Of a stretch of DNA of 41,359 nucleotides, positions 1-41,359 are shown piece by piece (position 1 is the stretch's first letter; each line of letters starts with the position of its first letter). The position numbers were made by a program, and so were the translations under genes. The stretch is taken from assembly GCA_020726265.1 (NCBI GenBank), contig DYSZ01000014.1, forward strand, positions 1 through 41,359, in the 5' to 3' direction. Source of the DNA: Draconibacterium orientale. GTDB taxonomy: Bacteria > Bacteroidota > Bacteroidia > Bacteroidales > Prolixibacteraceae. The notes below the pieces were generated by a model. It saw only the letters and a list, made by a program, of their open reading frames with translations, was not told the origin of the DNA and searched no databases.

Positions 1-252
1 TGTTTCTGTATCGGCTACATCAGTGTCCCTCATTTTGCCATCTTCAGCCTGCATCTTCAACTGTCCCAATTTCTGGGACGTTTCATTTCCCTCCACTTTT
101 AGTTTAGTTTTCAAAGCATTCCAGTACTTTCTTGGTCTCGGGCTTTCAGTTAATATTTCAACTACGTCAATCACAGAGAAATACCAAATCTCTTTTACGG
201 AATCCCAGTGGGTTCTGACTTTTTTTTCTTCAAATAGTTTTATGTTGTTCAT
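1..252 (-). CDS. Bro-N / phage antirepressor-like (DinD-like) protein, C-terminus cut by window edge
   Basis: Own translation of the minus strand from ATG at 252 gives 84 open codons: MNNIKLFEEKKVRTHWDSVKEIWYFSVIDVVEILTESPRPRKYWNALKTKLKVEGNETSQKLGQLKMQAEDGKMRDTDVADTET, which resembles BRO-N proteins. Absent from the ORF track because it is partial. Confidence 0.75.
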   Translation of the reverse strand, partial: MNNIKLFEEKKVRTHWDSVKEIWYFSVIDVVEILTESPRPRKYWNALKTKLKVEGNETSQKLGQLKMQAEDGKMRDTDVADTET

Positions 253-322
253 GGTTGGAAAATGTAAAAAATGGTTATTTAGTACTGGTTTATTGATTAT
301 GAGTTTACTCAGAATTCAATCT

Positions 323-1861
323 TCACGCTCCCCACGTTTCTCTGTCTAAACTCCTGTAATGAATGGCTTCTGAAAGATGATGCGGCTGTACATTTGCTTC
401 GCTTTCCAAATCGGCGATGGTGCGCGAAACTTTCAGAATACGGTCGTAAGCACGTGCCGAAAGCCCCAGTTTTTCCATGGCGGTTTTTATCAGCTCGTTG
501 CTGGTTTCGTCTAAAACCACGTGCTGTTTTATCAGTTTCGAGGTCATTTGTGCGTTGGCATACACGCCTTTGCAGTCGGCAAAACGCTCTTCCTGTATTT
601 TCCGTGCAGCCATAACCCGCTGGCGCACGGCTTCGCTATTCTCCGAGGCATCGAGCTCCGATAGTTTTTTAAACGGCACCGGCACCACTTCGAGATGAAT
701 ATCAATACGGTCGAGTAGGGGGCCGGAAATTTTGTTGAGGTATTTCTGTACGATGCCCGGACCACAAACGCAATCTTTGGTGGGGTGGTTGTAATACCCG
801 CAAGGGCAAGGGTTCATCGAGGCCACCAGCATAAAACTGGCCGGGTATTCCACCGAAAATTTCGCCCGCGAAATGGTAATCGTTCTGTCTTCAAGCGGCT
901 GGCGCATTACTTCCAAAACCGTTCTTTTAAATTCGGGAAGTTCGTCTAAAAACAAAACTCCGTTGTGGGCCAACGATATTTCGCCCGGTTGTGGGTAATT
1001 TCCTCCGCCGACCAAAGCGACATCAGAAATCGTGTGGTGCGGCGCCCTGAACGGCCGCTGCGTCATCAGCGAAGTTTCCTTGTCGATATTTCCCGAAACC
1101 GAATGGATTTTGGTGGTTTCGAGCGCTTCTTTCAGCGTGAAGGGAGGCAGGATTCCCGGTATTCGCTTGGCCAACATGGTTTTGCCAGCTCCGGGAGGAC
1201 CGACAAGAATAATATTGTGGCCTCCTGCTGCTGCAATTTCGAGTGCCCGTTTTACGTTTTCCTGGCCCTTTACATCGGCAAAGTCGATGGAGTTGTTACT
1301 TACTTGCGCGTAAAATTCGGCTCGGGTGTCGATTATGGTTTGCTCAAGCGTGTTTTCCCCATTCAAAAAGTCGATTACTTCGCGGATGTTTTCAGCGCCG
1401 TACACTTTTAGTTTGTCAACTACGGCAGCTTCGCGTACATTTTGTTTGGGCAGAATAAACCCTTCGAAACCTTCTTTCCGTGCGTTGATGGCGATGGGCA
1501 GTGCGCCTTTAATGGGTTGTAGGTTGCCGTCGAGACTGAGTTCGCCCATCAGAATATATTTGCTGAGCAGGTCGGTGTTGATTTGTTGCGATGCAGCAAG
1601 TACTCCGGCAGCCAGTGGCAGGTCGTAAGCTGAACCTTCTTTGCGGATATCGGCGGGTGCCATGTTAATAATGATTTTTTGTTTAGGCCACTTGTAGCCG
1701 TTCAGCCGCAAAGCCGATTCCATGCGTTGCTGACTTTCCTTTACGGCACTGTCGGGTAACCCGACCAGCATAAATTTAATTCCGGTGGTTACATCAACTT
1801 CACAGGTAATTGTGGTGGCGTCGATTCCAAAAACTGCGCTTCCGAAGGTTTTTACTAACAT
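323..1861 (-). CDS. comM: YifB/ComM family Mg-chelatase-like AAA+ ATPase
   Basis: 512 aa; N-terminal MLVKTFGSAVFGIDATTITCEVDV, Walker A GPPGAGKTMLAKRIPGILPP, PCPCGYY, PFRAPHHTISDVALVGGG. Confidence 0.95.
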   Translation of the reverse strand: MLVKTFGSAVFGIDATTITCEVDVTTGIKFMLVGLPDSAVKESQQRMESALRLNGYKWPKQKIIINMAPADIRKEGSAYDLPLAAGVLAASQQINTDLLSKYILMGELSLDGNLQPIKGALPIAINARKEGFEGFILPKQNVREAAVVDKLKVYGAENIREVIDFLNGENTLEQTIIDTRAEFYAQVSNNSIDFADVKGQENVKRALEIAAAGGHNIILVGPPGAGKTMLAKRIPGILPPFTLKEALETTKIHSVSGNIDKETSLMTQRPFRAPHHTISDVALVGGGNYPQPGEISLAHNGVLFLDELPEFKRTVLEVMRQPLEDRTITISRAKFSVEYPASFMLVASMNPCPCGYYNHPTKDCVCGPGIVQKYLNKISGPLLDRIDIHLEVVPVPFKKLSELDASENSEAVRQRVMAARKIQEERFADCKGVYANAQMTSKLIKQHVVLDETSNELIKTAMEKLGLSARAYDRILKVSRTIADLESEANVQPHHLSEAIHYRSLDRETWGA

Positions 1862-2136
1862 TTTTGAACGGGTTTTTATTTAGTTAAGCGCTTAAAATTA
1901 GGGAATTAAAGTGAGAAGTAAAAACGAAATTTTCGGTGATATAAATTGCTGATTTCTGCTTCGTTTAAATATTGTTTTGCGTACATCATCAGGGTTTAAT
2001 CGATGAATTCGCGCGAATTCATCAATTACGTTCGACAAATTCGCGCGAATATGTCGGGTGCAGTTATTAATTTCCTGATTTGGGAATAGCTGAATTACCA
2101 GAATTTTGTGTGTGGCTAACAGAAAATTGTATGCTT

Positions 2137-3294
2137 TTATTTTCCGAAATCTCTCCATGATACCACCGCTCCCGCGCTTCGCGACTGATTTTCGTTACCG
2201 CCATATACAAGCATTTTAACCAGGTTTTGTTGTTCCGAAATTTTTTCCCACCAAGCGAGTGTTTCAAACATGTCGGGCATCACTGTCAGCCCGGCTTTCA
2301 TTTCTGCCAGCCGTGTAACTTGTCCGTCCTGAATCAGGAGGTCGATTTCGTGGCCTGCCGAGTCGCGCCAGAACCAGATATCTTCGAACCTGTTTTCATG
2401 GTTAATTCTTTTCAGATATTCTGCAACCATCATGTTTTCAAACAAGTTCCCTTTTATAGGATGAGCAAGCAACTGGTCGGGTGAACTGATTTTTAACAGA
2501 TGACATAATAACCCGGTATCGTAAAAATAAATCTTCGGGGTTTTAACAATCCGTTTGTTAAAATTCCGATGAAAAGGGTGCAATTGAAAAACAATGTAAC
2601 TTGTTTCGAGTACCGACAGCCATGATTTTGCTGTTGGCTGAGAAATACCACATTCATTGGCCAGCGAGTTCAGGTTCAGCAACTGACCTGCCCTGGCTGC
2701 ACACAATCCCAGAAAATTCTGAAAAAGCCGTGTGTCTTTTATTGCTACCAATTCGCTTATATCACGTTGAATATATGTTTGAACATAGTTTGAATAAAAA
2801 ACACGAGATGGAATTTCACGATCGTAAATTGCCGGATAAAACCCCCTGACAATCATTTCAAGGTAATTGTCTGCCAGCAATCCGGCTGTGTTTAATTCCT
2901 GGGAATCGAACGGAAAAAGTCTGAAAACCGCCACACGACCGGCGAGGCTTTGTGTGATGCTTTGCATCAGGTGGAAATTCTGCGACCCCGAAAGTATGTA
3001 ACGGCCCATTACCGGGGCTTCATCAACGCGGGTTTGTATATAGGAAAACAACGCCGGAACACGCTGAACTTCGTCAAAAATCACCTTTTCAGAATAGCGT
3101 GCAAGAAAACCATTCGGGTCTGTTTCGGCAAAACTCCGGGTATCCGGATTTTCGAGACTCACATATTCGTAATCGGAAAATAGTGTTTTAAGCAGGGTGG
3201 TTTTCCCCGATTGCCGTGGACCGGTAAGAGCAATTACAGGATACTTTGATCTGTACAAACGAATGGCTTTTTCTAAAACTCTTTTAATTATCAT
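2137..3294 (-). CDS. ATP-binding protein, AAA_14/DUF4143 family
   Basis: 385 aa; ALTGPRQSGKTTLLK Walker A, VIFDEVQRVPALF Walker B, ILSGSQNF, C-terminal FWRDSAGHEIDLLIQDG nuclease-like motif. Confidence 0.92.
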   Translation of the reverse strand: MIIKRVLEKAIRLYRSKYPVIALTGPRQSGKTTLLKTLFSDYEYVSLENPDTRSFAETDPNGFLARYSEKVIFDEVQRVPALFSYIQTRVDEAPVMGRYILSGSQNFHLMQSITQSLAGRVAVFRLFPFDSQELNTAGLLADNYLEMIVRGFYPAIYDREIPSRVFYSNYVQTYIQRDISELVAIKDTRLFQNFLGLCAARAGQLLNLNSLANECGISQPTAKSWLSVLETSYIVFQLHPFHRNFNKRIVKTPKIYFYDTGLLCHLLKISSPDQLLAHPIKGNLFENMMVAEYLKRINHENRFEDIWFWRDSAGHEIDLLIQDGQVTRLAEMKAGLTVMPDMFETLAWWEKISEQQNLVKMLVYGGNENQSRSAGAVVSWRDFGK

Positions 3295-3314
3295 AAATAG
3301 CTATAAAACAGCAA

Positions 3315-3344
3315 CAAATATAAGATTAATTTTGTAATTGCAAA
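3315..3344 (-). promoter_or_regulatory. Bacteroidota-type promoter of the DUF4143 ATPase (TTTG-N18-TATATTTG)
   Basis: Minus strand reads TTTGcaattacaaaattaatctTATATTTG, 21 nt upstream of the ATG at 3294; the -33 TTTG lies inside the first 22-bp repeat. Confidence 0.65.
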
Positions 3345-3435
3345 GCATCAACTTTGAAATTGCACGACTTAAACTTTGAAATTACATGAGTTCAACTTTG
3401 AAATCACACGATATTAACTTTGAAATTACATAAAA
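3326..3435. repeat. Five tandem copies of a 22-bp repeat (consensus ~TYAACTTTGAAATTACACGAYW)
   Basis: Copies at 3326-3347, 3348-3369, 3370-3391, 3392-3413 and 3414-3435, all exactly 22 nt and sharing AAcTTTGaAATt.CA. Confidence 0.9.
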
Positions 3436-3473
3436 ATTAAGGGAACTATCTTAAACAGAATAAGGATGGTTTT

Positions 3474-4466
3474 TTAGTAAAGTTTTTTCCGTTTTACCAG
3501 AAATGAAAGTAAAACTTCTTTGAAATCTTTGTTGATGTCTGCTTCGGCGAGGTCGATCTGATATTGTCCGCATTTTACTTTCAGGTCGCCGAAATAGGAA
3601 TTTACAGTTGAAATGTACTGGTTTTTGATTTCCCACGGGTTGAATTTTACCGACTGGCCTGTTTCCAGATCGACAAATTTGTGGGGCCGGTTACTGAATT
3701 TAAACTCGCGTTCGAGCGAGTGGTCGGTAACGTGAAAAAGGATGACTTCGTGTTTGTTGTAACGCAAATGCTGGAGTGCCGAAAAAAGTTCGTCGTTTTT
3801 TTCATTGTCGAGCATATCGCTGAAAATGATTACCAGCGAGCGTTTGTGTATGTTTTCGGCAATTTCGTGTAAAACAGCCGTGGTGTTTGTACTTTTTCGC
3901 AGATGGGCATTTTCGGGCTGAATCAGTTCTGTGAGTTTGCCGTACATCAGCTCTGCATTCACCGACGAAATGCGGGGTGTTGTGTGAAATTCAATAGCAT
4001 CCGAAAAAAGTGTCAGCCCAACTGCATCGCGCTGTGTACGCATTAAATAAATCAGTGCGGCAGCTGTGTAAACCGAAAATGCAAGTTTGTTGTGCAGGTG
4101 TTTTTCGCCTTTCGAATACGGGAAAAGCATCGATGATGAGGTATCGATAACAATCTGGCAACGCAGGTTGGTTTCTTCCTCATATTGTTTTACAAACAGT
4201 TTATCAGTGCGGGCAAACAATTTCCAGTCGATGTGTTTTGTCGATTCGCCCTGGTTGTAAAGCCTGTGTTCGGCAAATTCAACCGAAAAGCCATGAAACG
4301 GACTGCGGTGAAGCCCTGTTATAAAGCCTTCAACCACTTCACGCGCAATCAGTCCAAGGTTATCGAACTGGTGAAACTGTTCTATGTCGAATAAATTTTT
4401 CAAGGAAGAATAAAATGAAACTGTCATTTCGACGAAGCATGCGGAGAAATCTTTCTTATTGAACAA
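3474..4466 (-). CDS. DUF58 domain-containing protein (vWA-like); true start may lie downstream of 4466
   Basis: IREVVEGFITGLHRSPFHGFSVEFAEHRLYNQGESTKHIDWKLFARTDKLFVKQYEEETN is a typical DUF58 motif. The first residues are encoded by an intergenic repeat (4421-4500). Confidence 0.9.
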   Translation of the reverse strand: MFNKKDFSACFVEMTVSFYSSLKNLFDIEQFHQFDNLGLIAREVVEGFITGLHRSPFHGFSVEFAEHRLYNQGESTKHIDWKLFARTDKLFVKQYEEETNLRCQIVIDTSSSMLFPYSKGEKHLHNKLAFSVYTAAALIYLMRTQRDAVGLTLFSDAIEFHTTPRISSVNAELMYGKLTELIQPENAHLRKSTNTTAVLHEIAENIHKRSLVIIFSDMLDNEKNDELFSALQHLRYNKHEVILFHVTDHSLEREFKFSNRPHKFVDLETGQSVKFNPWEIKNQYISTVNSYFGDLKVKCGQYQIDLAEADINKDFKEVLLSFLVKRKKLY

Positions 4467-4500
4467 AGATTTCTCATTCGTTCCTCATTCGAAATGACAG
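4421..4500. repeat. MITE/hairpin-like inverted repeat (CTGTCATTTCGA...GAGAAATCTTT...)
   Basis: Left arm CTGTCATTTCGACGAAGCATGCGGAGAAATCTTT; reverse complement of right arm CTGTCATTTCGAATGAGGAACGAATGAGAAATCTTT. Confidence 0.8.
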
Positions 4501-4515
4501 CTATTGGGAAATTTT

Positions 4516-4869
4516 TTAAAGCAGTGCATTCATTTTTTGCACAAAAACCTGTTTTGGAGCGGCACCTACCTGTTTGTCGGCTATCTCGCCGTTTTTTACA
4601 AACAAAACAGTTGGAATATTGCGGATTCCGTATTTCATCGCAATATTCGGGTTTGAGTCAACATCCACTTTGCCGATAACAGCTTTGCCACTGTATTCAG
4701 TATGCATTTCTTCAACTATTGGAGCAATCATCCGGCACGGGCCGCACCAGATTGCCCAAAAATCGATCATCACAGGTTTGTCTGATTTTAATACCAATTC
4801 TTCAAAATTGGTGTCTGTAATTTCTAAAGCCATAATTCTATTTTTTGATGTTATTATTTTTTCATTCAA
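4516..4869 (-). CDS. trxA: thioredoxin
   Basis: 117 aa with WCGPC active site (MIDFWAIWCGPCRMIAPIVEE). Confidence 0.95.
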   Translation of the reverse strand: MNEKIITSKNRIMALEITDTNFEELVLKSDKPVMIDFWAIWCGPCRMIAPIVEEMHTEYSGKAVIGKVDVDSNPNIAMKYGIRNIPTVLFVKNGEIADKQVGAAPKQVFVQKMNALL

Positions 4870-4871
4870 AA

Positions 4872-7800
4872 CTAATTAATTCTGAATGACAGATTCAGCT
4901 CATTTTTTAAGAAATTCAACATTTCGTCGGTCAGTTCAATCTTCGCAGTGCGCGAGAACATCTGTATGTTCATGTTACTTTCCGGGTCGAAGATGTTAAA
5001 TTTCAACAATACTTTTCCTTTATTGTTCAGGGAAACTTTCTCTAATTGCTCAATCAACGCGGTTGTTACCTGTAACACAGGCATGTTCAGCGTAATGCTT
5101 TTTACATAGTTTTTTCTTACTTCCGAAAGAAGTTCGATGTTGTTGATTCTGAATTCCATTTGTTCGCCCCTGTAACTTTTTTGAACATTTCCCCTGACCA
5201 TGATAAAAAGACCAGTTTTGGAAAACCTCGAAAAGTTGACATAGTCCTGACCAAAAAACATAAACTCTTTTGAGTCGGTATAGTCGGTTAGCGTCAGCGA
5301 ACTGAAAGGTTTCCCGGTTTTGCCAATTCCTTCGCGGGCGGCGGTAACCATGCCGCCAAACGTAAGGTCTTTGTTTTTTAATTTATCGATGTCGTTATTC
5401 AGGTCTTTTAGAAAAACATCGCGCGAGCAGAAACTTTCAAGTTCAAGCCGGTAATCATCGAGCGGATGGGCAGTGAGGTAAATTCCGATGAGGCTTTTTT
5501 CTTTTTCGAGCAGCACCAGTTTGGGCCACTCTTCAACCTGAGGAATGTCGGGCTTTTTAATGGCCTGGCTTTTAGCCAGGGCTCCAAAAAGACTTTGTTG
5601 AGCGCTCTGGGAATCTAATTGTACACGGTTGCCATATTTAATCAGCTTTTCGATAAAAGAGGTAGGATCGTTGGCATCGTCGCCCGAAAAAAGGCTGCTA
5701 CGTTTGATTCGGTCAAGGTTATCGAAAGCTCCGGCAATGGCAAGCGCTTCTAAGTTTTTTTTGTTTACAGTCTGCAGATTTACATTTTCAACAAACTCGA
5801 AAATGGTTTTAAACTCACCATGTTTTGTGCGTGCAGTGATAATATCCTGTGCGGCTCCTGCACCCACGCCTTTTATGGCGCCCATCCCGAAACGGATATT
5901 GCCATTTTTGTTTGCGGTGAATTTGATGAAACTTTCGTTCACATCGGGGCCTAAAACATTCAGATTCATGCGTTGGCACTCGGTCATCAGTTTTGTGATG
6001 TCGGTGATGTTACTCAGGTTGCGGCTTAAGTTGGCAGCCATAAATTCGCCCGGGTAGTGCGCTTTCAGGTAGCCGGTTTGATAGGCAATGTAAGCGTAGC
6101 AAACCGAATGCGATTTGTTAAAGGCGTATGATGCAAAGGCTTCCCAGTCTTCCCATATTTTGTCGATAAGTTCGTCCTGCTTTTTCCCTTTCAGGTTGCA
6201 TTCGTCAACAAACCTGAAGTTGGCTTTGCATCCTTCGTGGAATTTTACTTTCAGTTTGTTCATCACTTCAATCTGTTTTTTACCCATCGCTTTCCTGAGG
6301 TTGTCTGAATCGCCGCGGGTAAAATTGGCCAATAGTCGCGAAAGTAGCATAACCTGTTCCTGATAAACAGTGATTCCGTAGGTTTCGCTCAGGTGCTCTT
6401 CCATCATTGGCAGGTCATAGTCCACCTTTAGCCGGCCATGTTTGCGACCAATAAAATCGGGGATATACTTCATGGGGCCCGGACGATAAAGCGCATTCAT
6501 AGCCACTAAGTCTTCAAACCGATTGGGTTTCAGGTCGCGCAGGTGCTTTTTCATGCCATCCGATTCAAACTGGAAAATGGCAGTAGTTTCGCCATGGCTG
6601 AAAAGCTCGAAGGTTTTAGGGTCGTCGAGCGAAATTTTGTCGATATCGATTTCAATGCCTTTTGAAAGTTTGATGTTTTCGAGGGCTTCTTTTATAATCG
6701 ATAAAGTTTTGAGCCCAAGGAAGTCCATTTTTAGTAGTCCGATTTCTTCAACAAACCGTCCGTCGTATTGGGTTGTGAGGAGTTTTTCCTCATCCTTGGT
6801 TGGCATCAGCGGGATGTGTTCGTCTAACGGGTCGCGGCTGATAAGGATTCCGCAGGCATGAACACCCGATTGCCTTACTGAACCTTCCAAAGTCTCGGCA
6901 AATTTGAGTGTTTTGGCTATCAATGGATTATTCGACTTTGTTTCCTGTTTTAGCTCCGGACTTTCTTTAAACGCGGTTTCGAATGTCATTTTCGGGGTGT
7001 CAGGAACAAGTTTGGCTAATCTGTCGGCTTCGGGGAGTGGAAGTTTTAATACGCGTGCCACATCGCGAATAGCTAATTTTGTGGCCATCGTTCCGAATGT
7101 GCAAATATGGGCTACCTTGTCGCTGCCGTATTTGTTGGTTACGTAATCGAGCACCAATTGGCGACCATCATCATCAAAATCGATGTCCACATCGGGTAAC
7201 GAAATACGGTCGGGATTCAGAAATCTTTCGAAAAGCAGGTTGTACCTGATTGGGTCGATGTTGGTAATACCCGTGCAATAAGCAACAGCCGAACCAGCAG
7301 CCGAACCACGACCAGGACCAACAATCACGCCCATTTCCCGGGCTTTGTTGATGAAATCCTGGGTAATTAGGAAATATCCCGGATACCCCATTTTTTTAAT
7401 TACATCAAGCTCGAAATCAAGCCTTGCAGCAACATCTTCCGGCACCGGGTCGCCATATCTTTGTTTTGCACCCACAAAGGTGAGGTATTTTAAATAGTCA
7501 GATTCAAAAGCAACGCGCAATACATTTTTATACCCACCGAGCCGTTTGTAAGCATCGTCACCAAAATCCTCAACTAAATCAGCATCCGAGAATTTCTTCT
7601 GGAAATCTTCTTCAGTACCAAAATCTTCAGGAATTGGGAAAATGGGCATGATTGGAGCCGAGTTCAACTCAAAATTTTCAATTTTCTCCACAATTTCTGC
7701 CGTGTTTTGTATCGCTTCAGGAATGTCGGAAAACAATTCGTTCATTTCCTGTTGTGTTTTAAACCACTCCTGTTTGGTGTATCGCATCCGGGTTGGGTCG

Positions 7801-8519
7801 TCAATATCTTTGCCTGTGTTGAGGCAAATCAACAGGTCGTGGGCATCGGCATCTTCGGCATTGGTAAAATGTACGTCGTTGGTGGCAATGATTTTAATTC
7901 CCAGTTTTTTGGCTAACAGCAGAATCAGCTTGTTTACCAGAACCTGTTTGTCGTAAACATCTTCGCGCTGTTGTGCCAGCTCCGACGGATGACGCATCAA
8001 TTCAAGATAGTAATCAGCACCAAAAACCCGCTTGTACCAGAGTATGGCTTCTTCAGCATCTTTCAAATGGTTGTTCATCAGCAATGAAGGGATTTCTCCA
8101 CCCAGACACGAAGACGAGGCAATCAACCCTTCGCTGTATTTTTCGAGCAGGGCTTTATCAATCCGAGGTTTGTAATAAAATCCTTCGTTGTTGGCAATCG
8201 AAATTAGTTTTACCAGGTTTTTGTACCCTGTTTTGTTTTTTGCCAGCAAAATCAGGTGATAGCCAGAGCGGTCAACTTTGTCTTTTTTATCGTGAATTGT
8301 TCGTTCTGCCACATAGGTTTCGCAACCTAAAATGGGTTTAATCCCTGCTTTTTTGCAGGCAGAATGAAACTCCTTGATGCCAAACATGGTTCCGTGGTCG
8401 GTTAGGGCAAGCGCACCCATCCCGTCTTTTTTTGCTTTATTCACCAATGCCGAAACGCTGGCGGCGCCATCGAGTATTGAATATTGAGAGTGTACATGTA
8501 AGTGTGTAAACGGAACCAT
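4872..8519 (-). CDS. dnaE: DNA polymerase III subunit alpha
   Basis: 1215 aa; N-terminal PHP domain (FTHLHVHSQYSILDGAA), GPGRGSAAGS, PDVDIDFDDDGR. Confidence 0.98.
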   Translation of the reverse strand: MVPFTHLHVHSQYSILDGAASVSALVNKAKKDGMGALALTDHGTMFGIKEFHSACKKAGIKPILGCETYVAERTIHDKKDKVDRSGYHLILLAKNKTGYKNLVKLISIANNEGFYYKPRIDKALLEKYSEGLIASSSCLGGEIPSLLMNNHLKDAEEAILWYKRVFGADYYLELMRHPSELAQQREDVYDKQVLVNKLILLLAKKLGIKIIATNDVHFTNAEDADAHDLLICLNTGKDIDDPTRMRYTKQEWFKTQQEMNELFSDIPEAIQNTAEIVEKIENFELNSAPIMPIFPIPEDFGTEEDFQKKFSDADLVEDFGDDAYKRLGGYKNVLRVAFESDYLKYLTFVGAKQRYGDPVPEDVAARLDFELDVIKKMGYPGYFLITQDFINKAREMGVIVGPGRGSAAGSAVAYCTGITNIDPIRYNLLFERFLNPDRISLPDVDIDFDDDGRQLVLDYVTNKYGSDKVAHICTFGTMATKLAIRDVARVLKLPLPEADRLAKLVPDTPKMTFETAFKESPELKQETKSNNPLIAKTLKFAETLEGSVRQSGVHACGILISRDPLDEHIPLMPTKDEEKLLTTQYDGRFVEEIGLLKMDFLGLKTLSIIKEALENIKLSKGIEIDIDKISLDDPKTFELFSHGETTAIFQFESDGMKKHLRDLKPNRFEDLVAMNALYRPGPMKYIPDFIGRKHGRLKVDYDLPMMEEHLSETYGITVYQEQVMLLSRLLANFTRGDSDNLRKAMGKKQIEVMNKLKVKFHEGCKANFRFVDECNLKGKKQDELIDKIWEDWEAFASYAFNKSHSVCYAYIAYQTGYLKAHYPGEFMAANLSRNLSNITDITKLMTECQRMNLNVLGPDVNESFIKFTANKNGNIRFGMGAIKGVGAGAAQDIITARTKHGEFKTIFEFVENVNLQTVNKKNLEALAIAGAFDNLDRIKRSSLFSGDDANDPTSFIEKLIKYGNRVQLDSQSAQQSLFGALAKSQAIKKPDIPQVEEWPKLVLLEKEKSLIGIYLTAHPLDDYRLELESFCSRDVFLKDLNNDIDKLKNKDLTFGGMVTAAREGIGKTGKPFSSLTLTDYTDSKEFMFFGQDYVNFSRFSKTGLFIMVRGNVQKSYRGEQMEFRINNIELLSEVRKNYVKSITLNMPVLQVTTALIEQLEKVSLNNKGKVLLKFNIFDPESNMNIQMFSRTAKIELTDEMLNFLKNELNLSFRIN

Positions 8520-8614
8520 GACGTTAAAGCTTTTTTGAATTTCGAGCTATAAAATTACGGTTTTTACAGTGGTGCTTCGGGCAATGTTAATAAAAATATG
8601 GAGAATAAAATACC

Positions 8615-8646
8615 AACAAAAAAGCCGGGTGAAAACCAGGCTTTTA
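8615..8646 (-). terminator. Rho-independent terminator of the HIT gene, overlapping its stop codon
   Basis: Minus strand AAAAGCC-T-GGT-TTTC-ACC-C-GGCTTTTTT. Confidence 0.65.
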
Positions 8647-9039
8647 ATCAATATTTGCTGCTATAAGTTTAGCAATTTCCTGAAATTCTTCGGGAGAAAA
8701 TTTCTGCTTTTTCGAAAAATTAAGCAAATCGGCTTCGGTTTGCATGGGCACAAGATGAATGTGTGCATGCGGAACTTCGAGCCCTAAAACCATCACACCC
8801 ACTTTCTGGCATGGAATGGTTTTCTGAATTCCTTTGGCCACTTTTTTTGCAAACAATTGCAGGCCTGTGTACAACTCATCATCAAGGTCGAAAAGATAAT
8901 CGACTTCCTTTTTCGGAATAACAAGCGTATGACCTTTGACTACCGGGAAAATGTCGAGAAACGCAAAGTAATGCTCATCCTCAGCCACTTTGTATGCCGG
9001 GATTTCGCCATTTACTATTTTCGAAAAAATGCTCGCCAT
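8644..9039 (-). CDS. HIT family protein
   Basis: 131 aa, histidine triad VPHAHIHLVPM. Confidence 0.95.
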   Translation of the reverse strand: MASIFSKIVNGEIPAYKVAEDEHYFAFLDIFPVVKGHTLVIPKKEVDYLFDLDDELYTGLQLFAKKVAKGIQKTIPCQKVGVMVLGLEVPHAHIHLVPMQTEADLLNFSKKQKFSPEEFQEIAKLIAANID

Positions 9040-9044
9040 TTTAG

Positions 9045-9515
9045 TTATAATGAAATTTCCACAATCTCGAATGGTATAATTCCCGAAGGAACTTTTATAT
9101 CAACCACATCGCCCACTTTTTTGCCCATCAACCCTTTGGCGATTGGCGTATTCACCGAAATTTTCCCCTGTTTCAGATCGGCTTCGCTTTCCGGAACCAG
9201 GGTGTATTTCATGGTGGCGTTGTTCTTCTGATTTTTGATTGTCACCACATTTAAAATCTGAACTTTTGAAGTTTTAATCTTCGATTCGTCCAGAATACGG
9301 GCATTGGCAATTTTACCCTGAAGTTCAGCGATTTTAGCTTCAAGCATACCCTGCGCATCTTTTGCAGAGTCGTATTCAGCGTTTTCAGAAATATCGCCTT
9401 TTTCAATGGCTTCGCCAATCAACCGCGAAATTGCAGGCCGTTCAACGTTCACTAATTGATCCAGTTCCTTTTTTAGTTTTGAGAGCCCGTCTTTTGTCAA
9501 ATATACCTGGGACAT
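9045..9515 (-). CDS. greA: transcription elongation factor GreA
   Basis: 156 aa; YLTKDGLSKLKKELDQL, AIEKGDISENAEYDSAKDAQGMLEAKI. Confidence 0.97.
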   Translation of the reverse strand: MSQVYLTKDGLSKLKKELDQLVNVERPAISRLIGEAIEKGDISENAEYDSAKDAQGMLEAKIAELQGKIANARILDESKIKTSKVQILNVVTIKNQKNNATMKYTLVPESEADLKQGKISVNTPIAKGLMGKKVGDVVDIKVPSGIIPFEIVEISL

Positions 9516-9545
9516 GTTTAATCCTCCTTGTTTACTGTTACCTTA

Positions 9546-9583
9546 TAAAAAAAACAGAAAGAACTCCGGAAAAACCGGAACTC
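9546..9583 (-). terminator. Rho-independent terminator after the 9665-10054 gene
   Basis: As minus-strand RNA, GAGUUCCGG-UUUUU-CCGGAGUUC forms a 9-bp stem (two G-U pairs) followed by a U-rich tract. Confidence 0.6.
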
Positions 9584-9664
9584 TTCCCTCGGCAAAATTA
9601 AAAAATTCTTTTACTAAATATGCAATGTTACAATAATTGTTCTAAATGAATGATTTAGATGCTG

Positions 9665-10054
9665 TTAAAAATATTTCCGGTTTAAAATTTCGTTATAAAT
9701 CACAGCGTCGCGAAGTGAAAAATTGCCCTTGAAAACCGATTTTTTTTTGGGGATAACAGCAGATTTTGCAGCGGCGGTTTCAATTACTTTTCCACCTTCA
9801 TTTTTGGGGCTGAAAGTGTAATTCTGCTCGTTTACCGCAGGTCTCGGTTCTTTTACGAAAACTTCTTTTGTTCCATACGGGTCTTCAGCAAAATGGCTTG
9901 ACACCGGCTCGTCTTTAAACAAATTCCAGATGTCTTCAGGAGCGTTTAAATTTCCGGCTACACCACCGGGAACCTGTTTTTTCTTCTTTAACTGGCCCAG
10001 TGCACCTGCTCCGGCAATGATCAATGTTAATATGACAACTAAAAGGTCATCCAT
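9665..10054 (-). CDS. conserved Bacteroidota hypothetical protein, N-terminal TM segment
   Basis: 129 aa; hydrophobic LLVVILTLIIAGAGALG, C-terminal FSLRDAVIYNEILNRKYF. Confidence 0.75.
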   Translation of the reverse strand: MDDLLVVILTLIIAGAGALGQLKKKKQVPGGVAGNLNAPEDIWNLFKDEPVSSHFAEDPYGTKEVFVKEPRPAVNEQNYTFSPKNEGGKVIETAAAKSAVIPKKKSVFKGNFSLRDAVIYNEILNRKYF

Positions 10055-10087
10055 TATAATTACTATTTAATGAGCAAATAAAAATTC

Positions 10088-10095
10088 TACTTTTG
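10088..10095 (+). promoter_or_regulatory. putative -7 box TACTTTTG for the downstream lipoprotein gene
   Basis: Matches TAnnTTTG; 25 nt upstream of the ATG at 10121. No clear -33 element. Confidence 0.4.
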
Positions 10096-10120
10096 TGCTT
10101 CTGGTAAAAATAAGAAAAAT

Positions 10121-10549
10121 ATGAAGTTGTCATCTTGCTTAAAGGTTATTTTAATTTTTTTCGTTCTTCATATTTCGACCCATTCATGCAACGATATTCA
10201 GGAATCGGAAGTCCCTGATGTTCCAGTTAATTTAATTATTAATCTTGTTATAGATAATGAACTTACAATTTCAGGGAATTCGAAAATTTATCCATACTAC
10301 GGATATGGAGGAGTGATTGTTGTTTGTGAAACTCCGGGAACTTATTATGCCTATGATGCAACCTGCACAAACGAAATAAGCACAGGTTGTACAGTTAATA
10401 ATTCGGGCATCCATGGGGAATGTAAGTGCTGTAAGTCGGAATATGTACTGCTTTATACACCTTACCCGGTTAAGGGACCAGCAGTGGCGCCTTTGCGTCA
10501 ATACAATGTTGTTCAGATAAATAATTCAACGTTGCGGGTATATAATTGA
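10121..10549 (+). CDS. secreted/lipoprotein, degenerate Rieske-fold-like, cysteine-rich
   Basis: 142 aa; signal LKVILIFFVLHISTHSC; VVCETPGTYYAYDATCTNE...ECKCCKSEYVLLYTPYPVKGPAVAPLRQYNV follows the spacing of a Rieske fold but without His ligands. Confidence 0.6.
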   Translation: MKLSSCLKVILIFFVLHISTHSCNDIQESEVPDVPVNLIINLVIDNELTISGNSKIYPYYGYGGVIVVCETPGTYYAYDATCTNEISTGCTVNNSGIHGECKCCKSEYVLLYTPYPVKGPAVAPLRQYNVVQINNSTLRVYN

Positions 10550-10550
10550 T

Positions 10551-10584
10551 AAAAAAAGGGAACTTATTCAGCTCCCTTTTTTTT
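10551..10584. terminator. bidirectional terminator between convergent genes
   Basis: AAAAAAAGGGA ACTTATTCAGC TCCCTTTTTTTT. Confidence 0.75.
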
Positions 10585-10595
10585 CGATCTTTTGT

Positions 10596-12014
10596 CTAAT
10601 ATCGATAATGATCAGGTTTGAATGGCCCTTCTTTCGGAATCCCTAAATATTTGGCCTGTTCATTGGAAAGGGTTGTAAGTTTAACCCCAATTTGTTCGAG
10701 GTGTAAACGGGCAACTTCTTCGTCGAGTTTTTTAGGTAAACGGTAAACGCCAATTTCGTAATCGTTTTGCCAAAGATCGATTTGTGCCAGCGACTGATTG
10801 GTGAACGAGTTGCTCATTACAAACGACGGGTGGCCGGTGGCACATCCCAGATTTACAAGACGACCTTCGGCAAGCAGATAAATAGCATTTCCATCAGGAA
10901 AAATGTATTTATCAACCTGTGGTTTAATGTTTATTTTTTCAATGCCTTCAAAATCATTGAGTTTATCAACCTGGATTTCATTGTCGAAATGACCGATATT
11001 GCAAACAATAGCCTGGTCTTTCATTTTAGAAAGATGGTCAATGGTAATCACATCTTTGTTGCCGGTGGTTGTAACATATATATTTCCTTCTTTAAGGGCG
11101 CTTTCAATTGTATTTACTTCAAAACCTTCCATGGCAGCCTGAAGCGCACAAATCGGGTCGATTTCTGTAACAATTACCCTGGCTCCGTAATAACGCATAG
11201 AGTGAGCACAGCCTTTTCCCACATCGCCATATCCGAGAACCACAACCACTTTCCCAGCAATCATTACATCAGTGGCACGTTTAATACCATCAGCCAGCGA
11301 TTCGCGACAGCCGTACAAATTGTCGAATTTCGATTTGGTAACCGAGTCGTTTACATTGATAGCCGGAACAAGCAGTTCGCCTCTTTCAAGCATTTGGTAC
11401 AAGCGGTGTACACCGGTGGTGGTTTCTTCTGAAACGCCTTTCCAATCTTCAACTACTTTGTGCCATTTGCCCGGATTTTCGGCTAATGTTTTTTTCAATA
11501 ATTCAAGAATAACTCCTTCTTCTGTGCTCGATGGTTTTTTGTTGAGCACTGTTGCGTCATTTTCAGCCTTGTAACCCAGGTGAATCAACAAAGTGGCATC
11601 GCCACCGTCGTCAACAATCAGGTTTGGTCCGAGTCCTTCACCAAAATCGAGTGCCTGCTCGGTGCACCACCAGTATTCTTCGAGGGTTTCACCTTTCCAG
11701 GCAAAAACAGGAACCCCGGCTTTTGCAATTGCTGCCGCTGCGTGATCTTGGGTTGAGAAAATATTACAACTTGCCCAGCGCACCGAAGCACCCAATTCAA
11801 CAAGTGTTTCAATAAGCACAGCGGTTTGAATGGTCATGTGTAAACTTCCGGTGATGCGGGCGCCTTTCAAGGGTTTTTGTGAACCAAATTTTTTGCGAAT
11901 CGACATTAATCCTGGCATTTCCTTCTCTGCAATTTCAATCTCTTTTCTGCCAAATCCGGCAAGTGAAATATCTGCAACTTTGTATTCAAGCATTTCTTTA
12001 ACTGCTACTGTCAT
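10596..12014 (-). CDS. ahcY: adenosylhomocysteinase
   Basis: 472 aa; [42 protein letters not shown]-terminal KPDHYRY. Confidence 0.98.
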
Positions 12015-12116
12015 TTATTTATGTGTTTAAATTGTCTGATATAAAAACGATGCAAAACTAACAAATTATGCACAAAAAAATTGTGGAGAATATTGGTGAG
12101 TAATTTAAAAACAGAG

Positions 12117-14303
12117 TCAGTTTCCCATATCCGACATGAATTTAATGCGCATCAGTCTGATGTTGTCTTCCGAATATTCATCTTCGCCAAGTTCAGCCAA
12201 AGCATCAGTAATTGAGTCTGACTCGGCTTCCCTGAAATAATCAAAAATTTCTTCCTGATGGTCTTCGTCGATTTCATCATCGATATAATAATCAATGTTC
12301 AGACGGGTTCCTGAATTCACAATTGCTTCAACTTCGGTAATTATTTCTGAAACGGTAACTCCCTTGGCATCGGCAATATCATCGAATGACATTTTCCGGT
12401 CAATACTCTGAATAATGAACACCTTCATTTTCGATTTGTTGGCCACCGTGCGAACCACCATATCTTCAGGTCGTTCAATTTCGTTTTCTTCTACGTAACG
12501 GGCAATCAGTTTTACAACCTCATCTCCATAACGTTTTGCTTTTCCCTGACCGACCCCTTGAATATTTTGTAATTCTTCAATATTTATCGGGTATTGAATT
12601 GACATTTCTGCCAACGAAGGTTCCTGAAAAATCACATATGGCGGAAGGTTATGTTTTTTTGCAATTTTTTTGGTCAGCTCTTTCAGCATGGCAAAAAGTT
12701 GTGGGTCGCCACTTGAACCGCCCGATGGAGCGCCGGCTGTTTCTTCACCTGAATCGTCATCTTCATAAGCATGATTTTTCACCAACATGAAACTGGTTGG
12801 ATTTTTAAGAAAGGCATGACCTTTTTCAGTTATTTTTAATAGGCCATAATTTTCAATGTCTTTGTTAATTAACCCTTTCACCATCGACTGTCGGAAAACA
12901 GCATTCCAGAATCGTTCATCGTGATCTCGGCCTTCGCCAAAACAGTTCAACGTATAATGTTTAAACGATTTAATTGCGGCAGTTTTGTTACCGATAAGGA
13001 TATTGGCGATGTGGTCAGCTTTATAAAGTTCATTTACTTCGATAATCGCATCAAGTGCCATTACTATTTCGTCCTTTGCTTCCACTTGTTCTTTTGGGTT
13101 CAGGCAGTTGTCGCAGTTACCGCAATTGTCGTGTGGATAATTCTCTCCAAAATAGTGAAGTAAAATTATACGACGGCAAACAGCAGCTTCTGCATACGAA
13201 ACTGTGTCGAGCAGCAATTGTTTCCCGATTTCCTGCTCAGCCACAGGTTTACCATGCATAAATTTTTCCAGTTTCTGAATATCCTTGTAACTGTAAAAAG
13301 TAATACATTTCCCCTCGCCTCCATCGCGCCCGGCACGCCCGGTCTCCTGGTAGTATCCTTCCAGACTTTTAGGAATATCGTAATGGATTACATATCGAAC
13401 ATCGGGTTTGTCAATCCCCATCCCGAAAGCTATTGTTGCAACTATTACATCAACTTCCTCGAGCAGAAATTTATCCTGGTTTAACGAACGTGTGGCTGCA
13501 TCCATGCCGGCATGATAAGCAAGTGCTTTAATTCCGTTAACTTTGAGCGTTTCGGCTATTTCTTCCACCTTTTTACGGCTGAGACAATAAATAATACCCG
13601 ATTTTCCTTCGTTCTGTTTTATGAATTTAATAATCTGGTTTTCAGGCTTAACTTTTGGCCTGATTTCGTAATAAAGATTCTCACGGTTAAATGAGGCTTT
13701 ATATACTTCAGCGTCTAAAATTCCCAGATTTTTCTGAATATCGTGCTGAACCTTAGCAGTGGCCGTGGCTGTGAGTGCAATAATCGGCGATTTTCCGATT
13801 TCCTCCACGATTGGTTTAATACGCCTGTATTCAGGTCTGAAATCGTGGCCCCATTCCGAAATACAGTGTGCCTCGTCGATGGCATAAAACGATATTTTAA
13901 TTTTCTTCAGAAAATCGATATTCTCTTCTTTTGTCAGAGATTCTGGCGCAACGTAAAGCAGCTTGGTTTTTCCATTCATCACATCCGATTTCACTTCCTG
14001 AATCGCCGTTTTCGATAATGATGAATTTAAAAAATGCGCTACATAATCATCGGTGTGCATTCCGCGGATTGTGTCAACCTGATTTTTCATCAGCGCAATC
14101 AATGGCGAAATTACAATGGCTGTTCCTTCCAAAAGCATGGCAGGCAATTGGTAAATAAGTGATTTACCTCCGCCCGTGGGCATTAAAACGAAAGTATTAT
14201 TGCCTTTTAAAACATTTTTGATTGCTTCTTCCTGCTGGCCTTTAAACCTGTCGAACCCAAAATACTGCTGCAGCTTATCGGTTAATACAATTTCATTCTC
14301 CAT
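12117..14303 (-). CDS. recQ: ATP-dependent DNA helicase RecQ
   Basis: 728 aa; FVLMPTGGGKSLIYQLPA, AIDEAHCISEWGHDFRPEY, QETGRAGRDGG, Zn-binding CRRIILLHYFGE...CGNCDNC, HRDC-like domain. Confidence 0.96.
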   Translation of the reverse strand: MENEIVLTDKLQQYFGFDRFKGQQEEAIKNVLKGNNTFVLMPTGGGKSLIYQLPAMLLEGTAIVISPLIALMKNQVDTIRGMHTDDYVAHFLNSSLSKTAIQEVKSDVMNGKTKLLYVAPESLTKEENIDFLKKIKISFYAIDEAHCISEWGHDFRPEYRRIKPIVEEIGKSPIIALTATATAKVQHDIQKNLGILDAEVYKASFNRENLYYEIRPKVKPENQIIKFIKQNEGKSGIIYCLSRKKVEEIAETLKVNGIKALAYHAGMDAATRSLNQDKFLLEEVDVIVATIAFGMGIDKPDVRYVIHYDIPKSLEGYYQETGRAGRDGGEGKCITFYSYKDIQKLEKFMHGKPVAEQEIGKQLLLDTVSYAEAAVCRRIILLHYFGENYPHDNCGNCDNCLNPKEQVEAKDEIVMALDAIIEVNELYKADHIANILIGNKTAAIKSFKHYTLNCFGEGRDHDERFWNAVFRQSMVKGLINKDIENYGLLKITEKGHAFLKNPTSFMLVKNHAYEDDDSGEETAGAPSGGSSGDPQLFAMLKELTKKIAKKHNLPPYVIFQEPSLAEMSIQYPINIEELQNIQGVGQGKAKRYGDEVVKLIARYVEENEIERPEDMVVRTVANKSKMKVFIIQSIDRKMSFDDIADAKGVTVSEIITEVEAIVNSGTRLNIDYYIDDEIDEDHQEEIFDYFREAESDSITDALAELGEDEYSEDNIRLMRIKFMSDMGN

Positions 14304-14440
14304 ACAATTTCAAATTTCTCTTTCCCATCATCTTAAACAAGAATGCTTAATGATTTAAAAGTAAAAAAAATGATGATATAAATTTTTAATTTGCTAAAAT
14401 TAATGCTTGCGGGTTTATAAGAATTAAATAATACGAAAGT

Positions 14441-14468
14441 TTTGCATATGAATAAGTCCTTATATTTG
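14441..14468 (+). promoter_or_regulatory. putative promoter for tatC (TTTG-N16-TATATTTG)
   Basis: -7 box TATATTTG matches the consensus; the spacing to TTTG is somewhat short. Confidence 0.4.
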
Positions 14469-14503
14469 TGCTTCTTTTTAAAAAAGAATAACCTGTATAG
14501 TAT

Positions 14504-15367
14504 ATGAGTGAAGCTGACAACAGAGAGGAGCAGTCAACAAAAAGGAGAAGAGGAAAAGGGCAACAGGGGGAAATGTCGTTTCTGGAACATCTTGAAGAAT
14601 TGCGTTGGCATATCATACGCGCGGTATTAGTAGTGATGGTTTTTGCCGTGGCTGCATTTATGCTGAAGGATTTTATATTTACTGAAATTATATTTAAACC
14701 CAAAACCCCTGAATTCTGGTCGAACCGGATGATGGCGAAACTTGGTGAACTTGTTGGAACGGATGCACTTAACATTAATCAGCACCCTTTAAAACTGATA
14801 AGCCTTAAAATGGCCGATCAGTTTATGCTACATTTCACAGTTGCTATTATTGCTGGTTTAATTCTGGCCTCGCCTTATGTTTTTTACGAAATCTGGAGTT
14901 TTATAAAACCAGCTTTATACGATAAAGAAAAAAAGCATGCCAGTGGTGCTGTTTTTGTTACTTCAATGCTGTTTTTAACCGGAATTTTATTTGGGTATTT
15001 TGTAATTGTACCGCTTTCTATCGATTTCCTTTCAACTTACAGTGTGAGTGCTGAAGTTGAAAACCAAATCAATATGCGGTCATACATCGGCACTGTAACA
15101 TCAATAACTTTTGCCTCCGGGTTTATTTTTCTGCTGCCAATTTTCTCCTTCTTTTTAAGTAAGGTTGGAATCTTGACTCCGGGATTTATGAAAAGCTATC
15201 GTCGTCATGCATATGTTTTACTGCTTTTGGTAGCAGCAATTATTACTCCTCCCGATATTTTCAGCCAGATTATGGTTGCAATTCCATTGGTGTTTTTGTA
15301 CGAGGCAAGTATTCTGATTTCGGCATTTGTGGTTAAAAAACGTGAAAAACTGGCACGCGAAAGCTAA
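14504..15367 (+). CDS. tatC: twin-arginine translocase subunit TatC
   Basis: 287 aa; MSFLEHLEELRWHIIRAVL, multiple TM segments, FGYFVIVPLSIDFL. Confidence 0.95.
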   Translation: MSEADNREEQSTKRRRGKGQQGEMSFLEHLEELRWHIIRAVLVVMVFAVAAFMLKDFIFTEIIFKPKTPEFWSNRMMAKLGELVGTDALNINQHPLKLISLKMADQFMLHFTVAIIAGLILASPYVFYEIWSFIKPALYDKEKKHASGAVFVTSMLFLTGILFGYFVIVPLSIDFLSTYSVSAEVENQINMRSYIGTVTSITFASGFIFLLPIFSFFLSKVGILTPGFMKSYRRHAYVLLLLVAAIITPPDIFSQIMVAIPLVFLYEASILISAFVVKKREKLARES

Positions 15368-15398
15368 ACCTGTAAATTAATGCGTTAATAAAAGCAAC

Positions 15399-16121
15399 AT
15401 GATTTTAAGGGCTGAAAATATTGTAAAAAAATACCGGAAACGTACTGTTGTAAAAGGTGTCAGTTTTGAGGTTAAACAGGGTGAAATTGTAGGTTTACTT
15501 GGCCCAAACGGAGCTGGCAAAACCACATCGTTTTATATGATTGTGGGATTGATTCAGCCTTTTTCAGGAAAAATCTTTTTAGACGACGAAGATATAACCA
15601 GTCAGCCAGTGTACAAAAGGGCTAAAAAGGGAATCGGTTACCTGGCGCAGGAAGCATCGGTATTCCGAAATCTGAGTATTGAAGACAATCTGCGTGCAGT
15701 ACTCGAAATGACAAGCTACACAAAGGAATACCAAAAGGAAAAGCTCGAAACACTAATAGAAGAGTTTGGATTGCAGCACATTCGAAAAAGCAGGGGCAAC
15801 CAGCTTTCGGGAGGCGAGCGCCGACGTACCGAAATTGCGCGGGCATTGGCTATTGAACCTAAATTTATTCTTCTCGACGAACCTTTTGCCGGAGTTGACC
15901 CCATTGCAGTGGAAGACATTCAAAACATTGTATCGAAACTGAAAGAGAAAAATATAGGTGTTTTAATAACCGACCACAATGTACACGAAACACTAACAAT
16001 AACCGATCGCTCGTACCTGCTCTTTGAAGGTTCAATTTTAAAAGCCGGAACTGCCGAAGAATTGGCAGCCGATGAGGTGGTTCGGAAAGTTTATCTCGGA
16101 CAGAATTTCGAGTTGCGTTAA
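15399..16121 (+). CDS. lptB: LPS export ABC transporter ATP-binding protein LptB
   Basis: 240 aa; [56 protein letters not shown]. Confidence 0.96.
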
Positions 16122-16256
16122 AAAATCAGCTTTTTTAGCTGAAAATCTTTCTCCCGGCATTTGCAGTTTCCGAAAACATCATTTTCTTTGCAGCGCAAAA
16201 ATTTTCAGTGGGAGTAGTTTTGTGAAAAAGAATTCAAAAAAAAATTCCCGATAAAA

Positions 16257-16287
16257 TTTGGAGAATTTCGAAAATGAAGTATTTTTG
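16257..16287 (+). promoter_or_regulatory. Bacteroidota-type promoter for tRNA-Glu/rpsT (TTTG-N19-TATTTTTG)
   Basis: TTTG at 16257-16260, 19-nt spacer, TATTTTTG at 16280-16287. Confidence 0.7.
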
Positions 16288-16316
16288 CAGTCCCAAAAAT
16301 ATTGGGATGACATAAT

Positions 16317-16388
16317 GGCCCGTTCGTATATCGGTTAGTACTCAAGATTTTCATTCTTGCAAGAGGGGTTCGACTCCCCTACGGGCTA
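16317..16388 (+). tRNA. tRNA-Glu (anticodon TTC)
   Basis: Acceptor GGCCCGT/ACGGGCT, anticodon arm CAAGA-TTTTCAT-TCTTG, T arm AGGGG-TTCGACT-CCCCT. Confidence 0.93.
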
Positions 16389-16416
16389 CTTTTTAAAAAA
16401 GATAATTTTAAAGATA

Positions 16417-16668
16417 ATGGCAAATCATAAGTCCTCATTAAAGAGAATCAGACAGAACGAGACCAAAAGGTTACACAATCGTTATTACGCAAAAACAACC
16501 CGTAATGCTATTAAAGCCTTACGAAACACTTCTGATAAAGAAGAAGCTGCAAAGCTCTATCCCGAAGTAATTTCGATGATCGATAAGCTGGCAAAACGCA
16601 ACATTATTCACAAAAACAAAGCTTCGAACCTGAAATCGAAATTAGCATTGAAAATCAATCATCTGTAA
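16417..16668 (+). CDS. rpsT: 30S ribosomal protein S20
   Basis: 83 aa [35 protein letters not shown]...; start corrected from the ORF-track start (16357), which overlaps the tRNA. Confidence 0.95.
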
Positions 16669-16695
16669 CAGATATTCATAAAAAATAATAAGAGA

Positions 16696-16723
16696 ACCTC
16701 TCCGTTTTGGAGGGGTTTTTTTA
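16696..16723 (+). terminator. rpsT terminator
   Basis: AACCTCTCC-GTTTT-GGAGGGGTTTTTTT. Confidence 0.8.
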
Positions 16724-16783
16724 TTTCCGTTTGGCGCCACTTTTATAAGTCAGTTTTTATGGCTACTTTTCGGGTGAACTCAC

Positions 16784-17485
16784 TTGCCAATGGACGAATA
16801 CAAAAAACTCAACATTAAAGATTGGGCAGCAGAAGACCGCCCGCGCGAAAAGCTGTTAAAAAACGGGGCTCGTTCATTATCTGACGCCGAGCTTATTGCA
16901 ATTCTCATTGGTTCCGGAAATCTTGAGGAAACAGCCGTAGAACTTTCACGGCGGATTCTCGCTTCAGTAGATAATAATCTGAATGACCTCGGCAAAAAAA
17001 GTGTTGGCTCATTATGCAGTTTTAAGGGAATTGGCGAAGCAAAAGCAGTTACCATTGTTGCTGCCCTTGAACTTGGCAAACGCCGGAAAGAAGCCGATGT
17101 TTTCATCAAAAAGGTGATTAATGCCAGTAAAGATGCTTTTGATTATTTTCAACCAATGCTTGGCGACCTCGGGCACGAAGAGTTTTGGGTGATGCTGCTC
17201 GATCGGGGTAACAAAATTCAGGATACTTTCCGAATCAGTCAGGGCGGAATTTCAGGTACGGTAATCGATGTTCGAATCATCCTGAAACCTGCACTCGAAA
17301 AACAGTCGAGTTACATTATCCTTTGTCACAATCACCCCTCCGGGACATTGCGGCCTTCAGACTCCGATCGCGTGATAACCTCTAAAATTAAAGACGCAGC
17401 AAAACTGATGGATATTTCGGTAATCGACCACGTAATTATTGGGCAAAACAAATACTTTAGTTTCGCAGACGAGGGATTGTTGTAA
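16784..17485 (+). CDS. radC: DNA repair protein RadC (JAB/MPN domain)
   Basis: 233 aa; ILCHNHPSGTLRPSDSD metalloprotease-like motif. Confidence 0.95.
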   Translation: MPMDEYKKLNIKDWAAEDRPREKLLKNGARSLSDAELIAILIGSGNLEETAVELSRRILASVDNNLNDLGKKSVGSLCSFKGIGEAKAVTIVAALELGKRRKEADVFIKKVINASKDAFDYFQPMLGDLGHEEFWVMLLDRGNKIQDTFRISQGGISGTVIDVRIILKPALEKQSSYIILCHNHPSGTLRPSDSDRVITSKIKDAAKLMDISVIDHVIIGQNKYFSFADEGLL

Positions 17486-17497
17486 CAACTGAAAAAC

Positions 17498-18826
17498 ATG
17501 GAAATGATACTTTTTTATTCCGAAAAAATAACACCACGCATTGAGTACATTGTAAAACTGTATTTCGAACAGATATTGCAGGTAAAAGTTTTGTTTACAA
17601 GCGATTTCATGGAATTTAAAAATGCTGAATCAGCAAAAATAAACTACTCCGGTCAACCTTTTAAAGGCGGAATTTATTTAAAACCGCATCCTCTGCTATT
17701 CGAAAGTGAAATAAGTGTAAAGAAACCTGAAACTGTTGATTATAAAAACGCGCAATATTTTTTCCCTTCTTCTGCTGATTCTTTTTTGCCCTTCGATTTG
17801 TTTGCAGCCGGATTTTATCTCGTAACCCGGTACGAAGAGTATATTATTGCCGAAAGGGATCATTATGGGCGTTTTATTGCCGGCGAAAGTATTTTGTTTA
17901 AAAACCAGTTGTTAAAAAAGCCGGTGATTAATCTTTGGGCCGAAATGTTGGCCAGCGAAATCAGCAAAACATATCCTCAATTTGCCTGGCCCGAACGAAA
18001 ATTCAGCTTCTTATCGACCATTGATGTTGATAATGCCTGGGCATACCGGCACAAAGGTTTTTCGAGAACAACCGGAGCGCTCACCAAGTCGTTATTGAAA
18101 GGCCATTTAATTGAAGTATTTGAAAGAATTGCAGTATTGTTGCGAATTAAAAACGACCCGTATGATAATTATAGTTTTATTGATTCGGTTTTTGAGGGCA
18201 ACGAAAAGTTAGTACGTTTTTTCTATTTGCTTGGCAATTACAGCAGGTTCGACAAAAATATTTCACACAGAAATCTGCGTTACAGACAGTTAATCAGAAA
18301 AACTAAAAGACACTACCTTGTGGGTATTCATCCTTCGTTTGCTGCCGCAACAGACAAAAGAGGGAAGATATTAAAAGAAGAAAAACAAAGGCTTGCCAGA
18401 ATAACCGGCTCATCAGTAGAAATCAGTCGTCAGCACTATTTGAAAATCGAATTTCCAACAACTTTCCGAAACCTGATGAAGGCAGGAATTTTCAAAGATT
18501 ATTCGTTGGGATATGCATCAGCCACAGGGTTCAGGGCTGGTATTTGCACTCCGTTTTATTTTTATGATCTCGAACGTGAAAAGACAACCGAATTGCTGCA
18601 AACCCCTTTTCAGGTGATGGATGTTACGTTACTGCATTATCTTGATCTTGAACCGGATCAGGCCTGGGATGAAATTCTGACTTTGATGGATGAAGTTAAA
18701 AATGTGAATGGCACTTTTGTTTCGGTTTGGCATAACGAATCGGTTAACGACCGAGGTCATTGGAAAGGCTATCGCGAAGTATTTGAAAAGATGAACCAAC
18801 TTGGATTTCGGTGGGCAAATGAATAA
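17498..18826 (+). CDS. polysaccharide deacetylase family protein (DUF7033-like N-terminus)
   Basis: 442 aa; FLPFDLFAAGFYLVTRYEEY, FSFLSTIDVDNAWAYRHKG, YLVGIHPSFAA. Start may be 17504. Confidence 0.8.
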   Translation: MEMILFYSEKITPRIEYIVKLYFEQILQVKVLFTSDFMEFKNAESAKINYSGQPFKGGIYLKPHPLLFESEISVKKPETVDYKNAQYFFPSSADSFLPFDLFAAGFYLVTRYEEYIIAERDHYGRFIAGESILFKNQLLKKPVINLWAEMLASEISKTYPQFAWPERKFSFLSTIDVDNAWAYRHKGFSRTTGALTKSLLKGHLIEVFERIAVLLRIKNDPYDNYSFIDSVFEGNEKLVRFFYLLGNYSRFDKNISHRNLRYRQLIRKTKRHYLVGIHPSFAAATDKRGKILKEEKQRLARITGSSVEISRQHYLKIEFPTTFRNLMKAGIFKDYSLGYASATGFRAGICTPFYFYDLEREKTTELLQTPFQVMDVTLLHYLDLEPDQAWDEILTLMDEVKNVNGTFVSVWHNESVNDRGHWKGYREVFEKMNQLGFRWANE

Positions 18827-19730
18827 TGGATTACAATACATTTCCAACAATAAAATTGATTTCAAAAAATGGGATCGTTGTTTAGCCTGTGCCAACAATT
18901 CAAGGGTTTATGCTTTTTCGTGGTTTCTTGATCGTACTGCTGAAAAATGGGATGCTTTGGTGTGGGGTGATTATGAATTTGTAATGCCGCTGCCAGTTCG
19001 GAAAAAATGGGGAATCAGGTATGTTTATCAACCCGTTTTCTGTCAGCAACTTGGGATTTTTCCTGAACCTCCCATTTCTGTTCAAGAGCAATTTGTTGGG
19101 TTTCTTTCAGGAAAATTCAGGTATATTCAAATACAGGTTACTCCGCAAATTAATCAGGATGTTTTTTCAAAGTTTGAAGTAACTGAAAAAGCAAACCTTG
19201 TTTTGCCGCTTATGGCAGATTATAAGGGTATTGCGCTGCAGTTTTCGCAAAACGTGAGGCGGAATATTGTCAAAGCAGGAAAAGAAGGTATTTCTGTGGT
19301 TCGCGGTCTTAATCCGGCAGAGTTTATCGACGGGAAAAAAACATCTGATTTAGCAAAGTCAAATCCAAAAACGTTTGAAAATTTATCGCGAATTATGTCA
19401 TTTTCGATTTCGGAAAGTACAGGAATTATATACGCGGCATACACCCAGCAGAATGAATTGTGTTCGGCAGCGTTTTTTCTGCAATCGGGAACACGAGTGG
19501 TTTACCTGAGCGCTTTTTCAACATCTGAAGGAAAGCGGAGCAACGCGATGCACCTTATTGTTGACGAGTTTATCCGCGATTATGCCGGTTCAGGTAATTT
19601 GCTCGATTTCGAAGGGTCGTCAATTGAGGGAGTTGCAAGATTTTACAAAGGATTCGGGGCTTTTACAGAAACCTATTATCTGCTTAAATACAACCAGCTG
19701 CCTTTCCCGCTTAATATGATAAAGAAATAA
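18819..19730 (+). CDS. FemAB/GNAT-like N-acyltransferase
   Basis: Starts MNNGLQYISNNKIDF at 18819 (overlaps upstream stop, ATGAATAA); QNVRRNIVKAGKEGISV and ARFYKGFGAFTETYYLLKYNQLP are typical of the Acetyltransf_6/FemAB fold. Confidence 0.75.
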   Translation: MNNGLQYISNNKIDFKKWDRCLACANNSRVYAFSWFLDRTAEKWDALVWGDYEFVMPLPVRKKWGIRYVYQPVFCQQLGIFPEPPISVQEQFVGFLSGKFRYIQIQVTPQINQDVFSKFEVTEKANLVLPLMADYKGIALQFSQNVRRNIVKAGKEGISVVRGLNPAEFIDGKKTSDLAKSNPKTFENLSRIMSFSISESTGIIYAAYTQQNELCSAAFFLQSGTRVVYLSAFSTSEGKRSNAMHLIVDEFIRDYAGSGNLLDFEGSSIEGVARFYKGFGAFTETYYLLKYNQLPFPLNMIKK

Positions 19731-19731
19731 A

Positions 19732-20757
19732 ATGGAGCGTAAAATTGTAAGAAGATTTGTTTCACGGGCAGCCTTAATTACACCATTCAGCTGGCTTGAA
19801 AAAATGTCGGCACAACCGATGATTTTTCCATTTTATCATGTTGTCAGCAATTATAATTTACCTTATATCAGTAATATTTATCCCATTGTTTCCGAAAAAC
19901 AATTCAGAAACGACCTTGAATTTTTGCTTTCATATTACACCCCTGCAACATTTTCGGATGTAATACAATTTGTACAGGGCAGAAGAAAACCCGGAAAACC
20001 ATCATTCTTTTTAACCATCGATGATGGTTTTGCACAATGTGAAACAGTAATTGCCCCGGTTCTTAAAGAATTGGGAATTGAAGCTACATTTTTTGTTAAT
20101 CCGGCTTTTATCGATAATCAAGTCATTTCGCACAGGCAGAAAATTAGTTTTATACTTGAAAAGTATGCGGGAGCAAACAAAACAGAAAAAATTGCGATTG
20201 CAAAAATAACAGGAGTGCAAACGCACAATACAAAATCAAACATCAGTTCATTGAAAAAACTGAATGCCGGCAATATTTCTATAATCGACGAAATTGCCGA
20301 TGTTCTTGAAATTGATTTTGGTAAACTAACTACTGAATTCAAACCGTATTTATCACTCAGAGCGTTGAAAAAGCTCCATTATGAGGGCTTTCATATAGGT
20401 TCGCATGGGTTCGATCATAAGGAATTTCAATTGATGCAGCCATCAGAAATGAAACAGCAGATTGAAGAAAGTTTTTCATGGCTCGAAACGCATCTGAAAA
20501 TCGAAAAACGCATTTTTTCGTTTCCATTCACCGATCACAACATTTCGCTTTCATTTTTCGAATATTTGCAAAACGAAGCAAATGTATTGCTGAGTTTTGG
20601 CACAGCCGGCTTGAAATATGATTCGGCTTCCCGTCATATTCAGCGTATTCCGGCCGAAATGCATGGATTCACCTCGTTACGTCAAATACTGAAGGCTGAG
20701 TATTTATATTATCTTGCAAAAAAGCCGGTAAACAAAAACCTGATTGTCAGAAAATGA
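19732..20757 (+). CDS. polysaccharide deacetylase (NodB-like)
   Basis: 341 aa; FFLTIDDGFAQ (motif 1 DD), GFHIGSHGFDHKEF (motif 2 HxxxH). Confidence 0.85.
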   Translation: MERKIVRRFVSRAALITPFSWLEKMSAQPMIFPFYHVVSNYNLPYISNIYPIVSEKQFRNDLEFLLSYYTPATFSDVIQFVQGRRKPGKPSFFLTIDDGFAQCETVIAPVLKELGIEATFFVNPAFIDNQVISHRQKISFILEKYAGANKTEKIAIAKITGVQTHNTKSNISSLKKLNAGNISIIDEIADVLEIDFGKLTTEFKPYLSLRALKKLHYEGFHIGSHGFDHKEFQLMQPSEMKQQIEESFSWLETHLKIEKRIFSFPFTDHNISLSFFEYLQNEANVLLSFGTAGLKYDSASRHIQRIPAEMHGFTSLRQILKAEYLYYLAKKPVNKNLIVRK

Positions 20758-22244
20758 ACCTGTTAGAAAAATATCATGAAGCTTTTATGCGGTTTTCAGG
20801 CTATGAAGCATTTTCGGATGGAGTAAAGAAAATTTCATATAAACAATTTTCAGTTTTAGTACAGTCGTGTCGCAACCTTCTCGAACAACAACCTAGCTAT
20901 TATCCTGGCTGTGCAGTAGGTGTTTTGCACACCGAAAAGGCAGAAACCTATGCTGCAATCTTTGCTATTTGGTTTGCCGGCGGATATTTTGTTCCGCTAC
21001 ATCCTGCGTCACCCGCGCAATACAATTCCTCAATAATCAATAATCATAAAATAAGGCTTGTGTTTGTACCGGATGGCACAAATGAATTTTTGTTTCATAA
21101 TGTTCATGTTTTAACGGTTTCCGAAAGCGGAGATCAGCCTTTACAACCGGTTCTTCAGCGAAATGATTGTGATGTTTTGTACGTCTTAAATACTTCGGGA
21201 AGTACCGGTGTTCCTAAAAATGTACCAATCAACCTTAAAAATATTGAAGCATTTGTTGATGGATTTCTCGATTTGTATACCGAATTAAATGCAACTGATA
21301 AATACCTTCAGACATATGATCTAACTGCAGATGCGGCTTTTACAGGGTATCTCATACCATTGCTCACTGGTGCTGCAGTTTATACAGTTCCGGCAGGTCA
21401 TTTCAAACCTTTTCAGGTTGTTAAAATTCTTTCTGAAAACCCGATTACCTGGGTACAGGTAACACCGTCGCTACTTGCCTGTTTGCAACCTTTTTTCGGT
21501 TCACTCTGGTTTAACGGAATCAAACATTTTCATTTCGGAGGAGAAGCATTGCCCATACAATTAGCAGAAGAGTGGCGAAAGCATGTCCCGAATGCTGAGA
21601 TTTCGAACGTATATGGACCTACCGAAACAACCATAACAGCCACAATTTATAAGTGTTTGCCTGGCGAATCAATAAAATCACGCCATCAGATTGTTTCAAT
21701 TGGAAAACCTTTAAAAAAGGTTTTCATAAAAATTACCGGAGAATTTGTCGGAGATAATAAATCTGGCGAACTATATATCGGTGGTGCTCAGGTGATGGAT
21801 AATTACCTTTTTACCCAAGACCAGCCATTTGAAATTACAGGATCAGAAGGTACATGTGAAAAATATTATCCATCGGGCGACTGGGTTGAAACTGACGACG
21901 ATGGGTTTCTTTATTTTGTAACACGCAAAGATGACCAGATAAAAGTAAACGGGTACCGGGTTGATTTAACCGAAATTGAAAACCTTACAAGAGAATTTAC
22001 CGATGGTAGAAATACCGCAGCCGCGGCAATTGAAGTTTCGCCGGGATTGAAAAAGCTAATTGTATTTGTCGAGAATTTTGAGGGAGAAACGACAGAAATA
22101 ATAAAAATGCACACTCAAAAACTACCCTTTTACAAGGTGCCCGGAGAAATTGTTGGTACAGGTACTTTCCCATTATCAAATTCTGGGAAAACCGACCGTA
22201 AAAAACTATTGGCGAATTACTTCGAATCGATTAAAGATGAATAG
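20754..22244 (+). CDS. AMP-binding / NRPS-like adenylation enzyme
   Basis: 496 aa; A3 LNTSGSTGVPKNVPI, A4-like TYDLTADAAF, A5 NVYGPTETTITAT, A7/A8 YPSGDWVETDDDGFLYFVTRKDDQIKVNGYRVDLTEIE, A10 LSNSGKTDRKK. Confidence 0.93.
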   Translation: MNLLEKYHEAFMRFSGYEAFSDGVKKISYKQFSVLVQSCRNLLEQQPSYYPGCAVGVLHTEKAETYAAIFAIWFAGGYFVPLHPASPAQYNSSIINNHKIRLVFVPDGTNEFLFHNVHVLTVSESGDQPLQPVLQRNDCDVLYVLNTSGSTGVPKNVPINLKNIEAFVDGFLDLYTELNATDKYLQTYDLTADAAFTGYLIPLLTGAAVYTVPAGHFKPFQVVKILSENPITWVQVTPSLLACLQPFFGSLWFNGIKHFHFGGEALPIQLAEEWRKHVPNAEISNVYGPTETTITATIYKCLPGESIKSRHQIVSIGKPLKKVFIKITGEFVGDNKSGELYIGGAQVMDNYLFTQDQPFEITGSEGTCEKYYPSGDWVETDDDGFLYFVTRKDDQIKVNGYRVDLTEIENLTREFTDGRNTAAAAIEVSPGLKKLIVFVENFEGETTEIIKMHTQKLPFYKVPGEIVGTGTFPLSNSGKTDRKKLLANYFESIKDE

Positions 22245-22983
22245 TTCGGTTGAAAATATGTATGCTTTTTACCGAGCAGTGGGTGAAACCGAACAGGTTA
22301 GCTTACATGAAAATATTTGTTATGAGGCTGTTACCGCGCACTTCGGAAATTGGCCGCAAATTCTGTTTTGGTTTAAGTTCGGGAATAAAATCGAAGAAAA
22401 TGTCAGATTGACGTTGAGTGAATTGGCTATTGGAGATTCAAGAATGGTTGCGATTTGTAATGCAAATGATTTGTTGCTGATCAACCAGGATAAACTCAGA
22501 AAAGAAAATATTTTTCCAGTCGAAGTTTGGGAGACAATGCAAATTAATTTCGATCCGGGATTAAAAGCAGAATTACTTACCGGATTCGAACCTCATAAAC
22601 TGGTTACACAAAAGCAACTCGCCGATTTTACCGAACTTGTTAATTTGCATATGTTGCGCGAAGTAAAAATATCCGAAACCTTGTTTCCTCTTTTATCACT
22701 GAATAAGCAGTTTGAATTTTATGGTGTGTATTCAGAAGGAAAATTGATTTCCGGACTGATGACTTTTTCAACTCAAGGAACAAGTGGGTTGTATTTTATT
22801 GTTACACGAATTGAAATGCGTGGCCACGGAATTGCTGAATATTTAATTCGCAAAACCATCCATCGGTTATTTGAAAAAGAAATAGAAAATGTAGTTTTGC
22901 AGGCAGTTGGTAAGGCGGTGAATTTATACCGCAGAATTGGTTTTCAACCTACCGGAAAGCTTGTGATATTGACAAAAAACTAA
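22237..22983 (+). CDS. GNAT family N-acetyltransferase
   Basis: Start at 22237 (ATGAATAG overlap with upstream stop); IVTRIEMRGHGIAEYLIRKTIHRLF (RxxGxA) and VNLYRRIGFQPTGK. Confidence 0.8.
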   Translation: MNSSVENMYAFYRAVGETEQVSLHENICYEAVTAHFGNWPQILFWFKFGNKIEENVRLTLSELAIGDSRMVAICNANDLLLINQDKLRKENIFPVEVWETMQINFDPGLKAELLTGFEPHKLVTQKQLADFTELVNLHMLREVKISETLFPLLSLNKQFEFYGVYSEGKLISGLMTFSTQGTSGLYFIVTRIEMRGHGIAEYLIRKTIHRLFEKEIENVVLQAVGKAVNLYRRIGFQPTGKLVILTKN

Positions 22984-22985
22984 CA

Positions 22986-23228
22986 ATGAATCGACAGGAA
23001 ATTACCAGTAAAACACTGGAAGTGTTTCGGAAAGTATTCGGAAGTCAAACACCGGTTACTGAAAATAGTTCGGCGGAAAACATCGATAAATGGGATTCAC
23101 TCAATCATATTCTGCTGATTCAGGAACTGGAAAGAACCTTTCAACTTAAATTCGATCTTTTCGAGATTATCGAACTCAAAGATGTTCAGGGAATAATCGA
23201 TTATATTTTCTCAAAATCAGAAAAATGA
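22986..23228 (+). CDS. acyl/peptidyl carrier protein
   Basis: 80 aa; IDKWDSLNHILLIQELERTFQLKF with DSL phosphopantetheine motif. Confidence 0.93.
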   Translation: MNRQEITSKTLEVFRKVFGSQTPVTENSSAENIDKWDSLNHILLIQELERTFQLKFDLFEIIELKDVQGIIDYIFSKSEK

Positions 23229-24301
23229 TTATTCGGGAGGTAAAAGTATCGGAGTTGAATGAATTCGTTGAAAGCGAATTATTTACCTCTTTCGATATTA
23301 AGCCTCTTACTCCGCAAAGAGCATTTTCGCAACTCAATAATCCTTTTGCAAAACCTGATGATGTGGCACTTGTTTTTGCTGTCGAAGATAACCGTTTACT
23401 TGCCTTTGCCGGTTTGTTACCCGACATGCTCGCAACGGGTGAAAGAATTTCGTGTAATTCAAACTGGTGGGTAAAACCTGGCAGCAATTTCCTTGCGATT
23501 CCGGTTCTTTTGAAAGCTCTCGAAAAATGTAATCACCAGATGTTTTTTACCGATTGTAACCTGAAAACCAAAACCATTCTTGAGAAAACAGGGCTTTTTG
23601 AATTTAGACCTGAAATAACGGGCAAAAGATTTTTTTTACGCAGTTGTTTTGGTTCTGTATTACAGCGAAGAAAAAAGGCAAAACTTTTGATTGTGGCTGC
23701 TCGTATTTTTGATTTCGTGATTAACCCTGTTTTAAATATTATAACAAAAAGCTTTTTGCTGTTTGTTGATCGTTCAGGATTCACGATTCAGCCGGCTTCA
23801 GATTCTGATAAATCCATTGCACAATTTATTACCGAAAACTCAGGCGATGATATCTTGAGCCAATCGGTGCAAAAACTGAACTGGATAATAAATTTCCCAT
23901 GGTTAAAAACTGAACACACACAAGAAGAACTGGTTTACCCGTTTTCGAATGTAGTTAAAAACTTCAGCCAAAATTTGCTTGTGGTAAAAAGGCAAAACGA
24001 AATTGTTGGTGTACTGATAATTAGCCTTGTGAATGGAATGGCATCGATTCCCTTCATTTATTACAAAAGGCAACATATTTCCAACATCACAATACAAATC
24101 AGGTTATATCTGAAATTGGTTAAAGCCAACAGCATTGTAGTTTTTAACGATGAGGTTGCCAGTGCATTTGCAAACAATGGATTGTCGTTTTTTTTCACAC
24201 GAAAAATTAAGCGGATTGCCGGATATGCAGTTCAATTGAAAGATAAAATAAATAGAAATAAATATTTTCAGGATGGCGACGGCGACGTTGCTTTTACATA
24301 A
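23225..24301 (+). CDS. GNAT-like acyltransferase (possibly two GNAT modules)
   Basis: 358 aa; ATGA overlap with the ACP gene; VALVFAVEDNRLLAFAGLLPD and NLLVVKRQNEIVGVLIISLVNGMA look like two GNAT beta-hairpins. Confidence 0.6.
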   Translation: MIIREVKVSELNEFVESELFTSFDIKPLTPQRAFSQLNNPFAKPDDVALVFAVEDNRLLAFAGLLPDMLATGERISCNSNWWVKPGSNFLAIPVLLKALEKCNHQMFFTDCNLKTKTILEKTGLFEFRPEITGKRFFLRSCFGSVLQRRKKAKLLIVAARIFDFVINPVLNIITKSFLLFVDRSGFTIQPASDSDKSIAQFITENSGDDILSQSVQKLNWIINFPWLKTEHTQEELVYPFSNVVKNFSQNLLVVKRQNEIVGVLIISLVNGMASIPFIYYKRQHISNITIQIRLYLKLVKANSIVVFNDEVASAFANNGLSFFFTRKIKRIAGYAVQLKDKINRNKYFQDGDGDVAFT

Positions 24302-24313
24302 AACTTTAAACTT

Positions 24314-24976
24314 ATGGACATAAAAATTTTAGGCAACAATCACTCAATTCTCGATCAGTACCTGTCTGAAATCAGGGACGAAGTAATTCAGAAAGACCCG
24401 ATGCGTTTCAGGGAGAACATGTACCGGATAGGTGAGATTTTTGCTTACGAAATAAGTAAAACACTAAAGTTTGAAGTTGCGCCAGTAACAACCCCGCTCG
24501 GAGTGGCGCAAGTGCCTGTTTTGCAGCAACAACCTGTGTTGGCCACAATTCTCAGGGCTGGTTTGTCGGTGCACAACGGGTTGCTGAAGATTTTCGATAA
24601 AGGCGAAAACTGTTTTATTTCAGCCTACCGGAAATACACCGAGGAAGGCGATTTTGAAATTGCATTTGAATACATGGCTTCTCCATCGCTCGACAACAAA
24701 GTTGTCATTCTTTCCGACCCGATGCTGGCTTCCGGAAAATCGATGGAGATTGGCTATCACGCGCTATTCAGTAAAGGTTCGCCATCGCATGTACATCTGG
24801 TTTCAATCATTTCGAGCCAGCAAGGTGTGAACTACCTCATTGATAAAATCAGAGCCGAAAATGTGACGCTTTGGCTGGGCGCCATCGACGAAGGAATGAC
24901 ACCGCACTCGTACATTGTCCCGGGGTTGGGCGATGCAGGGGATTTGGCTTACGGCGAAAAAATTGATTCAAAGTAA
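24314..24976 (+). CDS. upp: uracil phosphoribosyltransferase
   Basis: 220 aa; ILRAGLSVHNGLL, VVILSDPMLASGKSMEIGYHAL, PGLGDAGDLAYG. Confidence 0.95.
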   Translation: MDIKILGNNHSILDQYLSEIRDEVIQKDPMRFRENMYRIGEIFAYEISKTLKFEVAPVTTPLGVAQVPVLQQQPVLATILRAGLSVHNGLLKIFDKGENCFISAYRKYTEEGDFEIAFEYMASPSLDNKVVILSDPMLASGKSMEIGYHALFSKGSPSHVHLVSIISSQQGVNYLIDKIRAENVTLWLGAIDEGMTPHSYIVPGLGDAGDLAYGEKIDSK

Positions 24977-24991
24977 ATTCTTCAAAAGCAT

Positions 24992-25029
24992 AAAAAAAGC
25001 CTGTTGCAATTCAGCAGCAGGCTTTTTTT
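24992..25029. terminator. bidirectional terminator between upp and the adaptor gene
   Basis: AAAAAAAGCCTGTTGC-AATTCA-GCAGCAGGCTTTTTTT. Confidence 0.85.
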
Positions 25030-25045
25030 GTCGGGTTCGCACCCG

Positions 25046-26383
25046 TTATTTTTCTTTCACTTTAAACAGTTCCTCTTCGGTTACTTTCTTAACCATCATA
25101 CTGTCTTTCAGTGTTTTGTTGATGGCGTTGTACGGAGCAATAATCACTTCGTCACCTGCACTGATACCTTCTAAAATCTGAATGCTGTTGTTGTCCTGAA
25201 TGCCGGTTTTTACTTCAACTTTACGGGCGCGGCCATCTTTCAATACAAATACAACTTCCTGTTTTTCATCCTGTTCAACCACCTTTTCTTTTTCTTCGCT
25301 ATCTGCCGTAACTTCGGCTTTTACTTCATCGGTTACTTCAACAGTGCCGCCGCCTTTCTTTTTTACACGGGTTGTTACTGCCGAAATCGGAACCGAAATC
25401 ACGTTTTCACGGGTTTCGGTAAGAATGTCAACTGCAGCTGACATGCCGGGGCGGAAGGGATAAATATTATTTGTTGTTGAGTCAATCAGGTCGGAATACG
25501 AATCGTGCAGCAAAAGCACCTTTACTTCGAAATTTGTAACCTGGTCGGCGGCAGAAGCTGCAGCGCCCGATTTTGCGGAGTTGGCAATTTCGGTAACAAC
25601 TCCTTTGAATTTGCGGTTCAGGTAAGCATCCACTTCTACCAGTGCAGTATCGAATTTGGTTACTTTCACAATGTCGTTTTCGTTTACATCAACCCAAACT
25701 TCCATTTTATTCAGGTCGGCAATCACCATCATTTCGGTACCTGTCATCATGCTGGTTCCCACCACGCGTTCGCCTTTTTCAATGTTCAGTGCGGCCACGG
25801 TTCCCGAAATCGGTGCGTAAATTTTAGTTTTTGTAAGCTGTTCTTTTGCTTCCGACACTGATGCTTCGGCGCTTTTTACCGAGAACTGGGCTGCTTTTAC
25901 TTCAGCCTGGGCTACATGGTATGAGGCCTGTGCTGTTTCGAATTCGGAAACCGGAATTGTATTTTTTTCATACAGCTGTTTGGCGCGTTTAAACGAAAGT
26001 TCGCGTTCAATCAACTGGGCTTCCGATTGTACCTGGCGTGCTTTTGCCGAATTTAAAGCTGCTTCAGCCCTGTTCAGCGCCGAAACATACATTTCGGGTT
26101 TTATCACGCAAAGCAGGTCGTCGGCTTTTACTTCGTTGCCTTCTTCCACGTACAATTCAATCACCTCGCCCGACACATCGGGGCTGATTTTTACCTGTGT
26201 TTCAGGCTGAATTTTTCCGTTGGCATTGATAAACTCGGTTAATGTTTGTGCTTTTACTGTTTCGGTAGCCACGCTGATGGTGAATTCCTTACCAAACCAG
26301 CCTTGTTTTTTGCCGACAACCAGCAAAACGATGGCAATTACAACAACACCAATCGCGATAGGTAATATCTTTTTGTTCTTCAT
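25046..26383 (-). CDS. HlyD/MacA-type efflux periplasmic adaptor subunit
   Basis: 445 aa; N-terminal TM, VKISPDVSGEVIELYVEEGNEVKADDLLCVI, TKTKIYAPISGTVAALNIEKGERV. Confidence 0.92.
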   Translation of the reverse strand: MKNKKILPIAIGVVVIAIVLLVVGKKQGWFGKEFTISVATETVKAQTLTEFINANGKIQPETQVKISPDVSGEVIELYVEEGNEVKADDLLCVIKPEMYVSALNRAEAALNSAKARQVQSEAQLIERELSFKRAKQLYEKNTIPVSEFETAQASYHVAQAEVKAAQFSVKSAEASVSEAKEQLTKTKIYAPISGTVAALNIEKGERVVGTSMMTGTEMMVIADLNKMEVWVDVNENDIVKVTKFDTALVEVDAYLNRKFKGVVTEIANSAKSGAAASAADQVTNFEVKVLLLHDSYSDLIDSTTNNIYPFRPGMSAAVDILTETRENVISVPISAVTTRVKKKGGGTVEVTDEVKAEVTADSEEKEKVVEQDEKQEVVFVLKDGRARKVEVKTGIQDNNSIQILEGISAGDEVIIAPYNAINKTLKDSMMVKKVTEEELFKVKEK

Positions 26384-26476
26384 TGTTGAGCGAAGTTTTG
26401 TTCAATACGTAAGAAAAAGGAACCCAAAATTACAGTAAAAGGTTTAATGTTGTTTAATTAGTGAAAAAACAGACTT

Positions 26477-26534
26477 TCCCGAGTACTCGGGACTCAGTCT
26501 GACCGTCTCCCTGAGCGATCCCGAAATTTCGGGA
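26477..26534. repeat. REP-like unit with two 16-bp perfect palindromes
   Basis: TCCCGAGTACTCGGGA (26477-26492) and TCCCGAAATTTCGGGA (26519-26534), with CTCAG/CTGAG pairing between them. Confidence 0.75.
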
Positions 26535-26621
26535 GAGGGGTGGTTGAGATATTTATATTTAATTTCATCCTTACCAATCGACATTAGTAAAAGCTCCCGA
26601 AACCATAAAAATAACCCGAGT

Positions 26622-27872
26622 CTATTGTTTTACAAGCATTCGCGCGGTTTTACGGCTGTGCTGTTCAAGATAAATATCTTTTTCGCGAACCATCCAGTCG
26701 AGCACTTCTTCGGTGTAATGTCTGATGGTAATAAGTGTTAAACCAGTGTTATAACGCACCGTGTAGAATTCTTTCAGTTCGTTGAAAATTTCTTCCCAAT
26801 GGGCGTCAGGCGAATCGAGTACAAGGTTTAAGTCGATGGCTGATTGTTGCATCAGGGTAATTCTCACCCTGTGTTCGAGTAAGAAAATTACCACACGGTC
26901 GATGTCTTCGATACTGATTAATGAAAAATCGATGGGTGTGAGTGTTATCAGAACCTGGTTTTCCTTGAAAATAAAAATGGGAGGCAAATCGATTTTATGG
27001 TCGATAGAATGAATTACAGTTCCTGAAATCTCAGGATTAACAAACGATTTAACATACAGTGGAATGCCCTTGTTATGCAGCGGTTTCATGGTTTTCGGGT
27101 GAATTACCTGCGCCCCCGAGTGTGTCATTTCCACCGCTTCGCGGTACGACAAAGCCGCTATTTCTGTTGCTCCATCCATTTTCTTCGGGTCGCAGCTTAA
27201 TACACCGGGTACATCTTTCCAAATCGTAACACTTTCGGCGTCAAGCGCGTTGCCAAGAATGGCGGCGGTAAAGTCAGAACCTTCGCGTCCCAGTGTGGTG
27301 GTTAGGTTGGTGGTTGTTGAACCGATAAACCCCTGCGTAATGTACAACCGTTGATTCTCAAAGTTAAAAACTTCGGGCACAAGCTCACCGGTCCATTCCC
27401 AGTCGATGGTTGCATCGCGGTAACGGTCGTCGGTTTTCATACAATTTCTGATATCCACCCATTCATTGCTGATTCCTGCAAAGTTCAGGTATTCACTTAA
27501 AATTACCGACGAAACAAGTTCGCCAAACCCGATAATCTGGTCGTATTCAAAATCGTAATCAAACGAAGGATTTTTCCGGAGTTTACCTTCAAGTTCGGTA
27601 AACTGTGCCAGTACAGGTTCCGATGTTCCTTTTTCGCCAAACAAATTTTCAGTAATTGCAAGGTGTTCGGTTTTAAAGCGGGCAAAAATTTCCCACTTTT
27701 TCTCCGATTTGTCGAAGTAGCTTCGCACCAATGTTTCGAGCAGGTTGGTGGTTTTTCCCATAGCCGAAACCACAACCGCAAGATTGCCTTTTTCACTATC
27801 GATTATCCTGGACACATTCTGCACGGCGGGGGCATCTTTAACCGAGGCTCCCCCGAATTTAAAAACCTTCAT
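26622..27872 (-). CDS. aspartate kinase
   Basis: 416 aa; MKVFKFGGASVKDAPAVQNV, TTTLGREGSDFTAAILGNALDAESVTIWKDVPGVLSCDPK. Confidence 0.95.
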   Translation of the reverse strand: MKVFKFGGASVKDAPAVQNVSRIIDSEKGNLAVVVSAMGKTTNLLETLVRSYFDKSEKKWEIFARFKTEHLAITENLFGEKGTSEPVLAQFTELEGKLRKNPSFDYDFEYDQIIGFGELVSSVILSEYLNFAGISNEWVDIRNCMKTDDRYRDATIDWEWTGELVPEVFNFENQRLYITQGFIGSTTTNLTTTLGREGSDFTAAILGNALDAESVTIWKDVPGVLSCDPKKMDGATEIAALSYREAVEMTHSGAQVIHPKTMKPLHNKGIPLYVKSFVNPEISGTVIHSIDHKIDLPPIFIFKENQVLITLTPIDFSLISIEDIDRVVIFLLEHRVRITLMQQSAIDLNLVLDSPDAHWEEIFNELKEFYTVRYNTGLTLITIRHYTEEVLDWMVREKDIYLEQHSRKTARMLVKQ

Positions 27873-27988
27873 TGTTCTTTTTTAAAAAATTTACACAAAG
27901 CTAAAACATTCCGGCCAATTGAAGATTACAAAAGTCAGCAGCAGAAAAAAATTGTAATTTCGAAACCGTTCAAAAACTAAAACCAACG

Positions 27989-28813
27989 ATGAATATAAAA
28001 TCAAAAGTTACACTGAACAACGGGGTTGAAATGCCTTGGTTCGGACTTGGTGTTTTCCTTTCGAAAGACGGAAATGAGGTTGAAAATGCGGTGAAAGTGG
28101 CGCTACAAAACGGTTACCGTCACATCGATACAGCCGCGATTTATAAAAACGAACGCGGCGTTGGAAACGCAATCAGGGAAAGCGGCATTCCGCGCGATGA
28201 AATTTTTGTTACCTCGAAAGTTTGGAATACTGAGCAGGGTTACAAAACCACGCTCGAAGCATTCGACGAGAGCCTCGAAAAATTGCAGACAAATTATCTC
28301 GACCTTTACCTGATTCACTGGCCCAAGGGCCGGCGCTCGGTGGAAACCTGGAAAGCACTGGAAGAATTGTACCAGAAAGGCAGGGTAAGAGCCATCGGAA
28401 TCAGCAATTTTCTTGTGCATCATCTCGATGAGTTTTTGCCCGAATGTAAAATCACGCCGGCGGTCAATCAATACGAATTTCACCCCGAACTGCTTCAGCC
28501 TGAATTGCTGGAATATTGCAGAAAACGTGGCATTCAGCCCGAAGCCTGGAGCCCGATTATGAAAGGACGTGTAAACGACATCCCGTTAATGCAGGCGCTG
28601 GCTGCCAAATATGGCAAAAACCCTGTACAGATTGTGTTGCGCTGGGATATTCAAAAAGGTGTTGTCACCATCCCGAAATCGGTTTCGCCTGAACGGATTA
28701 TTTCGAATGCCGTTATTTTTGATTTTGAACTTTCGGCTGACGACATGGCCAAAATCGACAAACTTGATAAAAATGCCCGCATTGGCGGCCACCCTGATTT
28801 TATCACGTTTTAA
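27989..28813 (+). CDS. aldo/keto reductase (2,5-diketogluconate reductase-like)
   Basis: 274 aa; NGYRHIDTAAIYKNERGVGNAI, LYLIHWP, AIGISNFLVHHLDE, VVTIPKSVSPERI. Confidence 0.95.
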   Translation: MNIKSKVTLNNGVEMPWFGLGVFLSKDGNEVENAVKVALQNGYRHIDTAAIYKNERGVGNAIRESGIPRDEIFVTSKVWNTEQGYKTTLEAFDESLEKLQTNYLDLYLIHWPKGRRSVETWKALEELYQKGRVRAIGISNFLVHHLDEFLPECKITPAVNQYEFHPELLQPELLEYCRKRGIQPEAWSPIMKGRVNDIPLMQALAAKYGKNPVQIVLRWDIQKGVVTIPKSVSPERIISNAVIFDFELSADDMAKIDKLDKNARIGGHPDFITF

Positions 28814-28832
28814 TCAGATATTAAACGGGAAT

Positions 28833-28951
28833 GTGCCTTAGGCACAGAATATGGGTAGAAAATGAATCTGAATAAAAGGGTTTGTCCCGGATGGGACAAT
28901 ATGAGTAGATTGTTTGATTTTTCTACCAATATTTTATCCCTTCCGGGACTT
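28833..28951. repeat. cluster of three REP-like hairpin units (two direct, one inverted)
   Basis: +: GTGCCTTAGGCACagaATATGGGTAGAAAA (28833); +: GTCCCGGATGGGACaATATGAGTAGA (28884); -: GTCCCGGAAGGGATaaaATATTGGTAGA (28922-28950 reversed). Confidence 0.8.
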
Positions 28952-28997
28952 AAGAATCTTAGATTTACACGAATATTTTTCAAAAACAAATTTTACA

Positions 28998-31385
28998 ATG
29001 ATGAAAAATTTACTCTTAGCTGCAATTATTCTTTTAGCAGTTCATGCCACGGCGCAAATTCAGAAAAACAACCAAAGTGTTCTTACCATCGAACAGATTA
29101 TGCAGGACCCTGCAAAATGGATTGGCACTTCACCCGAAAATATTCACTGGAGCGAACAACGTGATCGCATCTTTTTCGATTGGAATCCCGAAAAGGACAC
29201 ACTTTCATCGAAATACGCTTTCGCCCTGAAATCAGAAAAAACAGAAAAGCTTTCGGTTGCCGAAAAGCAGCAATTGCCAGCGCAGCCGGGCAGTTACAAT
29301 GCTGCGCGCACAAAGAAAACATTTACCCGCAATGGCAACCTTTTCCTTTTCGATATTGAAAAGGGAACCAAAAAACAACTGACAGTGTGGCTGGGCGGAG
29401 TTTCATCTCCGCTGTTTGTTCTGAATGACACCGAAATTTCATTCTTAAAAGACAACAATCTTTTCTGCATCAATCCCGAAACCGGGTTGATTCGTCAAAT
29501 CACCAATTTTGTTGCGGGCGACGAAAAACCGGAACAGCAAGCGAAAGGGCAGGAGCTGTTTCTCGAAAATCAGCAGTCCGAACTTTTTGATGTGCTGAAA
29601 CAACGCGAAGCCGCCGAAAAGACAAGGGAATACCGCAACTCCCTCGAAGAAACCAAAGAACCGCTTAAAATTTACCTTGGCAAAAAACGACTGGGCGGTG
29701 TGGCGCTCAGCCCCTCGGGGAAATACGCGGTTTTCACCACATTTTTAAGTGCACAGGGCGGAAAGCAAACTTCGGTAACACACTTTGTAACCGAATCGGG
29801 TTTTACCGAAGAAAGACAGGGACGCACAAAAGTGGGCAGTCCGCAATCAGAAGTGGAAATGGCCATTTTCGACATTGCAAACAACAAAATCATCAAAATA
29901 AAAACCGACCAGATTCCGGGAATCAAAGACCTGCCTGATTACCTGAAAGATTACCCCGGAAAACTGCCGAAAGACAGTTCAGAAATGAAACCCCGACAGG
30001 TAAATCTTACAGGCCCGGTTTGGAACGAAACAAAAGATTTGGCGCTGGTGGCAGCACTTTCGCGCGACAACAAAGACCGCTGGCTTTTGCTGCTCGACCC
30101 CGCTACCGGAAATCTTGAAAATCTTGACCGTCAGCGCGACGAAGCCTGGATTGGCGGTCCCGGCATTGGCGGCTGGGGAATGTCGGTGGGCGATGCTGGC
30201 TGGATGCCCGATGGTAAATCGGTGTGGTTTCAATCCGAAGTTTCGGGCTACTCGCACATTTACACGGTAAACACCGAAACGAAAGCTAAAAAGGCGCTTA
30301 CTTCAGGGAATTTCGAGGTGTCGGATCCATTTATTTCGAAGGATAAAAAGCATTTTTATTTTACCGCGAACATGAAACACCCCGGCATTTCGCATTTCTA
30401 CAAAATGCCGGTTGAAGGGGGAGAGCCTGTTCAGATTACGACGATGGATGGCGGCAACGAAGTTGTGCTTTCGCCCGACGAAAAATACCTGGCTATTCGC
30501 CATTCCACTGCCAGCCTGCCCTGGGAACTGTATTTACAGGAAAATAAACCGGGTGCAACAGCAAAGCAAATCACCCGTTCAACCACACCGGAGTTTGAAA
30601 AATATCCGTGGCGTACACCGGAATTTGTCACTTTTAAAGCTGAAGATAGCGCAATCGTGCATGCACGATTGTACCAGCCAACATCCGCTCAACCTCAAGG
30701 TCCGGCAGTGATTTTTGTGCATGGTGCCGGGTATTTGCAAAATGCACACCAGTGGTGGAGCAGCTATTTCCGCGAGTACCAGTTTCATAATTTCTTAGCC
30801 GATAACGGCTACACGGTTTTGGATATCGACTACCGCGGAAGCGCCAGTTATGGCCGCGACTGGCGCACCGGAATTTACCGCCACATGGGTGGCAAAGACC
30901 TCTCTGACCATGTGGATGGCGCAAAATATCTGGTTGAAAAATGTGGTGTTTCAGCGCGAAAAATCGGGCTTTATGGTGGTTCGTACGGCGGTTTTATTAC
31001 GTTGATGGCCATGTTTAACAATCCCGAAACCTTTGCTGCCGGGGCTGCGTTGCGTTCGGTTACCGACTGGGCGCATTACAACCACGGTTACACAGCCAAC
31101 ATACTGAATACGCCGGGGGAAGACAGTATTGCTTATCGCCAAAGTTCGCCCATTTATTTTGCCGATGGTTTGCAGGGTGCACTTTTAATGTGCCACGGAA
31201 TGGTTGACGACAATGTGCAGTTTCAGGATATTGTGCGGCTGACACAACGCCTGATTGAACTCGGAAAGGAAAATTGGGAACTGGCTGTTTACCCGGTCGA
31301 ATCGCATGGTTTTACCGAACCCACTAGCTGGACTGACGAATACAAACGGATTTTCAAATTGTTTGAGGAGAATCTGAAGAAATAA
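28998..31385 (+). CDS. S9 family peptidase (dipeptidyl peptidase IV/prolyl oligopeptidase-like), secreted
   Basis: Start corrected to MMKNLLLAAIILLAVHATAQ at 28998; GLYGGSYGGFITLMAMF, CHGMVDDNVQ, YPVESHGF catalytic triad. Confidence 0.93.
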   Translation: MMKNLLLAAIILLAVHATAQIQKNNQSVLTIEQIMQDPAKWIGTSPENIHWSEQRDRIFFDWNPEKDTLSSKYAFALKSEKTEKLSVAEKQQLPAQPGSYNAARTKKTFTRNGNLFLFDIEKGTKKQLTVWLGGVSSPLFVLNDTEISFLKDNNLFCINPETGLIRQITNFVAGDEKPEQQAKGQELFLENQQSELFDVLKQREAAEKTREYRNSLEETKEPLKIYLGKKRLGGVALSPSGKYAVFTTFLSAQGGKQTSVTHFVTESGFTEERQGRTKVGSPQSEVEMAIFDIANNKIIKIKTDQIPGIKDLPDYLKDYPGKLPKDSSEMKPRQVNLTGPVWNETKDLALVAALSRDNKDRWLLLLDPATGNLENLDRQRDEAWIGGPGIGGWGMSVGDAGWMPDGKSVWFQSEVSGYSHIYTVNTETKAKKALTSGNFEVSDPFISKDKKHFYFTANMKHPGISHFYKMPVEGGEPVQITTMDGGNEVVLSPDEKYLAIRHSTASLPWELYLQENKPGATAKQITRSTTPEFEKYPWRTPEFVTFKAEDSAIVHARLYQPTSAQPQGPAVIFVHGAGYLQNAHQWWSSYFREYQFHNFLADNGYTVLDIDYRGSASYGRDWRTGIYRHMGGKDLSDHVDGAKYLVEKCGVSARKIGLYGGSYGGFITLMAMFNNPETFAAGAALRSVTDWAHYNHGYTANILNTPGEDSIAYRQSSPIYFADGLQGALLMCHGMVDDNVQFQDIVRLTQRLIELGKENWELAVYPVESHGFTEPTSWTDEYKRIFKLFEENLKK

Positions 31386-31397
31386 ACCGGATTATTA

Positions 31398-31436
31398 ATT
31401 AACTTTTCCAAAGTTTTGAACTTTGGAAAAGTTAAT
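31398..31436. terminator. 18-bp near-perfect hairpin; terminator or intergenic repeat
   Basis: AACTTTTCCAAAGTT-TTG-AACTTTGGAAAAGTT plus 3 further flanking pairs. Confidence 0.65.
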
Positions 31437-31458
31437 ATTCCAACTAAATTCAACCTGT

Positions 31459-32931
31459 ATGAAAACAAAAAAATATCCGGTTTCGCGCAGAAACTTTATC
31501 AAAATTTCGGCTGCTTCGGCAGCTGCTGTGTCAACAATGTCGTTGGGGAGTTGTAACGTGGAGAAAGTTCCGCCTCCGATGAAAAGAAAATTTGGTAATC
31601 TTGGTTTCGATGTCACCACCATCGCTTTGGGCGGACAAGCATCCATTCAGTGGACACCCGAAGATGTTGATCCGGTGCCGATTATCCTGAAAGCTTTTGA
31701 TTTGGGCATCAACTATTTCGATACTTCAAACCTGTATGCCAAAAGCCAGTTGCACTACCACGAAGCTTTTAAACGACTGAACCTGATTCCAGGTGCTGAA
31801 GGGTACAACGAGTCGCTGCGGAAATCCATCTGGCTCACAAGCAAAACGGCCATGCGCTGGGGCAAACCGGGCTGGCCCGAACGCGAAGGCGTGGTCAACT
31901 GGTCGAATGGCGAAAATGTGAAATGCGCGGTTGACGATGTAAAACGTTCGCTTTCACAGATTTTTGGAGATGGCGAAGGCAATTATCCTGAAGGCGCTTA
32001 CCTCGATATGGTGCTGGTACACACGTTGCATAACTCCGCCGAAGTGGACGTGTTGTACGAAGGGCTTGAAACTCCGCTCGACCCGAATGGGAATTTTGGC
32101 GCTTTGGTGGCGCTGCGCGATTTGCGCGACGGGACTAACCTTACCGGAATGAATCCGGAGAACAAAAAACTGATTCGTCACATTGGGTTCTCGGGTCACG
32201 CCAATCCGCCGGCCATGATGGAAATGATTCAACGCGACGAATACGGGATTCTGGAAGGAATGCTGGTGGCCATTAACGCCAACGACAAGCAAAAAATGAA
32301 TATGCAGCACAACGTAATTCCGGTTGCCGAAGCCAAAGGAATGGGAATTATTGGCATGAAAGTTTTTGCCGATGCAGCTATGTACCACAAAAACCCCGAC
32401 TGGTCGCGCACACCCGAAGATGTTTACCGCAAGGTTGGCTCACCGGAATTGCCCAGTCGCCCTCTGATTGAATACGCGCTGACCACGCCGGGAGTCCACA
32501 CTTTAATCATCGGTATTGGTCAGATTGATGATGACCCGATGAAATGCCAGCTGGTGCAGAATTTTTATGCTGCGCAGATTGAACCCAACGGAATGAGCGT
32601 CGATGAGCGCAAAAAAATTGAAGAATATGCCGCGAAAGTAAAGGAAGGCAAAACCAATTATTTTCAGGCGATAGAAAAGCAAGGGCTTTCGGCTCCACAA
32701 AAAGTGCAACTGGCAGAAAACAAAATTACATGGCACACAGCTTTTGCCGACGAAGCACCCATTTCGCACTACGAAGTTATGGCGGGCGAAGCGATGTTAG
32801 GAAAAGTGGAGCACAAACCACAGGTTTTACGCAGCCAGCCATTTGTTTTTGAAATTGCTGCCCCGGCTGATGGAATTAAGGTGGTGGCTGTTGACAAAGC
32901 TGGTAATCGGACAGAGGCATTGTACGCTTGA
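31459..32931 (+). CDS. Tat-exported aldo/keto reductase with C-terminal extension
   Basis: Start at MKTKKYPVSRRNFIKISAASAAAVSTMSLGSC (twin-arginine lipoprotein-like signal); LGINYFDTSNLY; C-terminal ISHYEVMAGE...GIKVVAVDKAGNRTEALYA Fn3-like tail. Confidence 0.9.
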   Translation: MKTKKYPVSRRNFIKISAASAAAVSTMSLGSCNVEKVPPPMKRKFGNLGFDVTTIALGGQASIQWTPEDVDPVPIILKAFDLGINYFDTSNLYAKSQLHYHEAFKRLNLIPGAEGYNESLRKSIWLTSKTAMRWGKPGWPEREGVVNWSNGENVKCAVDDVKRSLSQIFGDGEGNYPEGAYLDMVLVHTLHNSAEVDVLYEGLETPLDPNGNFGALVALRDLRDGTNLTGMNPENKKLIRHIGFSGHANPPAMMEMIQRDEYGILEGMLVAINANDKQKMNMQHNVIPVAEAKGMGIIGMKVFADAAMYHKNPDWSRTPEDVYRKVGSPELPSRPLIEYALTTPGVHTLIIGIGQIDDDPMKCQLVQNFYAAQIEPNGMSVDERKKIEEYAAKVKEGKTNYFQAIEKQGLSAPQKVQLAENKITWHTAFADEAPISHYEVMAGEAMLGKVEHKPQVLRSQPFVFEIAAPADGIKVVAVDKAGNRTEALYA

Positions 32932-33034
32932 AAATCCATGTGTTTTGTATCGTGAGATAATTTGGTTGGAAAAAGTACCGGATGCTTTTCCCGAAATTTT
33001 GAGTATTTTTGGTTTTATCCGATAATCAATAACA

Positions 33035-33355
33035 ATGGTAAATAACAATGCTGAGTCATTATCAGTTATAAGGGAAATCACACACAGATTTTTGCCTGAA
33101 TCGAAGGTGCTTCTTTTTGGATCACGCGCCCGAAAAGATTATAATCCTGAAAGTGATTATGATTTCCTTGTTATTACCTCAAAACCTATTGAGATTCGCG
33201 AAAGAAGAATTCTCAAATCGATGATAAGAAAAGAACTGGCCCGGTTCAAAATTCCGGCTGACATATTGATTCAGAGTGAGGAGGAGGTAAATTTAAAAAA
33301 AGAAATTACAGGCCATATACTGAAGCAGGTAATTAAAGAAGGAGTTGTTCTATGA
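33035..33355 (+). CDS. MNT-type minimal nucleotidyltransferase domain protein
   Basis: 106 aa; KVLLFGSRARKDYNPESDYDFLVITS. Confidence 0.9.
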   Translation: MVNNNAESLSVIREITHRFLPESKVLLFGSRARKDYNPESDYDFLVITSKPIEIRERRILKSMIRKELARFKIPADILIQSEEEVNLKKEITGHILKQVIKEGVVL

Positions 33356-33633
33356 ACATTTTGCCGTCGCAATCCCAAAATATCGAGTTGTAGTATGTCT
33401 CTTGCCTATCAGTCATTTTTTTTCAAAACAAGATACGGATTGAAAATCCACACCGGCCAGGGAAGCTTTTTTAAGTATTATTTGAAAATAAATGAAGCAA
33501 CAAATAACAATATTTGGAACATACCAAAACAATTTCAAGCCAATGCTTGATTTCCAATGAATTTAACAACAAAGGAGACAATGAGTTACTAAATATTTAA
33601 TAATTTAGCAGGCAATATTGTAAATCCGAATTT

Positions 33634-34215
33634 ATGAAAAAATCAATTTTATTATTTGTTGTATTCGCACTGAGTTTTATATCAGTGTACTCCCAAATGT
33701 CTGTTGTAAGAACTGTGGGGAGTTCTTTTACCACTGACATAGGTTACGGAATTAAAATAAATGAAGGCTCATCTTTGAAAAAAGAAAAAATAATTATTAA
33801 TGATGCTCTTTGCCCAATCCAGCTTAATGGTGATGTTGGAATTGAAATTTCTACTCGTGACAGGGCATTTGCTTTTAACCCAAGTGGAAGTTTTAATGTT
33901 AAGGAGCCAATTGTGGCATACGAAATGCATCATATTATTTATGATATTTTTGGTGACCATATTAAAACTTTGTCAAATACACAAGTTGCTGATATAGTTG
34001 GTCAACAGATATTTACAAAATATGACGGTTGGTATGCTTCAGAAAATAATGTAAGTGAATATTTGATATCTGTCTCTTACGTTGCAAATGTTAGAACCCA
34101 AAGTGGTCAAATTTGGCATTACAATTTTATTGCTATTAAAGACCAGTTAGATATACTAAAAATCTCATTTGAAGAAAGTTATATCCCTGAAAAAGACATT
34201 GATGATGATAAATAA
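33634..34215 (+). CDS. hypothetical secreted protein
   Basis: 193 aa; clear signal peptide MKKSILLFVVFALSFISVYSQ; no family recognised. Confidence 0.6.
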   Translation: MKKSILLFVVFALSFISVYSQMSVVRTVGSSFTTDIGYGIKINEGSSLKKEKIIINDALCPIQLNGDVGIEISTRDRAFAFNPSGSFNVKEPIVAYEMHHIIYDIFGDHIKTLSNTQVADIVGQQIFTKYDGWYASENNVSEYLISVSYVANVRTQSGQIWHYNFIAIKDQLDILKISFEESYIPEKDIDDDK

Positions 34216-34428
34216 TTTGAAAATTTGTAAGAATAAAATTCCTTCTACATAAAAAACATTTATTTTAAATGATTTGAAAGCTTCTTATTGGAGCAAATTC
34301 TCAATTTGCAGCTTATCTGTAAACAATTTTATTTTTTTTTTAAATCAAGTTGCTGATTGCAATTCCTACTAATATGGATTGGAGTTGGTAATTTAATTGT
34401 ATAAATTTATCTCATTATCTGATATATT

Positions 34429-34629
34429 ATGAACCGGATTAAAGAGATACTTAAATTGAAAGGTATCAAGCAGAAATGGTTATCTCAGCAACTAGGCAAA
34501 AGTTACAACATGATAAACTCTTATGTACAAAACAGAAGACAACCAAGCATTGAAGATTTATACAAGATTGCTGAAATATTTGAAGTCGATGTAAAAGAAA
34601 TGCTTGTGTCAAATAAAATCAAAGAGTGA
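34429..34629 (+). CDS. XRE family HTH transcriptional regulator
   Basis: 66 aa; KGIKQKWLSQQLGKSYNMINSYVQNRRQPSIEDLYKIAEIFEVDVKEML. Confidence 0.92.
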   Translation: MNRIKEILKLKGIKQKWLSQQLGKSYNMINSYVQNRRQPSIEDLYKIAEIFEVDVKEMLVSNKIKE

Positions 34630-36035
34630 TGTATAAAACAGCTACAATAAATATAGTCAGCGCATTAAAGGCAGAGCTTGATAAAAAGCTTCCGATGAAA
34701 CCTGAAGATGATAAACGGTTAAATAGGAAATTACGTTTGGAATTTAATTATAATTCAAATCATATTGAAGGTAACACTTTGACCTACGGACAAACTCAAT
34801 TGTTGCTGTTTTTTGATAAAAGCTCAGGAGATGTACCTGTCAGTGATATTGAAGAAATGAAAGCGCATGATATTGCCCTGTCTCAGATTGAAGAAATGGC
34901 AAAGGAAAATGAGCGTCCTTTAACTGAACTATTCATAAAAGAGCTAAACAAAATTATTCTTGTAAAACCTTTTTGGAAAGATGCAATTTCACAAAATGGA
35001 ACACCCACCCGGAAAAGAATCGAAATAGGGCAATACAAAACTTCTCCCAATAGTGTTATGCTAAGAAATGGGAAAATGCATGAATACGCATCGCCTGAAG
35101 AAACACCGGCTTTAATGAATGAATTATTAAACTGGTACAATAAGAACATGGAGACATTTCATCCCGTTCATCTGGCTGCAGAATTTCATTACAGGTTTGT
35201 TTGCATTCATCCTTTTGATGATGGAAATGGCAGAGTTGCAAGATTGCTTATGAATTACATTTTATTAAGGAATAACTATCCGCCTGTTATAATAAAATCG
35301 GAAGATAAAGAAACTTATCTGACTGCATTACAGAAAGCAGACACCGGAGATGTTGTTTCTCTTATTGAATATATTGAAAAACAATCAATTTGGTCTCTTG
35401 AGCTAAGTATTAAGGCTGCAAATGGCGAGGATATTGACGAGTTGGGAGACATTGAAAAGGAAATTGAGATTCTTAAAAAAGACAGGCTTACAATAACGAA
35501 GATTTTTAAAACTCCTAAAGTCTCTTTTGAAATCATCAAACATATATTTGATGATTTATGGACTCCTCTCAACAAAGTCTTAAATAAATTCGACGATTTT
35601 TTTGCGGAATCGGGAAATGAGACTTATATCGACAATTTGAAACTTGTGAAGATAAAAACTATTCCTTCCCCAATATTTAATCCGGCTCGGCTATTAGCTG
35701 ATAAAGAGGTTGTTGTAAAGAAATACGAAATGTTCGGACTTGACTTGGAGGAGAAAAAAATAAAAAATATAAGCTGGAGTAAAAAAATGCTGTCACTAAA
35801 ATCAGCATCAAAAAAGATTGACTATGAAATATTGTGCTCGCTTGATTTAAATGACTCTGGTTATAAATTGCTCATTACTGAAATGAATACAAATTCCGAC
35901 AGTTCCATGAGAAATAAAACCATTCTCTTTGAAACAGAAAACGAATACAAAACACTATTTATGTCAGATGCAGTAAATGGTATCATCAAAACTGTTTCCA
36001 ATCACATAATAAAAGAGATTAAAGGCGGAGAATAA
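34629..36035 (+). CDS. Fic family protein with N-terminal inhibitory motif and long C-terminal extension
   Basis: Fic motif HPFDDGNGRVARLLMN; SNHIEGN fits (S/T)xxxE(G/N); ATG at 34629 overlaps the upstream TGA. Confidence 0.94.
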   Translation: MYKTATINIVSALKAELDKKLPMKPEDDKRLNRKLRLEFNYNSNHIEGNTLTYGQTQLLLFFDKSSGDVPVSDIEEMKAHDIALSQIEEMAKENERPLTELFIKELNKIILVKPFWKDAISQNGTPTRKRIEIGQYKTSPNSVMLRNGKMHEYASPEETPALMNELLNWYNKNMETFHPVHLAAEFHYRFVCIHPFDDGNGRVARLLMNYILLRNNYPPVIIKSEDKETYLTALQKADTGDVVSLIEYIEKQSIWSLELSIKAANGEDIDELGDIEKEIEILKKDRLTITKIFKTPKVSFEIIKHIFDDLWTPLNKVLNKFDDFFAESGNETYIDNLKLVKIKTIPSPIFNPARLLADKEVVVKKYEMFGLDLEEKKIKNISWSKKMLSLKSASKKIDYEILCSLDLNDSGYKLLITEMNTNSDSSMRNKTILFETENEYKTLFMSDAVNGIIKTVSNHIIKEIKGGE

Positions 36036-36131
36036 AGAACGTATTAGCTGATGTGGAATAAATAAATTTCAAGGAATATTTGAACCTATTCAAATGAAAT
36101 TGGTTCATTATTAAAACCAAAAATAAACAAC

Positions 36132-36797
36132 ATGGCAGACAGATTATCAGACCCTATTGGCCGGTTAATGGGCCTTCGCTACAAATCGCACCCCTGGCAC
36201 GGTGTATTTCTCGGAAAAGATGCCCCGGTGGAAGTAACAGCTTTTATTGAAGTTGTACCTACCGACACAGTAAAATATGAAATCGACAAAGACAGCGGTT
36301 ACCTGCGTGTCGACCGTCCGCAAAAGTTTTCGAACGTGGTTCCGGCATTGTATGGCTTTATTCCGCAAACCTTTTGTGGCGATATGGTTGGTGAATACTG
36401 TAACGAAAAAACTGGACGAAAAGACATCAAAGGCGATGGTGACCCCGTCGATATTTGTGTTTTAACCGAAAAAGCTTTGTCGCACGGCGATTTGCTGGTA
36501 AACGCCCGCCCCATTGGCGGATTCAGAATGATTGACGGCAACCAGGCTGACGATAAAATCATTGCAGTTTTGCGCAACGACACAGTTTATGGTCATTTCA
36601 GAAATCTTGATGAGGTACCAAAAATTGTAATTCAGCGACTGGAACACTATTTTCTTACGTACAAAGACATGCCTGGTGAAGACCGCAACACCGAAATTCC
36701 GGCAATTTATGGAGTTGAGGAAGCTTACGAGGTAATCAAACGTTCGATGGAAGATTATCACAATAAATTTGATAATCTGGGGAAATTACTCACGTAG
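36132..36797 (+). CDS. ppa: inorganic pyrophosphatase
   Basis: 221 aa; EIDKDSGYLRVDRPQKFSNVVPALYGFIPQTFCGD, GDGDPVDICVL. Confidence 0.9.
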   Translation: MADRLSDPIGRLMGLRYKSHPWHGVFLGKDAPVEVTAFIEVVPTDTVKYEIDKDSGYLRVDRPQKFSNVVPALYGFIPQTFCGDMVGEYCNEKTGRKDIKGDGDPVDICVLTEKALSHGDLLVNARPIGGFRMIDGNQADDKIIAVLRNDTVYGHFRNLDEVPKIVIQRLEHYFLTYKDMPGEDRNTEIPAIYGVEEAYEVIKRSMEDYHNKFDNLGKLLT

Positions 36798-37582
36798 TTT
36801 TCAACACATCGTACCCGTAACGGGCAATGAGAATGGTAACCACAATCAGGAAGAAAACCCTGATAAACCGGTTGCCATTTTTAATGGCCATCCGGCTGCC
36901 AATGATACTGCCGGCAATATTTCCGATTGCCATTATAATGGCAATTCCCAAAAAGATAATTTCCCTGGCGGATAAAAACAAAAAGCGCTGAAACGTTGGT
37001 GGCGCAGTTAATTATTTTTGAATAGGCTGAAGCAGCTACAAACTCGAACCTCAGCAAAACCACAAAACCCAGAACCATAAAACTACCTGTTCCGAGACCA
37101 AAAAAACCATCGTAAAAACCAACAATCAGCCCTAACAAAGAGCCAAACAGAAGTTTTTTGTTTTCAGAAAGTGATTTCGACTGAACTGTTCCCAAATCTT
37201 TTTTCAGAAAAGTATAAATGCCAATCAAAACAAGAATGACAAGAATAGCTGGTTTCAGTACTGCCGGATTGATGATGCTGACAGTTTTTGCACCAGCAAA
37301 CGAAGCCACAAATGCAAAAAATGCAACTGTAAGCAACAGTTTAAAATTGTAACGAATGTGCCGCGAATATTGAACTACAGCCATTGAAGTTCCGGCCAAT
37401 GCCGAAATTTTGTTGGTGCCAAAAAGCGTGGGAACCGGGGTGTTCGGAAAACCAATTAAAAGCACCGGCAATTGAATCAATCCGCCACCACCAACTACCG
37501 AATCGATAAAACCGGCAATAAAAGCGAGAATTCCCAGAACTGCAAGTGTCAAAAAGCTTACATCAGAAAAGAGTGAATTCAT
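36790..37582 (-). pseudogene. TSUP family (TauE/SafE) permease split by a frameshift near 36975-36990
   Basis: Frame 1 (36881-37582) runs ...KIINCATNVSALF; the continuation LFLSAREIIFLGIAIIMAIGNIAGSIIGSRMAIKNGNRFIR lies in another frame (36790-36981). Removing one T from CTTTTTG restores the frame. Confidence 0.8.
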
Positions 37583-37602
37583 AGTTGCAGTATTATTTTT
37601 TT

Positions 37603-37641
37603 AACGCAAAGGACGCTGAGAAGACGCAAAGAGCACAAAGG
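37603..37641. repeat. ACGCAAAG-type short intergenic repeats
   Basis: taACGCAAAGgACGCtgagaagACGCAAAGagcaCAAAGggg. Confidence 0.5.
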
Positions 37642-37705
37642 GGAAAATAAATCTGAACTTTGTGTTTAACTTCTTGAAATTCATTCGCTACAGCATGAAT
37701 AAACA

Positions 37706-39445
37706 TTAGAAAATCTTTCCAACCGGATAACGTTTCCATGTTTTTTCGAGCCACTCGGTATTGTTGTAAATGTAGGCCAGTTGGGCACGGTGATTCTTTG
37801 CAAATTCCGGATCGGTCTTTCGTTTTTCTTCGAATTTCGCTTTGAATTCAGGATGCTCGTTCAGGTATTTCAGTGCGTTGGCCTCGAATCCGTACGACGA
37901 AAAATATTCGCGCTGGTCGAGCACATTATCAAAGAAATTCCAACGGAAAAACGAATCTGATGCTTTGGGTTCAAACATCTCGAGCAGGTATTTTATTTTT
38001 TCCTGGCGAACAGGTATGACAAGGTCGCCGGCATAAAACTGCACCTGCTGTTTATCGCTGTGTGTGGTTATTTTGTCGTGGTAAAAATGGCCATTGTAAG
38101 GTTTTGCCGGACTGGTGAAATCGTCGATGTAATCCAAGGTTGCTTCAATAATTGAATCGCGTTGAAGTCTGGTGTACCCAATTTGAAGCATATCGAGTTT
38201 TTCAATTATCAGCCGGTAATTTTGCGGCAGAATATAAAATTCGGGGACATCAATAAACTCAGTTTTCTGATATACATCGAAATATTTAACCTGTGCTGTG
38301 TAAGGTTTCGAGAGGTCGTAGCCAAAACGGGGCAACCCAGTAACTGCGCTAATTTGTTCTTTTGCCACCTTGTATCCTTTAAATTCAATCATGCGGAATT
38401 GAGTTGTGTCTATTTCAAAAGCTACAGGATATTTTGTCATTTCCATCGATTCACGGATTCCTTCCATCCGTGTTTTTCTGATGGTTTCGCCATTTTCAGC
38501 AGTAAATTCAGCCAGCACCTGAATAAACTGGTAGCACGATTTTACACGATCGGGGAAATTGCGGTAAATCTGGTTTTCTGTCATCATTCCGTAACTATGG
38601 AAAAGTCCGGCAAAGCCCGATGAATACCTTGGGCCTGTGGGAGATGAAACAATCCCGTTTTTTGGGTCGTCATAAAAATAATCGACATAAGGAATTAGTT
38701 CGTATTTGCATTTTTTCATGCCGCTGTACAACGCCGGAACCATTTCGCTGCCGATGTATTTTTCCATGCTGGCCGGGTAAAGCGCAGGCGAGGGTTGAAT
38801 GAGTGTGATGCTGTACTGGTGGTCGCTCCCGTTAGTGGTGTGGGTATCCAGAAAAACATCGGGGTTCCATTCGGCAAATATTTTGCTGAAACTGCGTGCA
38901 TTTTCAGAGTCGCATTTGGAAAAATCGCGGTTCAGGTCGAGGTTGGCATAATTGCCGCGGAACCCGGTTTCGTATGGTGTGGTTTGCCCCGAGCGGTTGT
39001 ATGCGCTGCGGTTTAACACGCCACCGATGTTGTACACAGGAATAATAACAATGACAGTTTTTCTGAGCAGTTCGGCCATCCCGTCTTTATTTCGCAACAT
39101 ATCATCGGCAAATTCCAGACTGGCGTCAATTCCTTCGGGTTCGCCGGCATGGATACCGTTGTTAATAAGCATAATTGTTTTTCCCTGTTGCCGGATTTTT
39201 TCGGGATTGAATTCAGGTTCGCTGTTCATTACAAACAGGTGGAGCGGTTTTCCGCAGTCGGTGAGCCCTTTTTCGAGTAGCACTGCGTGTTCGTAATGTT
39301 CATCCATTAGTTTGAACATTTCGATGGCTTCATCATATGTTGGCGTGTAGTTTTGTTCGTATTTCAGGTTTAAAAGAGCGGGTTTTTGGGCAAAAACAGC
39401 AACTGAAAAACAAAATAACAGGATTATAAGCAGTTGTTTTTTCAT
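37706..39445 (-). CDS. M14 family zinc carboxypeptidase, secreted
   Basis: 579 aa; signal peptide; NNGIHAGEPEGIDASLEF (HxxE), LDTHTTNGSDHQY. Confidence 0.92.
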   Translation of the reverse strand: MKKQLLIILLFCFSVAVFAQKPALLNLKYEQNYTPTYDEAIEMFKLMDEHYEHAVLLEKGLTDCGKPLHLFVMNSEPEFNPEKIRQQGKTIMLINNGIHAGEPEGIDASLEFADDMLRNKDGMAELLRKTVIVIIPVYNIGGVLNRSAYNRSGQTTPYETGFRGNYANLDLNRDFSKCDSENARSFSKIFAEWNPDVFLDTHTTNGSDHQYSITLIQPSPALYPASMEKYIGSEMVPALYSGMKKCKYELIPYVDYFYDDPKNGIVSSPTGPRYSSGFAGLFHSYGMMTENQIYRNFPDRVKSCYQFIQVLAEFTAENGETIRKTRMEGIRESMEMTKYPVAFEIDTTQFRMIEFKGYKVAKEQISAVTGLPRFGYDLSKPYTAQVKYFDVYQKTEFIDVPEFYILPQNYRLIIEKLDMLQIGYTRLQRDSIIEATLDYIDDFTSPAKPYNGHFYHDKITTHSDKQQVQFYAGDLVIPVRQEKIKYLLEMFEPKASDSFFRWNFFDNVLDQREYFSSYGFEANALKYLNEHPEFKAKFEEKRKTDPEFAKNHRAQLAYIYNNTEWLEKTWKRYPVGKIF

Positions 39446-39480
39446 TCTTTACAAGTTAAAGGCTAAAGCCGGTTTTAAGT

Positions 39481-39540
39481 CTAACCCCAGCCTTAAGGCT
39501 GGGGTTAGTCAATACTACATATTGGGCTTCAGCCCTCAAT
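39481..39540. repeat. REP-like element with two hairpins
   Basis: 28-bp perfect palindrome CTAACCCCAGCCTTAAGGCTGGGGTTAG (39481-39508), then ATTGGGCTTCAGCCCTCAAT (39521-39540). Confidence 0.8.
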
Positions 39541-39550
39541 TTTTCTAATT

Positions 39551-40045
39551 CTATTTTCTTTCAAGGTTGATATTTGAGTACCTGAACTCATTTTTTTCAT
39601 CGAATAAATCTTCACGGGCAGTCTCTTCCCACGCAGAATAATCGATTTCTGGGAAATATATATCGGCATCAAAAGGCTGATGTACCAGAGTAAGATAAAG
39701 TTTTCCGGCCAGCGGGTAAAACTGCCGGTAAATCATCCCGCCTCCGATGATAAAAGCCTCATTTTCGTCTTTTACTTTTTCGATGGCTTCATCAATCGAA
39801 AAAGCCACTTCGCAACCGGGAAAAACATCATCTGGTTTATCGGTAATTACAATGTGCCGGCGATTAGGCAGCGGCCATTTTGGCAACGAAAGCAAGGTGT
39901 TCCGGCCCATAATCAGCGTGTGGCCGGTGGTAATTTCCTTAAACCGTTTCAGGTCGGTGGGCAGATGAAAAAGCAGGTCGTTATTTTTGCCAATGGCAAA
40001 GTTCTCGGCAATGGCAACGATGATGGATATGTTTTTGTGAATCAT
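39551..40045 (-). CDS. folA: dihydrofolate reductase
   Basis: 164 aa; SIIVAIAENFAIGKNNDLLFHLPTDLKRFKEITTGHTLIMGRNTLLSLP. Confidence 0.95.
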   Translation of the reverse strand: MIHKNISIIVAIAENFAIGKNNDLLFHLPTDLKRFKEITTGHTLIMGRNTLLSLPKWPLPNRRHIVITDKPDDVFPGCEVAFSIDEAIEKVKDENEAFIIGGGMIYRQFYPLAGKLYLTLVHQPFDADIYFPEIDYSAWEETAREDLFDEKNEFRYSNINLERK

Positions 40046-40051
40046 GTTAAT

Positions 40052-40531
40052 TTATTCATTGGTTAGCTTGCAGACTTCGGCAATTAAATTCTCACTAATC
40101 CAAACCTCTTTTTGCGTCAATTCAATCAAAAGAGGTTTTACTTGTTTAACAAAACCGGCATTTTTTGCTTTGATTAAAACGCCGAGCGTACCAGAAATTT
40201 TTATTCCAGCCTGACCAGCATAATATCTTCAAAGTTTTTCATCGATTAAAAGTAGTTGGGCATTGATTTCTTTTGCCAATACAATTGCTTCAGCTTCACC
40301 GGTATCTAAATTATAAAAAAACTTCAGAGAATTTCTGTCAGCAACTTCACGAATTTGCATCCATTGAAATTTGTTTAAATCTTTATAATAAGGTTTGTTT
40401 TTCCCGGCTTCAACTTCCTCATAAACTGCTTTGGGAACAATAATTTCGGAATACAAATCTTTAAGAATTTCAAGCTTTGAAAGTTTCAATAATGAAATTA
40501 TTGGGGTGGTATTTGAAACAATCTCAGGCAT
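40052..40531 (-). pseudogene. DUF3368/PIN-like toxin interrupted by an in-frame TGA at 40229-40231
   Basis: MPEIVSNTTPIISLLKLSKLEIL...[84 protein letters not shown] in one frame. Confidence 0.85.
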
Positions 40532-40781
40532 TGGCTACATCATCAAGCAATTCGTTTGTATTGGTGTAACTAAATATGGAGACTTTATATTTCGATAATT
40601 TATCTAAAAATTCAATCCTCGTTAATCCAAGCGCTTTTGCTGCAGTAGCTGATGATATTTTGCCAATCTCGAAAAGCTTCACTAATGCACTTATTTTTAT
40701 TTCCTCTTTGAAATCTTCGCTGCTCATTCGCATGGAACTTGCCAATGATTCAGGATAAGTTATCTGGATTGCCTTTTGCAT
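40524..40781 (-). CDS. UPF0175 family antitoxin
   Basis: 85 aa; FKEEIKISALVKLFEIGKISSATAAKALGLTRIEFLDKLSKYKVSIF. Confidence 0.9.
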   Translation of the reverse strand: MQKAIQITYPESLASSMRMSSEDFKEEIKISALVKLFEIGKISSATAAKALGLTRIEFLDKLSKYKVSIFSYTNTNELLDDVANA

Positions 40782-40821
40782 TTTGTTCTGTTTTACGCAA
40801 ATATAGTTTAAATATCAAAGT

Positions 40822-41328
40822 TTACACAGCCACTTCTCCCTTAATGTGCGGGTGCGCCTGGTAGCCAACCAATTCAAAATCTTCAAATTTAAAATCGAAG
40901 ATATTTTTTACGTCCAGATTGATTTTCATCTGCGGCAGCGGAAAAGGCTGGCGGGTGAGTTGCAGTTTAACCTGTTCAATGTGGTTGGAATAAATATGAA
41001 CATCGCCAAAAGTATGCACAAAATCGCCGGGTTTGAGGCCGGTTACCTGTGCCACCATCAAAGTTAACAATGCGTAAGATGCAATATTAAACGGAACTCC
41101 CAGAAAAACATCGGCACTGCGTTGGTACAATTGGCACGAAAGTTTGCCATCGGCCACATAAAACTGGAAAAGGACGTGACAGGGCGGCAGGTTCATTTTG
41201 TCTAACTCACCCACATTCCAAGCGCTTACCATGTGGCGGCGCGAGTCGGGTTTGTTTTTTATTGAATCGATAACCTGGCTAATTTGGTCGATGTGGCGGC
41301 CGTCGCGGGTGGGCCAGGAGCGCCACTG
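40822..41328 (-). CDS. thyA: thymidylate synthase, N-terminus missing at window end
   Basis: Read through the ORF-track start: [58 protein letters not shown]...YSNHIEQ. The ThyA match stops at 41328. Confidence 0.93.
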
Positions 41329-41359
41329 GATCGAGATCGATCTCGTCGGCAGCGGCGAC

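Follow-up and report, generated by a model that had tools for sequence, protein, structure and literature searches.

What could seven closely packed genes between radC and upp be doing, when they set two deacetylase-like proteins, a stand-alone adenylation domain, a stand-alone carrier protein and three acyltransferase-like proteins side by side? The locus lies in a stretch of 41,359 nucleotides of Draconibacterium orientale DNA (contig DYSZ01000014.1, hereafter the window), where all seven open reading frames, here called g1–g7, are present and tightly packed at 17498–24301 on the forward strand, flanked as follows.

radC, 16784..17485, + strand: conserved left flank of the slot (NF000642 and synteny)
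g1, 17498..18826, + strand: DUF7033 plus CE4-type putative deacetylase, VimE homologue
g2, 18819..19730, + strand: FemX-like putative aminoacyltransferase, VimA homologue
g3, 19732..20757, + strand: NodB-like (CE4) putative deacetylase (Polysacc_deac_1, PF01522, 1.6e-16)
g4, 20754..22244, + strand: stand-alone NRPS-type adenylation domain (AMP-binding, PF00501, 4e-49; AA-adenyl-dom, TIGR01733, 3.5e-70, below its cut-off)
g5, 22237..22983, + strand: optional GNAT acyltransferase carrying the CoA loop RGHGIA (PF13673, 3e-8)
g6, 22986..23228, + strand: stand-alone carrier protein with the phosphopantetheine Ser in WDSL (weak PF00550 match, 0.004, below cut-off)
g7, 23225..24301, + strand: tandem GNAT, putatively of carrier type, CoA pyrophosphate loop lost, C-terminal QDGDGDV
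upp (uracil phosphoribosyltransferase), 24314..24976, + strand: conserved right flank (NF001097 and synteny)

Every junction could be read in the sequence, as ATGAATAA at 18819 (g1/g2), a 1-nt gap at 19731 (g2/g3), ATGA at 20754 (g3/g4), ATGAATAG at 22237 (g4/g5), a 2-nt gap at 22984–22985 (g5/g6) and ATGA at 23225 (g6/g7), which bears out the gaps and overlaps given for these same-strand genes in the original prediction. A hydrophobic stretch comparable with the TatC control was found in none of the g1–g7 proteins other than g7, whose sole TatC-like stretch falls within strands of its AF2 model. As clear membrane segments are missing from all seven, the proteins are probably cytoplasmic, and an intracellular precursor is a more likely substrate than the assembled polysaccharide that had been proposed. 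PADLOC returned no matches, and a role in anti-phage defence was rejected on this ground.

The first two genes are those with the clearest relatives. The VimE model NF053580 was the sole NCBIfam match of g1 (6.4e-47; 160 bits, below the equivalog cut-off of 440 bits), in addition to the DUF7033 match (PF23019, 2.6e-31), and hhalign of g1 against true VimE gave 2.4e-41. Judged from these matches, g1 is a VimE homologue and not a VimE equivalog. Residues D176, D178, H278, H313, R346, D375 and H412 are invariant in the family, and D176/D178/H278/H313 provide the metal-binding Asp and His residues of a CE4 enzyme. The family search gave g2 a weak FemAB match; a profile made from the cassette g2 proteins alone found the VimA proteins beside true VimE (1.6e-31 and 4.8e-16), hhalign of g2 against VimA gave 1.4e-23, and both proteins carry the motif DFEGS and, downstream of it, FF/FY and FGA. 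VimE and VimA homologues are thus adjacent in the window locus. VimE itself scored above the curated cut-off in six of 197 Bacteroidales genomes, two of which have the order recA–vimA–(PIG-L)–vimE–glycosyltransferase, i.e. the vimA–vimE–vimF order of Porphyromonas. The homology of g1 and g2 to VimE and VimA supplies a known model for half of the locus. In Porphyromonas, VimE is considered to strip the acetyl group at C2 of the Wbp sugar, and VimA to attach serine or glycine, with support from mass spectrometry and gene swapping (PMC7468200). Two tandem spreading genes of Flavobacterium were also considered as a g1–g2 pair and set aside, since the paper describing them gives no sign of identity.

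Sequence comparison by itself placed no solved structure as a homologue of g2, and its structural relatives surfaced in a fold search. The AF2 model (pLDDT 94) has a tandem-GNAT FemX fold whose best PDB matches, Sbb17, Sba18, FemX, FemA, A-PGS and MprF, are all aminoacyl-tRNA-dependent. From this modelled fold, g2 probably uses aminoacyl-tRNA and probably does without the carrier, although it could in principle accept the latter as a donor; the proposal that the freed amines are re-acylated from the carrier is accordingly improbable as far as g2 is concerned.

The adenylation domain and its carrier show what an amino-acid loading pair would be expected to show. In g4 we read the motifs NTSGSTGVPK, NVYGPTETT, YPSGDW, KDDQIKVNGYR and SGKTDRKK, the last containing the A10 lysine (K479). 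Asp235 together with Lys517 is a sign of an alpha-amino acid substrate in adenylation domains. Their equivalents in g4, D193 and K479, are invariant in 11 sequences, and the invariance of the Asp235 equivalent indicates that g4 activates an alpha-amino acid. The pocket code from the ten mapped positions reads DATQHGVITK in the window, with related codes in ten orthologues. The g4 codes of some orthologues have T239, K278 and G301 in common with Asp/Asn codes; we do not claim either amino acid for g4, as the window protein has Gln at position 278. A g6 orthologue with the Ser of W(D/G)S(L/M) is present in 13/13 A-domain-containing loci reached by contig (window included), and in these loci adenylation domain and carrier always occur together. 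The predicted A-domain core motifs, carrier DSL serine (WDSL in g6) and DD and HxxxH of the NodB-like deacetylase (TIDDG and SHGFDH in g3) were all recovered, DDG and HxxxH being present in 59/59 homologues of g3 and constituting the metal motif of CE4 enzymes. The remaining GNAT, g5, is missing from some A-containing loci and present in one locus without adenylation domain and carrier; since, in addition, most copies keep a CoA-type loop, g5 is unlikely to be a carrier-dependent enzyme.

Which protein, then, might take the amino acid from the carrier? Family searches assigned g7 to no family, and profile comparison found no homology between g7 and g2; its AF2 model (pLDDT 88.8) is a tandem GNAT that matches GNAT/FemX folds. 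In none of 44 loci (some of them fetched twice, from two collections) was g7 found without g3. The counterpart of g7 in loci lacking g4 and g6, here g7', carries the CoA pyrophosphate loop (R-R/G-x-G-x-S/A) in its N-terminal GNAT in 24/25 complete sequences, whereas the canonical loop is present in 0/13 g7 proteins from loci with the adenylation domain and carrier, where it is shorter by at least one residue and where KGxGLA is kept in three of the 13. This division, with g7 lacking the canonical loop beside g4/g6 and g7' retaining it without them, suggests a switch of donor from acyl-CoA to aminoacyl-carrier. All g7 proteins from A-domain/carrier loci fall in one clade (support 96/94). As loop loss maps to that single clade, it happened once and was inherited from there, which makes the association one of linkage and not of repeated independent evolution. 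As this type of g7 is monophyletic while A-domain presence is scattered on the g1 tree, adenylation domain, carrier and g7 of the carrier type behave as one module, in whose place other loci have a CoA-type g7' or nothing.

The arrangement itself is conserved. When 100 genomes from the family were searched with g4, 12 proved to have an orthologue at the locus, and with the named contigs added there were 14 distinct A-domain loci, most of them from Prolixibacteraceae. The order radC–g1–g2–g3–g4–(g5)–g6–g7–upp is kept in approximately 14 loci among the fetched regions, i.e. in approximately 13 genomes besides the window, with g4 identities of 32–55%. As the full gene order recurs in approximately 14 Prolixibacteraceae-type genomes, this is a conserved operon and not a chance arrangement. 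In every A-containing radC–upp locus the adenylation domain and carrier stand beside the deacetylases, as the neighbourhood check proposed with the original prediction had looked for, and in no homologous neighbourhood did these genes stand at the end of a capsule or NRPS cluster, the finding that would have spoken against it.

The deacetylase/FemX pair reaches much further: g1 is present in 75/100 genomes of the family and also in Flavobacteriaceae, Chitinophagales-type and other Bacteroidales genomes. Between radC and upp we found g1–g2 alone (across Bacteroidia), g1–g2–g3–g7' (most relatives, with examples in Draconibacterium and Sunxiuqinia), the full set (a patchy subset) and g1–g2–g3 with a sulfotransferase or methyltransferase. 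A 2-epimerase gene adjoins g1 in nine loci; the best solved relative of the one epimerase tested is a UDP-2,3-diacetamido-2,3-dideoxy-glucuronic acid 2-epimerase (WbpI-type, 372 bits, against approximately 135 bits for several ordinary UDP-GlcNAc epimerases). Five of the nine epimerase-bearing loci also hold an AAC(3)-type N-acetyltransferase, which comes into the slot with a deacetylase-like gene. With epimerase, AAC(3)-type, sulfotransferase and methyltransferase alternatives, the slot looks like a sugar-editing locus with swappable modules. Because g4–g6 come and go while g1–g2 persist, the seven genes are not the indivisible, free-standing cassette that had been envisaged. Presence of the adenylation domain takes 12 changes to explain on the g1 tree, and shuffled labels do as well, yet g4 distances correlate with those of g1, RadC and Upp (r 0.86–0.92). 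A single recent transfer of the module is unsupported, as g4 distances track RadC and Upp in spite of the patchy presence, and the pattern would fit an ancient module that has dropped out on many occasions, repeated loss being tentatively favoured over gain.

Starting from the computed gene order, homologies, motif states and module swapping, we infer the catalytic steps, donors, pairing and glycan of a scheme that we regard as reasonably probable: two successive rounds of deacetylation and aminoacylation on a cytoplasmic amino-sugar precursor whose product enters a surface glycan. In the first round, VimE-like g1 would take off an N-acetyl group and VimA-like g2, with its FemX fold, would put an amino acid on the freed amine, probably from aminoacyl-tRNA. 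In the second, g3 would remove another acetyl group, g4 would adenylate an alpha-amino acid and load it on to the carrier g6, and g7, a tandem GNAT without a CoA loop, would hand it over from g6 to the amine. CoA may be the donor for g5, an acyltransferase that is not always present. The sugar so decorated would then be built into lipopolysaccharide or possibly into a linking sugar of type IX secretion (T9SS). The central part of the original prediction, in which an amino sugar is deacetylated and re-acylated from a carrier by GNAT-fold enzymes, fits all the later evidence, with g2 as the probable exception to carrier use.

How far does this resemble known systems? The closest is Wbp/Vim of Porphyromonas gingivalis and Tannerella forsythia (PMC7468200), with which the locus shares the adjacent deacetylase/aminoacyltransferase pair (g1 like VimE, g2 like VimA) and a WbpI-type epimerase in some g1–g2 operons; the source genome encodes WbpB, which is not correlated with g1 in the family. 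The locus differs in standing between radC and upp and not at recA, in a g1 below the VimE equivalog cut-off, in the added second deacetylase/transferase pair and A-domain/carrier module, and in a distribution not tied to PorU or WbpB. The stand-alone A-domain and carrier recall DltA/DltC, and g4 matches the DltA model at 1.3e-47, but below its cut-off; neither DltB (MBOAT) nor DltD was found in the radC–upp interval, and a cytosolic GNAT would be the transferase here. The XrtA/PEP-CTERM exopolysaccharide locus has a similar mix of functions, with weak matches to the TIGR03006 deacetylase, TIGR03019 FemAB and TIGR03098 ligase models, all far below cut-offs. The exosortase and glycosyltransferase of that locus have no counterpart at the radC–upp locus. 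Sbb17 and Sba18, which act on streptothrisamine, put an amino acid on an amino-sugar amine, but in an antibiotic pathway, and we know of no linked CE4 deacetylases in streptothricin-type systems. These aminoacyl-tRNA-dependent enzymes (PDB 9wqw, 9wqy) are the best structural matches of g2, at an identity of only 13–14%. The original prediction, in setting the locus apart from Dlt, NRPS and exopolysaccharide loci, had missed the VimE/VimA model for g1 and g2.

The identity of the glycan is where the readings diverge. The locus might make the sugar that links T9SS cargo to lipopolysaccharide, with the added amino acid offering an amine that the PorU sortase can use as acceptor, a role that the VimE/VimA product plays in Porphyromonas. 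The source genome would be suited to this, as it encodes PorU, 54 type A T9SS sorting domains and, on contig 305, a wbpE–wbpD–wbpB cluster (WbpB 9.5e-109 to PDB 3oa2; wbpE and wbpD named by sequence appearance only), although no WbpI-type epimerase was found in it. Linking sugars, moreover, vary by species, with some pathways unknown (PMC11969387). Within the family, PorU is present in 74/75 genomes with g1 and in 18/25 without (p=2e-4), an association confounded by shared ancestry. At phylum level, however, PorU is missing from 11/28 genomes that encode full-length g1, and many genomes that do encode PorU have no g1, so PorU was rejected as a phylum-wide partner and T9SS anchoring is not a general role of g1. 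WbpB showed no association with g1, being present in 52/75 family genomes with g1 and 18/25 without (p=1) and in about a third of g1 genomes at phylum level. It is also missing from four of the 12 A-positive genomes, and given both observations the substrate may not be a Wbp sugar. The locus, furthermore, has no VimF-type glycosyltransferase. We therefore regard a linking-sugar role as unlikely overall, and T9SS anchoring as a lead for the source organism.

We give about even odds to a broader alternative, in which the pairs edit a sugar of O-antigen, lipopolysaccharide core or general protein O-glycan with no tie to T9SS, and g4/g6/g7 are one interchangeable module among several. The occurrence of g1–g2 in PorU-less genomes and the nature of the slot alternatives (CoA-type GNAT, sulfotransferase, methyltransferase, or AAC(3)-type N-acetyltransferase with its deacetylase-like gene) agree with it, but the locus holds no glycosyltransferase, flippase or polymerase by which the glycan could be named. 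That g4 and g6 neighbour the deacetylases only incidentally, and either form a secondary-metabolite pair from which an aminoacyl product is set free or have a fatty or hydroxy acid as substrate, we consider quite improbable. NRPS clusters do contain stand-alone A-domain/carrier pairs, and the Pfam match of the carrier is weak; against this stand the fixed order in approximately 14 loci with vertical-like distances, the change of g7 type in linkage with g4/g6, the invariant Asp235 equivalent as a sign of an alpha-amino acid, and a locus with no thioesterase, C domain or transporter. In its most specific form, the two-round scheme has a single operon aminoacylate a surface glycan, which might be the linking sugar of T9SS, once via aminoacyl-tRNA (g2) and once via aminoacyl-carrier (g4/g6/g7), with g7 lineages switching between CoA and carrier donors; this form we put forward tentatively, as a possibility with the balance against it.

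The operon is probably a variant of the Vim-type logic of deacetylation followed by aminoacylation, to which a non-ribosomal module for loading amino acids has been added. Among open-licence papers we found no description of carrier-dependent sugar aminoacylation or of the radC–upp locus, and, if the scheme is true, the exchange of acetyl groups for amino acids in two rounds would be an unreported route to an aminoacylated surface sugar. The amino-acid donor of VimA is not named in PMC7468200, and the pathway by which alanine is added to the Prevotella linking sugar is stated to be unknown (PMC11969387); an amino-acid-activating enzyme and carrier beside VimE/VimA homologues make the donor question directly testable. 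In addition, the operon shows how a transferase that decorates sugars may exchange CoA for a carrier protein as its donor, and it suggests a likely function for the deacetylase/FemX pair that is conserved in the Bacteroidia at large.

At the C terminus of g7, the carrier-type tandem GNAT, lies the motif QDGDGDVxFT, which is near-invariant across all aligned g7 proteins and their CoA-type counterparts, g7′. In the g1–g2–g3 loci L163, L047, L049, L166, L172 and L175, the g7 position is taken by a sulfotransferase, encoded on the opposite strand in most such loci. In other Bacteroidia, a WbpI-type UDP-2,3-diacetamidoglucuronate 2-epimerase is located between radC and g1 (L079, L084, L085, L087, L093, L098, L102, L110 and L111), accompanied in five of these nine loci by an AAC(3)-type N-acetyltransferase and an additional deacetylase-like gene ahead of g2. 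A Bacteroidales genome with the order recA–vimA–vimE–glycosyltransferase carries a PIG-L type deacetylase between vimA and vimE.

Window 24250-24298: QDGDGDVxFT motif, g7 C terminus
L163:6258-7154 (-): sulfotransferase at the g7 position
L079:8850-10001: WbpI-type 2-epimerase, radC–g1 interval
L211:9326-9961: PIG-L type deacetylase, between vimA and vimE

The C-terminal residues of a TauE/SafE-like permease ORF (window 36881-37582, minus strand) appear out of frame, possibly through a frameshift or assembly error.

Genome G091 encodes a carrier protein and two stand-alone A-domains in tandem (L041:14061-17414), in a different gene context with g1–g3 absent; this is a second family of stand-alone A-domain/carrier modules.
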